64,000 bases of DNA, taken from assembly GCA_017397845.1 (NCBI GenBank), contig JAFQHU010000016.1, forward strand, positions 1 to 64,000. The letters run 5' to 3'. Every line of letters begins with the position of its first letter. Within the stretch, counting starts at the first letter, position 1. The position numbers and the translations under genes were made by a program. The notes under the pieces were generated by a model that did not search any database, had not been told where the DNA came from, and saw only the letters and a list, made by a program, of their open reading frames with translations. This stretch comes from Clostridia bacterium (GTDB taxonomy: Bacteria > Bacillota > Clostridia > Oscillospirales > Acutalibacteraceae). This document shows, in pieces, positions 1 to 64,000 of the stretch.

Positions 1-135
1 ACTTCATTCGTTTATGTCCGCTTTTCGGACAATGAAGTTGACAGCAAGCTGTCAAATGAAGTACTCGCTTCGCTCGTAACGAAGTTATGTCCTGCGGACA
101 TAAATGAAAAATCCAAGTCCGAAGACTTGGATTTT
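1..135. repeat. Modular stem-loop repeat, copy 1 (left edge cut by window)
   Basis: This stretch aligns nearly base for base with 12769-12903. It is built from small palindromes joined by the octamer ACTTCATT or its complement AATGAAGT: TTGACAG-CAAG-CTGTCAA at 38-55, and TATGTCCG with CGGACATA on either side. It ends in the terminator hairpin next to tRNA-Gln. No credible coding sequence lies in it. Position 1 is already a module boundary, so the element probably continues to the left. Confidence 0.8.
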
Positions 136-136
136 T
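106..136 (-). terminator. Intrinsic terminator of the tRNA operon
   Basis: Arms AAAATCCAAGTC and GACTTGGATTTT (107-118 and 123-134) flank a four-base loop. On the minus strand the hairpin starts right after the CCA end of tRNA-Gln and is followed by a T run. It forms the right edge of the modular repeat. Confidence 0.8.
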
Positions 137-210
137 GGCAGGGATGGCAGGATTCGAACCTACGAATGCAACAGTCAAAGTGTTGTGTCTTACCGCTTGA
201 CGACATCCCT
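136..210 (-). tRNA. tRNA-Gln (TTG)
   Basis: A minus-strand cloverleaf with acceptor AGGGATG/CATCCCT, a T-arm with GGTTCGAATCC, an encoded CCA, and anticodon TTG in the loop CTTTGAC. It is the last of four tRNAs in one minus-strand transcription unit. Confidence 0.95.
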
Positions 211-224
211 ATGTAAACAAAAAA

Positions 225-302
225 TGGGGTGGATAATCGGAGTCGAACCGACGACCTCCAGGGCCACAACCTGGCGCTCTAACCAACTGAGCTATATCCA
301 CC
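225..302 (-). tRNA. tRNA-His (GTG)
   Basis: Cloverleaf with acceptor GTGGATA/TATCCAC, anticodon loop TTGTGGC (anticodon GTG) and encoded CCA. An extra 5' G at 302 faces the C at the discriminator position, the G-1:C73 pair that identifies tRNA-His. Confidence 0.95.
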
Positions 303-308
303 ACTTAC

Positions 309-385
<77 letters not shown>

Positions 386-408
386 ATATTAAATTCATCG
401 CAAAAAAG

Positions 409-482
409 TGGAGCGGGTGATGGGAATCGAACCCACACGACCAGCTTGGAAGGCTGGGATTCTACCATTGAACTACACCCGC
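409..482 (-). tRNA. tRNA-Gly (TCC)
   Basis: Cloverleaf with acceptor GCGGGTG/CACCCGC, anticodon loop TTCCAAG (anticodon TCC), T-arm GGTTCGATTCC and encoded CCA. First gene of the operon, about 20 bases downstream of its -10 box. Confidence 0.95.
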
Positions 483-490
483 AAACCGAT

Positions 491-531
491 GCAACGTTGA
501 CTATTATATACAATCAACGCTGCATTGTCAA
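491..531 (-). promoter_or_regulatory. tRNA operon promoter with overlapping inverted repeat
   Basis: On the minus strand a perfect -35 TTGACA (526-531) and -10 TATAAT (503-508) are 17 bp apart. A near-perfect 10-bp inverted repeat (GCAACGTTGA at 491-500, TCAACGCTGC at 514-523, one mismatch) straddles the -10 box. This is what an operator looks like, but no regulator is known here. Confidence 0.8.
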
Positions 532-563
532 GCCTTTTTTTAAAATTAAATCATTTTTTTCCT

Positions 564-2879
564 TTATATATGAGAGAGAACTATCTCATCATCCTTAACC
601 TCTATAGCGATGGCACTGACAGGAGAGTCAGCGTTATCGATGATGATGTTTGCTATGCTGTCCTCTACCTCTTTACGGATCAGATTACGCAAATCTCTGG
701 CACCTCTGGAGCCACCCTCAGATTTTTTGGCAAGATAACCGTTTACATCCTGAGTCCATTTGAGATCAATTGATTTTTCTTTGAGAGAACCCTTGAGCTC
801 ACTGAGCAGCAGCTCAGAAATTTTCTTGTAATCCTCCACAGAGAGAGAATTGAAAACTGCCACCTCATCAACTCTGCCGATAAATTCGGGACGAAGGAAA
901 TCAGAAAGAGCTTTCATAACCTTTTCCTTCGTTGCCTCGCTCTTATCTTTTCCGAAGCCGATGGAGCCACCCTTTCTTTCACTGCCTGCGTTCGAGGTCA
1001 TAATGATTACCGTGTTTTCAAAATTTACGGTTCGTCCCTGAGCATCGGTGATTCTGCCTTCATCAAGAATCTGCAGGAGGATGTTCATTACATCGGGGTG
1101 TGCCTTTTCTATTTCATCAAACAGGATAACACTGTAAGGCTTTCTTCTTACCTTTTCAGTTAACTGACCCGCTTCATCATAGCCCACATAACCCGGAGGT
1201 GAACCAATAATACGTGAAACACTGTGCTTTTCCATAAATTCACTCATATCGAGTCTGATAAGTGTTTCAGGAGTAGAGAAAAGCTCAGTAGAAAGCTGCT
1301 TTACGAGCTCAGTTTTACCTACACCCGTGGGACCTACAAAGATAAAGGATGCAGGTCTGCGGCGAGGACTTATCTGTACCCTGTTACGTTTTATGGCGGC
1401 GGCAACTGCCTTTATTGCATCATCCTGACCGATAACCTTGCTTCTCAGCTTGTCTTCGAGACCTGAAAGCTTTTTAAGATCACTTTCAATTATTTTTGAT
1501 GAAGGAACACCTGTCCAAAGCTCAATAACCTTGGCGATGTCTGTTTCGGTTACGGCATTGTCGTTTGCTGCCTCGGTAAGCGGAGCAATATCACTTTCAC
1601 ATTTGACTATCTCGGCTTTGATTTTTGCTATTGCCTCATAATCGACGGAATCGGACTCATTCATAAGCTCCTCTTCGTCCTCTTTGAGCTCAGTGAGTCT
1701 TTTTTCGCTGATTTCAAGGTCACTTATTGCCTTATTGCGAAGATTTGCACAGGTACATGCTTCGTCCAAAAGGTCAATAGCCTTATCGGGAAGGAAGCGG
1801 TCCGTGATATATCTTTCGGAAAGAATTACAGCCTTTTTAACAAGCTCGTCTGAAATTCTGACTCTGTGATAGCTTTCATAATATTTCTTTATACCTAAAA
1901 GTATAGCGGTGGCATCATCAATGGATGGCTCTTCAATTTTAACCGGCTGGAAGCGTCTTTCCAAAGCCGCATCCTTTTCGATATTTTTTCTGTATTCGGT
2001 AAAGGTTGTGGCACCCACGACCTGAATTTCACCTCTGGAGAGAGCAGGCTTAAGGATGTTTGCCGCGTTCATGGAGCCCTCAGCATCACCTGTACCCACA
2101 AGATTGTGAACCTCATCGATAAACAGAATTATATTACCGTTATATTTTACCTCATCAACAAGGTTTTTAATACGGCTTTCAAACTGACCTCTGAATTGTG
2201 TACCTGCCACCAATGCGGTAAGATCGAGCAGATGTATTTCTTTGTCAGCAAGCTTCGCAGGAACTCTTCCCTCGGCAATTTTCTGTGCAAGAGCCTCTGC
2301 GACAGCGGTTTTACCTACACCCGGCTCACCAATAAGACAGGGGTTGTTTTTCGAACGTCTGCAAAGAATCTGCACCACTCTTTCGAGCTCTTTATCTCTG
2401 CCGATGATATTATCTATCTTTCCGCTTTTTGCCTTTTCCGTAAGGTCAGTACAGTAAAGAGAGAGGAACTTACGCTTTTTTTCTTTGTTTCTGTTTCTCT
2501 TTTTGCCTGTTGTACCCTTCTGTTCAGCGGGAGCGGATGCAGATTTGGGAAGATTTTCTCCGCCTTCATTTTTTACGGTGAGACTGTTTGCCAAATCACC
2601 GAAAAGACTTTGCATAAAAGGCATGGTCGGTGAACCGCCCGCCTCGAAGCCTCCGTCTTCATCCGTATCCGGAAACATACTTGAAAATTGCTCGCTGATG
2701 GAATCCACATCTTCTTCGGTAATACCCATACTGTCCATCATCTGCTTGATAGGGCCGATGTTCATTTCCATAGCACAGTTCAGACAGAGACCCTCAGGTA
2801 CAGTTTTACCGTCGATAATTTTGGAAATAAATATGACTGCAGGACGTTTTTTACATCTGCTGCAAGTAATCTTTTTCAT
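564..2879 (-). CDS. clpE: ClpE-type AAA+ unfoldase, ATP-binding subunit of Clp protease
   Basis: A HSP100/Clp ATPase of 771 residues that would unfold proteins and feed them to ClpP. It lacks the double Clp_N domain and instead has an N-terminal zinc finger (C6, C9, C32, C35), the hallmark of ClpE. Walker A motifs are GEPGVGKT at 184-191 and GPTGVGKT at 516-523, with Walker B segments at about 251-256 and 584-589. A coiled M-domain-like stretch lies near 385-435. An IGF tripeptide near residue 640 is in the position of the ClpP-docking loop. A Lys/Arg-rich linker (about 118-137) precedes AAA-1. A stop codon lies just before the ATG, so the start is fixed, but the nearest purine-rich site is about 35 nt upstream, separated by a small hairpin. 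Third gene after cvpA and pgsA. Confidence 0.88.
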   Translation of the reverse strand: MKKITCSRCKKRPAVIFISKIIDGKTVPEGLCLNCAMEMNIGPIKQMMDSMGITEEDVDSISEQFSSMFPDTDEDGGFEAGGSPTMPFMQSLFGDLANSLTVKNEGGENLPKSASAPAEQKGTTGKKRNRNKEKKRKFLSLYCTDLTEKAKSGKIDNIIGRDKELERVVQILCRRSKNNPCLIGEPGVGKTAVAEALAQKIAEGRVPAKLADKEIHLLDLTALVAGTQFRGQFESRIKNLVDEVKYNGNIILFIDEVHNLVGTGDAEGSMNAANILKPALSRGEIQVVGATTFTEYRKNIEKDAALERRFQPVKIEEPSIDDATAILLGIKKYYESYHRVRISDELVKKAVILSERYITDRFLPDKAIDLLDEACTCANLRNKAISDLEISEKRLTELKEDEEELMNESDSVDYEAIAKIKAEIVKCESDIAPLTEAANDNAVTETDIAKVIELWTGVPSSKIIESDLKKLSGLEDKLRSKVIGQDDAIKAVAAAIKRNRVQISPRRRPASFIFVGPTGVGKTELVKQLSTELFSTPETLIRLDMSEFMEKHSVSRIIGSPPGYVGYDEAGQLTEKVRRKPYSVILFDEIEKAHPDVMNILLQILDEGRITDAQGRTVNFENTVIIMTSNAGSERKGGSIGFGKDKSEATKEKVMKALSDFLRPEFIGRVDEVAVFNSLSVEDYKKISELLLSELKGSLKEKSIDLKWTQDVNGYLAKKSEGGSRGARDLRNLIRKEVEDSIANIIIDNADSPVSAIAIEVKDDEIVLSHI

Positions 2880-2939
2880 TTATAAATGCCATAAGACTGC
2901 CGGAAACAGTCTTTCCTTTCTTGAGTATTTGCCTTTAAT

Positions 2940-3560
2940 TTATGCCTTGTTTTCCTTAGAAAATCTTTCTTTGAACTGTCTGAAGGTTTCGGGCATATAG
3001 CTTGCGAAAGCGACAAGTGTCATAACGGCACAGATAACAATTATGGCACCGGTGATAAAATTGGGAAGGATAAAGTACTGACTGAATGCACCTACCTCGG
3101 GACCGAAGAGAAGAATCACAACCATGCCTATATAGAAGCAAAGAGTCGCAACCTTACCGTAAATTTCAGCAGCACCGGGTCTGATGCCGAAAAGAAGCAT
3201 TACGAGACCGCCGATGAGCATTATTGCCTCTTTGGCAAGGAAAACGATAAAAACATAACCGAAAGCTTTCATAAAGGGATCTGTGGCAGTATGGAATTCG
3301 ATGAGAAGGATAACTGCGATGGTAATTTGCTGAATTTTATCTGCAACAGGATCCAAAATTTTTCCCAAAGCGCTTACCTGGTTAAACTTTCTCGCAATTT
3401 GACCGTCAAAGGTATCGGAAAGAGCAGAAACAGCAAGAATGATAACAGCAGCTATCTTCATATCACTTATAAAAAGATAAGCAATTACGGGAGTAAGAAT
3501 AATTCTGGTAAGTGATAAAAAATTAGGAATCGTTAAACAGCCTTTAAATAAATCTTTCAC
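2940..3560 (-). CDS. pgsA: CDP-diacylglycerol--glycerol-3-phosphate 3-phosphatidyltransferase
   Basis: Makes phosphatidylglycerol phosphate, the committed step to phosphatidylglycerol and cardiolipin, in the cytoplasmic membrane. The CDP-alcohol phosphotransferase signature D-G-x2-A-R-x8-G-x3-D-x3-D is complete: D52, G53, A56, R57, G66, D70, D74. Several hydrophobic helices follow, and the 206-residue length is usual. It sits 20 bp after cvpA and 60 bp before clpE on the same strand. In many Firmicutes pgsA follows a rimO-like gene. Here rimO is far away, next to recA. Confidence 0.93.
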   Translation of the reverse strand: MKDLFKGCLTIPNFLSLTRIILTPVIAYLFISDMKIAAVIILAVSALSDTFDGQIARKFNQVSALGKILDPVADKIQQITIAVILLIEFHTATDPFMKAFGYVFIVFLAKEAIMLIGGLVMLLFGIRPGAAEIYGKVATLCFYIGMVVILLFGPEVGAFSQYFILPNFITGAIIVICAVMTLVAFASYMPETFRQFKERFSKENKA

Positions 3561-3580
3561 TTTATTTTACCTCACTTTTT

Positions 3581-4291
3581 TTAGTTTAATACTGCGCCGC
3601 TGAAGGACGACATAAGATTCTGCACTGCAGAAATAATAACAGAATTGTTTACGGCATCAATTATTTCTTCGTTTCCGATAAAGCTTACAACCGTACCGAT
3701 AAGCATAGAAACGATTATTACCGTAAGTAAGCCTCTTATAACACCGATAACGATGCCGAGTCCTTTGTTGAGGCTTTTCACCACGGGAAGCTTTTTGATA
3801 ATAAAATCCAAAAGTCTGACAGCTATCTTAAGCACGACCGTAAAAACCACCGCAAGGATTACAAAAAGTACAAACTGAATAATAGCCGTACCCACAGGAG
3901 TTACGATGTTTTCCATAATGTTATCAACCAAATTTCCCTGTGCAAGCTCCGAGGCAGAAACCTTTTCCAATATAGCCTGTTTATCGATACCGATAAGATT
4001 CATAATTCCGCTGAAGGAATCAGGGATAGAGTTTATGGCACTTTCGACCTGAGCACCGTAATCTGTGGTGCCGGCAGTACCGAGTGTATTTGTGAGTGTG
4101 GTCTTTGCGGGCTGTCTGATAAACATATCAAAGCCCTGAGTGGCGAGAGCGGAAGAAACAATCCTCGCCGCAATAATGGATACAAGTGTTCCTATAAGGT
4201 CAAAGAGACTTCTGAAAAAGCCTTTTTTATATGAGACGATGACCGTAACGACAAAGACCGCAATAATAATTATATCTGCTATGTATGTCAT
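3581..4291 (-). CDS. CvpA family membrane protein
   Basis: A 236-residue polytopic protein. A first hydrophobic segment (about 5-22) is followed by a short YKKGFFRS loop, a second segment, a polar stretch of about 60 residues, and two further membrane segments. This matches the CvpA/colicin V production family, whose biochemical role is still poorly defined. The start ATG has AGGAGG seven bases upstream. First gene of the cvpA-pgsA-clpE unit, behind a clear promoter. Confidence 0.8.
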   Translation of the reverse strand: MTYIADIIIIAVFVVTVIVSYKKGFFRSLFDLIGTLVSIIAARIVSSALATQGFDMFIRQPAKTTLTNTLGTAGTTDYGAQVESAINSIPDSFSGIMNLIGIDKQAILEKVSASELAQGNLVDNIMENIVTPVGTAIIQFVLFVILAVVFTVVLKIAVRLLDFIIKKLPVVKSLNKGLGIVIGVIRGLLTVIIVSMLIGTVVSFIGNEEIIDAVNNSVIISAVQNLMSSFSGAVLN

Positions 4292-4319
4292 TTGATGCCT
4301 CCTGTAAATAATTTCTGTT

Positions 4320-4348
4320 ATTGTATCACATAAAACTTAAATAAGCAA
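4320..4348 (-). promoter_or_regulatory. Promoter of cvpA-pgsA-clpE
   Basis: Minus-strand -35 TTGCTT (4343-4348) and -10 TACAAT (4320-4325), spacer 17 bp, with TGTGA directly before the -10 (extended -10). Confidence 0.7.
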
Positions 4349-4356
4349 TAAAAATA

Positions 4357-5565
4357 TTAACTGTTTATATCAACATGTCCTGTAGAATAATAATACAGCC
4401 TGCTTTTGCAAATCACCAACCCCTCGCCTGATATTTCCTTCGTTCCCACAGCCTCAAAGGTACCGTCGGACGAGGATTCATATATTGCCGTATCGCTGAG
4501 AAGGTATACCTTTTTGCCGCGGCAGATAACATCGACGATTTCTTCATCGGTGTGACCTACATAAATAATATCGTTATTTTTATTGTAAACGTAAATTTCA
4601 TTGGTATTGAAAGAGCCTATCTTTTTGGATGCAACAGCAGTATTGCCGTTTTTATCGGAATAAATCATATCCACGCCGTCCGAGGAATACGGTATATGAT
4701 CCTCTTTTACACCGCTTGAACGGAAGGTGTAAACACTTCTGCCGTTATTAAAGGTCACAATGGCTCTTTTTCCCGACAGCTTCACATCAATCAAAGCACT
4801 GTCCTCTGTCTTATAGCCTACAGCTTCATCCTCAGAATGAATGTCGAGAAGGTATATTTTTGAATAAAGGGTTCCGTTTTCCGAGCCTAAAACTCCGCAA
4901 AGAATCTCCTGACCGTCTTCGGACAAATCTACACTTACACCGTACTCTTCGGCACAGGACCATATGTAAATAACCCGGCCTTTTTTGTCTGTCAAAGACA
5001 CACGGCAGGCAGAATCGTCGCTTTTCGTAACCAAAGCGACATCGCCTTTATTATTTATGTCAGCCGCTATGATATGCTTACCGTTTTCGGATTCGCCCTC
5101 ATAGATAACACCCTTTGAATTAAAAATAAGATATTTCGGGGATGCTCTGTCATAAACAAGACCGTATTTTTCGCTTACCGTCATTTCCGGGTTTGTAAAG
5201 GTAAAAATATGATTATATTTAATTTTACCGCTGTCCGTAATACAGGTAAGTATTTTTTTACCCAAAACAAAAATTTTTGAAGAAAATGACTCAGTTCTTA
5301 TGATATCATTATTCGAAAATGTAACGGGAAAACCCATTTCATCGGAGCTGACAGTAGACAAAAGCTCGCTGTTTTCCGATGATACCGACTCATCAGAAAT
5401 CACTTTGTCCGCCGAAAACACGAGGGCACCGAGAATAATTAACACCGCAGTAAGAATAACCACACCGATGAGAACAAATCTTACGCTTTGCTGTTTCTGT
5501 TTTGAGGATGCTTTCTTTTTTTTCTTCCGAGGTTTGGTGCTGACATTTTTCTTTGTCTGGTTCAT
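4357..5565 (-). CDS. Membrane-anchored extracytoplasmic protein of unknown function (DUF5711-like)
   Basis: A very basic N-terminus (about residues 5-25, Lys-rich) leads into one transmembrane helix (about 27-50). About 350 residues of beta-rich sequence follow, with repeated short strand-turn units such as GKIKYNHIF, NNGRSVYTF and NDIIYVGHT. This suggests a beta-propeller-like domain outside the cell. I associate it with the DUF5711 family from memory and could not test that. The second in-frame ATG (5565) is preferred because GGGGGAG lies 7 nt before it. The first ATG (5571) is too close to that site. Last gene of the truA transcription unit, with no assignable function. Confidence 0.65.
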   Translation of the reverse strand: MNQTKKNVSTKPRKKKKKASSKQKQQSVRFVLIGVVILTAVLIILGALVFSADKVISDESVSSENSELLSTVSSDEMGFPVTFSNNDIIRTESFSSKIFVLGKKILTCITDSGKIKYNHIFTFTNPEMTVSEKYGLVYDRASPKYLIFNSKGVIYEGESENGKHIIAADINNKGDVALVTKSDDSACRVSLTDKKGRVIYIWSCAEEYGVSVDLSEDGQEILCGVLGSENGTLYSKIYLLDIHSEDEAVGYKTEDSALIDVKLSGKRAIVTFNNGRSVYTFRSSGVKEDHIPYSSDGVDMIYSDKNGNTAVASKKIGSFNTNEIYVYNKNNDIIYVGHTDEEIVDVICRGKKVYLLSDTAIYESSSDGTFEAVGTKEISGEGLVICKSRLYYYSTGHVDINS

Positions 5566-5581
5566 AAACATTCTCCCCCTG

Positions 5582-6319
5582 TCAATAAAAAACTTTATTA
5601 AGATAAAGACCTTCAGGTCTCGCGGTAATGCCCGCCCTTACTCTGTCCTTTGAAAGAATAATATCAGGTATGGTGTCCTTTTCTATTTTTCCGTTATTGA
5701 TATAAATCAGCGTGCCGACCATGATACGCACCATATTATAGAGAAAACCGTCACCCGTAACAGAAAAGGTAACCAAATCCCCTTCTCTTTTTACGGAAAA
5801 ATCTTTAACGGTTCTTACGGTATCCTTTACTATGCTTCCCGCGGCACAAAAGGCAGCAAAATCATGGGTACCGATGAAAGCCTTCGACTGCAAATCAAGA
5901 AGTACGTCATCCAACTCATAAGGATAAAACAGAGAATATCTGTTCATGAAAGGGTTACCGGTTTTTCCGTTCCACACTTTATAAATATATTCCTTTCCCT
6001 TACAATCAAAGCGTGCATGAAAATCCGGCTCAACATATTCACAGCCGAAAACACGGATATCGTCGGGAAGCTGAGAGTTCATGCCGAGAATAATTTTTTC
6101 CTCGGATCTTTCTCCGTCAAAGCGAAAATTACAGCAGAACTCATTAGCATGAACACCGCTGTCCGTCCGGCTGCAGCCGTTAACTGAAATTTTCTGTGAA
6201 AAAATCTTTTCTGCCGCTTTGGTAACACATTCCTGTACCGTTACGGCGTTTTCCTGCATTTGCCATCCGTGATAATCTGTCCCGTCATAGGACAGGAGCA
6301 GCTTTATGTTTTTTTTCAT
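5582..6319 (-). CDS. truA: tRNA pseudouridine(38-40) synthase TruA
   Basis: Converts uridine to pseudouridine at positions 38-40 of the tRNA anticodon arm. The catalytic motif SRTDSGVHA is present with Asp53. The N-terminal LSYDGTDYHGWQ segment and the C-terminal FLYNMVRIMVGTL segment are typical TruA landmarks. Length 245 fits. It starts one base after the ecfT stop codon. The ecfA1-ecfA2-ecfT-truA order is common in Firmicutes, where the cluster often sits in the ribosomal protein region. Confidence 0.95.
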   Translation of the reverse strand: MKKNIKLLLSYDGTDYHGWQMQENAVTVQECVTKAAEKIFSQKISVNGCSRTDSGVHANEFCCNFRFDGERSEEKIILGMNSQLPDDIRVFGCEYVEPDFHARFDCKGKEYIYKVWNGKTGNPFMNRYSLFYPYELDDVLLDLQSKAFIGTHDFAAFCAAGSIVKDTVRTVKDFSVKREGDLVTFSVTGDGFLYNMVRIMVGTLIYINNGKIEKDTIPDIILSKDRVRAGITARPEGLYLNKVFY

Positions 6320-6320
6320 T

Positions 6321-7136
6321 TTAAATTACCACACCGAAAAATTTATTTATCAAAATTATACCGACAAACCCTGCAGCAAAGACAAACAGAGCCGCAAAAT
6401 CCGAAATATGCAATTTCATCTGCTTCATTCTTGTTCTGCCTGCTCCGCCGGTATAGCATCGACAATTCATGGCAAAGGCAAGCTCATAAGCTCTTCTGAA
6501 TGCTGAGACAAAAAGAGGTATAAGCACCGGAACGAGTGCTTTCGCTCTGTCGGTAAGACTGCCGTTTTCAAAATCTGCGCCTCTTGCCTTCTGTGCGTTC
6601 ATTATCCTTTCGATTTCTTCGATAAGAGTGGGAATGAAACGGAGAGCCAAGGTCATCATCATGGCAAGTGTGTGTACCTGAATATGAAAAATTTTAAGAG
6701 GTGAAAGAAGTCTTTCTATGGCATCGGTAAGCATTGTCGGTACGGTGGTATAGGTGAGAATGGAGCTTGACATAATAAGCAAAACTATTCGCACCGCCAT
6801 AAACACGGCCGTAAACACACCCTTTGAGGTGATGCTGACAAAGCCTAATGATAAAAGCTCCTTACCGCCGCCGATATAAAAAATATTGATTACAGCCGTA
6901 AAAATAACTATCGGAACAATAGGCTTCAGGCTTTTAAAAAACATCCTGAAGGGTACCCTTGAAGCAAAGATTGAAGCGACGAGAAAAATACCCGCAAGCA
7001 AAAGCGAAAGGAAATTTTTACACATAAAAATCATTACGATAAAAATAACCGTTATAAGTATTTTTATACGCGGGTCCATTTTATGAACAAAGGAATCACC
7101 TTTATAATACTGCCCTATCGTAATATCGGAAATCAT
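6321..7136 (-). CDS. ecfT: ECF transporter transmembrane component EcfT
   Basis: Scaffold membrane subunit of an energy-coupling-factor transporter, linking the EcfA ATPases to interchangeable vitamin/metal-binding S components. Hydrophobic helices lie between about residues 25 and 170 and near the C-terminus. The two coupling signatures are recognisable: ARGAD at 184-188, and the second Ala-Arg motif in AFRRAYELAFAM (about 212-223). It overlaps ecfA2 by 4 bp. No S component is encoded here, so this is probably a shared group II module. Confidence 0.93.
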   Translation of the reverse strand: MISDITIGQYYKGDSFVHKMDPRIKILITVIFIVMIFMCKNFLSLLLAGIFLVASIFASRVPFRMFFKSLKPIVPIVIFTAVINIFYIGGGKELLSLGFVSITSKGVFTAVFMAVRIVLLIMSSSILTYTTVPTMLTDAIERLLSPLKIFHIQVHTLAMMMTLALRFIPTLIEEIERIMNAQKARGADFENGSLTDRAKALVPVLIPLFVSAFRRAYELAFAMNCRCYTGGAGRTRMKQMKLHISDFAALFVFAAGFVGIILINKFFGVVI

Positions 7137-8002
7137 TCGGACTTGCCCCCCTTCAGCAGTGTAAGAAGCTCGTCACGTGCTTTTTCGAGAGTATAAATAT
7201 TCGTGTTCACATTATATCCTTTTTCTTTAAGTCTGAGAAAAAGTGAAGTTAAAGCGGGGATGTTCAGCCCCATGCTTTTCAGCTCCTCACTGTGTGAAAA
7301 AACAGCATCAACCGTATCATAATAAGCGAGCTTTGACTCATTCATGACGAGAACCCTGGTAGCTATTTTTGAAATATCCTCCATACTGTGCGAAACCACG
7401 AGTACAGTACTTCCCGTGCTTTTTCTGTACTGACTGATAAGAGACAGAACTGTATCTCTTCCTTTGGGATCAAGACCGGCACAAGGCTCATCCAGAATAA
7501 GCACATCCGGCTCCATGGCCATAACACCGGCAATTGCCACTCTTCTCTTTTCTCCGCCTGAAAGGTCAAAGGGAGATTTTTCGAAATAAGATTCATCCAA
7601 GCCCACGAATTTAATTACATTTCTGACTCTGCGGTCGATTTCATCCTTGCTGAGCTTCATATTTGAGGGACCGAAGGCTATGTCCTTATACACGGTCTCC
7701 TCAAAAAGCTGATATTCGGGATACTGAAAGCATATACCCACACGGAACCGTACATTACGAATTTTACTTTTGTCCTCCCATATATCTTTTCCGTCGAGGA
7801 GAACCGTACCCGATGTACCCTTTAAAAGGCCGTTAAAATGCTGAATAAGAGTGCTTTTGCCTGAGCCTGTGTGACCGATAATGCCCACAAGCTCACCCTT
7901 TTCAATTTTAAGATTTACATCTCTGATTGCATCAACCTGAGAAGTGGTACCCTTGGAATAAATGTGGGTAAGATTTTTGGTTTCCAAAATTGAAATGCTC
8001 AA
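7133..8002 (-). CDS. ecfA2: ECF transporter ATPase EcfA2
   Basis: ABC-type ATPase subunit pairing with EcfA1 to power ECF transport. Walker A is GHTGSGKS at 43-50, Q-loop FQYPEYQLF near 92-100, signature LSGGE at 147-151, and Walker B VLILDE at 167-172, followed by a D-loop and switch histidine. The C-terminal part is helical, as in the CbiO family. It overlaps both neighbours by 4 bp, which points to coupled translation and equimolar output. Confidence 0.93.
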   Translation of the reverse strand: MSISILETKNLTHIYSKGTTSQVDAIRDVNLKIEKGELVGIIGHTGSGKSTLIQHFNGLLKGTSGTVLLDGKDIWEDKSKIRNVRFRVGICFQYPEYQLFEETVYKDIAFGPSNMKLSKDEIDRRVRNVIKFVGLDESYFEKSPFDLSGGEKRRVAIAGVMAMEPDVLILDEPCAGLDPKGRDTVLSLISQYRKSTGSTVLVVSHSMEDISKIATRVLVMNESKLAYYDTVDAVFSHSEELKSMGLNIPALTSLFLRLKEKGYNVNTNIYTLEKARDELLTLLKGGKSE

Positions 8003-8856
8003 TTTTTTTCCTCCGTAAGCTTTATTATATAAGAAAATAATTCATCGACATCAAGTATGTCTACGGGCATATTTACGCCCTTTTCGATAAGCATACGCGT
8101 AAGCTCTGTGGCTTCGGGAACATCGAGGCCGATTTCCTTCAGAGTGTCAATATTGACAAAAACCTCCTTAGGCTTTCCGTCAAGGACTATTTTACCCTTA
8201 TCCATTACAATAACACGCTTTGCCTTAACAGCCTCATCCATATAATGAGTAATAAAAATCACGGTTATACCGTATTCTTCATTGAGACGTTTTACGGTAT
8301 CCATAACCTCACGGCGCCCTCTCGGATCGAGCATAGCCGTAGGCTCATCGAGAACGATGCAGTCGGGCTTCATGGCGATAATACCCGCTATAGCAACTCT
8401 CTGCTTCTGACCGCCGGAAAGTTTGTGAGGTTCAAAGGTGCGGAATTCATACATACCCACATTTTTAAGAGCTTCATCCACACGACGTCTTATTTCGGCA
8501 GGTTCCACACCCAAATTTTCAGGTCCGAAAGCCACATCATCTTCTACTATGGTAGCTACAATCTGATTGTCGGGATTTTGAAAAACCATACCCACTTTTT
8601 GTCTGATATCATAAAGCTTGTCTTCGTCGGCGGTATCTGTTCCGTCGATATAAACCTTGCCCTGCTGAGGCACTAAAATGGCATTACAGAGCTTGGCAAG
8701 AGTAGATTTTCCGCAACCGTTATGGCCTAAAACTGCAACAAAATCGCCCTTTTCGATTTTAAGATTCATATTTTCTATGACATTTTCCGCAACGGGATTG
8801 TCTTCGCCCTCATCATAAGCGAAGCTGACATCTTCGAATTCAATATAGCTTTTCAT
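7999..8856 (-). CDS. ecfA1: ECF transporter ATPase EcfA1
   Basis: First ATPase of the ECF module. Walker A GHNGCGKS at 44-51, Q-loop with FQNPDNQ, signature LSGGQ at 146-150, Walker B about 166-171. FQNPDNQ and the more canonical LSGGQ are why it is called A1 and its neighbour A2. It follows the methyltransferase gene after only 9 bp and overlaps ecfA2, so the promoter at 9751-9779 probably drives the whole unit down to 4357. Confidence 0.92.
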   Translation of the reverse strand: MKSYIEFEDVSFAYDEGEDNPVAENVIENMNLKIEKGDFVAVLGHNGCGKSTLAKLCNAILVPQQGKVYIDGTDTADEDKLYDIRQKVGMVFQNPDNQIVATIVEDDVAFGPENLGVEPAEIRRRVDEALKNVGMYEFRTFEPHKLSGGQKQRVAIAGIIAMKPDCIVLDEPTAMLDPRGRREVMDTVKRLNEEYGITVIFITHYMDEAVKAKRVIVMDKGKIVLDGKPKEVFVNIDTLKEIGLDVPEATELTRMLIEKGVNMPVDILDVDELFSYIIKLTEEKN

Positions 8857-8865
8857 ATATACCTC

Positions 8866-9729
8866 TTATTTTTCCCAGATGGCTGAAGCACCGCAGGGAA
8901 GAATCATACCTGTCTCCGTCACGGGAAGACCGATTTCCGAAGAAGATATTCTGCCGCCGAATTTCTTTTTAACGACGGCTCCTAAAATATATTCCATAAC
9001 CGAGGATGAAAGACCCGTGGTGTAGGAATTAATAAGCATCATCAGTGAATTTTCGTATAAAAGCTCACTGCAAAGCTCCACAAAGCCATAAACCTCATCC
9101 TCTAATTTCCATACCTCACCGCCGGGGCCTCTGCCGTATGAGGGAGGATCCATAATGATTATATCGTATTTATTGCCTCTGCGGATTTCTCTCTGAACGA
9201 ACTTTATGCAGTCATCAACTATCCATCTGACGCTGCCGTCAGCCAAACCTGACGAAACAGCATTTTCCTTCGCCCAGGCTACCATTCCCTTCGAAGCGTC
9301 CACGTGAACCACCTGCGCATTTTCACTCAAGGGCGCAACAGTAGCACCACCTGTGTAAGCAAAGAGATTCAGCACTTTGACAGGTCTGCCGGCTTTGCGG
9401 ATAATTTCTCTGGTGTAATCCCAATTAACCGCCTGTTCGGGAAAAAGACCCGTATGCTTGAAGCCCATCGTTTTTATATTAAAGGTTAAATCTTTATAAT
9501 TGATGCTCCAAAAGGGAGGCATTTTGCTTCTCACATCCCAGGCTCCGCCGCCTGATTTGGAGCGGTGATAGTAGGCATTCGCCTTTTTCCATAAGGGGTT
9601 GGTTTTCGGTGTTTTCCATATAACCTGCGGATCAGGTCTTACGAGAATGATATCGCCCCATCTTTCAAGACGTTCGCCGCTTGAGCAGTCGATAAGCTCA
9701 TAATCCTTCCAATCTTTAGTATATCTCAT
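8866..9729 (-). CDS. Class I SAM-dependent methyltransferase (RlmI/RlmK-like)
   Basis: A Rossmann-fold methyltransferase. VLNLFAYTGGATV (about 120-132) is motif I and VHVDASKGMV carries the acidic ribose-binding position. The catalytic loop is MDPPSYGRGP in an (N/D)PP(Y/F) arrangement seen in COG1092-type rRNA methyltransferases. It lacks the N-terminal PUA domain of RlmI. The substrate is probably RNA, but that is inference from family. First gene of the ecf-truA unit. Confidence 0.75.
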   Translation of the reverse strand: MRYTKDWKDYELIDCSSGERLERWGDIILVRPDPQVIWKTPKTNPLWKKANAYYHRSKSGGGAWDVRSKMPPFWSINYKDLTFNIKTMGFKHTGLFPEQAVNWDYTREIIRKAGRPVKVLNLFAYTGGATVAPLSENAQVVHVDASKGMVAWAKENAVSSGLADGSVRWIVDDCIKFVQREIRRGNKYDIIIMDPPSYGRGPGGEVWKLEDEVYGFVELCSELLYENSLMMLINSYTTGLSSSVMEYILGAVVKKKFGGRISSSEIGLPVTETGMILPCGASAIWEK

Positions 9730-9750
9730 AGTTATTTAATACTCCTTATA

Positions 9751-9779
9751 TTTATACGGACATATTTTCGTCATGTCAA
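9751..9779 (-). promoter_or_regulatory. Promoter of the methyltransferase-ecf-truA unit
   Basis: Minus-strand -35 TTGACA (9774-9779) and -10 TATAAA (9751-9756) with a 17-bp spacer, about 25 nt before the start codon. Confidence 0.75.
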
Positions 9780-9836
9780 GGCAATATACGGATATTGTAA
9801 AGCCGTTTAACACATAAAGACCGAAAACATACCGTA

Positions 9837-10856
9837 TTAAAACAGTTTTTGCTGTCCGGGCATAGGTATCTGCAAATGCTCATATGCCGCCGCTGTGGCA
9901 ACTCGGCCCCTCGGTGTTCTGCCGAGGAAGCCAATCTGCATCAGATAAGGCTCATAAACATCCTCGATGGTTACCGCCTCTTCACCGATGGCTGCCGCTA
10001 TGGTTTCAAGACCTACCGGTCCGCCGCCGTAATTTTTTATCATGGTTTCCAGTAAAAGCCTGTCTATGGAGTCAAGACCGATATGATCTATTTCCATTTT
10101 ACTCAAAGCCATATCTGCACTTTCTTCGTCGATTATGCCGTTACCGATAACCTGGGCAAAATCCCTCGCTCTTTTTAAAAGCCGGTTAGCAATACGGGGT
10201 GTGCCTCTGGAACGGGAAGCAATTTCAAGTGCACCGTATTTTTCTATGTCAATGCCGAGAATACCGGCACTTCGTGTTACAATCTGTGCAAGCTCTTCGG
10301 GAGTATACAGTTCAAGTCGGAGTATAACACCGAAACGGTCTCTCAGCGGTGCAGAAAGCTGTCCGGCACGGGTGGTGGCACCTACCAAAGTGAACTTCGG
10401 AAGGTCTAATCTTATGGAACGTGCTGAGGGGCCTTTGCCGATGATGATATCGAGAGCGTTATCCTCCATAGCGGGGTAAAGAACCTCTTCAACGCTTCTG
10501 TTAAGACGGTGAATTTCATCAATGAAAAGCACGTCACCTTCGTTAAGATTGGTAAGAAGAGCCGCAAGATCACCCTGCTTTTCGATGGCGGGACCCGATG
10601 TAACGCGGAAATTTACGTTCATTTCGTTAGCAATAATGCCTGCAAGAGTTGTCTTGCCGAGACCGGGAGGACCGTAAAGGAGCACATGGTCAAGGCTTTC
10701 GCCTCTTTCTTTGGCCGCCTTTATATATATTTCCAAATTTTCTTTTGCTTTTTCCTGTCCGATATAATCAGTGAGAATTTTCGGTCTCAGAGAGGTTTCA
10801 ATATCACTGTCAAAGGAGGTCAGGTCAGGAGCAATTATTCTTTCTTCGTAATCCAT
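9837..10856 (-). CDS. ruvB: Holliday junction branch migration helicase RuvB
   Basis: AAA+ motor that drives branch migration of Holliday junctions with RuvA. Walker A GPPGLGKT at 62-69, Walker B FIDEIHRL about 111-118, sensor 1 GATTRAG and arginine-finger segment PLRDRFG. The C-terminal winged-helix domain ends in TPRGRVAT. Length 339 is standard. It lies 6 bp after ruvA, the last gene of ruvC-ruvA-ruvB. Confidence 0.97.
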
Positions 10857-10862
10857 TTATTT

Positions 10863-11465
10863 TCACCCTAATGATAAAAGTTTCAACGCACCCTTTATAA
10901 GGTTTTCCACGGAAAGGGAGCTGTCCAGCTTGCTTACGGCTACCGCCGCATCGGACTGAGTATAGCCGAGCATGGTAAGAGCCGCCACAGCTTCGCTCGT
11001 ATTCGGCATATCAGCAGCGGCAGAAACAGCTGAAATATCCGCCGATGAGTCAGAAACAGGTGTAATACCCTTTACTTTGTCTTTAAGATCGAGGATTATT
11101 CTCTGTGCCAATTTAGGGCCAACACCCTGAGCCTTTGTGATAGCTTTGGCGTCGGAGGCGGAAATACAAAGAGCCAATCTGTCGGGAGAAAGCTCCGAAA
11201 GAATTGCAAGCGCCGCCTTTGGGCCTACACCGTTGACCGTTATAAGCATTTTAAACCATTCGAGCTCATATTCAGTGGTAAAAGCGAAAAGGTCAAGTGC
11301 ATCCTCTCTGACATTCAGAAAGGTATATACGGTCATTTTTTCACCGGGTATAATTTCGGAAAGAGTGGCAAAGGAGCTTTGGCAACGGAAAGCAACTCCG
11401 CCGCATTCCACGGCAAATTCCGTCAGTCCTTTGTAAACTATATTACCTGTCAAGCTGTAAAACAA
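10863..11465 (-). CDS. ruvA: Holliday junction DNA-binding protein RuvA
   Basis: Tetrameric Holliday-junction binder that loads RuvB. An N-terminal OB fold is followed by helix-hairpin-helix segments (VNGVGPKAALAIL and AQGVGPKLAQRII) and a C-terminal domain III with a flexible Ser/Ala-rich linker. I place the start at the TTG at 11465, giving MFYSLTGNIV. It has AAAGGGG at good spacing, yields 200 residues as in the family, and lies two bases after ruvC. The longer in-frame reading only duplicates ruvC sequence. Confidence 0.94.
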   Translation of the reverse strand: MFYSLTGNIVYKGLTEFAVECGGVAFRCQSSFATLSEIIPGEKMTVYTFLNVREDALDLFAFTTEYELEWFKMLITVNGVGPKAALAILSELSPDRLALCISASDAKAITKAQGVGPKLAQRIILDLKDKVKGITPVSDSSADISAVSAAADMPNTSEAVAALTMLGYTQSDAAVAVSKLDSSLSVENLIKGALKLLSLG

Positions 11466-11467
11466 GG

Positions 11468-11974
11468 TCAAATCCCCTTTCTGATTCTCATATTCTGCAT
11501 AAGTGAGCCGCTGGCGTGGGCGTGGCACACAGCCATAGCCAAAGCATCAGCCGTATCATCAGGCTTCGGTACCTTTTCGAGAGCCAATATACGCCTTATC
11601 ATTTCCTGTATCTGCTTTTTTTCTGCTCTGCCGTAGCCGACCACACTCTGCTTTACCTGTAAGGGCGTATATTCATAGGCGGCAAGGCCTTTTTTCTGAG
11701 CGGCGAGCATTATAACACCTCTCGCCTGACTTACATCTATAACGGTTTTTGCGTTACTGTTATAAAAAACCTTTTCGATAGCCATAGCTTCGGGGGAATA
11801 TTTTTCTATTATGGCAGTCAGCTCATCATAAATTATTTCTAATCTTTTATTGAAGGGTGTTTTGGCATCGGTGGTAATGGCACCGTAATCAATAACGGAA
11901 AAATGATTATTACGGTAGCTGATAACACCGTAACCGACTATTGCATAACCGGGGTCAATTCCCAAAATAACCAT
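11468..11974 (-). CDS. ruvC: Holliday junction resolvase RuvC
   Basis: Endonuclease that cuts Holliday junctions. The RNase H-fold begins with ILGIDPG carrying the first catalytic Asp. IEKVFYNSNAKT holds the catalytic Glu, and the last acidic pair is DDTADALA. The ATG at 11974 gives the usual MVILGIDPG start. A TTG six bases earlier (11980) has closer Shine-Dalgarno spacing (GAGG, 6 nt) and would add two residues, so the start is uncertain by that amount. Confidence 0.95.
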   Translation of the reverse strand: MVILGIDPGYAIVGYGVISYRNNHFSVIDYGAITTDAKTPFNKRLEIIYDELTAIIEKYSPEAMAIEKVFYNSNAKTVIDVSQARGVIMLAAQKKGLAAYEYTPLQVKQSVVGYGRAEKKQIQEMIRRILALEKVPKPDDTADALAMAVCHAHASGSLMQNMRIRKGI

Positions 11975-12007
11975 AAACAAACACTACCTCATATTAATTA
12001 TCAAGTT

Positions 12008-12036
12008 ATTATAGCACACAGTGAAAATTAAGGCAA
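12008..12036 (-). promoter_or_regulatory. Promoter of ruvCAB
   Basis: Minus-strand -35 TTGCCT (12031-12036) and -10 TATAAT (12008-12013), spacer 17 bp, with TGC before the -10. No LexA-type box is seen around it. Confidence 0.65.
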
Positions 12037-12049
12037 GAGAAAACGGGCA

Positions 12050-12088
12050 AAAAAAGAGAAAAGCCACAGGGTAAATGTGACTTTTACT
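12050..12088 (-). terminator. Terminator after the orphan gene at 12.1 kb
   Basis: Minus-strand hairpin AAAAGTCACA / TGTGGCTTTT with a 7-nt loop followed by CTCTTTTTTT. Confidence 0.7.
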
Positions 12089-12135
12089 TAATTATGTTTT
12101 TGCGGACAGGATAAGTTCGAGAAATCGGAGGTTGT

Positions 12136-12612
12136 TTATTTAAGTTCGTTACCATCTGCATCGAGAAAACAATACTCATTGGGAATAAACGGACAGTAAT
12201 AAACAAAAGGGATTTCCGTGACAGGCACAATAGTTTCACCAATTACTATGCTTTTACATTTAGGGTTATTTATAACAAACGAGTAACCATTACCAAAGTA
12301 TTCAAAGAATATGTCTTGGCCTCTTTCGTGACCGCCATTGTACAGTTTTACAAACTTATACTTTCCGCTTTCGACCTCTATCACTTCAAGCGGATAATAA
12401 CGATGCATTTGGTATTCGTTTCCTGTAACAATCCAAAACAGATGCTTATTGTTCTCTATTGTAGATTTTCCTGCTATAGTCATTTCTATAGTTTCTACTT
12501 CAGCAAGGTTAGTGATTTCATTACGAGCTTTTTCAATCAGACCTTCTTCACCGATAATTTTCGATGATTGCAGAGCAAACACAGCGATAAGACAGATTAT
12601 TGCCGATAGCAC
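12136..12612 (-). CDS. Orphan secreted or membrane-anchored protein, start codon unclear
   Basis: Not recognised. The frame has a hydrophobic N-terminal segment and about 130 polar residues with no motif I can name. The listed start is a GTG inside the hydrophobic segment without a ribosome-binding site. Upstream in the same frame is a better N-terminus (KKRILICV leading into the hydrophobic stretch) with AAAGGA at correct distance, but its first codon is ATA (12642-12640). Either ATA is used or an ATG has mutated. The gene is more AT-rich than its neighbours and is followed by its own terminator, which suggests acquisition or decay. Confidence 0.5.
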   Translation of the reverse strand: MLSAIICLIAVFALQSSKIIGEEGLIEKARNEITNLAEVETIEMTIAGKSTIENNKHLFWIVTGNEYQMHRYYPLEVIEVESGKYKFVKLYNGGHERGQDIFFEYFGNGYSFVINNPKCKSIVIGETIVPVTEIPFVYYCPFIPNEYCFLDADGNELK

Positions 12613-12731
12613 GGAAACACAAATCAGTATTCTCTTCTTTATACAATCACATCCTTTGTCAAATTCTTGTTTGTAAAGTTGATTATATCATATGTAACAT
12701 TAATTTTCAATGCAATGTGCGGCGAAGGCAC

Positions 12732-12903
12732 ACTTCATTGGCGTAGCCACTTCATTTACCGTAAGGTAACTTCATTCGTTTATGTCCGATTTCAGGAAAA
12801 TGAAGTTGACAGCAAGCTGTCAAATGAAGTACTCGCTTCGCTCATAACAAAGTTATATCCTGCGGACATAAATGAAAAATCCAAGTCTCACGACTTGGAT
12901 TTT
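12732..12903. repeat. Modular stem-loop repeat, copy 2
   Basis: Three ACTTCATT octamers (12732, 12749, 12769) are separated by tiny palindromes (GGCGTAGCC, TACCGTAAGGTA). From 12769 on, the sequence matches positions 1-135 with few substitutions, including TTGACAG-CAAG-CTGTCAA and the terminator hairpin. Like copy 1, it ends against the 3' end of a minus-strand tRNA. Confidence 0.85.
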
Positions 12904-12904
12904 T
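12875..12904 (-). terminator. Terminator of tRNA-Leu
   Basis: Hairpin AAAAATCCAAGTC / GACTTGGATTTTT with loop TCAC, directly after the CCA end of tRNA-Leu on the minus strand. Same stem as at 106-136 with a different loop. Confidence 0.8.
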
Positions 12905-12990
12905 GGTGCCGGTGGCGGGGGTCGAACCCGCACGGTATCGCTACCAACGGATTTTGAGTCCGCCTCGTCTGCCAATTCCAACACACCGGC
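12904..12990 (-). tRNA. tRNA-Leu (CAA)
   Basis: An 87-nt class II tRNA with a long variable arm. Acceptor GCCGGTG/CACCGGC, anticodon loop CTCAAAA (anticodon CAA), T-arm GGTTCGACCCC, encoded CCA. Confidence 0.95.
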
Positions 12991-13015
12991 TTATTATGTG
13001 CAAAGCACGGGTTAT

Positions 13016-13044
13016 ATTATATAACACCAACACACAGTTGTCAA
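13016..13044 (-). promoter_or_regulatory. Promoter of tRNA-Leu
   Basis: Consensus -35 TTGACA (13039-13044) and -10 TATAAT (13016-13021) with a 17-bp spacer on the minus strand. Confidence 0.85.
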
Positions 13045-13064
13045 GATGTAAGGAGGAATAAAAT

Positions 13065-13868
13065 TTATTTTGCATAAAGAAAACCGACTATGTAATTTCT
13101 CACGGACGAAGGGAAAATTTTGCACAGAACGGCTAAAAGCTTATATACGGCTCCGATGGCATAGACGGGCTTTACCTTCTTTTTGAGTGCGATCTTTGCA
13201 ATGTATTCCCCTGCCTTTTCGGGGCTCATTCCCTTTTCCTCGTCTTTTTCCATCCCGGCGACACTTTTTGCTATTCTTCCGCCGTAAACATCGTCACCCA
13301 CAAAGGATTTCTCACGTGCAGCAGTAAAGGCTGTGGCAATATCTCCCGGCTGAACGGCAGTTACGGTAATACCGAAAGGTCTTACCTCGTTGGCAAGACA
13401 GCAGGTATAGCTTTCAATGGCTGCCTTGGAGGCAGAATAATAAGTCTGAAAGGGTATATGCGCCACAGCGGCAACAGAGCTGATGTTTACTATTCTGCCG
13501 CATTTATTCTCTCTCATAAAAGGCAGTACCGCTTTTGTTACATTGACCGCACCAAAAAAATTCACGTCAAATTGCTTTCTCGCCTCGGATTCCTCGGTAA
13601 ATTCAACTGCACCCGAAATACCGAAGCCTGCACAGTTAATGAGAATGTCGATTTTTCCGTTTTCGTCTATTATGGCTTCAACAGCATTTTTTACGGCTGT
13701 TTCATCCGTCACATCGGCTGTCAGATGAGTTATTCCGTCACAGGGTATGTCACGGCGGCTGATTTCATAGACCTTACAGCCCGTATTTTTAAGAGATACG
13801 GCAGTACATCTGCCGATTCCTGAGCTGCCCCCCGTTACGAGAGCAATTTTTCCGTTCATATTTTTCAC
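13065..13868 (-). CDS. Short-chain dehydrogenase/reductase
   Basis: Classical SDR of 267 residues. The cofactor loop TGGSSGIG lies at about 12-19, NCAGFG near 78-83, the catalytic Ser in NISSVAA near 130, and Y144-x3-K148 in YYSASK. The C-terminal 40 residues carry a hydrophobic stretch, as in SDRs acting on lipophilic substrates. The substrate cannot be told from sequence. It follows the Fe-S protein and murI on the same strand (11 bp gap), probably one operon. Confidence 0.85.
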   Translation of the reverse strand: MKNMNGKIALVTGGSSGIGRCTAVSLKNTGCKVYEISRRDIPCDGITHLTADVTDETAVKNAVEAIIDENGKIDILINCAGFGISGAVEFTEESEARKQFDVNFFGAVNVTKAVLPFMRENKCGRIVNISSVAAVAHIPFQTYYSASKAAIESYTCCLANEVRPFGITVTAVQPGDIATAFTAAREKSFVGDDVYGGRIAKSVAGMEKDEEKGMSPEKAGEYIAKIALKKKVKPVYAIGAVYKLLAVLCKIFPSSVRNYIVGFLYAK

Positions 13869-13879
13869 CTGTTTTTAAA

Positions 13880-14545
13880 TTATTTCCCGTAAGGGCAAAC
13901 CCTCATGCATATTCCGCATACAGCTCCTCTGCCGATATGCTTAAAGTGATTTTTCATGTAATTACTGCATTTTTCCGGGTCAAACATCTCTTCACGGGTA
14001 GTGTTTTCATCCCAAAGCTTACCGAGAATCGCACCTGACGGACAAGCTTTCACGCACATATCGCAGTCGAGACAGGGAGAAACATAATCTGTTTTTTCCG
14101 TCTCAAAGGGACAATCTGTAACCAAAGTGCCGAGTCTTACTCTGGCACCGTATTTTTTATGGAGAAACATTGAGCTTTTTCCTACAGTACCAAGACCTGC
14201 CAGACAGGCGGCCTTTTTATGGGAATATCTGCCCTTATAGTTCCATCCGTCTTTGTTTATACTCTGAGATGCGGCTACGGTTATATATCGATAGCCTTTA
14301 TTCTGAAGAAAAAGACCCGCTTTAAGCAGCAAAGAGTCAATAAAAGAATTGACGCTTCTGTAATGGTTAAAGTAAGTATGGGTAGGCTCTGCACCGATTT
14401 CATCGACAACAGCATCGGAAAGACGCACGGCGACACTCACCGCATATTTACATTCGCCGAAATCACCGTCGGGAAGCAGACAGAAGCCTACATCCGAAGC
14501 GCCCTGCGAGAGAAGATATTCTTTTAATTCATCCTGTATTTTCAT
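13880..14545 (-). CDS. QueG-like double 4Fe-4S cluster protein
   Basis: A 221-residue protein with two ferredoxin-type cysteine sets, CLDCDMCVKACP (about 157-168) and CGICMRVCP near the C-terminus. The segment before them (KAACLAGLGTVGKSS) resembles the cobalamin-dependent epoxyqueuosine reductase family COG1600. It is much shorter than QueG (usually 300 or more) and lacks its C-terminal repeat region. It is best described as a QueG-family 4Fe-4S protein of unproven activity. The genuine queuosine genes here (queA, tgt) lie 37 kb away. Confidence 0.7.
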   Translation of the reverse strand: MKIQDELKEYLLSQGASDVGFCLLPDGDFGECKYAVSVAVRLSDAVVDEIGAEPTHTYFNHYRSVNSFIDSLLLKAGLFLQNKGYRYITVAASQSINKDGWNYKGRYSHKKAACLAGLGTVGKSSMFLHKKYGARVRLGTLVTDCPFETEKTDYVSPCLDCDMCVKACPSGAILGKLWDENTTREEMFDPEKCSNYMKNHFKHIGRGAVCGICMRVCPYGK

Positions 14546-14550
14546 TTTGT

Positions 14551-15327
14551 TCAGCCTTTATAATAAAACATTTTTTTGCTTATTTCGATTTTGTTCTCAT
14601 CGCTGTTCTCAAAAGAAATCGAACCCTCTCTGTCGGCAGAATTGAGCAAACCTTTTTCCTCAAGACAAAGCTTACAGTAATTTGCGGCACCTTTGCTGCC
14701 CTCAAAAAACTGAACCTTTTCACCTAAAATTCTCTGTATACATTTACGGGCGAAAGGAAAATGGGTACAGCCTAAAACCACGGCATCGACTCTGCCGTCC
14801 GTATATGGGGAAAGAATTTTTTCGAGATAGGCAATTTCTTCCTCCGAATCAAGATTGCCGCCCTCAATAAACCTCACAAGCTCAGGTGCAGGCAATTTGA
14901 TAAACTCTGCTCTGTCAGCAAATTTCGCCATAAGATTATCGAATTTTTCTTCTTTAAGAGTAAGCGGAGTGGCCAGAACGAGCACTTTGGGATTTTCACC
15001 CGAAAGTGCCGCGGGCTTGAGTGCAGGCTCCAGACCGATGAAAATAAAATCAGGATACTTTTCACGAAGATAAGCCGCCGCGGCACTGGTAGCGGTATTA
15101 CAGGCAATAACAACAGCCTTGGCACCGCGTTCCATAAGAGCCTCACAGGCTTTTACGGTGAGATTTCTGATTTCATCTTTTGTTTTAACCCCATAGGGAG
15201 CATTAGCCGAATCGCCGAAATAGATATAATCCTCATTCGGCATAAGCTTATAAAGCTTCCGCAGAACGGTTATACCGCCTACACCCGAATCAACCACGGC
15301 TATGGGACTTTTTGAATTGTATTTCAT
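14551..15327 (-). CDS. murI: Glutamate racemase
   Basis: Converts L- to D-glutamate for peptidoglycan. VVDSGVGGITV carries the conserved Asp13. The two catalytic cysteines are in ACNTAT (C76) and GCTHFP (about C187). A phosphate-binding segment GDSANAPYG is present. Length 258 is normal. First of three same-strand genes. Immediately upstream lie REP-like palindromes (15345-15420) rather than a clear promoter. Confidence 0.95.
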   Translation of the reverse strand: MKYNSKSPIAVVDSGVGGITVLRKLYKLMPNEDYIYFGDSANAPYGVKTKDEIRNLTVKACEALMERGAKAVVIACNTATSAAAAYLREKYPDFIFIGLEPALKPAALSGENPKVLVLATPLTLKEEKFDNLMAKFADRAEFIKLPAPELVRFIEGGNLDSEEEIAYLEKILSPYTDGRVDAVVLGCTHFPFARKCIQRILGEKVQFFEGSKGAANYCKLCLEEKGLLNSADREGSISFENSDENKIEISKKMFYYKG

Positions 15328-15344
15328 ATTTGCACCTTCATATA

Positions 15345-15420
15345 TAATAGCGGGACGTCGAGGGCGCCGTCCCCTACGTTTTAATTTGAATTTGCGGACA
15401 CGGCAAGCCGTTTCCCTACA
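15345..15420. repeat. REP-like palindromes upstream of murI
   Basis: Two units lie in tandem: one around GACGTCGAGGGCGCCGTC and one reading GCGGACACGGCAAGCCG followed by TTTCCCTAC. The second recurs at 18940-18961 as GCGGACACGGCAAGCCGTG then TCCCTA. They are GC-rich in an AT-rich spacer. Confidence 0.7.
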
Positions 15421-15421
15421 T

Positions 15422-15766
15422 TTAAAAATTATTGCTTATTACTTCGAATCTGCAGACAGTGCTGATTACAATTATTACTATTGTAACCCAAAGTCGTACA
15501 TTAAGTAAAGGTTTTATGCTTTTGTTTTTTATCGAATGATATACAGTCATCGACAGTAAGCCTATGACAGCAACTGCCGGCAAAGCAAAATACAAGGTAA
15601 TAATACTGAAAATCAGAGAAAATTCAGCCATCACTGCTGTAATATCATACAGCTCCGAAATGTCAAGTACAAAATAAATTACACCGTACAATATCTCAAC
15701 AGAGCAATAAATTAAAATTGGGATTGTAATTAATTTCAATAACTCCTTATATTTATCTTCCTTCAT
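15422..15766 (-). CDS. Small multi-pass membrane protein, unknown
   Basis: Not recognised. 114 residues with a short charged N-terminus (MKEDKYKEL) and three or four hydrophobic segments (about 12-32, 45-75, 90-108). GAGG lies 7 nt before the ATG. It stands alone between murI and cysS, is AT-rich, and is flanked by repeat-like DNA on its 3' side. It may be an accessory gene. Confidence 0.55.
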   Translation of the reverse strand: MKEDKYKELLKLITIPILIYCSVEILYGVIYFVLDISELYDITAVMAEFSLIFSIITLYFALPAVAVIGLLSMTVYHSIKNKSIKPLLNVRLWVTIVIIVISTVCRFEVISNNF

Positions 15767-15844
15767 AATTACGCCTCATAAAAACACAAGCAGTATGTAG
15801 ACACACGCCGCGCCTCTGCATTATTCATCATTCAATATTCATTA

Positions 15845-15867
15845 AGGGGCTGTATCACAGCCCCTCA
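15845..15867 (-). terminator. Hairpin after cysS
   Basis: Perfect GC-rich stem AGGGGCTG / CAGCCCCT with a 5-nt loop right after the cysS stop codon. There is no long T run, so termination may be weak. Confidence 0.5.
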
Positions 15868-15869
15868 TA

Positions 15870-17273
15870 TTATGCTCTGTGCCATTTAACGCCCTGAGGT
15901 GTATCTTCTAGAACGATGCCCTGTGCCTTCAGCTCGTCTCTGATGCGGTCTGCTTCTGCCCAGTTTTTGTTCTTTCTTGCTTCGTTTCTGGCGGCAATAA
16001 GTGCTTCGATTTCATCGTCGAGGCTCTTATCTTCCTTATTTCGGTTATAAAGTAAGCCGAGTACATCCATAAGCTCGTCGAAAATCTTAACTGCATATTC
16101 TACGAGAGCTTTTGACTGTACACCCTCGTTTACGTGAGTATTGATGTCGCGGACAAGCTCAAATACTGCACCGAGAGCCTCACCTGTATTGAGGTCATCC
16201 TCCATAGCCTCGATGAACTTATCCTTTTTACCGTCGATAAGAGCGATGATTTCCGCATCCTTTTCCCCTGCTGTCTCCACTGCATTTTTGAGTGCGAAAT
16301 CGAGATTATTGCGGCAGGTATAAAGTCTTTCGAGAGAAGCTTTGCACTGTGCGATAGCATCAAAGCTGTAATTGATGGGGCTTCTGTACTGACAGGAAAT
16401 CATGAGGTAACGGATAGGCTCATAGCCGTACTGCTCGGCTACGTCACGGACAGTAAAGAAATTACCGAGAGATTTTGACATTTTAACTTTATCTACGGTG
16501 ATAAAGCCGTTATGCATCCAATATCTTGCGAAAGGCTTACCGTTGCAGCATTCGCTCTGTGCTACTTCGTTTTCGTGGTGAGGGAATACAAGGTCCTGAC
16601 CGCCGCAGTGAATGTCGATGGTTTCACCGAGATAACGTCTTACCATGGCGGAGCATTCGATATGCCAGCCGGGTCTGCCGTGACCCCAGGGTGACTCCCA
16701 GTAAGGCTCACCGGGCTTGGCACTTTTCCAAAGAGCGAAGTCCATAGGCTCTCTCTTTACCTCGCCCACATTGATACGGGCACCCGCCTCAAGATCCTCA
16801 AGAGGCTGATGGGAAAGCTTACCGTATTCCGCGAATTTCTTTGTGCTGAAATAAACATCACCGTTTACTTCATAAGCATAGCCTTTTTCGATAAGAGTGG
16901 AAACAATGTCAATAATTTCACCGATGTTTTCCGTTGCTTTGGGATGGACGGTGGCTTCACGGACATTCATGCCCTTGGCATCAGTCCAGAATTCTTCGAT
17001 ATATTTTTCGGAAATATCCTTAAAGGTAACTCCTTCTTCGTTTGCACGGCGGATGATCTTATCGTCAATATCGGTAAAATTCTGTACAAAATTAACCTTA
17101 TTGCCTCTGTATTCGAGATAACGGCGCATTACATCGAAAACACAAAGAGGTCTGGCGTTACCGATGTGGATGAAGTTATAAACCGTAGGACCGCAGGCAT
17201 AGATTTTGTATTCACCTTCGGTAATGGGGATTAATTCTTCCTTTTCTCTGCTGAGAGTGTTAAAAATTTTCAT
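15870..17273 (-). CDS. cysS: Cysteinyl-tRNA synthetase
   Basis: Charges tRNA-Cys. The HIGH motif appears as HIGN in YNFIHIGNARP and the KMSKS loop is KMSKSLGNF. Zinc ligands are CGPTVYN, ECSAM and the HHENE segment. 467 residues from MKIFNTLS. I chose the ATG at 17273 because it overlaps the cysE stop as ATGA and gives the standard N-terminus. A longer in-frame reading only extends into cysE. It is co-transcribed with cysE under the Cys T-box. Confidence 0.96.
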   Translation of the reverse strand: MKIFNTLSREKEELIPITEGEYKIYACGPTVYNFIHIGNARPLCVFDVMRRYLEYRGNKVNFVQNFTDIDDKIIRRANEEGVTFKDISEKYIEEFWTDAKGMNVREATVHPKATENIGEIIDIVSTLIEKGYAYEVNGDVYFSTKKFAEYGKLSHQPLEDLEAGARINVGEVKREPMDFALWKSAKPGEPYWESPWGHGRPGWHIECSAMVRRYLGETIDIHCGGQDLVFPHHENEVAQSECCNGKPFARYWMHNGFITVDKVKMSKSLGNFFTVRDVAEQYGYEPIRYLMISCQYRSPINYSFDAIAQCKASLERLYTCRNNLDFALKNAVETAGEKDAEIIALIDGKKDKFIEAMEDDLNTGEALGAVFELVRDINTHVNEGVQSKALVEYAVKIFDELMDVLGLLYNRNKEDKSLDDEIEALIAARNEARKNKNWAEADRIRDELKAQGIVLEDTPQGVKWHRA

Positions 17274-17911
17274 TGTTTTTCTTCCTCCATTTGCTTTATT
17301 TGTTTTTCTAATTTTTCTATTTTCATTTTTAATACACAAATTTCCTGTGAAAGCGGGTCGGGAGTGTGAATATGGTCGAGCCTGTCAACCCTTTTACCGT
17401 TTCTCCTTACCACTCTCGCCGGAGTACCGACAGCAGTACAGTTGTCGGGAATTTCCGAAAGCACAACCGAGCCGGCAGCCACATTTGAATTGTCACCGAT
17501 ACGGAAAGGTCCGAGCACCTTGGCTCCTGCGCCTACTAAAACATTATTGCCCAAAGTGGGATGTCTTTTTCCGTGATCTTTACCTGTACCGCCGAGAGTC
17601 ACGCCCTGATAAATGGTGCAATCATCTCCGATTATGGCAGTTTCACCGATAACAACTCCCGTTCCGTGGTCGATGAAAAATCTTTTACCTATCTGTGCAC
17701 CGGGATGAATTTCGATGTTTGTTTGCTTAACACAGTGCTGTGATATAGCTCTCGCCAAAAAATACATTTTATGCTTCCAGAACCAATGAGCTCTTCTGTA
17801 AGCTCTTACTGCCTTATATCCGGGATAAAGGAGCATTATTTCTACATTGCTTCTCGCCGCCGGGTCGCGGTCTTTGACACACTGAAGATCCTCTTTTAAT
17901 CTTTTAAACAT
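17270..17911 (-). CDS. cysE: Serine O-acetyltransferase
   Basis: Transfers acetyl from acetyl-CoA to serine, the first step of cysteine synthesis. An N-terminal helical part is followed by a left-handed beta-helix with hexapeptide repeats (about 60-160), including IDHGTGVVIGETA and GVTLGGTGKD. 213 residues. A basic, coiled C-terminal tail (KMKIEKLEKQ) extends beyond the hexapeptide domain. First gene behind the T-box and overlapping cysS by 4 bp, so cysteine supply and charging respond to the same signal. Confidence 0.95.
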   Translation of the reverse strand: MFKRLKEDLQCVKDRDPAARSNVEIMLLYPGYKAVRAYRRAHWFWKHKMYFLARAISQHCVKQTNIEIHPGAQIGKRFFIDHGTGVVIGETAIIGDDCTIYQGVTLGGTGKDHGKRHPTLGNNVLVGAGAKVLGPFRIGDNSNVAAGSVVLSEIPDNCTAVGTPARVVRRNGKRVDRLDHIHTPDPLSQEICVLKMKIEKLEKQIKQMEEEKQ

Positions 17912-17927
17912 ATTCTATCACCTATTT

Positions 17928-17973
17928 ATAAAAAAATAAACCTCTGTACCGAAAAAAATTCGGACAGAGGCGT
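17928..17973 (-). terminator. T-box terminator
   Basis: Minus-strand stem CCTCTGTCCGAA / TTCGGTACAGAGG followed by TTTATTTTTTT. Together with the upstream AGTGGAACCGCG sequence it forms the terminator half of the antitermination switch. Confidence 0.85.
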
Positions 17974-18187
17974 AAAAAAACGCGGTTCCACTCTGACTTA
18001 TTACTCAGCTACATAATAATAGCTTCGCCGTTAACGCCGGCACACGCCCTCAGATACTGTATTTCCCCTTGGGTGCTGACGGGTGCATTTCATCACTTCT
18101 TCATCGGAGCACTTTCACCTTACTGCTCCTCTCTGGGATGAAGGGGATGTGATTACTTCTCCCTTTTAACGCATTTGTTTATTTCTT
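17974..18187 (-). promoter_or_regulatory. T-box leader, Cys specifier
   Basis: The minus-strand leader contains the conserved T-box sequence AGAGTGGAACCGCG (about 17980-17994), a long stem I with an AGTA motif near its base and a distal loop around GAGCAGTAAGG, and a specifier loop reading GAAATGCA. The UGC codon there (18085-18087) specifies cysteine, which matches the cysE-cysS genes it precedes. Binding of uncharged tRNA-Cys would favour the antiterminator. Confidence 0.9.
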
Positions 18188-18192
18188 AGTAC

Positions 18193-18221
18193 ATTATACA
18201 CAGTGAAGATAGTTTTGTCAA
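18193..18221 (-). promoter_or_regulatory. Promoter of the T-box cysE-cysS operon
   Basis: Consensus -35 TTGACA (18216-18221) and -10 TATAAT (18193-18198) with a 17-bp spacer on the minus strand. Confidence 0.9.
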
Positions 18222-18238
18222 CTGATTTTTAAATATAC

Positions 18239-18320
18239 GGAGAGAGTTTTCCACACAAAAAATGAAATGTGGAAAAACTCCCTTACCCTTTTTATTATCA
18301 TTAACCTTTTTATTATCATT
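18239..18320. other. Hairpin and short tandem repeat downstream of the DUF6291-like gene
   Basis: Inverted repeat GAGTTTTTCCACAT / GTGTGGAAAACTC at about 18243-18283, probably the terminator of the minus-strand gene above it. It is followed by CCTTTTTATTATCATT occurring twice in tandem. There is no coding potential. Confidence 0.5.
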
Positions 18321-18375
18321 TTTATTATTATGTTTACCTGCAGATGCATAAATATCTGTGCAAATGCATTACAAA

Positions 18376-18660
18376 TCAGAGGTCATAATTGTTCTTAAGC
18401 TCCTCCTTTTTAAACTGCTCCCAGCGTTTTTTAGCCGCTTCAGTTCTTTTCTGTGTTATTTCCTCATACTTTTCTGAATTTCTTCTGAGACACTCGGTCA
18501 GACGGAAGTAAGTGGCATTCATCATACGGTCATCAAACTCCGTAACCGTTCCGTCAACATCAAACTCCATGGCAGCCATTATGAGCCGACCAAGCTCCTC
18601 ATAAGTCAGTAAACGGAATGTGTGTATGAAATCGTGATGAATAAGCATTGATTTTTTCAT
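18376..18660 (-). CDS. Small phage-type protein, DUF6291-like
   Basis: 94 residues: a helical N-terminal part (FRLLTYEELGRLIMAAMEF), an acidic middle (FDVDGTVTEFDD), and RNSEKYEEITQKRTEAAKKRW near the end. This layout resembles the DUF6291 domain of phage or mobile-element replisome-organizer proteins, recalled rather than searched. The C-terminal DNA-binding part of those proteins is missing. It may be a relic or a stand-alone regulator. Its own promoter and a structured leader precede it. Confidence 0.55.
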   Translation of the reverse strand: MKKSMLIHHDFIHTFRLLTYEELGRLIMAAMEFDVDGTVTEFDDRMMNATYFRLTECLRRNSEKYEEITQKRTEAAKKRWEQFKKEELKNNYDL

Positions 18661-18689
18661 ATTTTTCGTCCTTTCTTAAATTAAAATCT

Positions 18690-18753
18690 CTCCGAAAAAA
18701 GAGAATATAGACAGTACAAACTGCGGCTTATCCGCAGAAAGAATACTGTCTAT
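18690..18753 (-). promoter_or_regulatory. Structured 5' leader of the DUF6291-like gene
   Basis: From the predicted transcription start the RNA folds into a long hairpin: TATAGACAGTA pairs with TACTGTCTATA. Inside it is a second hairpin CTGCGG-ATAA-CCGCAG. A T-rich loop hairpin (TCTC...GAGA) follows, then the Shine-Dalgarno AAAGGA. Confidence 0.55.
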
Positions 18754-18759
18754 ATATTA

Positions 18760-18788
18760 AGTTTAGAACGAAAAAATCCACTTGTCAA
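18760..18788 (-). promoter_or_regulatory. Promoter of the DUF6291-like gene
   Basis: Minus-strand -35 TTGACA (18783-18788), spacer 17 bp, -10 TAAACT (18760-18765, four of six consensus bases). Confidence 0.5.
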
Positions 18789-18934
18789 TAGTTATAAAAT
18801 TTAATTTAAATTTTACATTTATAATAATAAAATTTTGCGTAAAGTGCGCAAAAAAAGGCAGTTTTCGGTGCATATGGGGGTATTTTAAAAAAAGGCGTTT
18901 CGGACCGTTATTTATTGTGTGACAGACGAAAAAA

Positions 18935-19080
18935 AAATGCGGACACGGCAAGCCGTGTCCCTATGCAACCTCTCCGTCAGCCTGTCGGCTGCCACCTCTC
19001 CCTCCGGGAGACGGGCACCCTTTTGTCCGTTCCGTTGTCACGGACATTTCCCCTCACAGGGGAATTACCTTTCAGGCGAG
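18935..19080. repeat. REP-like palindrome cluster
   Basis: A run of short GC-rich inverted repeats: CACGGCAAGCCGTG, CAGCCTGTCGGCTG, CTCTCCCTCCGGGAGA, TGTCCGTTCCGTTGTCACGGACA and TTCCCCTCACAGGGGAA. The first matches the unit near 15395-15416. Nothing in the stretch between 18790 and 19138 codes convincingly. Confidence 0.7.
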
Positions 19081-19138
19081 GCATTTAAAACGGCGGTGAA
19101 TCATTTATTATTTCCGAAATATTCCCCGCGATTGCGAA

Positions 19139-20464
19139 TTAATTAATTTTCTCACCCACCAGGTCGCAGTCATCCACAGCGATGATTTTTACCTTAACAA
19201 ACTGTCCCTGATAAAGCTCGTCCTCGGTGGAAATAATTACATTCGTGTCGATTTCGGGCGAATCCATATAGGTTCTGCCCATATAAAGAAGATTTTCCTC
19301 ATCAAAGCCGTCAACAATTACGGTCATTTCCGTACCGATTTTACTTTCCTGCTTACGGGAGAAAATCTCATACTGCTGCTGCATTATGATTTCGGCACGG
19401 TGGTTTTTCACCTCATCCTCAAGCTGATTTTCCATTTTGGCCGCTATCGTTCCTTCCTCAGGAGAATAGGCAAAGCAGCCGAGACGGTCAAATTCATTTT
19501 CCTTTATGAACTCTGCCAATGTTTCAAAATTCTCTTCGCTTTCTCCGGGGAAGCCCGTGATAAAGGTAGTACGAAGAACCACATCGGGAATTTTTGCTCT
19601 TATCTTTTTAATAAGCTCGGTGAGCTCCTCTTTTGATCCCCGGCGGTTCATTTTCTTTAAAATTTCACCGTCGGCATGCTGTAAGGGAAGGTCAATATAA
19701 TTACAGATTTTGTCTTCTGCGGCAATCGTTTCAATAAGCTCGTCGGTCATACATTCGGGATAGCAATAGAGTATTCTTATCCATTCAATGCCGTCGATTT
19801 TGCAAAGCTCTCTCAAAAGAGCTGACAGCTTATATTCACCGTAAAGGTCAATTCCGTAGCGTGTCGTATCCTGTGCTACGACAATAATTTCTTTAATACC
19901 GCCCTTTGCCAATTCCTGTGCTTCGGAAACAATGCTTTCCATCGCACGACTTCTGAATTTGCCTCTTATGGAGGGAATTGCACAATAGGTACAGCAATTT
20001 GAGCAACCCTCTGCAATCTTAAGATAAGCCCAATGAGGAGGAGTGGTAAGCATTCGTCCGCCGGCAAGAGGAAGATCATACTTTGACGGGAAAAGAGCGC
20101 ATTTGTCCCCTTTCATAACCGCTCTGCACACCTCTGCTATTTTGACGTTGGCACCGATACCGATGCAGGCATCCACCTCAGGAATTTCGTTCATCACTTC
20201 CTCTTTATACCTTTCGGCAAGACAGCCTGTGACCACTATACCTTTGATTATGCCGTCATTTTTAAGCTCGGCGGCATAGAGAATATTATCGATAGCCTCT
20301 TTTTTTGCGTCATCAATAAAGCCGCAGGTATTAACTATCACCACATCAGCCTCTTCCGCTTCAGGCACAATCTGAAAGCCTTCGTCACAAAGAGTAGAAA
20401 GCAGCATTTCAGCATCAACCTGATTTTTCGGACAGCCTAAAGAAATCATTCCTATTTTATTCAT
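19139..20464 (-). CDS. rimO: Ribosomal protein uS12 methylthiotransferase RimO
   Basis: Radical-SAM enzyme that adds a methylthio group to an Asp of ribosomal protein S12. UPF0004 cysteines are C11, C47 and C81, the radical-SAM set is C154-x3-C158-x2-C161, and a TRAM domain forms the C-terminus. The start MNKIGMISLGCPKN (20464) gives the family length (441). The longer in-frame reading overlaps recX deeply. The ATG lies inside the last codons of recX, so the two are translationally coupled downstream of recA. Confidence 0.94.
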   Translation of the reverse strand: MNKIGMISLGCPKNQVDAEMLLSTLCDEGFQIVPEAEEADVVIVNTCGFIDDAKKEAIDNILYAAELKNDGIIKGIVVTGCLAERYKEEVMNEIPEVDACIGIGANVKIAEVCRAVMKGDKCALFPSKYDLPLAGGRMLTTPPHWAYLKIAEGCSNCCTYCAIPSIRGKFRSRAMESIVSEAQELAKGGIKEIIVVAQDTTRYGIDLYGEYKLSALLRELCKIDGIEWIRILYCYPECMTDELIETIAAEDKICNYIDLPLQHADGEILKKMNRRGSKEELTELIKKIRAKIPDVVLRTTFITGFPGESEENFETLAEFIKENEFDRLGCFAYSPEEGTIAAKMENQLEDEVKNHRAEIIMQQQYEIFSRKQESKIGTEMTVIVDGFDEENLLYMGRTYMDSPEIDTNVIISTEDELYQGQFVKVKIIAVDDCDLVGEKIN

Positions 20465-21086
20465 CGGACACCTCAAAATAATATTCTTCATCCCCGGCAA
20501 TTTTTCTCAGAGCGGATTTAATTTCATTAAATGAATAACCCATCCTCATAAGCGCAGCCACGGTTTTTTTTATTCCTTTTTCGTCAGAGAGACAGCGTAA
20601 ATATTTTCGGGTAATAAGTGAGCAAAGCTCATCTTCATTGAATTCCGTCTCTTCCATTACAAGAGAGATGATCTCTCTGTCAATACCTTTTCGGTAAAGC
20701 TCCTGTTCAATTCGCCTTTTACCGTATTTTTTTATATTAATAAGCTCTCTGACATACATACGTGCAAATCGCTCATCATCCGCATAGCCTTCGTTTTTAA
20801 GCTTTTCTACGGCATATTCCGCACTTTCCTTATAACCCTTCTGATGCAGCTTTAAAAGAAGCTCTTTCGATGAATGGTCACGCCGGGAAAGATAACCGAC
20901 AGCACAGTTATATGCTCTGCGGCGCTCAGCCTGCTGTCCCAGAAAAGCAAGCTCATCACCGTCAACCTCTTTACCCTGATAAATATCCATAAGGGCAAAA
21001 TAATTCCTGTCAACGGTGAAATAATATTCACCGTCAACAAGAACATGAATTTTGTCGCCTTTACCTTCTTTAAAATTGAGTTTCAT
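20457..21086 (-). CDS. recX: Regulatory protein RecX
   Basis: Modulator of RecA filaments. 209 residues made of repeated three-helix units. The segments AVGYLSRRDHSSKELLLKL and EKLKNEGYADDERFA are characteristic of RecX. It lies 12 bp downstream of recA on the same strand, the standard arrangement, and ends inside the start of rimO. Confidence 0.9.
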   Translation of the reverse strand: MKLNFKEGKGDKIHVLVDGEYYFTVDRNYFALMDIYQGKEVDGDELAFLGQQAERRRAYNCAVGYLSRRDHSSKELLLKLHQKGYKESAEYAVEKLKNEGYADDERFARMYVRELINIKKYGKRRIEQELYRKGIDREIISLVMEETEFNEDELCSLITRKYLRCLSDEKGIKKTVAALMRMGYSFNEIKSALRKIAGDEEYYFEVSDE

Positions 21087-21098
21087 TATATATACGGA

Positions 21099-22211
21099 TT
21101 AATCGTCATCGTCCACAGCGATATCAATTCTCGCCCTTACATTTGAGGGGCTTCTTTTAACGGGTGTGGGCACGAAAATTTCAGGCTCTTTATCCTCCGA
21201 TTTGAAGCCCGCTTTTTCATCCTTGATTTTTTTCACGCAGTCACGGATTTTGTTTTCGATTTCTTCGCAAAGTGACTTTTCTCTTTGAAGCAAAAGCTTT
21301 ACGTTATCTCTGCCCTGACCGAGACGGGTTTCACCGTAAGAGAACCAGGCACCGCTCTTTTTTATGATTTCAAATTTTACACCAAGGTCCACAATTTCAC
21401 CGAATTTCGAAATACCTGTGCCGTACATAATATCAAACTCTGCCTCCTTAAAGGGCGGAGCTACCTTATTTTTTACGACCTTAGCACGGGTTCTGGCACC
21501 GATAAATTCGTTACCGGGGGCTTTAATCTGTTCGACCTTTCTGACATCAATTCTTACCGAAGAATAAAATTTGAGTGCACGGCCGCCTGTGGTAACCTCA
21601 GGATTTCCGTATATGACGCCGACCTTTTCACGGAGCTGATTAATAAAGATAACGAGTGTGTTTGATTTAGCCACCACGCTGGTAATTTTACGGAGTGCCT
21701 GTGACATAAGCCGAGCATGAAGACCAACATGACTGTCGCCCATCTCACCCTCGATTTCAGCTCTCGGAACGAGAGCGGCAACAGAGTCAACAACGATTAC
21801 ATCCAATGCACCGGAACGTGCAAGAGCCTCCGTTATGGAAAGTGCATCCTCACCGTTATCGGGCTGTGAAACCAAAAGAGAGTCAACATCCACTCCGAGA
21901 CCTTTTGCATAAACAGGATCAAGAGCATGCTCAGCGTCAATAAAAGCTGCTTCACCGCCTGCCTTCTGTGCCTCTGCGATACAATGAAGTGCAAGGGTTG
22001 TCTTACCGGATGATTCGGGACCGTATATTTCAACTATTCTGCCTTTCGGAAGACCGCCTATACCGGTAGCAAGGTCGAGACCGACAGAGCCGGTAGAAAT
22101 CGCTTCAACATTCATTTCGGTGGTATCTCCGAGGCGCATGACCGCACCTTTACCGTACTGTTTTTCAATCTGTGCCAGAGCAGCATTCAAGGCACTGTTT
22201 TTATCTGCCAT
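21099..22211 (-). CDS. recA: Recombinase RecA
   Basis: DNA-dependent ATPase for homologous recombination and LexA cleavage. Walker A GPESSGKT at 64-71, L1/L2 loop region, and an acidic tail ending in repeated Asp. The ATG at 22211 (MADKNSAL) has GGAGG eight bases upstream and gives 370 residues. The longer reading adds 16 codons that overlap the promoter and LexA-type box. Confidence 0.98.
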
Positions 22212-22228
22212 AATTTCATCCTCCGTGT

Positions 22229-22242
22229 CGTACAAATGTTCG
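22229..22242 (-). promoter_or_regulatory. LexA-type SOS box of recA
   Basis: On the minus strand CGAACATTTGTACG resembles the Gram-positive LexA site CGAACRNRYGTTYC with two or three mismatches. It lies between the -10 box and the Shine-Dalgarno, where LexA would block initiation. Confidence 0.6.
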
Positions 22243-22250
22243 ATAGCGTT

Positions 22251-22279
22251 ATTATACATTATTTAAAACAAAAAATCAA
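22251..22279 (-). promoter_or_regulatory. Promoter of recA-recX-rimO
   Basis: Minus-strand -35 TTGATT (22274-22279) and -10 TATAAT (22251-22256), spacer 17 bp. Confidence 0.7.
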
Positions 22280-22345
22280 CTGTTTTTTTAAAATAGATAA
22301 AAAAAGAGCTTTTAAAAAATTAATTAAAATATTTTCAAAAAAGAC

Positions 22346-22374
22346 TTGCATTTTCTCATCTTTTCTGATATTAT
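22346..22374 (+). promoter_or_regulatory. Promoter of rpmB
   Basis: -35 TTGCAT (22346-22351) and -10 TATTAT (22369-22374), spacer 17 bp, with TGA before the -10. Confidence 0.7.
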
Positions 22375-22419
22375 ATCTTCTGCTTATGTATGTCTAATTA
22401 TTTTAAGGAGGTGCGGTAC

Positions 22420-22608
22420 ATGGCAAAATGCGAATATTGCGGTAAGGATGTTGCTTTCGGCATCAAAGTTTCCCACTCACACAGACGTTCTAACAGAACA
22501 TGGAAACCCAACGTAAAGCGTGTAAAGGCTATCGTTAACGGCTCACCCAAGAGAGTTTACGCTTGCACTCGCTGCTTACGTTCAGGTAAGGTTACACGCG
22601 CTATCTGA
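22420..22608 (+). CDS. rpmB: 50S ribosomal protein L28 (zinc type)
   Basis: 62-residue L28. It keeps two CxxC pairs (CEYC at the N-terminus, CTRC near residue 53), the zinc-binding form. The start at 22420 follows AAGGAGG. An in-frame longer reading has no role. Monocistronic, with its own promoter and terminator, divergent from recA. Confidence 0.96.
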   Translation: MAKCEYCGKDVAFGIKVSHSHRRSNRTWKPNVKRVKAIVNGSPKRVYACTRCLRSGKVTRAI

Positions 22609-22633
22609 TTTCGGTATATGGGTAATCCTTGGA

Positions 22634-22665
22634 CTTTCTCTTTCGAGAGGGTCCTTTTTTCTTTT
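22634..22665 (+). terminator. Terminator of rpmB
   Basis: Stem GGACTTTCTC / GAGAGGGTCC with loop TTTC, followed by TTTTTTCTTTT. Confidence 0.85.
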
Positions 22666-22796
22666 GCTGAAACACATAAAATATAACAAAAATATTAATA
22701 ATAATTAAAATTTTACTCCTCTATTGTCTGCGATTAAATATAATGATAACATTAATTGTATACTGCATAAGAAAAAATCAATGGAGGACATAACTT

Positions 22797-24326
22797 ATGA
22801 AACACATCAAGAAAATTCTGTGTCTGACTCTGACTTTGATTATGGTTTTCTCCTCAGCCTCCGTAGCTGTCGGTGCCATAACAATCGGTAACGAAGAAAT
22901 CGACCATCTGCCCCAAGTGTATATCAGCGGCTTTGGCTCAAGAATTCTCCATTATAAGGATGACCCGGAAAAAACATCACTCTTTTTTCCTGTCAATTTT
23001 GACCTTATGATGAACAATCTTTCAAGATTTGACAAATATGCGGCAGACTCTCTTAAAAATCTTGACCCGGACATCATCTACAACTATCTTTACAATGCCT
23101 TCAAGGACACCTTCGGTGCAGCCGCTTTAAAGGGTGACGGTATCACAAACGCTGACGAAAATGTTGTCTGCGAGCCTACTGTACTCGATTATGACGGTGA
23201 CGGTGTATATAACTTCAATTACGACAGCCGTCTCAGTCCTATAGATCTTGCGGCAGATCTTAAAGATTACATCGGTTTGGTTCAGGAGCATTCGGGCAGT
23301 GAAAAAATCGAGCTTATAGGTGCAAGCTACGGTACAACCATCCTTATGGCTTTCCTTAACGATTATCCCGAAATGCACAAATATATTGATTCCGTGCTTA
23401 TAAGTGTACCCTCTTACGGCGGATTCTCTGTTGTAGGTGAGATTTTCAGCGGTGATTTCTTTATCAACCACGACACTCTCACCGAATATGCCTATGTCGG
23501 CATCAACAATGAAGACCTCGGTCTTTTCCTTTCCGTTCTCAACAAAAGCGGTTTTCTCAAAATTTTTCTCGAATGTATGCTCATTCCCACTCTCAAGGCT
23601 GTGGCTTTAGAGGCAGCGATGGATGTTATCCGTGATATTTTCGGCACCATTCCCGCTATGTGGACATTCGTTCAGGAGGAATACTTTTACGATGCTATGG
23701 TAAACCTTTACGGCGAAAACTATGCAGACCCCGGACGTGAAAATGCCGGTCTTATTTCAAAGGTGACATATTATCAGGAACAGGTTATGCAAAGGCTCGA
23801 TGAAATATATCTCGCCACGCAAGCAAACGGAGTTAAAATGAATATTATCTGCAAATACGGCAGACCGCCTATGCCTATCAGTGAAAAAGGCAGCTTTATG
23901 AGTGACGGTGCCGTCGATGTAAAGGATGTAACCTTGGGTGCTACTGCCAGCAGATACGGTGAAACGCTCCCCGAAGATTATACACAGGCACGTTATCCCG
24001 AATATGACTTTATATCCCCCGACAAATGCATTGATGCTTCAACAGGCATCGACCCGCTTCACACATGGTATGTGAAGGGGCTTGAACACACAATAAAGAA
24101 CGACGGCTTCAATGAGCTTATCGACTATATACTTTACGAGGATCCCACTGTCTTTTCCGGTGACAGATTCCCCCAATACACACAAGCTACCGAGGACGGC
24201 GGTCTTGCTCCCGTAACGGAACCCGAAATCAGAGAAGAAACCTCTTTGTTTACCGATTATATAAAACTCATCATACGCATTTTCGAGCTTATAATCGAGA
24301 CAATCAAAGGTTTGTTTGCAAAATAA
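22797..24326 (+). CDS. Secreted alpha/beta-hydrolase (lipase/acyltransferase-like)
   Basis: 509 residues. An N-terminal signal peptide (about 1-27) ends in VAVGA. The catalytic region is a nucleophile elbow G175-A-S177-Y-G179 inside IELIGASYGTT, preceded by an oxyanion-type YISGFGSRI. A His in DPLHTW (around 430) could complete a triad, as in LCAT-like lipases. The last 25 residues form an amphipathic helix (DYIKLIIRIFELIIETIKGLF) after a Thr/Pro/Glu-rich linker, possibly a membrane or surface anchor. The substrate is not deducible. Monocistronic, with a terminator shared with convergent trxA. Confidence 0.65.
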   Translation: MKHIKKILCLTLTLIMVFSSASVAVGAITIGNEEIDHLPQVYISGFGSRILHYKDDPEKTSLFFPVNFDLMMNNLSRFDKYAADSLKNLDPDIIYNYLYNAFKDTFGAAALKGDGITNADENVVCEPTVLDYDGDGVYNFNYDSRLSPIDLAADLKDYIGLVQEHSGSEKIELIGASYGTTILMAFLNDYPEMHKYIDSVLISVPSYGGFSVVGEIFSGDFFINHDTLTEYAYVGINNEDLGLFLSVLNKSGFLKIFLECMLIPTLKAVALEAAMDVIRDIFGTIPAMWTFVQEEYFYDAMVNLYGENYADPGRENAGLISKVTYYQEQVMQRLDEIYLATQANGVKMNIICKYGRPPMPISEKGSFMSDGAVDVKDVTLGATASRYGETLPEDYTQARYPEYDFISPDKCIDASTGIDPLHTWYVKGLEHTIKNDGFNELIDYILYEDPTVFSGDRFPQYTQATEDGGLAPVTEPEIREETSLFTDYIKLIIRIFELIIETIKGLFAK

Positions 24327-24343
24327 AATAATATAAAAAATAA

Positions 24344-24382
24344 CGGAGACTTCCATTTATCATCGGAAGTCTCCTGTTTTTT
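24344..24382. terminator. Bidirectional terminator between hydrolase and trxA
   Basis: Stem GGAGACTTCC / GGAAGTCTCC around a loop of about ten bases, with T-rich sequence on the plus-strand side and an A-rich stretch that gives a T run on the minus strand. Confidence 0.85.
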
Positions 24383-24391
24383 TGTCAGCTT

Positions 24392-24715
24392 TTATCTGTT
24401 TTTATTTATAAAATCGAGAATTTCTTCTTTGGTATGAAGACCGACAAGCCTTTCCTTTTCCTGACCGTCAACAAAAAGAACAAGACAGGGAATAGACATA
24501 ATTCCCATCATTACGGCGTATTCATTCTCTTCGTCACAGTTAAGCTTACACACCTTTACGTCACCGTCAAGTTCATCGGCGAGCTCTTCGACGGTAGGTC
24601 CGAGCATAAGACAAGGCTGACACCAGGGTGCCCAGAAATCAACAAGAACGGGCACAGATGTTTCCTTTATAACTTCCTCGGCAAAATTCATTGAATCAAG
24701 CTCAATATACGACAT
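24392..24715 (-). CDS. trxA: Thioredoxin with CQPC active site
   Basis: Thioredoxin fold of 107 residues reducing protein disulfides. The active site is W31-C32-Q33-P34-C35 instead of the usual WCGPC, and the cis-proline is P76 in MSIPCLVL. Three more cysteines (C56, C60, C77) are unusual for a small thioredoxin. AGGAGG lies 8 nt before the ATG. It has its own promoter. It may be a classical thioredoxin or a specialised family member. Confidence 0.88.
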   Translation of the reverse strand: MSYIELDSMNFAEEVIKETSVPVLVDFWAPWCQPCLMLGPTVEELADELDGDVKVCKLNCDEENEYAVMMGIMSIPCLVLFVDGQEKERLVGLHTKEEILDFINKNR

Positions 24716-24745
24716 AGCTTCATCCTCCTCAGGTTATTTTCTGAT

Positions 24746-24774
24746 ATTATATCACAGATATACGCCGAGTGCAA
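24746..24774 (-). promoter_or_regulatory. Promoter of trxA
   Basis: Minus-strand -35 TTGCAC (24769-24774) and -10 TATAAT (24746-24751) with TGTGA before it, spacer 17 bp. Confidence 0.75.
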
Positions 24775-24795
24775 GACAGAGCAAAAATTTAAAAG

Positions 24796-24824
24796 AGATT
24801 GCTTTCTCATGCAATCTTTTTCAA
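24796..24824 (-). terminator. Hairpin terminator right of trxA
   Basis: AGATTGC / GCAATCT stem with an 8-nt loop. A-rich and T-rich flanks could serve either strand. It would stop transcription leaving the tRNA-Pro island. Confidence 0.6.
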
Positions 24825-24845
24825 ACGGTATAAAAACATAAAAAA

Positions 24846-24882
24846 AGAGTATTCACAGGACTAATTTGTCTTATGAATACTC
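24846..24882 (-). terminator. Terminator after the first tRNA-Pro 3' fragment
   Basis: Stem GAGTATTCA / TGAATACTC flanking about 19 nt, followed on the minus strand by CTTTTTTTATG. A diverged copy sits at 26910-26945 in the same position relative to the other fragment. Confidence 0.65.
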
Positions 24883-24886
24883 AAAC

Positions 24887-24917
24887 TGGTCCGAGTGACA
24901 GGACTTGAACCTGCGGC
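24887..24917 (-). pseudogene. tRNA-Pro 3'-end fragment, copy A
   Basis: These 31 bases are identical to the T-arm, acceptor strand and CCA end of the intact tRNA-Pro gene (27162-27192). The match stops at the variable-loop side, after which the sequence is unrelated to a tRNA. Confidence 0.85.
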
Positions 24918-25104
24918 TACCTCTCGCAGTTCCCAAAATCGCTTTTCGGCTTGGAGCGCCGAGCGATTTTGACCGCTGCGCCTCAATCGCACTCCCTTCA
25001 TCCGCCACCGGCGGCGGTCGTGTTCTGAGCCTGACCCCTTGGGGGTCAATCGACCGTATAAAACAAAAAAGAACCGCTCTTTCAAGCAGTTCTTCTTCAA
25101 CTGG
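24887..25104. repeat. Island direct repeat, copy A
   Basis: About 215 bp repeated at 26948-27164 with roughly 95% identity by eye. It starts with a tRNA-Pro 3' fragment, then carries palindromes (AAAATCGCTTTTCGG paired with CCGAGCGATTTT, GCCACCGGCGGCGG, GACCCCTTGGGGGTC) and the hairpin GAACCGCT...AGCAGTTC with its T run. The open reading frames across it end in tRNA-derived peptide and are not genes. Confidence 0.85.
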
Positions 25105-25155
25105 TGCGGGTGTTCACAAGGGATTATAAATGCTATTAATAATTAAATTCAATTC

Positions 25156-25842
25156 TTAATATTTTGTGGGCTCTTTAACAAAATTTCCTTTTTTATCTAT
25201 AGTTGCTATATATACAGTTCTGTTTGGATTGTAAAAAGTAAATGTAAAAGTACCATCTTTATCAAAGCTATACATTCCTCGTTCATTATTTGTTAGATTA
25301 TATTCACTTAAATCTATCGCCATTTCTCCGGTTTTTATATTATAAAATGCACGGTTACAATAAATTAATCCGCAAGATGGCACAGCTAATTTATCATAGC
25401 CAAACTGGTGAGATTTATATCGAGTTGCGATGTATGTTTTTTCACCTTCTCTATCTATCCTTATAACATCTCCACCGGAATCCGTTGCAAAACAATAACC
25501 GTTATAATATTTGGTCATAAGGTATTTACCGCTTGTTATTAGTTCTCCGTCATATCTTACTATATAAGATCTACAATGTGATGAGTATGTAGCTTCATAT
25601 CCGCTGGGTATACCACCTTCTTCAACAAGAGCACAATATACTTTTACTAGGAAAAAACCTTCATTCATATACGAAAAAGAAAGAGTACCATATGATTTAT
25701 TATATCCGCTTTCCATAGCCACTTCAGCACATATTGCGAAATAATTATAATCTGTAAGAGGACAAACCCAATTACCGTTTTCGTCAATAACACCGTATTT
25801 TGTGGTTGCGGAATTATATGTTTCAACATCTTTTTTCACCAA
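25156..25842 (-). CDS. C-terminal WG-repeat-like fragment of a frameshifted surface protein
   Basis: 228 residues with no start region of their own. Units such as TKYGVIDENGNWVCPL and ATIDKKGNFVKE look like WG/KWG-type beta repeats. Reading upstream in this frame continues (KEYDTVLAYGDGYYLVKK) to a run of nine A (25882-25890), where it meets the reading frame of the FN3-SH3 gene. Removing one A would fuse them into a single protein of about 440 residues. It is AT-rich compared with the chromosome around it. Confidence 0.6.
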   Translation of the reverse strand: MVKKDVETYNSATTKYGVIDENGNWVCPLTDYNYFAICAEVAMESGYNKSYGTLSFSYMNEGFFLVKVYCALVEEGGIPSGYEATYSSHCRSYIVRYDGELITSGKYLMTKYYNGYCFATDSGGDVIRIDREGEKTYIATRYKSHQFGYDKLAVPSCGLIYCNRAFYNIKTGEMAIDLSEYNLTNNERGMYSFDKDGTFTFTFYNPNRTVYIATIDKKGNFVKEPTKY

Positions 25843-25873
25843 ATAATACCCATCACCATAAGCTAATACGGTA

Positions 25874-26494
25874 TCATATTCTTTTTTTTTGAACTACTGT
25901 CGGTTTTTTATTCGTAAGATATTTTGTTTTTATATATCCCACCTTACCATTATAAATAACTTTACTCCAACTATTTTTTGTTCCTGTTCTCTTTATGCTT
26001 TTGGATTTTTTCAATGTACCCAGAGATTTGCTGTTAGATGAAGCTTTCGCTCTAATCTTTACATTCTTTGTTGTATAAACAGTTTCATTCTTTTTTGTTT
26101 TTACTGTAATAACCTTACTGTAAGGGCTTTTTTTAGTTTTCTTACCTTTACTATTATATGCTCTGACTTTAAAATAATATTTCTTATTACCATTAAGACT
26201 TTTTACTGTAAATGATGTTTTTTTCGTCTTGGCAACAAGCGTCCATTTTTTCTTGTTAGTACTCCTATAAATGCGGTATGAGGTTGCGTTTTTAGTTTTA
26301 CTCCACTTTAATTTTACCGATGTCGATTTGATGTTACTTGATTTCACCGTAGGCTTTTGATTGATTGAAATGCTTTTGCTTGAAGCGGCGGTTACGATAA
26401 AGTCACTATTGTCAACATAAACAATAGTAGAAAAAAACATCAGTATTACCATTGAAGTCGCAATAAGTTTTTTAAGATTTTCCACTAAATTCAT
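25874..26494 (-). CDS. Secreted FN3-SH3 domain protein, 5' part of a frameshifted gene
   Basis: Signal peptide about 1-37 ending near VTAAS. Fibronectin type III-like domain about 46-133 (KLKWSKTKNATSYRIYRS, KYYFKVRAYNSKGKKT). Bacterial SH3 domain about 139-197 (NVKIRAKASSNSKSLGTL, VGYIKTKYL). Very Lys/Ser-rich. It ends four codons after nine consecutive A bases that shift it out of the WG-like frame. The ATG (26494) touches the AAAGG site. A GTG three codons later (26485) is better spaced. Probably a cell-surface protein; ligand unknown. Confidence 0.7.
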   Translation of the reverse strand: MNLVENLKKLIATSMVILMFFSTIVYVDNSDFIVTAASSKSISINQKPTVKSSNIKSTSVKLKWSKTKNATSYRIYRSTNKKKWTLVAKTKKTSFTVKSLNGNKKYYFKVRAYNSKGKKTKKSPYSKVITVKTKKNETVYTTKNVKIRAKASSNSKSLGTLKKSKSIKRTGTKNSWSKVIYNGKVGYIKTKYLTNKKPTVVQKKRI

Positions 26495-26564
26495 CCTTTC
26501 ATTTTGTTTTGCAGATTTATTAACACTCGCACCAATAATACTTCACACTTTATTTATCTCCGCA

Positions 26565-26598
26565 AAATAAAAAAGTGCGCCAACCGAAGTTAACGCAC
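26565..26598 (-). terminator. Terminator of the candidate structured RNA
   Basis: Minus-strand stem GTGCGTTAAC / GTTGGCGCAC with a TTCG tetraloop followed by TTTTTTATTTT. It lies upstream of the FN3-SH3 gene, so it ends another transcript or acts as an attenuator. Confidence 0.85.
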
Positions 26599-26780
26599 CG
26601 AAAAACGCAAACCCCGATTGTCGCTACACAAACTAAATTAGAACTAGGGTATTATTCCCATACTCATTTTAGTGGAGTTTACGGTTTTACCAACTCACAA
26701 AAAAGTATGAGAAAATAAGATATAATTATCCCCTAAAAAGATAAAAATACCGCCAATTCTAATTATTCAGTTTGTGTAGC
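26568..26780 (-). ncRNA. Candidate structured RNA, about 210 nt, unknown family
   Basis: The predicted transcript starts at 26780 with GCTACACAAACT, which pairs with AGTTTGTGTAGC at 26623-26634. The stem continues as AATTAGAA / TTCTAATT. Inside, TTCTCATACT pairs with AGTATGGGAA around an apical hairpin (GTGAGTT / AACTCCAC), leaving a large asymmetric internal loop. A strong terminator follows the closing stem. No open reading frame of note lies in it. The overall shape, a closed rod with an internal bubble, recalls 6S RNA, but I see no sequence signature. A leader with attenuator for the FN3-SH3 gene, or a MITE-like element, are alternatives. Confidence 0.5.
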
Positions 26781-26786
26781 ATAATT

Positions 26787-26816
26787 AGTATATCACAAAA
26801 GTTTGCATAATTTCAA
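26787..26816 (-). promoter_or_regulatory. Promoter of the candidate structured RNA
   Basis: Minus-strand -35 TTGAAA (26811-26816) and -10 TATACT (26787-26792) with TGTGA before it, spacer 18 bp. The start predicted seven bases downstream coincides with the first base of the closing stem. Confidence 0.6.
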
Positions 26817-26823
26817 TACTATA

Positions 26824-26876
26824 ATAAAAAATCCCACTTGACAACTTTGCAGTTTAAACAGAAAGTGTCATAGTGG
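26824..26876 (-). terminator. Long-stem terminator upstream of the candidate RNA
   Basis: Minus-strand arms CCCACTATGACACTTT and AAAGTTGTCAAGTGGG pair over about 15 bp (one bulge, one mismatch) and are followed by ATTTTTTATTAT. It isolates the RNA gene from transcription coming from the tRNA-Pro side. Confidence 0.75.
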
Positions 26877-26947
26877 GTTATATACTTTGAATGTAAGATA
26901 TAAAAAAATTGAGTATTCACAGGTCAAATCCCTTATGAATATCAATA

Positions 26948-26978
26948 TGGTCCGAGTGACAGGACTCACACTGCGGCT
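26948..26978 (-). pseudogene. tRNA-Pro 3'-end fragment, copy B (decayed)
   Basis: Same 31-base tRNA-Pro 3' segment as at 24887 but with several substitutions in the T-arm (GACTCACAC in place of GACTTGAAC), so it cannot fold as a T-arm. Confidence 0.75.
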
Positions 26979-27164
26979 ACCTCTTGCGGTTCCCAAAATC
27001 GCTTTTCGGCTTGGAGCGCCGAGCGATTTTGACCGCTGCGCCTCAATCGCACTCCCTTCATCCGCCACCGGCGGCGGTCGTGCTCTGAGCCTGACCCCCT
27101 GGGGGTCAATCGGCCGTATAAAACAAAAAAGAACCGCTCTTTCAAGCAGTTCTTCTTCAACTGG
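26948..27164. repeat. Island direct repeat, copy B
   Basis: Second copy of the 215-bp unit. Its right end runs straight into the intact tRNA-Pro, so here the unit reads as tRNA 3' flank: terminator hairpin GAACTGCT...AGCGGTTC with TTTTTT, then the palindromes, then another tRNA 3' end. Confidence 0.85.
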
Positions 27165-27238
27165 TCCGAGTGACAGGACTTGAACCTGCGGCCTCTTGAC
27201 CCCCAGTCAAGCGCGCTACCAAGCTGCGCCACACCCGG
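27162..27238 (-). tRNA. tRNA-Pro (GGG)
   Basis: Complete cloverleaf: acceptor CCGGGTG/CACTCGG with C1-G72 typical for bacterial tRNA-Pro, anticodon loop CTGGGGG (anticodon GGG), T-arm GGTTCAAGTCC, encoded CCA. It is the source of the 3' fragments at 24887 and 26948. Confidence 0.95.
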
Positions 27239-27268
27239 ATACTGCTGTGTTTCCCACACAGCCTCATT

Positions 27269-27297
27269 ATTATATCTGTTACTTATCTAAATGTCAA
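27269..27297 (-). promoter_or_regulatory. Promoter of tRNA-Pro
   Basis: Consensus -35 TTGACA (27292-27297) and -10 TATAAT (27269-27274), spacer 17 bp, on the minus strand. A small hairpin CTGTGTGGGAAACACAG lies in the leader. Confidence 0.85.
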
Positions 27298-27325
27298 TAG
27301 TTTTTTAAAAATATTTTCGTAAAAA

Positions 27326-28447
27326 TCAAACTTTTTTTACGTTTTTTCTTTTGACAATATAATCGTCTCCGAGAACAAACAGTATTGCCATTACAACCAT
27401 CAGAACCGAAAGAAAAACCGAACCCGAAGTGTCCCCTTTTTCAGGCCTTACCCCAACAGCAAAGGTTTCTTTTGCCACAGGAAACAATCTGAATAAAAGT
27501 CCGCATATTACAGCAGAGATGCCGGAATTAACAATTCTGCTTACCAGAAAATATTTATATTTCAGTCCCGCTCTCCGGATTAAAGACATGAGCTGAAAAT
27601 GACCGCAAAAGCCGCTGAAGCCTATAACTGCGGCAACGATAGGTACAGGATAATCCTTTGCCGCTCTTATGCTGCCGTTGGTTATTTCCGACACACAAAG
27701 GATGAGGCTTTTGATTCCTTCGGAAATATTCATATTTTGTGTCAGTTCGGTAATACATGTAAAGGCTACGACCCACCCACAGATTGCCAGCATCGCTTTT
27801 GAGCTTTCAGCTACAGCTTTTTCTAAGGGTATACCTTTTTCATGCACCGGGGCTTCGCACAGCTTTACTTCTGCAGTAAATTCGTTTTCCGAAGAAAAAA
27901 AGCGGGTAATTATTCCTATAATAATAGAAGACAGAATCAGACTGATATAAATAAGCAGCCCCGCCTTTACCGAACCTAACACAGTATATCCGACAGCAGA
28001 AATAACAAAAGCCGGACCCGGATTTACGCAAAAGCAAATCATTCTCTCACACTGTTCCCGTGTAATTAATCCCCTGTCATAAAGCCTGACTGACATTGTG
28101 GCACCTATGGGCAGACCGCCGATAAAGGAAAATAAAATCACCGAAAGACATTTGCCGGGCAAACGGAACAGGAATCCGCTTATTTTATCCGTGAAGGGTA
28201 TATCAAATTCAGCCAAGCCCGATAAGGCATATATATTGGTAAGAATCATAAAGGGATAAAGCGAGGGTATGAGACTGTTCAGACAAATATCTATACCCCT
28301 TTTTACTCCGTCGGCAGAATATACCGGAAATTTCAGCAGCATAAACGCGAAAACAAAAATAACAAAGCTGCTGACTGTATATCTGAAAATAAAGCTGTAA
28401 ATTTTGCTCATTTTAACCGTAACCGGTACTTTATTTGAAATTTTCAT
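27326..28447 (-). CDS. YlbJ-like sporulation integral membrane protein
   Basis: 373 residues with about eight to ten hydrophobic segments. SFIGGLPIGATMSVRLYDRG and ICFCVNPGPAFVISAVGYT match the nucleoside-recognition/gate-type YlbJ and SpoVV family involved in sporulation. Its position back to back with yqfC supports a sporulation role. GAGG lies 8 nt before the ATG. The divergent spacer (28448-28552) should hold promoters for both directions, possibly for sporulation sigma factors, but I could not assign them. Confidence 0.75.
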   Translation of the reverse strand: MKISNKVPVTVKMSKIYSFIFRYTVSSFVIFVFAFMLLKFPVYSADGVKRGIDICLNSLIPSLYPFMILTNIYALSGLAEFDIPFTDKISGFLFRLPGKCLSVILFSFIGGLPIGATMSVRLYDRGLITREQCERMICFCVNPGPAFVISAVGYTVLGSVKAGLLIYISLILSSIIIGIITRFFSSENEFTAEVKLCEAPVHEKGIPLEKAVAESSKAMLAICGWVVAFTCITELTQNMNISEGIKSLILCVSEITNGSIRAAKDYPVPIVAAVIGFSGFCGHFQLMSLIRRAGLKYKYFLVSRIVNSGISAVICGLLFRLFPVAKETFAVGVRPEKGDTSGSVFLSVLMVVMAILFVLGDDYIVKRKNVKKV

Positions 28448-28552
28448 ACTAACACCTCATTACATATCTATTCAATAATTATTTTTTTATTATATTCAGC
28501 CACATGTTCATCATAAATATTAATCAGACTATATTGAAACGGTGTGATTCTA

Positions 28553-28822
28553 ATGCTGAAAAAGGTGAAGCATCAGTTAGAGGTTATTTCTCCGTTAGAA
28601 ACCTCGGAGCTGCTGTACCCTCATATTGATCTGTGTTCAAACAAGGAGGTTTATATTGACGGATGTATGGGAATAATTGAATATAATTCCTCTTTGGTCA
28701 GGATAAATTGTAAGGGAATGATCGTTAAAATTTCTGGAGATGAGCTCAGTATAAAATCTGATTCCGCTGAACAGATAAGCATAAGCGGTAATATTATTTC
28801 TCTTGATTTCACGGGAGCTTAA
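28553..28822 (+). CDS. yqfC: Sporulation protein YqfC
   Basis: 89-residue YabP/YqfC-family protein: compact, beta-rich, with KEVYIDGCMGIIEYNSSLVR as the most recognisable part and KISGDELSIKS near the end. YqfC is needed for sporulation in several Firmicutes. I use the ATG at 28553; a GTG three codons earlier is also in frame. It lies four bases before yqfD, the usual pairing. Confidence 0.85.
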   Translation: MLKKVKHQLEVISPLETSELLYPHIDLCSNKEVYIDGCMGIIEYNSSLVRINCKGMIVKISGDELSIKSDSAEQISISGNIISLDFTGA

Positions 28823-28826
28823 GTTT

Positions 28827-30002
28827 ATGAAATATGCTGTACTACTGTTAAGATACCTTAGAGGATATGTCCGTGTGCACGCTGTCGGAGGATTTCCCGA
28901 AAGGTTTATCAATCTGTGCCACGCCGCAGGAATAGTTCTTTGGGATGTATGTCTCAAAGATAAGGTGCTTACCTTTTGCGTGAGCAGAAAGCATTTTTTA
29001 AAGCTGCGCCATATAGCAGCAAAATCAGGGGTCAGAATAAAAATAAAGAATAAAAACGGAATTATTTATAAATACAGAAAGCATCACAAACGAACAGGTT
29101 TTCTGACGGGAGTGCTCCTTTTTCTGATTATTCAGGCTTTTTTGAGTATGTTTGTATGGTGCATCGACGTAAAAGGCAACAATGATATAAATAAAAACGA
29201 CATCCTTTTAAGGGCAGAGTACTACGGATTAAAGGCCGGAACCTTTAAAAAGAGTTTCGACGAAATCGGTGCATCAAGAAAAATTGCTACAGATTATAAC
29301 GGAAAAGTAACATGGCTTTCAATAAACATAAAAGGAAGCCTTGCGGTAATCGAGCTGAGAGAGGACGACAAAATTTTAAACGGAACCGAAGACAAGCCTC
29401 CGTGTAATATCGTAGCTGATTTCGACGGAGTAATACTTTCTTCGGAAACCTACTGCGGTGACTGTACGGTAAAAAAAGGTACCGGCGTAAAAAAAGGAGA
29501 CCTGCTTATAAGCGGTGCAATAATTAACGAAGACATGTCCACAACCTTTTATCCCGCCAAAGGAAAATTTACTGCTTTACACGAAAAAGAAATCAATATT
29601 TCCGAAAGCACAGGAAGCGGTGCAAATCAACTGATTATCGTCGGCAAAAAATATGAAATAGGTTTTTTCGGTATAAAAATCCCCTTTAATACACACGGAA
29701 AAGCAGAAAATGCATCGTCTTTTTCCGAAAGAAAATCTTTGGTCATAAACGGATATACACTGCCCTTTTACATCGAAAAAACAGTTATATGCCAAACAGA
29801 AAGAACCGAAAACGTAAACAGCACCGTAAAAGCATTGGAAAAAATGCAGCACAGCATTTACAAACAAAACGCAAACTCTACCGTTATCAATAAAAACGAA
29901 ACTGTATCGGCATCCGAGAACAGCATCAGATACAGCGGGAAGTATACTCTAATAGATTTTTTGGGTGAAGAAAAGCTTATTTTGTCCGAAAGCTCAAAAT
30001 AA
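28827..30002 (+). CDS. yqfD: Sporulation protein YqfD
   Basis: 391 residues. The N-terminal cytoplasmic part (about 1-85) is followed by one membrane helix (about 93-112) and a large extracytoplasmic domain rich in short strands. This is the YqfD layout of the sigma-E regulon. The ATG at 28827 has GGGAG nine bases upstream and directly follows yqfC. As in Bacillus, phoH and ybeY come next, though pgpH is absent here. Confidence 0.87.
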   Translation: MKYAVLLLRYLRGYVRVHAVGGFPERFINLCHAAGIVLWDVCLKDKVLTFCVSRKHFLKLRHIAAKSGVRIKIKNKNGIIYKYRKHHKRTGFLTGVLLFLIIQAFLSMFVWCIDVKGNNDINKNDILLRAEYYGLKAGTFKKSFDEIGASRKIATDYNGKVTWLSINIKGSLAVIELREDDKILNGTEDKPPCNIVADFDGVILSSETYCGDCTVKKGTGVKKGDLLISGAIINEDMSTTFYPAKGKFTALHEKEINISESTGSGANQLIIVGKKYEIGFFGIKIPFNTHGKAENASSFSERKSLVINGYTLPFYIEKTVICQTERTENVNSTVKALEKMQHSIYKQNANSTVINKNETVSASENSIRYSGKYTLIDFLGEEKLILSESSK

Positions 30003-30027
30003 TTACACAAAAATTTCCGCAAAACTA

Positions 30028-30056
30028 TTCACTTTTTTGAAAATATGTGATAAAAT
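30028..30056 (+). promoter_or_regulatory. Promoter of the phoH-ybeY-dgkA unit
   Basis: -35 TTCACT (30028-30033) and -10 TAAAAT (30051-30056) preceded by TGTGA, spacer 17 bp, between yqfD and phoH. Confidence 0.6.
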
Positions 30057-30099
30057 TTTCAAAGGTATACAGATTTTGATATTAATTGAGGTGCAAAAC

Positions 30100-31062
30100 T
30101 TGTTTGAGCAAACATTCAGCATAGAACGAATGGAACATGCGGTTACTCTTTTCGGTTCCTTCGATGAAAACATAAAAATTATCGAAAAGGAGTTCTCTGT
30201 CGCTATTCTTTGCCGCGGAAGTGACATAAAAATACAGGGCGACGAAGAAAGGGTTGACAAAGCAAAAAGAGTTATAAATAACCTTCTTTACCTTATTAAT
30301 AAGGGCGAAGCGATAAATGAACAAAATATCCGTTACGTTATTTCGATGGTAAAGGAAGGAAACGACGATAAGCTGACCGCACTCAGTTCCGACTGTATAT
30401 GCATAAGCGCAAAAGGTAAGCCAATAAAACCGAAAACTTTGGGGCAGAAAAAATATGTGGATGCCATCAAAAACAATACAATAGTTATCGGTGTGGGTCC
30501 CGCCGGCACAGGAAAGACATATCTTGCCGTGGCTTTGGCAGTAAGTGCCTTCAGAGCAAAAGAAGTCAACAGAATAATCCTCACCCGCCCCGCTGTCGAG
30601 GCCGGTGAAAAATTAGGATTTTTGCCCGGTGACCTTCAGTCAAAGGTAGATCCTTATTTAAGACCTCTTTACGACGCTCTTTTCGACATGCTCGGCCCCG
30701 AAAACTTTCAAAAATATCAGGAAAGAGGAAATATCGAGGTTGCTCCATTGGCTTATATGCGCGGCAGAACCCTCGATGACAGCTTCATAATCTTAGACGA
30801 AGCACAGAACACAACCCCGGAACAGATGAAAATGTTTCTTACCCGTTTAGGCTTCGGCTCAAAAATCGTAGTTACAGGTGACATTACACAAATTGACCTT
30901 CCCGACGGAAAGAGATCAGGTCTTGTTGATGTGATAAAAATTCTGAAAAATGTGGATGATATTGAGACTGTCCGCTTTTCGGAAAAGGATGTTGTAAGAC
31001 ACAAATTGGTTCAGGATATTATCAAAGCTTACACAAAATATGAGGAGAGTAGAAAGAAATGA
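30100..31062 (+). CDS. phoH: PhoH family ATPase
   Basis: 320 residues. An N-terminal KH-like part precedes the PhoH ATPase domain. Walker A GPAGTGKT is at about 133-140, RPAVEAGEKLGFLPGD follows, Walker B is IILDEAQN, and GDITQIDLP is a helicase-like motif. The start is the TTG at 30100, eight bases after GAGG; it gives the family-typical N-terminus. The longer in-frame reading runs back into yqfD. It overlaps ybeY by 4 bp; both act in RNA metabolism. Confidence 0.93.
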   Translation: MFEQTFSIERMEHAVTLFGSFDENIKIIEKEFSVAILCRGSDIKIQGDEERVDKAKRVINNLLYLINKGEAINEQNIRYVISMVKEGNDDKLTALSSDCICISAKGKPIKPKTLGQKKYVDAIKNNTIVIGVGPAGTGKTYLAVALAVSAFRAKEVNRIILTRPAVEAGEKLGFLPGDLQSKVDPYLRPLYDALFDMLGPENFQKYQERGNIEVAPLAYMRGRTLDDSFIILDEAQNTTPEQMKMFLTRLGFGSKIVVTGDITQIDLPDGKRSGLVDVIKILKNVDDIETVRFSEKDVVRHKLVQDIIKAYTKYEESRKK

Positions 31063-31565
31063 AAGACAAAATCAAAGTAATCATTACCAACGGCCAAAAT
31101 ACCGTACGCATCCCCACAGGCGTCCGTATGCTTATCCGCCGCTGCTGTAATGCCGTTTTGGTCGGTGAAAACTTCAAAGGCTCAGCAGAAATAAGCGTTA
31201 CAATCGTGGACGATGCTTCGATTCACGAGCTTAATCTCAAACACAGAGGAATCGACAGACCCACTGATGTTCTTTCTTTTCCTTTGGGTGTTGACGGCGT
31301 TTACGACATAAATAACGATACGGGAGCGAGAATGCTCGGCGATATCGTCATTTCCATCGAACACGCATACAAGCAGGCAGAGCTGTACGGTCACAGTTTG
31401 GACAGAGAAATAGCCTTCCTTACCGTTCATTCCATGCTTCATCTTTTAGGCTATGACCATGAGCCCGGCGGTCTTGAGCTTGTACGTATGAGAGAAAAGG
31501 AAGAGGCTGTCCTCACCCAGTTGGGATTGGTAAGAAGCGGCAGCTATTACACCACGGAAAACTGA
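31059..31565 (+). CDS. ybeY: Endoribonuclease YbeY, rRNA maturation factor
   Basis: Metal-dependent RNase involved in 16S rRNA 3'-end maturation and ribosome quality control. The zinc site H-x3-H-x5-H is in HSMLHLLGYDHE. RPTDVLSFPL is the other family hallmark. 168 residues. ATGA overlap with phoH. Confidence 0.95.
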   Translation: MKDKIKVIITNGQNTVRIPTGVRMLIRRCCNAVLVGENFKGSAEISVTIVDDASIHELNLKHRGIDRPTDVLSFPLGVDGVYDINNDTGARMLGDIVISIEHAYKQAELYGHSLDREIAFLTVHSMLHLLGYDHEPGGLELVRMREKEEAVLTQLGLVRSGSYYTTEN

Positions 31566-31569
31566 CATT

Positions 31570-32055
31570 ATGGAATTCGGAAAATTTTTAAAAAGCTTTA
31601 CCTATGCTTTCAGCGGAGTGAAGCATTGTTTAAAGACAGAAAGAAATCTAAGATTTCATCTTACTTTTCTGACTTATATGTTCACTATACTCCTTTCGAC
31701 GGATTGGTTTGTTCTTTCACGGTCGGATTATGCTGTTTTAATTACAGCCTCGGCTCTCGTGGTTACTGCCGAAGTGATAAACACAGCGGTAGAAAATTCA
31801 GTTAATTTAGCCTCAGAGGAAAAATCGGAATACGGCCGTATAGCAAAGGATGCCGCCGCAGGTGCAGTTCTTGTTGCCGCCGTTTTTGCGATAATTACCG
31901 GCTTTGTCATAATGTTTCAAATCGATGCCTTTAAGGCCATGTTTGCCTACTTTACAGCCAATCCGCTCATGTTTTTACTTCTCCTTTTAAGCCTTATACC
32001 GGCTGTAATATTTATTTTTCAGGGTAATCCCTTCAGTAAAGGTAAAAAGAAATGA
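31570..32055 (+). CDS. dgkA: Diacylglycerol/undecaprenol kinase
   Basis: Small integral-membrane lipid kinase of 161 residues. E24-R-N-L-R-F-H-L segment, then AEVINTAVEN, which carries the catalytic glutamate and metal ligands. The C-terminal pair of hydrophobic helices after about residue 95 extends slightly beyond the DgkA core. In Gram-positives this family mainly phosphorylates undecaprenol. Five bases after ybeY and overlapping the next gene by 4 bp. Confidence 0.88.
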   Translation: MEFGKFLKSFTYAFSGVKHCLKTERNLRFHLTFLTYMFTILLSTDWFVLSRSDYAVLITASALVVTAEVINTAVENSVNLASEEKSEYGRIAKDAAAGAVLVAAVFAIITGFVIMFQIDAFKAMFAYFTANPLMFLLLLLSLIPAVIFIFQGNPFSKGKKK

Positions 32056-32756
32056 ATGAAATTTTTTCCCGTACAGAAATGTTAATAGGAAAGGATGCTC
32101 TTTCCCGACTTAAAGACTGCCGTGTGGCAGTCTTTGGTATTGGCGGAGTCGGAGGCTATGTTGCCGAAGCATTGGCGAGATCGGGTGTCGGCAATTTGGA
32201 CCTTTTCGACAACGATACCGTATCCCTTTCAAACATAAACCGTCAGCTTTTTGCGCTCCACTCCACGGTAGGAAAGCTAAAAACCGCCGTCGCACACGAA
32301 AGGCTCACGGATATAAACCCGGAAATAAAAATAAGAGAGCATAACATTTTTGTTCTGCCCTCAAATATTGATGATATTGATTTTTCGGTTTATGATTATG
32401 TTATCGACGCCATTGATACGGTTGCGGGTAAAATAGCCATAATCGAAAAAGCAAAAAATGAAAAAATACCCGTAATTTCCTCCATGGGAACAGGCAATAA
32501 AACCGACCCGACCAAATTCGAAATCACAGATATTTTCAAAACCTCTGTCTGCCCTTTGGCGAGGGTTATGAGGTACGAAATGAAAAAAAGAGGCATAAAA
32601 AAATTAAAGGTGCTTTTCTCTCCCGAAGAGCCCCATAAGCCCTCCCCTTCCGCTGACAATGAAAGACCGGTTCCTGCATCTATAGCCTTTGTGCCCTCCG
32701 TGGCAGGTCTTATAATTGCAGGAGAGGTTATAAAAAGCTTAACTGAAAAGAAGTGA
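32052..32756 (+). CDS. tcdA: tRNA threonylcarbamoyladenosine dehydratase (TcdA/ThiF family)
   Basis: E1-like ATP-dependent enzyme that cyclises the t6A37 modification to ct6A. The nucleotide-binding loop GIGGVGG is at 29-35. DNDTVSLSNINRQ and IDAIDTVAGK follow. The SSMGTGNKTDPTKFEITDI segment separates it from ThiF and MoeB. 234 residues, complete. Overlaps dgkA by 4 bp. Confidence 0.88.
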   Translation: MNEIFSRTEMLIGKDALSRLKDCRVAVFGIGGVGGYVAEALARSGVGNLDLFDNDTVSLSNINRQLFALHSTVGKLKTAVAHERLTDINPEIKIREHNIFVLPSNIDDIDFSVYDYVIDAIDTVAGKIAIIEKAKNEKIPVISSMGTGNKTDPTKFEITDIFKTSVCPLARVMRYEMKKRGIKKLKVLFSPEEPHKPSPSADNERPVPASIAFVPSVAGLIIAGEVIKSLTEKK

Positions 32757-32762
32757 TAATTT

Positions 32763-33419
32763 ATGTCAATTAAAAATGTTACTTTGCCCGATTACACAAA
32801 AGGCGAAGAAGCTCTCAACAGCATATCTCACGGTATCGGCGTCATTACAGGTTTGATATCGTTGATATATTTCACGCTGAATGTATCTGACAGAAATTCT
32901 TTGATAGGAACAGTGATATTTTCTTTAAGCGTAACCGTGCTTTATTTTATTTCCACTGCATACCATTCTGTCACAAATGAAAAGCTCAAAAAGATTTTCA
33001 GGCTTATCGACCACTCAACGATTTATGTTCTGATTTCCGGCACAATCATAGCAATATGCTTTATTTGTCTTTTTGATAAAATTCCTGCCGTTACAATAGC
33101 TGTTGCTGCAGTGTGTACAATATTAAGTGCGGTGGGAATAATCCTTACCTTTATCGACCATGAAAAATATAAAAACGTACAGTTGATTTTATATCTTCTC
33201 ATCGGTTGGGGAGCCGCATTACTTGCATTTCCTTTGTTTAAATATTCAGAAAATCCCATGGTTGTCATTACCCCGCTTTTTTTGGGCGGGATATCCTACA
33301 CGGTAGGTACGGTATTTTATAAATTGGGTAAAAAAAGAAGATACTTTCACAGCATCTTCCATATATTCGTTCTTGCAGGAACAGCTTTGCATTTAATCGC
33401 AATAAATGCTGCACTTTGA
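32763..33419 (+). CDS. Hemolysin III / PAQR family membrane protein
   Basis: Seven hydrophobic segments in 218 residues. The family residues are present: EALNSISHGIG near the N-terminus, STAYHSV with the metal-binding His, FRLIDHSTIYVLISGT, and a C-terminal HSIFHIFVLAGTALH. The biological role is not settled; haemolysis by homologues is probably incidental. Its TGA stop abuts the TGA of rnhA with no base between (shared palindrome TGATCA). Confidence 0.9.
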   Translation: MSIKNVTLPDYTKGEEALNSISHGIGVITGLISLIYFTLNVSDRNSLIGTVIFSLSVTVLYFISTAYHSVTNEKLKKIFRLIDHSTIYVLISGTIIAICFICLFDKIPAVTIAVAAVCTILSAVGIILTFIDHEKYKNVQLILYLLIGWGAALLAFPLFKYSENPMVVITPLFLGGISYTVGTVFYKLGKKRRYFHSIFHIFVLAGTALHLIAINAAL

Positions 33420-33857
33420 TCAGATAAATTTTTGGCTCTCAGCCACCGCCATTTTATCACAGCGTTCATTTTCGGGATGGCCGTCATGACCCTTAACCCA
33501 TTCTATGGTAACCTCGTGCTTTGCGATAAGTGTCAAAAGCTCATCCCAAAGTTCGGGATTAAGAGCAGGTTTTTTATCTTTTTTTCTCCAACCATTCGCC
33601 TTCCAACTCTGTGCCCAACCGAGATTTATCCCGTTGGCAACATACTGTGAATCGGTAACCACCGTAACCTTACATGACTCCTTGAGTGCCTTAAGACCTT
33701 CAATAACTGCAGTCAGCTCCATACGGTTATTGGTGGTTTCGGCGGCACCGCCTGACATTTCTTTTTCTTTGCCCTTATAAACGAGAATGGTACCCCATCC
33801 CCCGGCACCCGGATTTCCCGAACAGGCTCCGTCGGTATATATGGTAACTTCTTTCAT
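33420..33857 (-). CDS. rnhA: Ribonuclease HI
   Basis: Removes RNA from RNA-DNA hybrids. Catalytic acids D9 (YTDGACSGNPG), E47 (NNRMELTAV) and D69 (VTDSQYV), and a fourth acidic residue in NERCDKMA, are all present. The basic handle region KANGWRKKDKKP is present, as in the E. coli type. 145 residues. Convergent with the hemolysin III gene with zero spacing. Confidence 0.96.
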   Translation of the reverse strand: MKEVTIYTDGACSGNPGAGGWGTILVYKGKEKEMSGGAAETTNNRMELTAVIEGLKALKESCKVTVVTDSQYVANGINLGWAQSWKANGWRKKDKKPALNPELWDELLTLIAKHEVTIEWVKGHDGHPENERCDKMAVAESQKFI

Positions 33858-33887
33858 AAAAAATCTTCTCCTTATTTTATCTCATAG

Positions 33888-33916
33888 ATTTTATCATAAA
33901 AAGCTTTTTAAAGCAA
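33888..33916 (-). promoter_or_regulatory. Promoter of rnhA
   Basis: Minus-strand -35 TTGCTT (33911-33916) and -10 TAAAAT (33888-33893) preceded by ATGA, spacer 17 bp. Confidence 0.6.
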
Positions 33917-33934
33917 GCAAATAAAAAATATCGG

Positions 33935-33963
33935 TTGAAATAATTTTCGGTTTATGATAAAAT
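33935..33963 (+). promoter_or_regulatory. Promoter of the small Cys protein gene
   Basis: -35 TTGAAA (33935-33940) and -10 TAAAAT (33958-33963) preceded by ATGA, spacer 17 bp, pointing away from rnhA. Confidence 0.6.
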
Positions 33964-33993
33964 AAAAACAAGATAAAAAAAGCAGGTGTAACA

Positions 33994-34212
33994 ATGAAAC
34001 AAAAAATGTTAAGCAAAAAGAAATATTCAGCTCAATGCTCAAATTGCCTCTACGGCAGAAGTCCCAAAGACAGAAGTGTTGTTCTGTGCAGTAAAAAAGG
34101 ATTAGTTGAAGGTACCGGCACCTGCAGGCATTATAAATATGACCCGTTAAAGCGTGTACCCAATAAAATCGTGATAAACAGCGATTTTACAAAAGAAGAT
34201 TTTGAAATATGA
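33994..34212 (+). CDS. Small cysteine-rich protein, unknown
   Basis: 72 residues with C15-x2-C18-x13-C32-x11-C44, a spacing suited to one zinc or Fe-S site, in a basic protein (C-terminus more acidic). AGCAGGTG lies before the ATG, and promoter and terminator are its own, so it looks like a real gene. No function can be named. The ordered cysteines suggest a small nucleic-acid or protein adaptor. Confidence 0.6.
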   Translation: MKQKMLSKKKYSAQCSNCLYGRSPKDRSVVLCSKKGLVEGTGTCRHYKYDPLKRVPNKIVINSDFTKEDFEI

Positions 34213-34242
34213 CAGGAAGCTATGCTTTCTGTTTATTTTTTA
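34210..34242. terminator. Bidirectional terminator
   Basis: Stem ACAGGAAGC / GCTTTCTGT with a short TAT loop (one G-T pair), followed by TTTATTTTTTAT on the plus strand. It serves the small Cys protein and lies at the 3' end of the GerA-type gene. Confidence 0.7.
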
Positions 34243-35654
34243 TATCTGAAATTAATCTGATGTCGGAAAAGAAGATTTTTCATAGCTTCTTTATTAAATG
34301 GGATCAAAGGATAAAGATAAGTGTATCCGTTGATTGTTTTGGTAAATGAGATAACGAGGATGACCAAAAGCAGACCGGCTGCAAAGCCCCATATTTTAAA
34401 CAGCGCAGTCAGAATAAGAATTACCGTACGTGAAATTTTAATAGCGTAGCCCAATTCGTAGCTTGGCTGAGTAAAGTTCGATATTGCCACAAAAGCCATA
34501 AAAAGAACCACCTCCGCCACAAACCATCCCGACCTGACCGCAAATTCACCCAAAACCAAAGCACCCACGACACTGAAGGAGCTGCTCAGAGCACTGGGAG
34601 TATTCACCGAGGCGAGACGGAGAGTATCAATTACAAACTCAACTATCAACAGCTGCAATATAATCGGCACGGAATTTTTCTCTTCTATAAGCATAAATTT
34701 AATAGCATCGGGAAGAAACTCCTCATATTGGATAAGCAAATACCATATCGGTATGAAAACCATGGAAAGACTGAAAACCATAACACGGATAAAACGCAAT
34801 AAAGAGCCGATTACGGGAGCGAAATAAAAATCGTTTATATCCTGAATAAAATCGAAAATCCCTGTGGGAAAAATCATAGCCGTCGGTGAACCGTCGGTCA
34901 AAATTATTACATTACCGTCATATATACAGGCTGCCGCTGCATCAGGCCTTTCGGTATATCTCACCTTCGGAAAAGGATTCCAAAGCTGTGACGGAAGCAA
35001 ACATTCACGCAAGCTTTCATGGCTCATCGGGAGGCTTTTCACATCAATGGACTCCAGCTTTTCGGTAATAACATCGAGCTGTTTTCTGTCAACCGTATCC
35101 TCAAGATAGCACACAGCTATATCTGTTTTGGATTCGTTTCCTATCTGATAAGATTTTACGGTAAGATTGGTGTTTCTTATTTTACGGCGGATAAGAGCGG
35201 TATTGAATATAATTGTTTCCACAAAGCCTTCGTGTGAGCCGCGTAGAACCTTATCGGATTCGGGTTCCTCAACCGTCCGAGCAGGATAAGTTCTCGAATC
35301 GATAATAACAGCCTCGGTAAAGCCTTCAACTAACATGCCTACTGCACCCGAAAGAACGAAGGTAACGAATTGCTCCAAGCTGTCAACCGCACATGCCTCG
35401 ACATAGGTAGTGTGACTGTCAACGAATTTTTGGGCTGTGTTTGCCTTTTCCATATCCTCCTTTGTAAGCTTTGTGAAATACTCAAAGTTTCTTTCGAGTA
35501 TGTCATCTTTCAGAAAGCCGTCGAGACAAAAAAGTGAGGCCTCTCTGTCGGCCAGCTTGATTTTTTTCAGAATTATGTCAAAGCTTTCACCAAAGCGCAG
35601 CTTTTTACTGACCATTTTTACATTCTCTTTATAGGATTTTTTAAAATCACTCAT
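34233..35654 (-). CDS. Spore germination protein, GerA family A subunit
   Basis: 473 residues. The N-terminal soluble domain (about 1-230) contains GFVETIIFNTALIRRKIR and a C-terminal membrane region with about five helices. This is the pattern of GerAA/SpoVAF-type subunits of nutrient germinant receptors in the spore inner membrane. No B or C subunit gene is adjacent, so it is an orphan A subunit. I take the ATG at 35654 (MSDFKKSYKEN). The frame is open 46 codons further up without a convincing ribosome-binding site. Confidence 0.85.
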   Translation of the reverse strand: MSDFKKSYKENVKMVSKKLRFGESFDIILKKIKLADREASLFCLDGFLKDDILERNFEYFTKLTKEDMEKANTAQKFVDSHTTYVEACAVDSLEQFVTFVLSGAVGMLVEGFTEAVIIDSRTYPARTVEEPESDKVLRGSHEGFVETIIFNTALIRRKIRNTNLTVKSYQIGNESKTDIAVCYLEDTVDRKQLDVITEKLESIDVKSLPMSHESLRECLLPSQLWNPFPKVRYTERPDAAAACIYDGNVIILTDGSPTAMIFPTGIFDFIQDINDFYFAPVIGSLLRFIRVMVFSLSMVFIPIWYLLIQYEEFLPDAIKFMLIEEKNSVPIILQLLIVEFVIDTLRLASVNTPSALSSSFSVVGALVLGEFAVRSGWFVAEVVLFMAFVAISNFTQPSYELGYAIKISRTVILILTALFKIWGFAAGLLLVILVISFTKTINGYTYLYPLIPFNKEAMKNLLFRHQINFRYKK

Positions 35655-35799
35655 ATAATCACCGACTATATTTTTCCCGAAAAGGTAAAAATAATTCGCA
35701 ATTCCCAATACACAATCCGCAATCACATGAGAAATTTTTGGCAGAAACCGGTGATACACCGCCCTACAAACAGTATCCTGAAATATTTTCATAAAATGA

Positions 35800-35836
35800 A
35801 AAGTCCGTCAAATCAACCTGACTTGGCGGACTAATA
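35800..35836 (-). terminator. Terminator of the kinase-V-ATPase-S4 operon
   Basis: Minus-strand stem AGTCCGCCAAGTC / GATTTGACGGACT with loop AGGTT followed by TTTTCATTTTATG. Confidence 0.75.
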
Positions 35837-35878
35837 TTTATGCTTTATTATTGTTGATCCGCAATTGAACATTGCGAA

Positions 35879-36658
35879 TTATCTGAATTTCTTTATATTA
35901 ATATGTATTCTGCCTTTTTTACTTTCACCGATGATTTCCTCCAAAACCACCTTACCTTTACCTCTGAGAACGATTTTGTCTTTTTCTTTGAGAAGATAGT
36001 CATTTTTTAATATCTGCTGAGAATTGACATAAACCAAACCGCTTTTTACGGCAAGTGAAGAATTGGTACGTGAAAGATTGAAGGCAGAAGAAACCACACT
36101 GTCGAGTCTCAGGGAAGCAACAGAAGCAAAAGCTGTCTCTGTTTCACCTTCATCATATTCAAATTCGCTGAAAGGACATATTTCGCATCTGACTGTTCCC
36201 CTGCCCACCTTGGTAAGATTTTCACATATATATCTGCTTATACTTTTAAGCACAAAAATGAAAGCAAAATTCTCTCTTATGATGATATCACCCACGGTTT
36301 CTCTTTTTATACCGAGTCCCATAAGCGAACCGAGATAATCTCTGTGGGTCAGAGAAGAAAATCTGTCTTTAGTGACCTTTATCAAACATATGGGACAATC
36401 GTCAGGATTTTCGTAAAAAAAACTCCCGACGTTATCTATACCGAAAACCGTCGGCACAAAAACCGCTGCGGTTCTTTCCGCTTCATCGAAGCCACCGAAA
36501 TAAAAGGTGGAAATGTCAGAATTATATTCTCTTTCTATGCAATATATGACACTTCTTTCATCAACGGAAAGAAAATGTGTTGACGTGATCATAAAGCTGT
36601 CCGAAGCTTTCTTTTTGGCATCAAGGCAGCGGGAAAGGAGCAAATCTTTTTCTTCCAT
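35879..36658 (-). CDS. S4-domain RNA-binding protein, YlmH-like
   Basis: 259 residues. The N-terminal domain carries DYLGSLMGLGIKRETVGDI and the C-terminal S4 domain (about 180-245) reads RLDSVVSSAFNLSRTNSS and VYVNSQQ. This is the YlmH layout; YlmH binds stalled ribosome-tRNA complexes in Bacillus. YlmH genes usually lie in the division gene cluster. Here the gene follows ntpD by 3 bp at the end of the V-ATPase operon, an unusual place. Confidence 0.85.
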   Translation of the reverse strand: MEEKDLLLSRCLDAKKKASDSFMITSTHFLSVDERSVIYCIEREYNSDISTFYFGGFDEAERTAAVFVPTVFGIDNVGSFFYENPDDCPICLIKVTKDRFSSLTHRDYLGSLMGLGIKRETVGDIIIRENFAFIFVLKSISRYICENLTKVGRGTVRCEICPFSEFEYDEGETETAFASVASLRLDSVVSSAFNLSRTNSSLAVKSGLVYVNSQQILKNDYLLKEKDKIVLRGKGKVVLEEIIGESKKGRIHINIKKFR

Positions 36659-36661
36659 AAT

Positions 36662-37309
36662 TTATATCCGCTGTGATGACTGAAGCATCATATCTTTGAT
36701 TTTCATGAGTCTTGTGGTGTTGCTGCGCTCATTTTCGTCAAGCTTCATGGTGATGTATCGTATGGTATCTTCATAATCGGGAATCATAACATATTCCAAA
36801 GCGTTTACACGTCTTCTCGTTTTTTCGATTTCATCAGAAAGAAGCTGACAGGTCTTTTCAACCTCAGCCAGACGAAGCATATCGGGCATAATTTCCGAAA
36901 GACCCTTTACGCCTTCATCGAGATCTCCCGATGTGAAGGCAAGTCCGTAAGAATAAACCTCGCCACCGTCGGCAAATTTGTATTCGGGAACAAACACAGG
37001 AGTTTTTACACTCATGATATTTTTTTCCTTTACATCAATGCTCATTCTCTGAGAAGGCATCATCAGCGAAACCGCCAAACTTTCCTCACTCATGGAGGCT
37101 GTCGCCATGGAAAAGTGCTTGTTTGCCTCTGAAATAGCTGCTTCTACCTTTTCGCGGAGTCTTTTGTTCTCTTTGATAAGCTCAAGGAATTGTCTCATCA
37201 GCTCATCACGCTTATCCTTCAGAAGCTTGTGGCCTCTTCTGGCAGTAACAAGCTTTCTTTTCAAATTCGTAAGCTCCATGCGGGTAGGATTGACGTTCAT
37301 TACTGCCAT
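36662..37309 (-). CDS. ntpD: V-type ATP synthase subunit D
   Basis: Central rotor stalk subunit. Two long helices form an antiparallel coiled coil (about 5-70 and 140-210). MNVNPTRMELTNLKRKL is the typical start and RRVNALEYVMIPD the family signature. 215 residues. Last ATPase gene in the operon, 12 bp after ntpB. Confidence 0.95.
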   Translation of the reverse strand: MAVMNVNPTRMELTNLKRKLVTARRGHKLLKDKRDELMRQFLELIKENKRLREKVEAAISEANKHFSMATASMSEESLAVSLMMPSQRMSIDVKEKNIMSVKTPVFVPEYKFADGGEVYSYGLAFTSGDLDEGVKGLSEIMPDMLRLAEVEKTCQLLSDEIEKTRRRVNALEYVMIPDYEDTIRYITMKLDENERSNTTRLMKIKDMMLQSSQRI

Positions 37310-37321
37310 AAGCTCACCGCC

Positions 37322-38689
37322 TTAACCATAATATTCATCGAGATATTTATCTGAAATTCTCTTTAGCTCACTTCGGGGAAGAATTTTAAGAAGCTCCCAA
37401 CCGATATCAAGAGTTTCCTCGACGGAGCGGTTTGTAAGACTTCCCTGTGAAACATAAGTCTTTTCAAATTCATCGGCAAATTTCGCATACATTTTATCGA
37501 TATCAGTAAGTGCCGCCTCACCTAAAATTACCATAAGCTCTTTACAATCTTTGCCGCGTGCGTAAGCTGAGAAAAGCTGATTCATGGTATCTCTGTGATC
37601 CTCTCTCGTTTTACCTTCGCCGATTCCTTTGTCCTTAAGACGTGAAAGGGAAGGAAGAACATCAACAGGAGGGGTTATGCCTTTGCGGTAAAGGGCACGG
37701 GAAAGAATAATTTGTCCCTCGGTAATGTAACCCGTAAGGTCAGGGATCGGATGGGTTTTGTCATCCTCAGGCATCGTGAGAATAGGAATAAGAGTAATGG
37801 AACCCTCGCTGTCCTTTTTCCTGCCCGCTCTCTCATAAATCGAAGCAAGGTCAGTATACATATAACCCGGATAACCGCGTCTGCCGGGCACTTCCTTACG
37901 TGCGGCTGAAACCTCACGGAGAGCATCGGCATAATTGGTAATATCCGTCATAATAACCAGCACATGCATGCCTTTGTCAAAGGCAAGATATTCGGCAGCG
38001 GTAAGTGCCATTTTCGGTGTGGCAATTCTTTCAATGGCGGGGTCATTGGCGAGATTTGTAAACATGACCGTTCTGTCCAAAGCTCCCGTTTCTTTGAAGG
38101 ATTGAATGAAATAATCGGATTCCTCAAAGGTGATACCCATAGCCGCAAAAACAACGGCAAATTTGTCGTCAGAGCCTAAAACCTTAGCCTGTCGTGCAAT
38201 TTGTGCGGCAAGCTCAGCGTGAGGAAGACCCGAAGCGGAAAAAATGGGAAGCTTTTGTCCTCTGACGAGAGTATTGAGTCCGTCAATAGCCGAAACACCC
38301 GTCTGAATAAACTCTTCGGGATATTTTCGTGCGGCGGGATTAATGGGGGTGCCGTTAACATCCATCCTTTTATCGGGGATGATGGAGGGACCGCCGTCAG
38401 CAGGTCTTCCGAGACCGTCAAAAACTCTGCCGAGCATATCCTCTGAAACGGCAAGCTCCATCTGTTTGCCCAAAAATTTCACCTTACTGTTTGAAAGGTT
38501 AATGCCTACCGAGGACTCAAAGAGCTGCACAAGAATATCGGTACCGTTGATTTCCAAAACACGGCAACGCTTTCTCTCTCCGTTCTGAAGCTCAATTTCA
38601 CCAAGCTCATTGTATGCGACGCCCGTAACACCCTTTACGAGCATGAGAGGACCCGCTACTTCACTGATGGTTCTGTATTCTTTCGGCAT
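37322..38689 (-). CDS. ntpB: V-type ATP synthase subunit B
   Basis: Regulatory non-catalytic subunit of the A3B3 head. [15 protein letters not shown] stands at the degenerate P-loop position, and [31 protein letters not shown] is split over the conserved middle. 455 residues. It follows ntpA by 3 bp. Confidence 0.97.
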
Positions 38690-38692
38690 AGC

Positions 38693-40459
38693 TTAATCCT
38701 CCTTTTTTTCTTCTGTTCCGAGCTCTTCGGCCAAAAGACTCAGCACAGCATCAAATTCGTTCTGCATTTCTTCCTCTTTTACATATTTGAATCGGCCGAT
38801 TTTTTCACGTACCTTGAGGGAAGAAACAAAAAGTATATCTGCACCCTTTTCAAGTGCTTCAAGAGATTTTTCATAATATTCGCATACTAATTTCATCATA
38901 AGATACTGCTTATGCGATGAGGTATAGGTATCAACCTCATGGAAAGCCGCCTGATGAAGGAAGTCCTCTCTGACAGAGCGTGCGGCTTCAATTTTAAGTC
39001 TGTCCACGGGAGACAGAGCATCTATACCGACCAGCTTCACCATTTCCTCAAGCTCACTTTCCTCAGAAAGAAGGCGCATTACGGTTTCACGCAGGCTGTT
39101 CCACTCATCGGAAACATTATTTTCGAACCAATCCGAAAGAGAATTTGTATAAAGAGAATAGCTTGTCAGCCAATTAATGGCGGGGAAATGACGCTTATAG
39201 GCAAGCGCAGAATCAAGTCCCCAGAAAACCTTGACTATTCGCAAGGTAGCCTGACTTACAGGCTCCGAAATGTCACCGCCCGCAGGTGAGACAGCACCGA
39301 TAACCGAAAGAGTACCCTCACGCGGAGTTTTACCGACAGACTCAACTCTGCCCGCTCTTTCATAAAATTGAGCGAGTCTGCTGCCGAGATAAGCCGGATA
39401 GCCTTCTTCACCGGGCATTTCCTCAAGTCTGCCCGACATTTCTCTGAGTGCCTCCGCCCACCGTGAGGTAGAATCAGCCATAAGTGCCACATTGTAGCCC
39501 ATGTCACGGAAATATTCAGCGATAGTTATACCCGTATAAATAGAGGCTTCACGTGCGGCAACGGGCATATCCGAGGTATTGGCGATAAGGACCGTTCTTT
39601 CCATAAGAGATTTTCCGGTACGGGGGTCTATAAGCTCAGGAAATTCATTGAGAACATCCGTCATTTCGTTTCCTCTCTCACCGCAGCCGATGTATACAAC
39701 TATGTCTGCATCTGCCCATTTGGCAATCTGATGCTGTGTGACAGTTTTACCGCTTCCGAAGGGACCCGGAATGGCGGCTACACCGCCCTTTGCGATGGGG
39801 AAAAGTGAATCGATTACTCTTTGTCCCGTGATAAGCGGCTCTTTGGGTGAAAGCTTTTTTGAATATGGTCTGCCCTTTCTTACGGGCCATTTCTGCATAA
39901 TACCGATACCGTGCTCCTGACCCTTTTCGTCGAGTACGATGGCGACGACATCATCAACGGTACAGGTACCGCCGGTAATTTCTTTTACAATACCGCCCTT
40001 ATCGGGAGGGAGCATGATTTTATGGGAAACAACCTCTGTTTCCTGTACGGTACCGATAACATCACCGCCGAAAACTCTTTCGCCGACAGCTACAGCCGGT
40101 TCAAATACCCACTGCTTTTCTCTGTCCAAGGAAGGTACCTCGATACCGCGGGGAAGGTTGGTTCCGCATACCTTTACGATTTCTCTTAAAGGTCTTTGAA
40201 TACCGTCAAAAATACCGCCGATAAGACCGGGGCCGAGTTCAACGCTGAGCGGTTCACCGGTCGAAACAACTTTTTCACCCTGTCTGAGTCCTGAAGTTTC
40301 CTCATAAACCTGAATCGAGGCGTCGTCTCCGTGCATTTCGATAACTTCACCGATAAGGTTAAGCTCGCTTACCTTTACAACGTCAAACATATTTGTATCC
40401 TTCATTCCGCTCGCAACCACAAGCGGACCTGAAATTTTAGTAATTGTTCCGTAGTTCAT
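38693..40459 (-). CDS. ntpA: V-type ATP synthase catalytic subunit A
   Basis: Catalytic subunit. Walker A GPFGSGKT is at 232-239, a non-homologous insert lies between about 110 and 200, and [12 protein letters not shown] and [12 protein letters not shown] are the other landmarks. 588 residues. Head ATP hydrolysis drives or is driven by ion flow through NtpI/NtpK. Confidence 0.97.
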
Positions 40460-40476
40460 TTTATATTTTCACCAAC

Positions 40477-40788
40477 TTAATCCAATATTAATGAGCCGAC
40501 CGCTTTTTCCACAGCTCTGCTGATATTTGCCATACCCTTTCCCGTATTACCTTTCACACCGGGAATAAGTATAACAGCAGGTGTTACAGCCTTTTCGAGA
40601 AGAGATATTTCATCGCTTAAAAGCTCAGCATAATATTCGGTAATATAAATTATTCCGTAATTTTCATTCACGAGACGGCTGAATTGCTCTTTCGCATCCG
40701 CTTCACCGTAAACAACAGCCGTTTCTACACCGAGACAGGAAAAACCGCACACACTGTCTCTGTCACCTAAAACTGCCATTTTATACAT
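40477..40788 (-). CDS. ntpG: V-type ATP synthase subunit F
   Basis: 103-residue Rossmann-like subunit of the central stalk (NtpG in Enterococcus naming). VLGDRDSVCGFSCLGVE opens the family and ITEYYAELL follows. It overlaps ntpC by 8 bp. Confidence 0.88.
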   Translation of the reverse strand: MYKMAVLGDRDSVCGFSCLGVETAVVYGEADAKEQFSRLVNENYGIIYITEYYAELLSDEISLLEKAVTPAVILIPGVKGNTGKGMANISRAVEKAVGSLILD

Positions 40789-41746
40789 AATTAATCCTTA
40801 CCCTTTCTTTTATGCGTTCAGCAGGCAAGCCGGACTGAAGCGCCGTAAGAATTATGCTGACACATTTAATTTCATTTTGCTTTCCGTAATAAAAAGCACA
40901 GACGGGATCAAAACCGAAGGCGGTATATTTTGCTTTACCAATCAATTCAATTATTCTGTCATCGCACCACTTTTCATAAAGAGCTGTGCTTTCCGCATAA
41001 AGAGAAGCTCCCTCAGCGTATTGAGTGGATTGAAGATAAGCATAAAGTGACTCTCTCTCTCCCAAAGCAAGCTCAAGAAGAGTTTTTCTGTCAAGCTTAA
41101 AGCAGTTTCCGATCGCTTCCTCTGCGAAATCTTTGCCTTTGCCCAAGGCATTTATTCTCAGAGCAATTTTTATATTTGCTGTGTCACACAAAAAGCCGCA
41201 TACCTCATTACCGAGATTTGACTTTTTCTTTTCGGCGTAGTCACAAAGACAGTCTATGGCACCTCTGTCGATTATGATTTCCGCATTCTGTCCGTTTTCC
41301 GTAAGCAAAGCCGTTCTGTACGCTTTTTCGGCGGTGTCGGCACCCCTGAGCCTGAGAGAAGAAAATTCGTGCAGCTTTGCCTTTTCCGTGAGAGAAGCAA
41401 GGTCAACAGAAGAAGGATAAAGATAATAATCAAAGGGGTCTGCACCCGAAAACTGACATTTAACGGCTGTTTTGATATTAAAAAAATCATTCAGTACACA
41501 AAACATACCCAGCTCGTCCTTATCGGGAACAGATTCATTGAGTAATGTCCACAGCTCTTTATTTTTAAGGCTGATTATATCCTTTACGCTCCCCTTTTCC
41601 TTTATCCAACCTTTCTCAGTTAAAAGCGAAAGAGCACCGTCAAGGCTTTCACTTTCGCAAAGCTTCATCATAAAGGCACCGCTGAGCATATAAGCTTCGT
41701 TCGCACGGAGTCTTGCCACACAGTAAGCATAATCAAGATTTTTCAT
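40781..41746 (-). CDS. ntpC: V-type ATP synthase subunit C
   Basis: Funnel-shaped subunit (eukaryotic d homologue) joining the central stalk to the membrane ring. 321 residues, mostly helical. YAYCVARLRANEAYMLS at the start and the C-terminal DPVCAFYYGKQNEIKCVSII match the family. It lies between ntpE and ntpG as expected. Confidence 0.9.
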   Translation of the reverse strand: MKNLDYAYCVARLRANEAYMLSGAFMMKLCESESLDGALSLLTEKGWIKEKGSVKDIISLKNKELWTLLNESVPDKDELGMFCVLNDFFNIKTAVKCQFSGADPFDYYLYPSSVDLASLTEKAKLHEFSSLRLRGADTAEKAYRTALLTENGQNAEIIIDRGAIDCLCDYAEKKKSNLGNEVCGFLCDTANIKIALRINALGKGKDFAEEAIGNCFKLDRKTLLELALGERESLYAYLQSTQYAEGASLYAESTALYEKWCDDRIIELIGKAKYTAFGFDPVCAFYYGKQNEIKCVSIILTALQSGLPAERIKERVRINYV

Positions 41747-41756
41747 ATTTCCTCCG

Positions 41757-42344
41757 TTAAAAAAGCTCTTTTGAAAGCATATCCTTCAATTCGTCCATAT
41801 TTTCATCGAAAACCGCTCTGAGGGTACAATTCACCGTAATGTCACCGTAATCGAGAATAAATCCGTTTTCGATATCGACCGCCTTTTCACCTATGGTAAC
41901 TGCCGAGGTTTCAAAAACGGCACTGTTGATTTTTTCCTCAAAGCCGTCCGGGATTCTGGAAAGGTCATAGCCATTCATATGCATGATACATTCGCCCGGC
42001 TGTATGTTCTTTTTACAGAGAGAGAAAATCATATCGAAATATTCCTCATCGCTGAATTTTTCAATTTCAAGATAAGCAGCAGAGATTATGTCATTGAGGA
42101 TGGCATTTCTTATTTCCAGATAACGGTTGCGGGTAATGGATTCGGCGGTGCTTTTGGATACTGCGTTCCTTTTGTCCGCCTCTCTCTGTGCCGCCTCAAC
42201 TGTTTCCGTCGCACGGCGGTTACCCTCTTCTCTCGCTTCAGCAATCATCTTTTTGATTTTAAGATTAGTCTCTGCAAAAATCTTTTCGCAATTTTCGCGG
42301 GACTGTTCTTCTATTTTCTCTTTAATTTTTTCAAGGCCTGTCAT
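41757..42344 (-). CDS. ntpE: V-type ATP synthase subunit E
   Basis: Peripheral stalk subunit. A long N-terminal helix rich in Glu, Lys and Ala (about 1-90) is followed by a globular C-terminal domain with VDIENGFILDYGDI. 195 residues. It would pair with NtpF (the G/H-type coiled-coil subunit) to form the stator. Confidence 0.88.
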   Translation of the reverse strand: MTGLEKIKEKIEEQSRENCEKIFAETNLKIKKMIAEAREEGNRRATETVEAAQREADKRNAVSKSTAESITRNRYLEIRNAILNDIISAAYLEIEKFSDEEYFDMIFSLCKKNIQPGECIMHMNGYDLSRIPDGFEEKINSAVFETSAVTIGEKAVDIENGFILDYGDITVNCTLRAVFDENMDELKDMLSKELF

Positions 42345-42389
42345 AAAACTCTCTTCATCTCCTTGTTTCCAGCTTTTTCATCTGCTGAA

Positions 42390-42869
42390 TCAACCGAGTG
42401 TAATATTGTTAACTGCGAGGAAAGAAATAAGAAGAGCAAGAACAGCATAGAACTCAACAAGAGCTGCCATAGTCATACCTTTGATAAGCTCTGTAGGCTT
42501 CTTTGCAATGAGTGACACACCTGAAGCGGAAACTCTGCCCTGATAAACAGCTGAGAAATAGCCAACAATTGCAATAGGCAAACAAGCTGCAAGCATAGCC
42601 ACACCCTGCTGCCATGTCATTGCAACGGGAGCACCTGCAAGTAAGCCTGTCTTAGTGAAAACAATAATTGCAATAAGGAACCCATAAAGGCCCTGAGTAC
42701 CGGGAAGAATCTGAAGAACAAGAACTTTAGTAAACATACTGCTGTCTTCCGAAAGAAGTCCTGCACCTGCTTCACCTACAAGACCGACACCCTTTGCTGA
42801 ACCAACACCTGAGAAGCCTGCTGCAAAGGCTGCTCCTAAAATAGCTAAGAAAAGACCAAGATTATCCAT
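42390..42869 (-). CDS. ntpK: V-type ATP synthase subunit K (rotor ring)
   Basis: Four-helix, 159-residue proteolipid forming the membrane rotor. LPGTQGLYGF (55-64) is in helix 2 and the ion-binding Glu139 (ALVEFYAV) in helix 4, with Gln110 in helix 3. L55, T58, Q59, Q110 and E139 correspond to the five Na+ ligands described for Enterococcus hirae NtpK (L61, T64, Q65, Q110, E139). Na+ coupling is therefore likely. Its start overlaps the ntpI stop by 8 bp. Confidence 0.95.
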   Translation of the reverse strand: MDNLGLFLAILGAAFAAGFSGVGSAKGVGLVGEAGAGLLSEDSSMFTKVLVLQILPGTQGLYGFLIAIIVFTKTGLLAGAPVAMTWQQGVAMLAACLPIAIVGYFSAVYQGRVSASGVSLIAKKPTELIKGMTMAALVEFYAVLALLISFLAVNNITLG

Positions 42870-44847
42870 ATTTATTTTCCTCCGTTATTGTAAAAAATTT
42901 AGAATTTATTTTAAATGGGGTAAATGTTTTTCCTGAACCCTCATAGAATTTTGAGAAATACTCAACATACTGAAGTCTGCCCGTATGAACATAGGTACCT
43001 ATAAGATTTATGGCGATATTAACCGTATGCCCTAAAATGAAAACAATTATAAACAGCACTATATTGCCCATCATTGCACCTAAGAGGTTAATTACATTTG
43101 CGATAACACCTGTTACAAGACTAAGGGCAAGAAGTCTTGAATAGGAAAGTATATCACCCAGATATCCGGAAGCCGCATTATAAAGTCCGTAAAGACCTCC
43201 GCCAAGCTTACCCAGAATATTTTTCGAGCTTCTGCCTGAGGTAAGTACAATAAGCACTGCACCGACGGCAAGAATTTTTATACCGGTAGACCTGATGTTT
43301 TCGGGTATTTCCGTAAAGAAGCCTGCACCGACTATTGCAAAGCCCACAACAAAAACCATAACCGGAAGTGTATCACAGACAGCTCCAAGATAGTTTTTAT
43401 CCCTGATAAGCATATAGCCTCTTATAAGAAGTCCTGCAAAAAGATGGATTATGCCGAAAAGGAAACAGTAAAGGAGAAGCTCTATGCTGTTAGTCATAGG
43501 ATCCATCCAAAGTGCAAAGGACGGAACATCTGTCACGCCTAAAAAGTTTTCACAAACCGTGGGGATAAGATTTCCGAAAAAACCACCGAACATTATACCC
43601 CAAAAAGCTGTTGAGATACCGCAGTAAAGTATCATGTCTGCCGTCTTTTTGAGATTGCCTCTCACTTTGAATTTCTTTTTGGCGACAAGGGAAAAAATTA
43701 CCAACAGCAGTCCGTAGCCCGCATCGGAAAGCATAAGACCGAAAAAGGCATAATAGAAAAATGACATTACCGGGTTCGGGTCAATATCCTTATTGGAGGG
43801 CGGAGAGTACATATTCGTAATTGATTCCACACCTGCCGCAAAGCTTTTATTTTCTATCAGCACCGGTACATCCTCATTTTCGTAATCCGGCTCTGAAAGC
43901 TCCATTTGTGCAGTAAATCTGCGTTCGATTTCAAATTTTATATCTTCGGCCACTCTTTCCGGGATATAGCCTTTGATAAAAAATATATTTTCACTTGCAG
44001 CGGCATTTTCCACCGCAGAATATTTTTCCGCCTGAGAAACGAAATAATCGCTTAAAAACCTTATATCATCGTAATCGTCCCTGAATTCTTTAAGCTTTTC
44101 AGTGACAGAAGCCTTATTTTCTTTGAGTATTTCCAGCTCCTGTCTGAAATCTTCAATAGCTTTAACGGGAAGTTTGGGAACAATTCTGTCAGGAACGTAA
44201 AATCCGTTATTTTTAAGTATATCATAAAGCTTTTCACTGCTGGACTGATGACACATTATTACCGCACAGGTGAGCATTTTACGCTTAGAAATTATCTCCA
44301 CAGCGACATCCTCAGGATAATCCTCAACCGAGCTTATCATCGAAAGAATTTCCTCTTTCGTCATCTCACGCGGAAAGGAGCCTATAAAAATATTTGTGGT
44401 CATGGTTCGCTTCGATGCCATGGGAATATCAAGCTCTGTCCAGTTTCCGTAATAATCAATAAGGGCTTCTTTTTCGGCAATCTTATCTGAAAGATTTTCC
44501 GTTTCCTTTTCCAGGGAAATTATACCGTCACATATGCCGAGCAATTCCTCCGAACGGTCAGAAATCAGTCTGTATTCACTGTAATCAATTTCCTTCACAT
44601 CGTTGAAGGACTCAATAAAGGACTTTTTCATTTCACAGTATTTTTCCAATACGGTGTATGCATGAACTGCTTTTTGATTTTTTTTCAGATACTGATTTAC
44701 GATGTACTCTGTCTGATATTTGGTAAGATTTTCGTTTTCAACATTTACCAGCTCTGCTGCTCCGCTTTTTTGCAGAAATTCAACAAGCTTTCTGCTTTCA
44801 TCAAGAAGAGACACGAGCTCAAAGTGAACCAGTTTGATTTTTGCCAA
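42862..44847 (-). CDS. ntpI: V-type ATP synthase subunit I
   Basis: Stator membrane subunit with the ion half-channels. The N-terminal half (about 1-340) is cytoplasmic with coiled coils. The C-terminal half has seven or eight membrane helices, containing GLMLSDAGYGLL and SRLLALSLVTGVIANVIN with the conserved Arg in the ion path. 661 residues. It lies 32 bp downstream of ntpF. Confidence 0.95.
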   Translation of the reverse strand: MAKIKLVHFELVSLLDESRKLVEFLQKSGAAELVNVENENLTKYQTEYIVNQYLKKNQKAVHAYTVLEKYCEMKKSFIESFNDVKEIDYSEYRLISDRSEELLGICDGIISLEKETENLSDKIAEKEALIDYYGNWTELDIPMASKRTMTTNIFIGSFPREMTKEEILSMISSVEDYPEDVAVEIISKRKMLTCAVIMCHQSSSEKLYDILKNNGFYVPDRIVPKLPVKAIEDFRQELEILKENKASVTEKLKEFRDDYDDIRFLSDYFVSQAEKYSAVENAAASENIFFIKGYIPERVAEDIKFEIERRFTAQMELSEPDYENEDVPVLIENKSFAAGVESITNMYSPPSNKDIDPNPVMSFFYYAFFGLMLSDAGYGLLLVIFSLVAKKKFKVRGNLKKTADMILYCGISTAFWGIMFGGFFGNLIPTVCENFLGVTDVPSFALWMDPMTNSIELLLYCFLFGIIHLFAGLLIRGYMLIRDKNYLGAVCDTLPVMVFVVGFAIVGAGFFTEIPENIRSTGIKILAVGAVLIVLTSGRSSKNILGKLGGGLYGLYNAASGYLGDILSYSRLLALSLVTGVIANVINLLGAMMGNIVLFIIVFILGHTVNIAINLIGTYVHTGRLQYVEYFSKFYEGSGKTFTPFKINSKFFTITEENKYG

Positions 44848-44879
44848 AACAACACCTCCTTTTCGAATATTCGTTTTAT

Positions 44880-45191
44880 TCAGCTGAGCAATTCGTCAAA
44901 AATCATTTTTATTGCTTTCTCATATAATTTTTCTGTATCTGCGATAGATTTTCTTTCACGCAGCTCAGCAAGCTTTTCCGCCTGCTTTACTATTCCGACG
45001 GAAGAGTATTCCGCATCGCTGAGAATGATATTTGCCTCTCTTTCCGCCTGCTCAACTGCGGTTTTTACGATTATATCCGCCTGTATTTTAGCATCACTGA
45101 GCATTTTTTCTGCCGCTTTGAGAGCTTCTTTTTCCATTTCCTTGCCCGCATTTTCAGCGGCAAGAACAGCCTTTATCATGTCAGCAGCCAT
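44880..45191 (-). CDS. ntpF: V-type ATP synthase subunit G/H (NtpF), peripheral stalk coiled coil
   Basis: 103 residues, almost entirely one amphipathic helix rich in Ala, Glu and Lys (AAENAGKEMEKEALKAAEKM). This fits the small stator subunit that pairs with NtpE. It holds the first ATPase position, completing the order F-I-K-E-C-G-A-B-D known from the Enterococcus ntp operon. The ATG at 45191 has GGAGG ten bases upstream and lies inside the 3' end of the kinase gene; a longer in-frame reading is not needed. Confidence 0.8.
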   Translation of the reverse strand: MAADMIKAVLAAENAGKEMEKEALKAAEKMLSDAKIQADIIVKTAVEQAEREANIILSDAEYSSVGIVKQAEKLAELRERKSIADTEKLYEKAIKMIFDELLS

Positions 45192-46545
45192 ATAAGAAAA
45201 CACCTCCGTAATTTTCAGCAAAAACAAGAATATCATTTATCATAACGGCAGTACTTTCCGGGCTGCCATCGCTGATTTTCATAACAAGGGATGCTATAAG
45301 AAGTATCAGCAGCACCAATCCTACAGCCGCAATTATCATCATCCTTTTTATCGCATCGATGTCTCCCGTTTTTTTCTTTTTTATTTCCGGAAGCTGAGGA
45401 TAACGCACAGCTCTCTTTTTTTTCTTCGGGGCTTCGTTTTTATATATAGGCGATATTTCCGGGATAGTGATTTCTTCCTTCAGAGAAAGGACAGGAGTTA
45501 CCTCCTCTTTGGTTTCCTCCGCTGTCTGCTCTATCTCAGGTATAATAATCTCTTCACCGGAATTTTCCGTGTCTATGTCCGCCACAGAATAAACCTCATC
45601 GTAAACAGCCTCCTCAAAGGGCTTGTTTGCAAGTGCGTTTTTAAGATCGGAAAGCATCTGATTCGGAGTGAAATATCTTTCGTTGATGTTGAAAGCACAC
45701 GCCTTTCTGATAATCTTCCAAAGCTCATCGCTGGCCAATGCAGGACGTGAGATCTCATTTCCGCTCACACGCATCTGAGTAGCCGTATTATAAGAATTTA
45801 TGGTTACATTCTGCGGATAAGGCTCCATAAAGGGCAAACGGTTACGGTTAGTGAGCATATAAAGAATAAGACCTAAGGAATAAGTATCAACGGTACAGTT
45901 AACATTACCCGTACGGATAACCTCAGGTGCCATGAAATACTGAGTTCTTTTGTATGCTATCGAGGTTTTCGAGGGTTCAAGACAGCTGAAGGTGCCGAAA
46001 TCTCCCAATTTACATCTGCCCGAACGGTCGAAAAGAATATTTTCAGGCTTGAGGTTCGGATAAATATAACCGAAGGATCTGCATTTGATGAGAGAATTGC
46101 AAATATTTATGCCGAGCCTCATCGTTTCCTCCAAGGTAAAGGACAGCTCTTTCAGAATATCCGTAAGTGAACGGCATTCCTCAAGCTTTATTAAAATAAG
46201 CTTTCCTTTTCCGTCGCTCGCTTTACGAAGCTCCAAATCCTCATATCTGACGAAATATTTTCCGTCATCGGATTTTCGGACAGAACGGATATTTTTTTTG
46301 ATGCTTCTGATTATCTTTTCATATTCACCGTCGTATTCTTCCTCATAAACATCTTCATTTTCATTAAGATTAAAGGTTTTTCTTTCGTTTCTGTTTTCAC
46401 CGAGTCTGATTATTTTAAGGATTGATTTTTCCTTTGTTCCGTCATATTTTTCACGGTAAATACTGAAAACCTTACCGTCTGTACCTGTACCTATCTGTTT
46501 GTCGGTATACCATTCACCGAAAACCGGATTCAATGAATTTGACAT
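45181..46545 (-). CDS. Membrane-anchored Ser/Thr kinase-like protein with degenerate catalytic loop
   Basis: 454 residues. Kinase-like domain about 10-310: Gly-rich loop IGTGTDGKVF, ATP-binding Lys44 in SILKII, DFG at 182-184, APE at 206-208, DTYSLG at 220-225. The catalytic loop reads Y162-P-N164-L-K-P-E-N169 where active kinases have HRDLKPxN, so Asn replaces the catalytic Asp and the HR pair is lost. A polar linker and one membrane helix (about 415-437) follow, leaving a short outside tail. AAAGGAGG precedes the ATG. It overlaps ntpF by 11 bp and heads the V-ATPase operon. Confidence 0.85.
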   Translation of the reverse strand: MSNSLNPVFGEWYTDKQIGTGTDGKVFSIYREKYDGTKEKSILKIIRLGENRNERKTFNLNENEDVYEEEYDGEYEKIIRSIKKNIRSVRKSDDGKYFVRYEDLELRKASDGKGKLILIKLEECRSLTDILKELSFTLEETMRLGINICNSLIKCRSFGYIYPNLKPENILFDRSGRCKLGDFGTFSCLEPSKTSIAYKRTQYFMAPEVIRTGNVNCTVDTYSLGLILYMLTNRNRLPFMEPYPQNVTINSYNTATQMRVSGNEISRPALASDELWKIIRKACAFNINERYFTPNQMLSDLKNALANKPFEEAVYDEVYSVADIDTENSGEEIIIPEIEQTAEETKEEVTPVLSLKEEITIPEISPIYKNEAPKKKKRAVRYPQLPEIKKKKTGDIDAIKRMMIIAAVGLVLLILLIASLVMKISDGSPESTAVMINDILVFAENYGGVFLYGC

Positions 46546-46621
46546 GATAATCCTCCTTTATATATTAAACTTCCCTGTATATTTAAAATAAAGACATAAA
46601 TAGCCATAATATATCTTTTAC

Positions 46622-46651
46622 ATTATACCACATAACATATGCAATTGCCAA
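46622..46651 (-). promoter_or_regulatory. Promoter of the kinase-V-ATPase operon
   Basis: Minus-strand -35 TTGGCA (46646-46651) and -10 TATAAT (46622-46627), spacer 18 bp, TGG before the -10. No other strong promoter is apparent until the operon end at 35.8 kb. Confidence 0.7.
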
Positions 46652-46704
46652 CAGTTTTTTATTATAATTTAAATAAATTTATAAATAAACAGGAGCGAAT
46701 ATGG

Positions 46705-46733
46705 TTGACAAGAGAAAAAATTTTTGTTAATAT
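46705..46733 (+). promoter_or_regulatory. Promoter of tRNA-Ser
   Basis: -35 TTGACA (46705-46710) and -10 TAATAT (46728-46733), spacer 17 bp. Confidence 0.8.
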
Positions 46734-46757
46734 GTTGTAGTTGTGAAAAGAATACAG

Positions 46758-46845
46758 GGAGAGTTGTCCGAGTGGTCGAAGGTGCAGCACTCGAAATGCT
46801 GTGTGGGGAAACTCACCCAGGGTTCGAATCCCTGACTCTCCGCCA
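46758..46845 (+). tRNA. tRNA-Ser (CGA)
   Basis: 88-nt class II tRNA. Acceptor GGAGAGT/ACTCTCC, anticodon loop CTCGAAA (anticodon CGA), long variable arm, T-arm GGTTCGAATCC, encoded CCA. Confidence 0.95.
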
Positions 46846-46880
46846 AAAATCCCGTTCGTGTCAGCGAATGGGATTTTTAC
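46846..46880 (+). terminator. Terminator of tRNA-Ser
   Basis: Stem AAAAATCCCGTTCG / CGAATGGGATTTTT with a 6-nt loop, directly after the CCA. Confidence 0.85.
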
Positions 46881-46953
46881 TTTTCGGGATTTTTGGCGAT
46901 GTAATAAGTAAGAAGTAATAGTGAATAAGTATGGGCAGGACACCCGCACCCGA

Positions 46954-46982
46954 TTGTAATTTTTCATAATGTGTGATAAAAT
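46954..46982 (+). promoter_or_regulatory. Promoter of the HEAT-like gene
   Basis: -35 TTGTAA (46954-46959) and -10 TAAAAT (46977-46982) preceded by TGTGA, spacer 17 bp. Confidence 0.55.
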
Positions 46983-47018
46983 ATTTTAAGATAAATTAGA
47001 ATTTGGAGGTGAGATTTA

Positions 47019-47456
47019 ATGTACGAAAACCTCATTGCGGATTTAACATCGAAAGATGATAAATTAGCTTGTGCTATTACTGATAAAATCATATCCGAGA
47101 GTCAAGATACCGATGAATGGTATGGGCACTTTGATACATTTGCCTCGTTGCTTAATCATCCTAAATCATTGGTAAGAAATCGTGCATTGCATATTCTTGC
47201 CGCCAATGCTCAGTGGGATGATAACAACCGCTTCGATGCCATTCTATCAGAGTATCTTTCACATGTTACGGACGAAAAACCGATTACTGCCAGACAATGT
47301 ATCAAGGCTCTTGTACAAGTAGGTATGGCAAAACCACAATACATTCCAAGGATACTATCATGTTTTCATGGCGCTGATTTGTCGAAGTACAAAGACAGTA
47401 TGCGTCCGCTGATTGCAAAGGACATGGAAGAAACTGAAAGATTACTAACTGAGTAA
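47019..47456 (+). CDS. HEAT-repeat-like protein (often labelled SufBD protein in Clostridia)
   Basis: 145 residues, all helical, with HEAT-like pairs: FDTFASLLNHPKSLVRNRALHIL and ITARQCIKALVQVGMAKPQ. Similar small clostridial proteins are annotated as SufBD protein, but no Fe-S assembly motif is seen and no suf genes are near, so the label is doubtful. GGAGGTG precedes the ATG. Own promoter and terminator. Confidence 0.65.
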   Translation: MYENLIADLTSKDDKLACAITDKIISESQDTDEWYGHFDTFASLLNHPKSLVRNRALHILAANAQWDDNNRFDAILSEYLSHVTDEKPITARQCIKALVQVGMAKPQYIPRILSCFHGADLSKYKDSMRPLIAKDMEETERLLTE

Positions 47457-47499
47457 ATTTCAATTTGTCAGGTTGTTGCTATTTCAATCTGTAAACACA

Positions 47500-47544
47500 A
47501 AAAAGCAATACCAATACCTTTGCGGTGTCGGTATTGCTTTTTAC
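47500..47544 (+). terminator. Terminator of the HEAT-like gene
   Basis: Stem AAAAGCAATACC / GGTATTGCTTTT with a 17-nt loop; the descending arm ends in a T run. Confidence 0.85.
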
Positions 47545-47588
47545 ACATACTCCCCCGCACCACAGCATAAACTCTACGGGGTGATAAT

Positions 47589-48278
47589 ATGTTCGAACTA
47601 ATAAAAGCTATATTGGAAAATTTCCTGTTTTTCTTTCTGCATCTGAAAAACATCACATCCTTTCCAAAGCCGCTCCCGGCGGAAAAAGAGAGGGAGCTTC
47701 TCACAAAAATGAAAAAACACGGCGATACAAAGGCCAGAGAAAAGCTCATAGAGCATAATTTACGTTTGGTATCCCACATAATAAAAAAATACTATTCCGA
47801 ATATGACGAGCAGGAGGATTTAATTTCAATAGGTACCATCGGTCTTATCAAGGGCATAGATTCCTTTGATGCGGAAAAGGGAATCAAACTCGCAACCTAC
47901 GCTTCAAAATGCATAGAAAATGAAATTCTGATGTTTTTCAGAAGCAAAAAGAAGGATTCAAATACAGTATCCGTAAATGAGCCCATAGATACCGACAGTG
48001 AGGGCAATCCCCTGACGCTGATTGACATAATTTACTGTGAAGATACGATAAGTGACGATATAGACCTAAAGAAAAAAAGCCGTATGCTTTACGGCTTTAT
48101 AGAAAATATCGAAAATGAACGTGACAAAGAAATCATTATCAGAAGATACGGTTTGTATAATCGCAAAGAGCAGACTCAAAGAGAGATAGCAAAAGATATG
48201 AACATATCACGCTCTTACGTTTCGAGGATAGAAAAAAAGGTTATCGAAGAGCTGAGAAAAATGTTCGGCGCAGAATAA
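47589..48278 (+). CDS. sigK: Sporulation sigma factor, SigK type
   Basis: 229-residue sigma-70 family factor. A hydrophobic N-terminus (ILENFLFFFLHLKN) resembles the pro-sequence of pro-sigma-K, removed by a membrane protease. Region 2 reads LIEHNLRLVSHIIKKYY, EDLISIGTIGLIKGID, LATYASKCIENEILM. Region 4 has QREIAKDMNISRSYVSRIEKKV. It is called SigK rather than SigE from the pro-region, the FPKPLPAEKE stretch and the absence of spoIIGA. Intact, with no skin-type interruption. GGGGTG lies five bases before the ATG. Confidence 0.8.
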   Translation: MFELIKAILENFLFFFLHLKNITSFPKPLPAEKERELLTKMKKHGDTKAREKLIEHNLRLVSHIIKKYYSEYDEQEDLISIGTIGLIKGIDSFDAEKGIKLATYASKCIENEILMFFRSKKKDSNTVSVNEPIDTDSEGNPLTLIDIIYCEDTISDDIDLKKKSRMLYGFIENIENERDKEIIIRRYGLYNRKEQTQREIAKDMNISRSYVSRIEKKVIEELRKMFGAE

Positions 48279-48299
48279 AAATACGGACAGTTTTAATTT

Positions 48300-48752
48300 T
48301 TATTCGTAATATTTTTTCGTATCAACAAAAAGCTTTCTGAAAATGCCGGGAGTTTTTACACCGTATGAATAAGATGGCTGTTTGCTTTCATCTGTCATGT
48401 CATTTATCCGCAGCTCAGAAAAATCTTCATTTATGTAAACGGCGTATTTCTCATTAACGGTAAATTTGTAAGCGGAGTCTGAAACATCTGCTCTTTCCTC
48501 AGAAACAGGCTCAGAAGAAATCTTTACAGCTTTAAGTGAGCGAAGCTTCTTTGCAGGAGCTATGGTGGTAAAGAAATTATCGTCTCCGCGGTAAAACTGA
48601 AGCTTTTCCACATTTTCGAAAATATCCTCATAATTTTCTACATCGTCAATCCTCACAGCGGTTACTTCAGAAATGACAAACAAACCGCAGGCGGCTAAAA
48701 GAATGCACAAGGCAACAATCAAAGGCTTATTAATCTTTTTGACTTTTTTCAT
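48300..48752 (-). CDS. Membrane-anchored small protein, unknown
   Basis: 150 residues. Basic N-terminus (KKVKKINKP) followed by one hydrophobic segment (about 10-28). An LAAC sequence at 19-22 would fit a lipobox, but the hydrophobic run continues past it, so a simple membrane anchor is equally possible. The rest is polar, without recognisable motif. It follows rbgA by 13 bp at the end of the rplS-lepB-rbgA series. Confidence 0.6.
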   Translation of the reverse strand: MKKVKKINKPLIVALCILLAACGLFVISEVTAVRIDDVENYEDIFENVEKLQFYRGDDNFFTTIAPAKKLRSLKAVKISSEPVSEERADVSDSAYKFTVNEKYAVYINEDFSELRINDMTDESKQPSYSYGVKTPGIFRKLFVDTKKYYE

Positions 48753-48765
48753 TTTAGACTTCCTT

Positions 48766-49647
48766 TCATTTTACCGGCGGTCTTTCAAAGGAAATTTTTC
48801 CCATTTTTCCGCCTCTGTATTCATCTAAAAGCATAACGGATGCGCGCTCTGTATTTACTTCACCGCCACGCATGAGCATCCCTCTTTCGCGGGCAATTTC
48901 TTCTAAAATTTCCCAAGGCATTACCTCATGAATATCATCGATATTTTTAAGCTTAAATCTCGATGTCAGCTTATCCTCATAATCTTCACGGAGAACCTCA
49001 ATAAGACGTACCGCCATGGTCTCGCTGTCAATAACCTCATCCTTTACCGAACCGATAAAGGCAAGTCTGTCCCCTACCACAGGATCGTCAAATTTCGGCC
49101 ACAACACACCGGGTGTGTCCAAAAGCTCAATTCCGCCACCAATGGCAAACCACTGATTCTGTCTTGTCACACCGGGTTTGTCAGCCACCTTGGCACGGTT
49201 TTTTCCTGCCATCCGGTTAATAAACGAAGATTTTCCCGTATTCGGAATCCCTACCACCATCATACGCAGAGCTTTTCCCGGCATCCCCTTTTCCTCATTA
49301 GAACGGATTTTATCGACCAGGACAGTACGTACAAGATCATGATATTTATTGAGACCTTTACCTGTTCTGCAATCTACGGCAAGAGCGTACTGACCCTTTT
49401 CCCTGAAATACTCTATCCACTTTTTAGTGATATTATCGTCTGCCATATCACACTTATTCAAAAGCACGATTCTCGGCTTTTTATTTGTAAGCTCATCAAG
49501 CTCCGGGTTTCGGCTTGAAACGGGTATTCTCGCATCTAAAAGCTCCGTAACGGCATCAACCATAGAAAGGCTTTCTTTAATAAGTCTGCGTGTTTTTGCC
49601 ATATGTCCCGGAAACCACTGTACCACCTGCTTCTGACTGTCTGCCAT
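48766..49647 (-). CDS. rbgA: Ribosome biogenesis GTPase RbgA (YlqF)
   Basis: Circularly permuted GTPase for late 50S assembly. The G4 motif NKCD (64-67) precedes the G1 loop GIPNTGKS (133-140) and the G3 DTPG. WFPGHMAKTRR at the N-terminus is the family signature. 293 residues. The neighbourhood with rplS and lepB is the same as in Bacillus. Confidence 0.96.
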   Translation of the reverse strand: MADSQKQVVQWFPGHMAKTRRLIKESLSMVDAVTELLDARIPVSSRNPELDELTNKKPRIVLLNKCDMADDNITKKWIEYFREKGQYALAVDCRTGKGLNKYHDLVRTVLVDKIRSNEEKGMPGKALRMMVVGIPNTGKSSFINRMAGKNRAKVADKPGVTRQNQWFAIGGGIELLDTPGVLWPKFDDPVVGDRLAFIGSVKDEVIDSETMAVRLIEVLREDYEDKLTSRFKLKNIDDIHEVMPWEILEEIARERGMLMRGGEVNTERASVMLLDEYRGGKMGKISFERPPVK

Positions 49648-49679
49648 AGATATACCTCCTTAAATTTCTGTATAAAGAA

Positions 49680-49709
49680 AAGGCTGATACGAAAAAATTA
49701 TCAGCCTGT
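49680..49709. terminator. Hairpin between lepB and rbgA
   Basis: Stem AGGCTGATA / TATCAGCCT with a 9-nt loop and T-rich flanks on both strands. It may attenuate transcription from lepB into rbgA. Confidence 0.7.
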
Positions 49710-49713
49710 TTTT

Positions 49714-50319
49714 TTATTTTACTTTCCACTCTGAAACAGGATAAACCTTTGTTTCGCGGGAATATTTGTCGATATTAAAAACTTTAAATTTAACCTCACC
49801 GAGAATATAATTCTCATTGATAAAGCCGACCAGCTCCGAGCGACTGTCAGAGGAATGCTGTCGGTTGTCGCCCATAACAAAAACATGTCCCTCAGGCACC
49901 GTCAGAGGAAAATCAACTCCGTCACTGTCGATGGTCAAATTATTTATATACGGTTCATCGAGAAGATTTCCGTCAACAAAAACATCGCCCGTAGAAAAAT
50001 CAATATCAACAGTCTGATTTTCCGTGGCAATTATACGCTTTACTATAGGCTCATTAAAAGCGTTAGGCTGAGTGATAATTACGACATCCCTGTATTCGGG
50101 TTTGGTGTCAAAAGCACTTACAACGAGCCAATCGCCGTCGTGAAGAGTGGGTATCATCGAACCGCCCACTACACCGACTACACGGAAAACGAGAGTGAAA
50201 ATGATCATAATGGTAACCAATGCCGAAACGATTACCGATGCAAAATCATAAATATTGATAATTACTTTATCCTTAAAAGTAAGCTCCGATTTCTCTTTTT
50301 CTGTAATATCCTTAATCAT
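49714..50319 (-). CDS. lepB: Signal peptidase I
   Basis: Membrane protease that removes signal peptides. One N-terminal membrane helix (about 28-50), catalytic Ser54 in GGSMIPTL and Lys94 in IVKRIIA, and the [11 protein letters not shown] box. 201 residues from the ATG at 50319 (MIKDITEKE). The much longer in-frame reading runs back through the rplS terminator and is not credible. Confidence 0.94.
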
Positions 50320-50364
50320 ATTTGTGAGCCGCCTTTCGTAATAGTAAAAATACTGACCAAACAA

Positions 50365-50396
50365 AAGAGGAAGGGATTTACCCTTCCTTCCGTTTG
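50365..50396 (-). terminator. Hairpin between rplS and lepB
   Basis: Stem AAGGAAGGG / CCCTTCCTC-type with loop TAAAT, followed on the minus strand by TTTTGTTTGG. Probably the rplS terminator with read-through into lepB. Confidence 0.7.
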
Positions 50397-50404
50397 TGTG
50401 TTTA

Positions 50405-50749
50405 TCAGCCAATCTTTTCTTTAACCTTAGCTGACTTACCAACTCTGTCACGAAGGTAATAAAGCTTGCTTCTGCGAACCTTACCGTTTCTGACAACTTC
50501 AACCTTGGCAACATTGGGTGAGTGAACGGGGAATACCCTTTCAACACCTACACCGTATGATACACGGCGAACTGTGAAGGTTGATGAGATTCCGCTGCCC
50601 TTTTTGGCGATGATGGTACCTTCAAACACCTGAATTCTTTCTCTTTCGCCTTCACGGATTTTAACGTGAACACGAACAGTGCTACCGATGTCAAGTGCGG
50701 GTACTTCAGCCTTAAGGCTTGAGTCTGAGATGAGTTTGAGTGCGTCCAT
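50405..50749 (-). CDS. rplS: 50S ribosomal protein L19
   Basis: 114-residue L19 at the 30S-50S interface. [22 protein letters not shown] and the C-terminal [18 protein letters not shown] are the signatures. AGGAGG precedes the ATG. It has a structured leader and its own promoter. trmD and rimM, its usual partners, are not next to it here. Confidence 0.97.
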
Positions 50750-50759
50750 TTTTTGTTCC

Positions 50760-50845
50760 TCCTAAATTCTGCCACGTTCATTCCGATTTTCGGAAGAGGA
50801 CCGCTTGCTTTTATACTGACTGAATTCAGCCGGCATGAACCACAT
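50760..50845 (-). promoter_or_regulatory. Probable L19 leader RNA
   Basis: The minus-strand leader folds with GTTCAT (50835-50840) pairing to ATGAAC (50776-50781). It encloses a CTGAATTCAG palindrome and the hairpin TTCCGA-AAA-TCGGAA. ATGAACGTGGCAG follows just before the Shine-Dalgarno, a sequence I associate with the autoregulatory L19 leader of Firmicutes. Covariance was not tested. Confidence 0.55.
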
Positions 50846-50875
50846 TGCTACAGCAACGGATACAAATGCTTCAAT

Positions 50876-50904
50876 ATATTATCACAAGAGAAGAGAAAAA
50901 GCAA
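50876..50904 (-). promoter_or_regulatory. Promoter of rplS
   Basis: Minus-strand -35 TTGCTT (50899-50904) and -10 TAATAT (50876-50881) preceded by TGTGA, spacer 17 bp. Confidence 0.7.
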
Positions 50905-50932
50905 GTCTTTTTACGAAAAAATTCTATTTTTT

Positions 50933-52075
<1,143 letters not shown>

Positions 52076-52103
52076 TTATCTCAAAAATACCGCGTCGCCG
52101 ATG
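52076..52103 (-). repeat. Second copy of the queA 3' end
   Basis: On the minus strand it reads GGCGACGCGGTATTTTTGAG then ATAA, coding GDAVFLR and stop in the queA frame. It matches the true queA end (52756-52783). Two of its differences are synonymous. It is followed immediately by the tgt ribosome-binding site. Confidence 0.8.
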
Positions 52104-52143
52104 TTTACTGTATATAGAATAATCAGCGACATTTAATACAACA

Positions 52144-52182
52144 ATTTTCAAAAAACAACGCAAGAGATAAAATCCCCTGCGT
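52144..52182 (-). terminator. Terminator of the toxin-antitoxin cassette
   Basis: Minus-strand stem ACGCAGGGGAT / ATCTCTTGCGT (with G-T pairs) and a TTT loop, followed by TGTTTTTTG. Confidence 0.75.
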
Positions 52183-52194
52183 CACTTTGCAAAT

Positions 52195-52416
52195 TTACTG
52201 AGTTATTGAGCTGAGATTATCCCAATCAATATCTGCTTCATCAACAAAGCCGCTGTTCTCAGCTGCTGCAATATGCTTTGCTTCCTCGGAGGTAACCTTT
52301 GTGAAGTCAGGGTCCCAGGCAAGAACAAGTTTTTTTATGAACTCATAGGCAAACTGCTTATCGCTTTCCGGCAGCATATCCAGAAGTCTGGCAGCATCCA
52401 TAGCAATATTAGACAT
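52195..52416 (-). CDS. Antitoxin of a RelE-type pair
   Basis: 73 residues, helical N-terminal half (DAARLLDMLPESDKQFAYEF) and an acidic C-terminal tail (VDEADIDWDNLSS) of the kind that wraps the toxin. The order, toxin first then antitoxin (12 bp apart), is less common for relBE but seen in higBA-like systems. No ribbon-helix-helix or HTH is obvious, so its DNA-binding mode is open. Confidence 0.7.
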   Translation of the reverse strand: MSNIAMDAARLLDMLPESDKQFAYEFIKKLVLAWDPDFTKVTSEEAKHIAAAENSGFVDEADIDWDNLSSITQ

Positions 52417-52428
52417 ACAAATTCCTCC

Positions 52429-52689
52429 TTATTTATAAATATCTCCACGGTTTCCTATATCGATTACAAACAGAATTTCCAACTCGTTATCGGTACCGTA
52501 TTTATATATTATTCTCCACGAACCGACTCTTAATCTCTTTCGTTCGTCGGTATAACCCTGCATAAGCTTAATATCACCGACAGGCGGTGTAAGAGTCAGT
52601 CCTTCTATGGCTTTTCTTATTCTTTCTATTGATTTTTTATCAAGCTTCGCCAAAAACTTAAGAGCGTCTTTAGAATATCGTATTATCAT
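52429..52689 (-). CDS. RelE/ParE-type toxin
   Basis: 86-residue RelE-fold protein. YSKDALKFLAKLDKKSIERIRKAIEGL forms the helical hairpin, and KRLRVGSWRIIYKY with the following strand segment ELEILFVIDIGNRGDIY is the catalytic sheet with basic residues. Probably a ribosome-dependent mRNA interferase by family; gyrase inhibition (ParE) cannot be ruled out. Own promoter inside the cassette. Confidence 0.85.
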   Translation of the reverse strand: MIIRYSKDALKFLAKLDKKSIERIRKAIEGLTLTPPVGDIKLMQGYTDERKRLRVGSWRIIYKYGTDNELEILFVIDIGNRGDIYK

Positions 52690-52725
52690 ATTTCTCTCCG
52701 TTTTCAGTATATGGATTACATTTAT

Positions 52726-52753
52726 ATTCTACCATATTATATGATATTGTCAA
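52726..52753 (-). promoter_or_regulatory. Promoter of the toxin-antitoxin cassette
   Basis: Minus-strand -35 TTGACA (52748-52753) and -10 TAGAAT (52726-52731), spacer 16 bp, just past the queA stop codon. Confidence 0.7.
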
Positions 52754-52755
52754 TA

Positions 52756-53781
52756 TTATCTCAAAAATACCGCATCACCGAAGGAGAAAAATCTGTATTT
52801 TTCCTCGACAGCTTTTTTATAGAAATTCATCGTGTTATTATAACCGCAAAAAGCACTTACGAGCATTATAAGAGTGCTTTCGGGAAGGTGGAAATTGGTA
52901 ATGAGAGCATCTATACATTTGAATTTATAACCGGGATAAATAAAAATATCTGTCCAGCCTTCACTCTCTTCAATTTTGCCTTTAAAGGTGCCGACAGATT
53001 CAAGAGTACGGCAGCTTGTGGTACCGACAGCGATAACTCGCCCGCCCTTATTTTTGGTGTCATTGATAAGCTCCGCCGTTTCCTTCGGTAACCAATAATG
53101 CTCCGAGTGCATAATATGCTGTGAGATATCCTCTGCTTTTACGGGACGGAAGGTACCGAGACCCACGTGAAGAGTGACATAACCTATCCTTACACCCTTA
53201 TCCTCTATCTTTTTCATAAGCTCTTCTGTAAAGTGAAGCCCCGCCGTAGGAGCCGCCGCCGAACCGAGCTCTTTAGAATAAACGGTCTGATATCTTTCCT
53301 GATTTTCGAGCTTTTCGGTAATATAAGGAGGCAGAGGCATCTGTCCTATTTCATCAAGTACATTAAAGAAATTGCCTTCATAGAAAAACCTTACAAGTCT
53401 GTTGCCGCCCTCAAGCACATCAATAACCTCGGCAGAAAGAATTCCGTCGCCAAAGGTGAAATGTGTACCCGGCTTGGCTCTTTTTCCGGGGCCTGTGATG
53501 CATTCCCACAGATCACCGCCTTTATTGGTGAGAAGAAGAAATTCTACCTTTGCCCCCGTACCGTCCTTTATACCGAAAATACGTGCAGGAAGAACACGGG
53601 TGTCATTGAGTATAAGACAGTCTCCCTCTTTCAGTTCATCAAGAATATCATAAAAATGCTTATGCTGAATTTCACCGCTTATTTTGTCCACAACCATGAG
53701 CCTCGAAGAATCTCTGGGCTCAACGGGATGCTGTGCAATAAGCTCTTCAGGCAAATCATAAAAAAAATCTGATTTGTTCAT
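52756..53781 (-). CDS. queA: S-adenosylmethionine:tRNA ribosyltransferase-isomerase
   Basis: Transfers ribosyl from SAM to preQ1 in tRNA, making epoxyqueuosine. [13 protein letters not shown] at the N-terminus and [19 protein letters not shown] and [11 protein letters not shown] in the core are family signatures. 341 residues from the ATG at 53781 (AAAGGA six bases upstream). The last seven codons and stop are duplicated at 52076-52103, beyond the toxin-antitoxin genes. Confidence 0.95.
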
Positions 53782-53813
53782 TTCAATTCCTTTCATAAAC
53801 TTGCAAAAATTGA

Positions 53814-53842
53814 TTGACACTTTAATTCACAAGTGATATTAT
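53814..53842 (+). promoter_or_regulatory. Promoter of asd-dapA
   Basis: -35 TTGACA (53814-53819) and -10 TATTAT (53837-53842) preceded by GTGA, spacer 17 bp. About 95 nt of leader follow, too short for a lysine riboswitch. Confidence 0.75.
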
Positions 53843-53941
53843 ATAAAAGTTAATATCTATTATAGTGCATAATGCTGAATTAAGCAACAGTTTTATGCAA
53901 AATAATAAGTATAAAATTTGGATAAAAATAGAGGTGTTTTT

Positions 53942-55030
53942 ATGAAAAAGTATAAGGTTGGTATTATCGGTGCCACAGGCATGGTTGGTCAGCGCTTTGC
54001 AACCATTCTCGACGGTCATCCCTGGTTTGATGTCGTTTGTCTCGCCGCAAGCGGTCGTTCAGCAGGTAAAACCTATGAAGAGGCTGTCGGTGAAAGATGG
54101 AGAATGCCCACGGCCATGCCCGAAAGCATGAAAAACCTTATCATCAAAAATGCAACTGACGACATTAAGGAAATCGCAGCTTCTGTTGATTTCGTGTTCT
54201 GCGCAGTTGATATGAAAAAGGATGAAATCAAAGCATTGGAAGAAGCTTATGCTAAGGAAGAGTGTCCCGTCGTTTCCAATAACAGCGCTCACAGAGGTAC
54301 AGCAGATGTTCCCATGGTAGTACCCGAAATCAACGCAGACCACATTAAAATCATCGAAAGTCAGAGAAAGAGACTCGGTACAAAGAGAGGCTTCGTAGCC
54401 GTTAAGTCAAACTGCTCACTTCAGAGCTATGTTCCCGCAATCTATCCTCTCGACAAAGAATTCGGTGTAAAAGAAGTTCTCGTATGCACATATCAGGCTA
54501 TTTCCGGTGCAGGTAAAACCTTTGAAAGTTGGCCCGAAATGGTGGACAACGTAATCCCCTATATCGGCGGCGAAGAAGAAAAAAGCGAACAGGAGCCCCT
54601 TAAAATTTGGGGCAAGATCGAAAACGACGTTATCGTTAATGCCACCTCCCCCGCTTTCACAGCACAGTGCATAAGAGTTCCCGTTTCCGACGGTCACATG
54701 GGTGCTGTGTTTATGCGCTTCGAGGACGGCAAAAAGCCTTCAAAAGAAGAAATAATCAAGGTATGGGACAGCTTTGCAGGCAGAGCACAGGAATTGGAGC
54801 TTCCTTCTGCACCCAAAAAGTTCCTTCACTATTTCACTGAGGACAATATGCCTCAGACCAAGCTCAACCGTAATCTCGAAAACGGTATGGCTGTTTCCAT
54901 CGGCAGACTCCGTGAGGACAGCCAGTATGATTACAAATTTGTCTGCCTTTCACACAATACTCTCAGAGGCGCTGCAGGCGGTGCGGTTCTTTTGGCCGAG
55001 CTTCTTTGCGCCGAGGGTTATATGGACTAA
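53942..55030 (+). CDS. asd: Aspartate-semialdehyde dehydrogenase (archaeal/fungal type)
   Basis: Reduces aspartyl phosphate to the semialdehyde for lysine/diaminopimelate, threonine and methionine. NADP loop GATGMVGQ at 10-17, catalytic Cys158 in KSNCSLQS. The length (362) and the FESWPEMVDNVIPYIGGEEEK segment place it in the archaeal/fungal-like branch, not the classical E. coli type. GAGGTG precedes the ATG at 53942. It forms an operon with dapA. Confidence 0.94.
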   Translation: MKKYKVGIIGATGMVGQRFATILDGHPWFDVVCLAASGRSAGKTYEEAVGERWRMPTAMPESMKNLIIKNATDDIKEIAASVDFVFCAVDMKKDEIKALEEAYAKEECPVVSNNSAHRGTADVPMVVPEINADHIKIIESQRKRLGTKRGFVAVKSNCSLQSYVPAIYPLDKEFGVKEVLVCTYQAISGAGKTFESWPEMVDNVIPYIGGEEEKSEQEPLKIWGKIENDVIVNATSPAFTAQCIRVPVSDGHMGAVFMRFEDGKKPSKEEIIKVWDSFAGRAQELELPSAPKKFLHYFTEDNMPQTKLNRNLENGMAVSIGRLREDSQYDYKFVCLSHNTLRGAAGGAVLLAELLCAEGYMD

Positions 55031-55054
55031 ACATATTTCTAAGGAGGTTTTTCA

Positions 55055-55954
55055 ATGAAGCCTGTCTTTATCGGCAGCGGAGTTGCTCTCATAACTCCCT
55101 TTGATAAGGATGGTAAAATCGATTTTAAAGGATTTGAAAAACTAATAGAACATCAGATTGAAAATAAGACGGATGCTATTATTGTCTGCGGAACAACCGG
55201 TGAAGGTTCAACACTTACTGTTTATGAAAGACTTAATCTTTTTTCTACGGCAGTTGAGATTGCACGGGGACGTGTACCTGTTATCGGCGGCACGGGCAGT
55301 AATAGCACTTCTTTTTCCCTTTCGCTGATAAAAGAGGCAGAAAAGACAGGGATTGACGCTCATCTGTCTGTCACCCCCTACTATAACAAAACCTCACAGG
55401 AGGGACTCATAAAGCATTATTATGCTTTGGCTGAAAAAGCAGAAAAACCCATAATCGTTTACAATGTTCCCTCAAGAACAGGAATGAACATAACTCCCGA
55501 AACATATAAAGCACTTTCGGAGCATAATAACATATGCGGTGTAAAAGAAGCCGATTCAAATATAGCGAAGCTCATAAAATCCGTTAAGCTTTGCGGTGAA
55601 AAGCTCGATTTCTATATCGGTAATGACGACATGATATGCCCCGCCATCGCCTGCGGATGCAAAGGTGTAATTTCAGTTTTAGCCAATATTATGCCCGGCT
55701 TCACTCACGAAATGGCAACGGAAGGCATAAACGGTAACACGGAAAAATGCCGTAAAATGCAGGAAGAGGTAATTGAGTTGGTGGGTGCTTTATTCTGCGA
55801 CGTAAATCCCATTCCCGTAAAATTCGCCATGAAGCATATGGGTATGGATACAGGAGTTTTAAGACTGCCTTTATGTGAGATGAGTGAAGAAAAGCAACAA
55901 AGACTCATAAAGTGCATGGAGATAATAAAAAATACAGACACTTTAATAAACTGA
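55055..55954 (+). CDS. dapA: 4-hydroxy-tetrahydrodipicolinate synthase
   Basis: Condenses pyruvate with aspartate semialdehyde, the first committed step to diaminopimelate. GTTGEGSTLT near 45-54, YNVPSRTGMN with the catalytic Tyr, and the Schiff-base Lys in CGVKEADSN. 299 residues. It lies 24 bp after asd with GGAGG before the ATG. Confidence 0.96.
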   Translation: MKPVFIGSGVALITPFDKDGKIDFKGFEKLIEHQIENKTDAIIVCGTTGEGSTLTVYERLNLFSTAVEIARGRVPVIGGTGSNSTSFSLSLIKEAEKTGIDAHLSVTPYYNKTSQEGLIKHYYALAEKAEKPIIVYNVPSRTGMNITPETYKALSEHNNICGVKEADSNIAKLIKSVKLCGEKLDFYIGNDDMICPAIACGCKGVISVLANIMPGFTHEMATEGINGNTEKCRKMQEEVIELVGALFCDVNPIPVKFAMKHMGMDTGVLRLPLCEMSEEKQQRLIKCMEIIKNTDTLIN

Positions 55955-55971
55955 TTTAAAATATTAAGTAT

Positions 55972-56020
55972 AAAAACCATTGTATCAGCTGAAATTTCCG
56001 GCTATTACAATGGTTTTTGT
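55972..56020 (+). terminator. Terminator of asd-dapA
   Basis: Stem AAAAACCATTGTA / TACAATGGTTTTT with a loop of about 20 nt. Confidence 0.8.
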
Positions 56021-56040
56021 TATGTTACTTTATATTTTTC

Positions 56041-56075
56041 GGCAAAAAAGTCCCGATGCCGAAGCACCGGGACCG
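56041..56075 (-). terminator. Terminator of the opp operon
   Basis: Minus-strand stem GTCCCGGTGC / GCATCGGGAC with a TTCG tetraloop followed by TTTTTTGCC. Confidence 0.9.
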
Positions 56076-56095
56076 AAAATTATTCCGCTTTACTA

Positions 56096-57934
56096 TTATT
56101 TGATGGTTGTGTACATGAAGTATTTGTAACCGAGGGGGTTAGCAAAGAAGCCTTCAACACTGTCATCGATCATATAGATATCTGTGTAATAGTAGATGGG
56201 AGTGATACAGCCTGTGGACATAAGAAGGTCTTCAGCTGCATGCATAAGGCCGTAACGCTTTTCAGAGTCTGTGCAAGCCTTGATTTCAGTGATAAGAGCA
56301 TCATAGGTTTCTGCCCATGTGCCGTTTTCAACCTTAAGGTCAACACCGAGATCTGTTACGTCAACACTGTACATAGCGAGATCTTTGTGCTCACCCTTAC
56401 CGAACTGAACGTCGTTGTTACCGGAAACAGTGGTCCACATATCAAGGAAGGAGATGGGATCATTGTAGTCAGCAAGCCAACCGTTACGAGCAACGGTGTA
56501 TTCGCCGTTCTTACGGGTGTTAAGGAATGTGTTCCATTCCTGGTTTTCGAGGTTAACTGTGATACCTACAGCAGCGAAAGCACCCTGGATGTATTCACCG
56601 ATAGCCTGATGACCGTCGTTTGTGTTGTAAATGTAAGTAAGAGCAGGTACATCTGTGAACTTAGCGGAAGCTTCGTCATAGGTGTAATACTTCTTAAGAA
56701 CCTCTACAGCAGCTTTGAAGTTATCTTCGAAAGCATCAGCAGATGCATTGAAGTAACCGTCATATTCTTCGCTTGAGCCTGCATTCTTATAGAATTCAGA
56801 ACCGTCAGCATCAGTCATACCCATAGCAACGAAGGAAGAAGCGGGAACTTCACCGGCCTGAGAAATGTTGTTAACGATGTAGTTACGGTCGAGAACAAGA
56901 GCAAGTGCATTTCTGATTTCTGCTTCTGCAGCTTCAGCCTCTACACCTGTAAGAGTAGAAGAAGCGGGAAGGATGTCTTCATTGATGTTCCAGGATACAT
57001 AGTATGTACCGATCTGACCTGCAACAACGAACTCTTCAGGATATTCTGTCTTGAGAGTAGCGATGTCGTTTGTGGGAACGTCGTCGATAAGAAGCCAGTC
57101 GCCGTTCTTATAGTTGGTGAGCATGTTGTTAGCATCATCTGAAAGATAGAACTTGATTTCAGGCATTGTAACCTTTTCAGCATCGAAGTACTTATCGTTC
57201 TTTGCGAGAGTGATAACACTGTTGTGCTCCCAGCCTGTCATTGTGTAAGGACCGTTACATACATATGTAGCGGGATCAGTTGCCCAATTTTCGGAAGCAA
57301 CTACGTCTTCACGTACGGGATAGTAAGTGGGGAATGCAAGAAGCTCATTCCAGTATGCAACTGCATTGTTGATAGTAACAACGAGAGTTCTGTCGTCTGT
57401 TGCTTCTACAGCAAGCTTTGCATCGGGGTTAACAAATTCTTCAACAGGGTTGCCTTCTTCGTCAACTTCGCCTGTTTCCTTTGTTTCCCACATTTCAGCA
57501 TAACCCTTAACTACGTCTAACATATAGTTATAGTCAGCAGCGAGAGCGGGAGATGCTGCACGGTTCCATGCGAACACGAAATCGGAAGCCTTGAGAGGCT
57601 GACCGTCGGACCATGTGAGACCTTCTTTAAGTGTGTATGTGTAGGTAACAGTACCGTCTTCGTTTTCAACACCTTCAACGAGCTCTTCAGCAGCGTCAGC
57701 CACGATAACAAGCTTACCTGCATCGTCCTGAGCCCACTTTGCAAGACCTGAGAAAAGGTGAGCAACGAGTGTAGCACCGTCAACGGATGAATTAAGAGCG
57801 GGGTCGATTGTGTCGGGCTCAGAAGCGAGACAAACAGCAAGTGACTGAGTCTTTGTTTCATCGTTGTTACCACCACATGCGGCCAATGTAAATAACATTA
57901 CAACAGCCATGAGTAAAGCGAGAATTTTTTTCAT
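56096..57934 (-). CDS. oppA: Oligopeptide ABC transporter, substrate-binding lipoprotein
   Basis: 612-residue SBP family 5 lipoprotein. Signal peptide with lipobox LAAC (Cys20), then the family 5 fold: DPALNSSVDGATL, TYTLKEGLTWSDGQPLKASDF and a C-terminal hinge. Binds peptides outside the membrane for the OppBC channel. Last gene of the operon, separated from oppF by a 100-bp spacer with a hairpin, which may set its higher expression. Confidence 0.93.
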   Translation of the reverse strand: MKKILALLMAVVMLFTLAACGGNNDETKTQSLAVCLASEPDTIDPALNSSVDGATLVAHLFSGLAKWAQDDAGKLVIVADAAEELVEGVENEDGTVTYTYTLKEGLTWSDGQPLKASDFVFAWNRAASPALAADYNYMLDVVKGYAEMWETKETGEVDEEGNPVEEFVNPDAKLAVEATDDRTLVVTINNAVAYWNELLAFPTYYPVREDVVASENWATDPATYVCNGPYTMTGWEHNSVITLAKNDKYFDAEKVTMPEIKFYLSDDANNMLTNYKNGDWLLIDDVPTNDIATLKTEYPEEFVVAGQIGTYYVSWNINEDILPASSTLTGVEAEAAEAEIRNALALVLDRNYIVNNISQAGEVPASSFVAMGMTDADGSEFYKNAGSSEEYDGYFNASADAFEDNFKAAVEVLKKYYTYDEASAKFTDVPALTYIYNTNDGHQAIGEYIQGAFAAVGITVNLENQEWNTFLNTRKNGEYTVARNGWLADYNDPISFLDMWTTVSGNNDVQFGKGEHKDLAMYSVDVTDLGVDLKVENGTWAETYDALITEIKACTDSEKRYGLMHAAEDLLMSTGCITPIYYYTDIYMIDDSVEGFFANPLGYKYFMYTTIK

Positions 57935-57999
57935 TTGTTTTCTTTCCTTTCTGAAAAAATATTTTTTATTTCAAATGCTTCTCCTGCATTTAAAACCTA

Positions 58000-58032
58000 T
58001 GTAGCGGTTGCAGATAAAATGCAACCGTAATA
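58000..58032 (-). promoter_or_regulatory. Hairpin in the oppF-oppA spacer
   Basis: Stem GGTTGCA / TGCAACC with a 7-nt loop right after oppF, without a strong T run. Probably an RNA-processing or attenuation element in front of oppA. Confidence 0.5.
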
Positions 58033-58034
58033 TA

Positions 58035-59021
58035 TCAGCCGATTTCGTCCACTCTGTGACAGGCAACGAAATGACCCGATGAAACCTCTTTGAATTCAGG
58101 CATCGAAAGAGCACATTTTTCAGTAGCATACTGACAGCGTGTTCTGAAGGGACAGCCTGAGGGAGCATTGAGAGGGCTGGGAATATCACCGCTTAAAACG
58201 ATTCTTTTGTTTGCTCTGGCAATTTTCGGGTCAGGAACCGGAACAGCGGAAAGCAAAGATTTCGAATAAGGATGAAGAGGATGATCATAAATTTCACCCG
58301 CATCTGCAAGCTCGACCATTCTGCCGAGGTACATTACTGCGATTCTGTCACTGATGTGACGTACAACCAAAAGGTCGTGAGCGATGAAAAGATAGGTAAG
58401 ACCGAGCTGCTGCTGAAGCTCACCGAACATATTGATAACCTGTGCCTGAATTGAAACATCCAAGGCAGAAACAGGCTCGTCGCATACGATGAATTCAGGG
58501 TTAACGGCAAGAGCACGGGCAATACCGATTCTTTGTCTCTGACCGCCTGAAAATTCGTGAGCATATCTCGAAGCGTGTTCGCTGTTTAAACCAACATGAC
58601 CCATAAGCTCCAAAATTCTTTCCTCACGTTCCTTTTTGTCACTGCAAAGCTTATGAACATCCAAAGGCTCACCGATAATATCGGAAACAGTCATACGTGG
58701 ATTTAGAGAAGAATAAGGATCCTGGAAAACCATTGTCGCCTTTTTTCTGAACTCATTGAGATCGGCTTTGGTTTTTATAACCTTACCGTTAAATTTGATT
58801 TCACCGGCTGTGGGCTTATAAAGATTAAGGATAGTTCTGCCGACGGTGGTTTTACCGCAGCCTGACTCACCTACAAGACCGAGAGTCTCACCCTTTTTAA
58901 TCGAAAAAGAAACATCGTCAACAGCTTTGAGAGGCTTCGATTTAAACATCCCGACATTGATGTTGAAATATTTTTTAAGACCGTTAACCTCTAAAAGATT
59001 CTGATTATTGTTTTCACTCAT
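58035..59021 (-). CDS. oppF: Oligopeptide transporter ATPase OppF
   Basis: ABC ATPase with Walker A GESGCGKT, signature FSGGQRQR, and Walker B FIVCDEP. The C-terminal oligopeptide/dipeptide extension carries the CPFRTRC cysteine motif, which in this family can bind an Fe-S cluster. 328 residues. Start overlaps the oppD stop by 4 bp. Confidence 0.95.
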
Positions 59022-60040
59022 TGGGCGTCACCGCCTTTACTATTATTATCCACAATTATGCTACCGTTGTCAATAGCCTTTTTTATACACATCCAACATG
59101 TTGCCGCATGGTCCTCATTAACGAGTATTCTTTCGGGCTTTGTGTCGATGCATATTTTCATCGCAGCATCGCATCTGGGAGCAAATGCACAGCCTTTGGG
59201 CATATTGAGAAGGTCGATCGGTGTACCCGTGATAGGTTTGAGCTTCTGACCCGCCGTATTAACAGAGGGCAGAGAGCGTATAAGACCTTTCGTATATTCG
59301 TGCTGAGGATTATAGAAAATTTCATCGGCTGTGCCCTGTTCACAAATGGAGCCGGCGTACATAACGACAACCTCATCGCACATTTGTGCCACTACGCCAA
59401 GGTCATGGGTAATCATAATGATAGCCATTCCCAATTCTTCCTGTAAATCCTTCATAAGCTCCAATATCTGTGCCTGAATGGTAACGTCGAGAGCTGTGGT
59501 GGGCTCGTCAGCGATAAGAATATCGGGTTCACAGGCAAGAGCCATGGCAATCATAACTCTTTGTCTCATACCGCCCGAAAGCTCATGAGGATATTGCTTC
59601 ATTCTCTTTTCCGGCTCATTAACATTAACGAGACGGAGCATTTCCACAGCACGGTCATAGGCCTGCTTTTTATCTCTGTCCGTATGAAGGAGAATAGCCT
59701 CCTTAAGCTGTGAGCCGATGGTATATGTGGGATTAAGAGATGTCATGGGGTCTTGGAAAATAATGGAAACTTTGTTACCTCTGACATCCTTCATTACTTT
59801 TTCGCCTGCATTTACAAGCTCCTGTCCGTCGAGCTTTATGGAGCCGCCGACAATTTTACCTGTAGATGCAAGAATCTGCATAATTGAGTAGGCTGTAACG
59901 GATTTACCTGAGCCTGACTCACCTACTATACCTAAAACCTTTCCTCTTTCGAGATTGAAGCTGACGCCGTTTACTGCTTTGACTTCACCTGCATCGGTAA
60001 AAAAGGAGGTCTGTAAATCTTTTACTTCTAATAAAGCCAT
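59018..60040 (-). CDS. oppD: Oligopeptide transporter ATPase OppD
   Basis: Partner ATPase. Walker A GESGSGKS, signature LSGGMRQR, Walker B ILIADEP, and a C-terminal extension with CAFAPRC. 340 residues. Order B-C-D-F-A on the minus strand. Confidence 0.95.
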
Positions 60041-60055
60041 TATAAATCTCCTTTC

Positions 60056-61114
60056 TTAGCTGTTGAGTTTGGGATCGAAAGCATCGCGGAGTCCGTCGCC
60101 GAAAAGGTTAAGTGAAAGAACCACCAACGAAATAACGATTGCGGGGAATACGAGACGGAAGGGATAGGAGTTAATACCGTTGAGCGCTTCGGAGGCCAAA
60201 GAGCCGAGAGAAGGCATGGGAGCATTAACACCGAGTCCGAGGAACGAAAGATAACTTTCGGTGAAAATAGCGTTGGGAATCTGAAGAGCGGTGGAAATGA
60301 TAATAACACTGATACAGTTCGGGATAAGGTGCTTTCTGATAATCCATTTACCCTTGGCACCTGTAGCTTTGGCCGCTAAAACATATTCCTGTTCACGCAG
60401 TGAAAGAATCTGACCTCTGATAAGTCTTGCCATGGATACCCAATAGAGAACGGCGAAAACGATAAAGAGACTTATCATATTCGAGCCGAGCTTTGCAAGT
60501 ACCGTACCCTCAATAGCAACATCAAGAACGGTACCCAGAACAGATGAAAGAAGAATAACCATAAGGGTATCGGGAAGAGAATAAATAATGTCGATGATTC
60601 TCATTATAATAAGGTCAATCTTACCGCCGAAATAACCGGCTATGGAGCCGATGGTAAGACCGATTACGAGAACGATAAGACTGGCAAAGAAGCCGACTGC
60701 AAGAGAAATTCGTGTGCCGTAGACAACACGGATAAAATAGTCTCTGCCCTGAGAATCAGTGCCGAAAACGTGAGGGAACACCTTTTCACCCGCATCAATT
60801 TTAGCCTGCTCAGTGGCACCGTATTCGAAGGGAGCAAGATTATTATAAGATGAGTCAACAGCCTTACCGGGCCCGATACCGAGCTGCTGTTCATAAGAAT
60901 AGGGCCAGAACATTGGAAGGAAGATAGACGTAAGAGTGATGAAAATTACAACTATAAGAGAAACAGTTGCTACCTTATTTTTAAGAAATCTTTTGGCGCC
61001 GTCTCTGAAAAATGTGGTGGACGGTCTCATTTTTACGATATATTCTTTTTCCTCCTCTGTGGCGGGGATAAGCTTTTCAATGTCAACATGGAGGCTTAAA
61101 GGCTTTTTATTCAT
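60056..61114 (-). CDS. oppC: Oligopeptide transporter permease OppC
   Basis: Inner-membrane permease with a long cytoplasmic N-terminus (about 1-45), six membrane helices, and the EAA loop around AAKATGAKGKWIIRKHLIPN. FGTDSQGRDYFIRVVYG is the typical periplasmic segment. 352 residues. Confidence 0.94.
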   Translation of the reverse strand: MNKKPLSLHVDIEKLIPATEEEKEYIVKMRPSTTFFRDGAKRFLKNKVATVSLIVVIFITLTSIFLPMFWPYSYEQQLGIGPGKAVDSSYNNLAPFEYGATEQAKIDAGEKVFPHVFGTDSQGRDYFIRVVYGTRISLAVGFFASLIVLVIGLTIGSIAGYFGGKIDLIIMRIIDIIYSLPDTLMVILLSSVLGTVLDVAIEGTVLAKLGSNMISLFIVFAVLYWVSMARLIRGQILSLREQEYVLAAKATGAKGKWIIRKHLIPNCISVIIISTALQIPNAIFTESYLSFLGLGVNAPMPSLGSLASEALNGINSYPFRLVFPAIVISLVVLSLNLFGDGLRDAFDPKLNS

Positions 61115-61129
61115 TTTCTTTTTACCTCC

Positions 61130-62059
61130 TTATTCCAAATTGATTCTCGGGTCAACAACCTTATAGAGGATGTCCGTTACAAGGTTCATTACAATAATAA
61201 GGATTGCAAGAACGATGGTAGTACCCATAATAAGTGTGTAGTCACGGTTTGTGATGGAGTTAACGAAGCTTCTGCCGATGCCGGGAACAGCAAAAATTTG
61301 CTCAACAACGAGAGAGCCCGTAACGATATAAGCGAGCATGGGGCCGAAATAGGTCAGAACAGGGATAAGAGAATTTTTAAGAGCGTGCTTAAAGATAATC
61401 TTGTTTCCCGAAACGCCCTTTGCCTTTGCCGTACGGATATAGTCCTGACCGAGAACATCAAGCATAGATGAACGGGTAAGACGGGTGATGTAGGCCATAG
61501 GGTAAAGAGACAGTGTGATTACAGGCAGTATCATACCGCCGTCCGCATTACCGTTAGCAGGCAAAATGTGGAAGGTAATGGCAAAGAGTATCAGCAGCAG
61601 CGAGCCTATAATGAATGAAGGCATGGAAACGAAGGCTGTAGTGACAACCATAATGATTTTATCGATAATTTTGTTTCGTCTCAATGCCGCAACGGAGCCG
61701 AGAATAACACCCGAAACAAGAGCAATGAGAGCAGCGGCAACACCTAATTTGGCAGAAGTTTTCATACCGTCGGTAATGATGTCAATAACATCGCGTCCGC
61801 GCTGTTTAAGAGAAGGACCGAATTCGAATTCGGTAACAATATCTTTGAGATAAGTGAAATATTGCTCCATAACAGGTTTATCGAGACCGTATTTGGCCTC
61901 AAGTGCCGCCTTTGCGGCAGGAGTGATAGCTTTTTCACTGGCGAAGGGACCGCCGGGAACAGCTCTCGTAACAAAGAAAGTGACCGTAATTACAACCCAT
62001 ACCGTAAGAACTGCAAGAGCCACTCTTTTTAACACATAAAGTAATGTTTTTGTGTTCAC
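61130..62059 (-). CDS. oppB: Oligopeptide transporter permease OppB
   Basis: First permease of the operon, six helices, EAA loop TAKAKGVSGNKIIFKHALKN. The start is a GTG with AAGGTGG nine bases upstream. 309 residues. The 183-bp spacer before it (62060-62242) is very AT-rich and holds several weak -10-like sequences, none of which I can single out as the promoter. Confidence 0.94.
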   Translation of the reverse strand: MNTKTLLYVLKRVALAVLTVWVVITVTFFVTRAVPGGPFASEKAITPAAKAALEAKYGLDKPVMEQYFTYLKDIVTEFEFGPSLKQRGRDVIDIITDGMKTSAKLGVAAALIALVSGVILGSVAALRRNKIIDKIIMVVTTAFVSMPSFIIGSLLLILFAITFHILPANGNADGGMILPVITLSLYPMAYITRLTRSSMLDVLGQDYIRTAKAKGVSGNKIIFKHALKNSLIPVLTYFGPMLAYIVTGSLVVEQIFAVPGIGRSFVNSITNRDYTLIMGTTIVLAILIIVMNLVTDILYKVVDPRINLE

Positions 62060-62242
62060 AGTAATAACCCACCTTATTTTTTATTCCAGATTTGTGTTTT
62101 TTGAGAAATTCAATACAATGAAATATTCTCTTTATCTGATTATATTCGTTTTATTTTACTATAAATTTCGTTAAAATACAATACCTAAAATGAATTTTTC
62201 GTCATTTTCACTAATTATTAACGGATATATTTGTTTAACGGT

Positions 62243-63682
62243 TTATTTGCAAATAATTTTATCGGTTTCAATTATATAGTGGAGAAGTATTCTTACAGCG
62301 GTGAAAAAGCCTTCAATATCAATTCTTTCGTCACGCTGATGAGGTCCGCCGTGACCTTCGGGCATTTGCAGAATCCGATCTCTCCTGTCAGTTAAAATGA
62401 CGCTTGTACCGAGGGAGAAAGCGTTTTTCAGCTTTCGCGCATAAGTGCCGCCTGACATAAGAACTGATTTATGATATTCTCCTGTAATTTCAGCAAAGAT
62501 ATTTTCAAGAACTCCGGGGATCTTACTGTCCTTATCGATGGAAAAGCCGGGACTGTTATCCTTGTAAACGACCTCAAAGCCGAGCTTATCGAGTGCTTCG
62601 GCAGAATTTTTTTCCAAAACAGAGGCATCCTGAGTGTCTCCGTAGCGGATATCGAAAGAAAGCATGAGCTTTTTATCTTCGATTTTAACCATACCGTTGG
62701 TACAGGTTGTTTTACCGAAATTGACATCCTCGTGAAGAATATCAAGACCTTTTCCGTAATAACATGAAAGAGCCTGTACAGCGTTTCTAAGTATATCACG
62801 GTCACCGACACAAATATTCTCACATTCGCAAAGAGATTTGAAAAGTGTAAGTGCGGCATTTTCCGAGCCTTCGGGAATACTTGCATGCTTTGAGATGCCC
62901 TTGGCAAGAAGCTTTATAATGTCGCCGTCAGCGGTTACGGTAATTTTTTCGTTTCCGTCAAGCTCAGCTTTGAGCTCACTGTAAAGAGCTTCACTGTATT
63001 CGATTTCCGCCTCGATTTTATCAAGCACGATATTAAAAGCCTCACCTGCTGTTATTTTTTTTATCTGCTTAAGCGGTGCCTTGCTTTTTGCCCACAAATG
63101 GCATATCCCCTTTTCCCCCGTACTGCACGGAAAATCCGCATCGGGAACGAAAGAGACATCGGGAATATTATGCTGTTCAAGATATGCCGACATGTCCTTC
63201 ATTCCGCATTCCTCATCGGAGCCGACGAAGGCTTCAAGTCTGCTGCCGAGCTTTATTTCATTATCCTTTAAAAATTTCATTATACAAAGGGAAGCGATAA
63301 TACCCGATTTATTATCCTCCGCACCTCTGCCGATAAGACTGCCGTCCTTTATAACGGGATTAAAGGGCTCAGTAAAAAGCCAACCGTCACCTACGGGAAC
63401 CACATCACTGTGGCTGAAAAGTCCTATGGTTTTTTCACCGTCACCGTAATGAGCGAGAGCGTAACCGCCTTCGTCATAAACTTTACTCTCTATACCCTCG
63501 TCCGAAAAAAGAGATGCGGCATAATTAAGCGCTTTGGCACATTCGACACCAAAAGGTGCCTTTTCTGATTTTTCTGAGGTTACGGAAGGAATTCTGACAA
63601 GCTCAATCCATTTTTCTGTCATTTCATCCCTGTTCTTTTCCAACCACTGTGTAAACAGGGTGTCGATGTTTTTATCAATCAT
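62243..63682 (-). CDS. M20 family dipeptidase, PepV/Sapep type
   Basis: Zinc-dependent aminopeptidase of 479 residues. Metal site H91-x-D93 in FSHSDVVPVGDGW, GRGAEDNKSG with the bridging Asp, and DEECGM with the general base Glu. A long insertion domain (about 185-380) is typical for PepV. It would split dipeptides released from peptides imported by the neighbouring Opp system. Confidence 0.9.
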   Translation of the reverse strand: MIDKNIDTLFTQWLEKNRDEMTEKWIELVRIPSVTSEKSEKAPFGVECAKALNYAASLFSDEGIESKVYDEGGYALAHYGDGEKTIGLFSHSDVVPVGDGWLFTEPFNPVIKDGSLIGRGAEDNKSGIIASLCIMKFLKDNEIKLGSRLEAFVGSDEECGMKDMSAYLEQHNIPDVSFVPDADFPCSTGEKGICHLWAKSKAPLKQIKKITAGEAFNIVLDKIEAEIEYSEALYSELKAELDGNEKITVTADGDIIKLLAKGISKHASIPEGSENAALTLFKSLCECENICVGDRDILRNAVQALSCYYGKGLDILHEDVNFGKTTCTNGMVKIEDKKLMLSFDIRYGDTQDASVLEKNSAEALDKLGFEVVYKDNSPGFSIDKDSKIPGVLENIFAEITGEYHKSVLMSGGTYARKLKNAFSLGTSVILTDRRDRILQMPEGHGGPHQRDERIDIEGFFTAVRILLHYIIETDKIICK

Positions 63683-63742
63683 TATGAACAGCCTTTCTGT
63701 ATTAATCTTTTATTAATTTAACTCATTAAAGTTATAAATTAT

Positions 63743-63778
63743 AAAAAATACTCTAAGGTAAATTAGAGTATTTTCTAT
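63743..63778 (-). terminator. Terminator of the window-edge gene
   Basis: Stem AAATACTCTAA / TTAGAGTATTT with a 6-nt loop and T-rich flank on the minus strand. Confidence 0.75.
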
Positions 63779-63828
63779 ATCAAAACAAAGAAATTATAGC
63801 ATATTTTATGATATATTGCAAGTGTAAA

Positions 63829-64000
63829 TTATCGGCTCTGCTTCCGTTTTTTGTCAATTACCTTTACCTTTATCACCATGTAACATAAAAGCTGAACAGA
63901 CATGGTTAATATCCAGCTTATGGGATAAGAATAATATATCGACTCGATGTTGTGATATTCCGGCTGTGAAAAGATACAGAAAATCCAAAATACACGGAAA
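63829..64000 (-). CDS. C-terminal end of a probable MATE-family efflux transporter (partial)
   Basis: The last 56 codons of a minus-strand gene that continues beyond the window. Two hydrophobic stretches (FRVFWIFCIF, then SYPISWILTMSVQLLCYMV) are followed by a basic tail (KVKVIDKKRKQ) and TAA. The YSYPISWILT segment and the tail resemble the final helix of MATE transporters. This is a weak call from a short piece. Confidence 0.4.
   Translation of the reverse strand, partial: FRVFWIFCIFSQPEYHNIESIYYSYPISWILTMSVQLLCYMVIKVKVIDKKRKQSR

Follow-up and report, generated by a model that had tools for sequence, protein, structure and literature searches.

A riboswitch-like leader RNA family, probably a transcription attenuator, before unrelated accessory genes in Clostridia

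The window analyzed here is a stretch of 64,000 nucleotides from a Clostridia bacterium (contig JAFQHU010000016.1), and all features of the locus lie on its minus strand. There is an upstream intrinsic terminator (CCCACTATGACACTTT.../...GTTGTCAAGTGGGA plus a T run, 26822..26877; -17.3 kcal/mol, z -3.5), which insulates the unit; a homologous block also precedes another copy in the same genome (C21b) and several relatives. The promoter has the -35 box TTGAAA, an 18-nt spacer and the extended -10 box TG-A-TATACT (26787..26816), with a predicted transcription start at 26780. By itself the promoter scan stays at chance level in this AT-rich region (3 sites for an expectation of 2.6), and the call is supported instead by conservation, since 167 of 205 homologues have an equivalent promoter at the matching position before their 5' arm. 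The predicted leader RNA (26565..26780) has about 210 nt and is composed of a rod, a switch region and a terminator. Its first base is also the first base of the 5' arm of the closing helix P1 (GCTACACAAACT, 26769..26780), to which the 3' arm (AGTTTGTGTAGC, 26623..26634) is a perfect complement over 12 bp. A variable stem inside the rod (26655..26713; strands TTCTCATACT at 26713-26704 and AGTATGGGAA at 26664-26655) bears an apical hairpin with the conserved loop UAAAA (GUAAAA, 26690-26685). The leader ends in an intrinsic terminator, GGTGCGTTAAC-TTCG-GTTGGCGCACT at 26565-26599 (with a shorter stem, GTGCGTTAAC-TTCG-GTTGGCGCAC, at 26565-26598), followed by TTTTTT, for which the terminator scan gave 1 found against 0.2 expected. 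The promoter, the start, the arms, the apical stem and both terminators had been placed in these positions by a first-pass annotation made from the sequence alone, and all of them were corroborated.

The downstream gene (25874..26494) encodes a secreted protein that combines fibronectin type III and bacterial SH3 domains (FN3-SH3). It may start at ATG 26494 or at GTG 26485, the latter being better spaced from the AAAGGA ribosome site, and no promoter-like site was found by the window scan between the leader terminator and the gene start. The ORF stops just past a run of nine A (25874-25900, minus strand) and, with one base fewer, would fuse with the next ORF (25842-25156), which is WG-repeat-like. 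For this reason, we regard the gene as split, with a homopolymer indel, a phase-variable tract or a faulty assembly as the candidate causes. A second conserved block, TGYGGRGATAAA...GTGTAGC...GGAAGGAG...TCCRCA, was observed between the terminator and the gene (26496-26564, minus strand), with a closing hairpin and an internal GGAAGGAG that resembles a ribosome site. This block is present in about a dozen copies of the leader, mostly of the genus of the window, and directly follows the terminator in L010, L015, L017, L018, L020, L040, L041, L050 and L217. It is without Rfam match and is possibly a second, translational control.

The leader (26780-26565) folds at -77.1 kcal/mol (z -8.8), a value not reached by any of 200 shuffled sequences, and three of the copies from the same genome gave z values from -7.6 to -9.4. 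A scan of the element against Rfam 15 at E <= 10 returned nothing plausible, the best matches being eukaryotic snoRNA models (E 1.9). Furthermore, no Rfam match overlapped the element above chance in 40 homologous loci (20 near and 20 far); matches to the Gut-1 model were detected nearby, none of them overlapping it. The first-pass description of a structured RNA without recognizable signature is thus upheld. In the article texts searched, no matching motif was found. The family is apparently undescribed and large, although a fragment of it may be listed without name in the supplements of large surveys, for example among the thousands of candidates of PMC8040213.

A nucleotide search in the genome of the window (2.3 Mb) revealed four further full-length copies with 70-78% identity. 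A covariance model built on the 3' part of the element (R1) raised the count to 9 copies in this genome, so that 8 further diverged copies had escaped the first-pass annotation. Matches to the same model occur in 29 of 34 genomes from the genus, in 140 of 394 from the order and, across the class Clostridia, in 80 of 341 genomes belonging to 52 of 203 genera, about a quarter, with up to 26 copies per genome. No element was detected by R1 in the ~240 genomes of other classes among 249 drawn from the phylum Bacillota, an absence that doubles as a false-positive control for the model. The named records are gut and rumen Clostridia, namely Oscillospiraceae, uncultured Christensenella, one Lachnospiraceae and Pumilibacter intestinalis. 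There was no match in plasmids, while phages gave two weak partial matches and viral contigs three matches, which indicates that this is not chiefly a phage or plasmid element.

The closing helix of the rod is maintained by compensatory changes. A closing helix spanning 90-190 nt is carried by 197 of 205 unique elements. In 57 homologues, 97.7% of the P1 cells are paired and 7 of the 12 pairs show double-sided changes. Arm variants among the elements include GCCAAAC/GTTTGGC, GCTACAC/GTGTAGC, GTCACAC/GTGTGAC, GCGACAC/GTGTCGC and ACCACAC/GTGTGGT; covariation of the two arms, for which the first-pass annotation had proposed a test, is strong. The interior stems vary freely, and the apical hairpin GAAUUUG-nUAAAAAnG-CAAAUUCC is kept in most elements.

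The segment that follows the rod has two alternative partners, both overlooked by the first-pass annotation. First, RNAalifold pairs this segment (CAAUCGGRGUUUGCG) with the terminator's own 3' half. In the window, the resulting antiterminator is formed by CAATCGGGGTT (26610..26620) and AACTTCGGTTG (26581..26591), pairing with 26591-26581, plus GCG 26608-26606 with 26595-26593. Its 3' strand comprises the end of the terminator 5' arm, the loop and the start of the 3' arm; terminator and antiterminator, both conserved, are mutually exclusive because the same bases (26581..26591) serve in both. Their energies are nearly matched in the window (-16.4 kcal/mol for the antiterminator vs -14.3 for the terminator). 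Each of them covaries in a set of 31 sequences, the terminator being 98-99% paired with many double-sided changes. Second, the 3' side of the apical hairpin (CGTAAACTCC, 26674..26683) pairs with 26615-26606 (GGGGTTTGCG, 26606..26615) in a long-range pseudoknot, whose 3' strand overlaps the antiterminator 5' strand. In the 57 homologues, 98.4% of the pseudoknot cells are paired, with double-sided changes at 5 of 10 pairs. There are therefore three competing states, the apical hairpin, the pseudoknot and the antiterminator, and the terminator is their read-out.

These pairings were evaluated by several controls. In the 57 diverse full-length homologues, P1, apical hairpin and antiterminator together are 94.9% paired with 99 doubly changed cells (slid controls <=48%), and P1, pseudoknot and terminator together are 98.3% paired with 118 doubly changed cells (slid controls <=44%). 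The pseudoknot is also element-specific: the duplex formed by an element's own strands has -12.3 kcal/mol, against -8.5 when strands are swapped among elements, and it was better in 36 of 37 divergent elements (0 of 5000 permutations). Where the post-rod segment of these 37 elements has diverged, the apical strand has diverged alongside. Compensatory deletions, with one base lost on both strands, were found in L091 (GCAACTCC/GGGGTTGC) and L050 (GCAATTCC/GGAGTTGC). Shuffle controls leave kinship in, and more weight is given to the element-swap test and the slid controls; the covariation of antiterminator and pseudoknot is not independent, because one conserved strand is common to both.

The position of the elements relative to genes is equally constrained. 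Of 197 elements, 191 are followed by a gene in the same orientation, while the upstream gene gives 107:75. With gene starts called by a simple home-made gene caller, genes begin at a median distance of 27 nt from the T run, and for 104 of 184 this distance is at most 30 nt, which leaves no room for a second promoter in about half of the copies; in about 10% of them, the distance exceeds 200 nt. A ribosome site is present in 177 of the downstream genes. Judged by position, the element would form the 5' leader of the gene that follows on the same strand, with transcription of both from the leader's promoter. The 141 downstream proteins include 16 with BspA-type LRRs, 9 zinc ribbons, 6 AMP-binding enzymes, 5 DUF6809 and 5 SHOCT proteins, two AbrB/MazE-like proteins, two HTH regulators and many short secreted proteins and lipoproteins, and two of the copies in the genome of the window precede DUF6809 genes. 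No common pathway was found among these 141 proteins. Defence-system models gave only scattered single matches to them, arguing that these are not defence loci. The family is probably one regulatory module placed before many unrelated accessory genes in Clostridia.

Taken together, the leader is very probably a cis-acting, riboswitch-like transcription attenuator, which agrees with the alternative offered by the first-pass annotation, that of a leader attenuating the FN3-SH3 gene. What the computation shows is the set of helices and how they exclude one another, the specificity of the pseudoknot to each element, and the position before genes; we infer the OFF/ON direction as well as the existence and nature of the signal. 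RNA polymerase would start at the built-in promoter (26780) and produce the long rod closed by P1, and the post-rod segment (CAATCGGGGTTTGCG) would then choose between its two partners. In the OFF state, the segment would fold back onto the 3' strand of the apical hairpin to form the pseudoknot, the terminator would form and transcription would stop after about 210 nt; this state is read as OFF because the antiterminator strand is hidden in it. In the ON state, the apical hairpin would stay closed, the segment would pair with the 3' half of the terminator and the polymerase would continue into the gene. The two states lie within a few kcal/mol of each other (-75.4 ON vs -79.3 OFF in the window, with the loop cost of the pseudoknot uncounted), and the choice may be set by a putative factor that stabilizes or breaks the pseudoknot. 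For this factor, a protein seems less likely than a small molecule or an ion that binds the rod and the apical loop. The element presents an aptamer-like conserved fold (rod and UAAAA hairpin) coupled to an expression platform by a pseudoknot that overlaps the antiterminator. However, target genes without a common pathway are unusual for a metabolite riboswitch, and the tandem promoter-leader-terminator units described below are not needed for simple cis control. The unrelated targets suggest a general signal rather than one metabolite.

The main rival is a sub-case of the attenuator in which an RNA-binding protein reads the UAAAA hairpin or a pseudoknot strand and thereby selects either the terminator or the antiterminator. 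The conserved hairpin loop and the unrelated targets would suit a dedicated protein regulator, but we regard this version as rather unlikely. The BglG-type RNA-binding domain PF03123 occurs in 0 of 34 genomes of the genus and the LoaP model NF033641 is over cut-off in 0 of 34, giving NusG-level background only; BglG/SacY- or LoaP-dependent leaders accordingly find no support in these 34 genomes, and a protein of another type might escape both models. Ribosome-mediated attenuation through ATG uORFs found no support either. ATG uORFs with a ribosome site are present in 15 of 197 elements vs 18 in shuffles, and none in the window copy; non-ATG starts with a ribosome site number 111 vs 66 in shuffles, an excess that the conserved GGAG segment probably explains.

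Several copies lie at tRNA genes. The leaders have a strong tendency to follow a tRNA gene of the same strand (Val, Arg, Pro, Leu, Ala) at a distance of 100-600 nt, as in L001, L002, L003, L005, L015, L018, L020, L024 and L025 among others. Of 174 elements, 32 have a tRNA gene no more than 650 nt upstream, encoded on the same strand in 31 cases, against 2 of 183 with one downstream. At one tRNA-Val site, the tRNA and the leader are common to three species and the cargo is different, while two of the three share the far end of the cassette together with a 30-47 nt copy of the 3' part of the tRNA. In the window, the leader-FN3 cassette lies between the two copies of a direct repeat of ~220 bp (26948-27168 and 24888-25105). 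The repeat includes the tRNA-Pro 3' end as well as another copy of a tRNA 3' end, an arrangement that resembles site-specific insertion, or duplication, at a tRNA gene. Whole promoter-leader-terminator units are also found in tandem, 2-4 in a row with no genes between them, their arms intact but of different sequence, so that the structure is kept despite divergence. Tandem arrays before one gene were observed in L100, L099, L101 and L102; L100 has a decayed 3' remnant, and in L102 a truncated start of the gene stands between units. Such units would multiply promoter dose and the fold-change of the switch.

These arrays, in which each gene-free unit is structurally intact, are what a stand-alone, multi-copy trans-acting sRNA might produce, with the downstream genes as mere neighbours and read-through as incidental. 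Each unit is moreover a complete transcription unit with its own promoter and terminator, and the rod is very stable. The first-pass annotation had favoured a stand-alone ncRNA of this kind, a reading that we now find quite improbable, since the genes are nearly always co-directional, half of them within 27 nt of the T run and mostly with no room for a further promoter, and the combination of terminator, covarying antiterminator and pseudoknot is typical of a cis-acting transcription switch, the antiterminator being without purpose in a stand-alone RNA. A MITE-like or other repeat element, with the inverted arms as transposon ends, would account for the copy number, the inverted arms, the frequent location at tRNA genes and the cassette-like flanking repeats. 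This possibility, raised in the first-pass annotation, is very improbable: conservation runs past both arms (promoter outside on the 5' side, switch and terminator outside on the 3' side), orientation is fixed relative to genes and the arms covary. The resemblance to 6S RNA noted there is superficial. The closed rod with internal loops is shared, but a 6S-like RNA that binds RNA polymerase has next to no chance of being correct, as the genuine RF00013 match of this genome (57.6 bits) lies away from the leader locus at C21:274885 and the copies stand directly upstream of genes.

The attenuator may be part of a larger arrangement, which we put forward as a speculation. A portable promoter-plus-switch module could spread, duplicate and capture exchangeable cargo beside tRNA genes, so that a single signal, read by the RNA, would govern an open-ended set of unrelated accessory genes and tandem units would make the response sharper, as an integron-like RNA expression platform.

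Among known systems, preQ1 and ZTP riboswitches are gated by a pseudoknot and use an antiterminator/terminator platform. The element shares with such riboswitches the 5' leader position, the long-range pseudoknot, the mutually exclusive terminator and antiterminator and the ribosome site right after the T run, but it has no match to an Rfam class, carries its own conserved promoter, shows no pathway theme and reaches up to 26 copies per genome. T-box leaders (RF00230) are likewise long and structured, with terminator and antiterminator. However, the element does not match this model, the only T-box of the window is located at 17963-18178 (minus strand, 99.9 bits), and the targets are not amino-acid genes. 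With 6S RNA (RF00013) it shares the closed rod, whereas only C21:274885 matches that family and the element lies in cis to genes and has a predicted terminator switch. In type III toxin-antitoxin systems, the ToxI RNA, with promoter and terminator, is located just before ToxN. The element also has promoter and terminator immediately before a gene, but it is without Rfam match and no toxin family recurs among the downstream genes. Finally, orphan riboswitch candidates have been described, some of them before Clostridia surface-protein genes (SLH motif, PMC6429828; PMC8632094; PMC11109978), and the text descriptions compared here do not match the architecture of the element.

The RNA catalogues seem to have missed a large riboswitch-like class that occurs in about a quarter of the sampled Clostridia and reaches 26 copies in a genome. 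A probable reason is that the bacteria carrying it, from gut and rumen, are uncultured. Candidates for a general signal are a second messenger, an ion or the growth state, and the identity of this signal would reveal when these abundant gut bacteria express the accessory genes concerned, among them those for surface proteins and lipoproteins. Since genes are exchanged while the leader stays in place, ideas on how such regulons arise can be tested directly.
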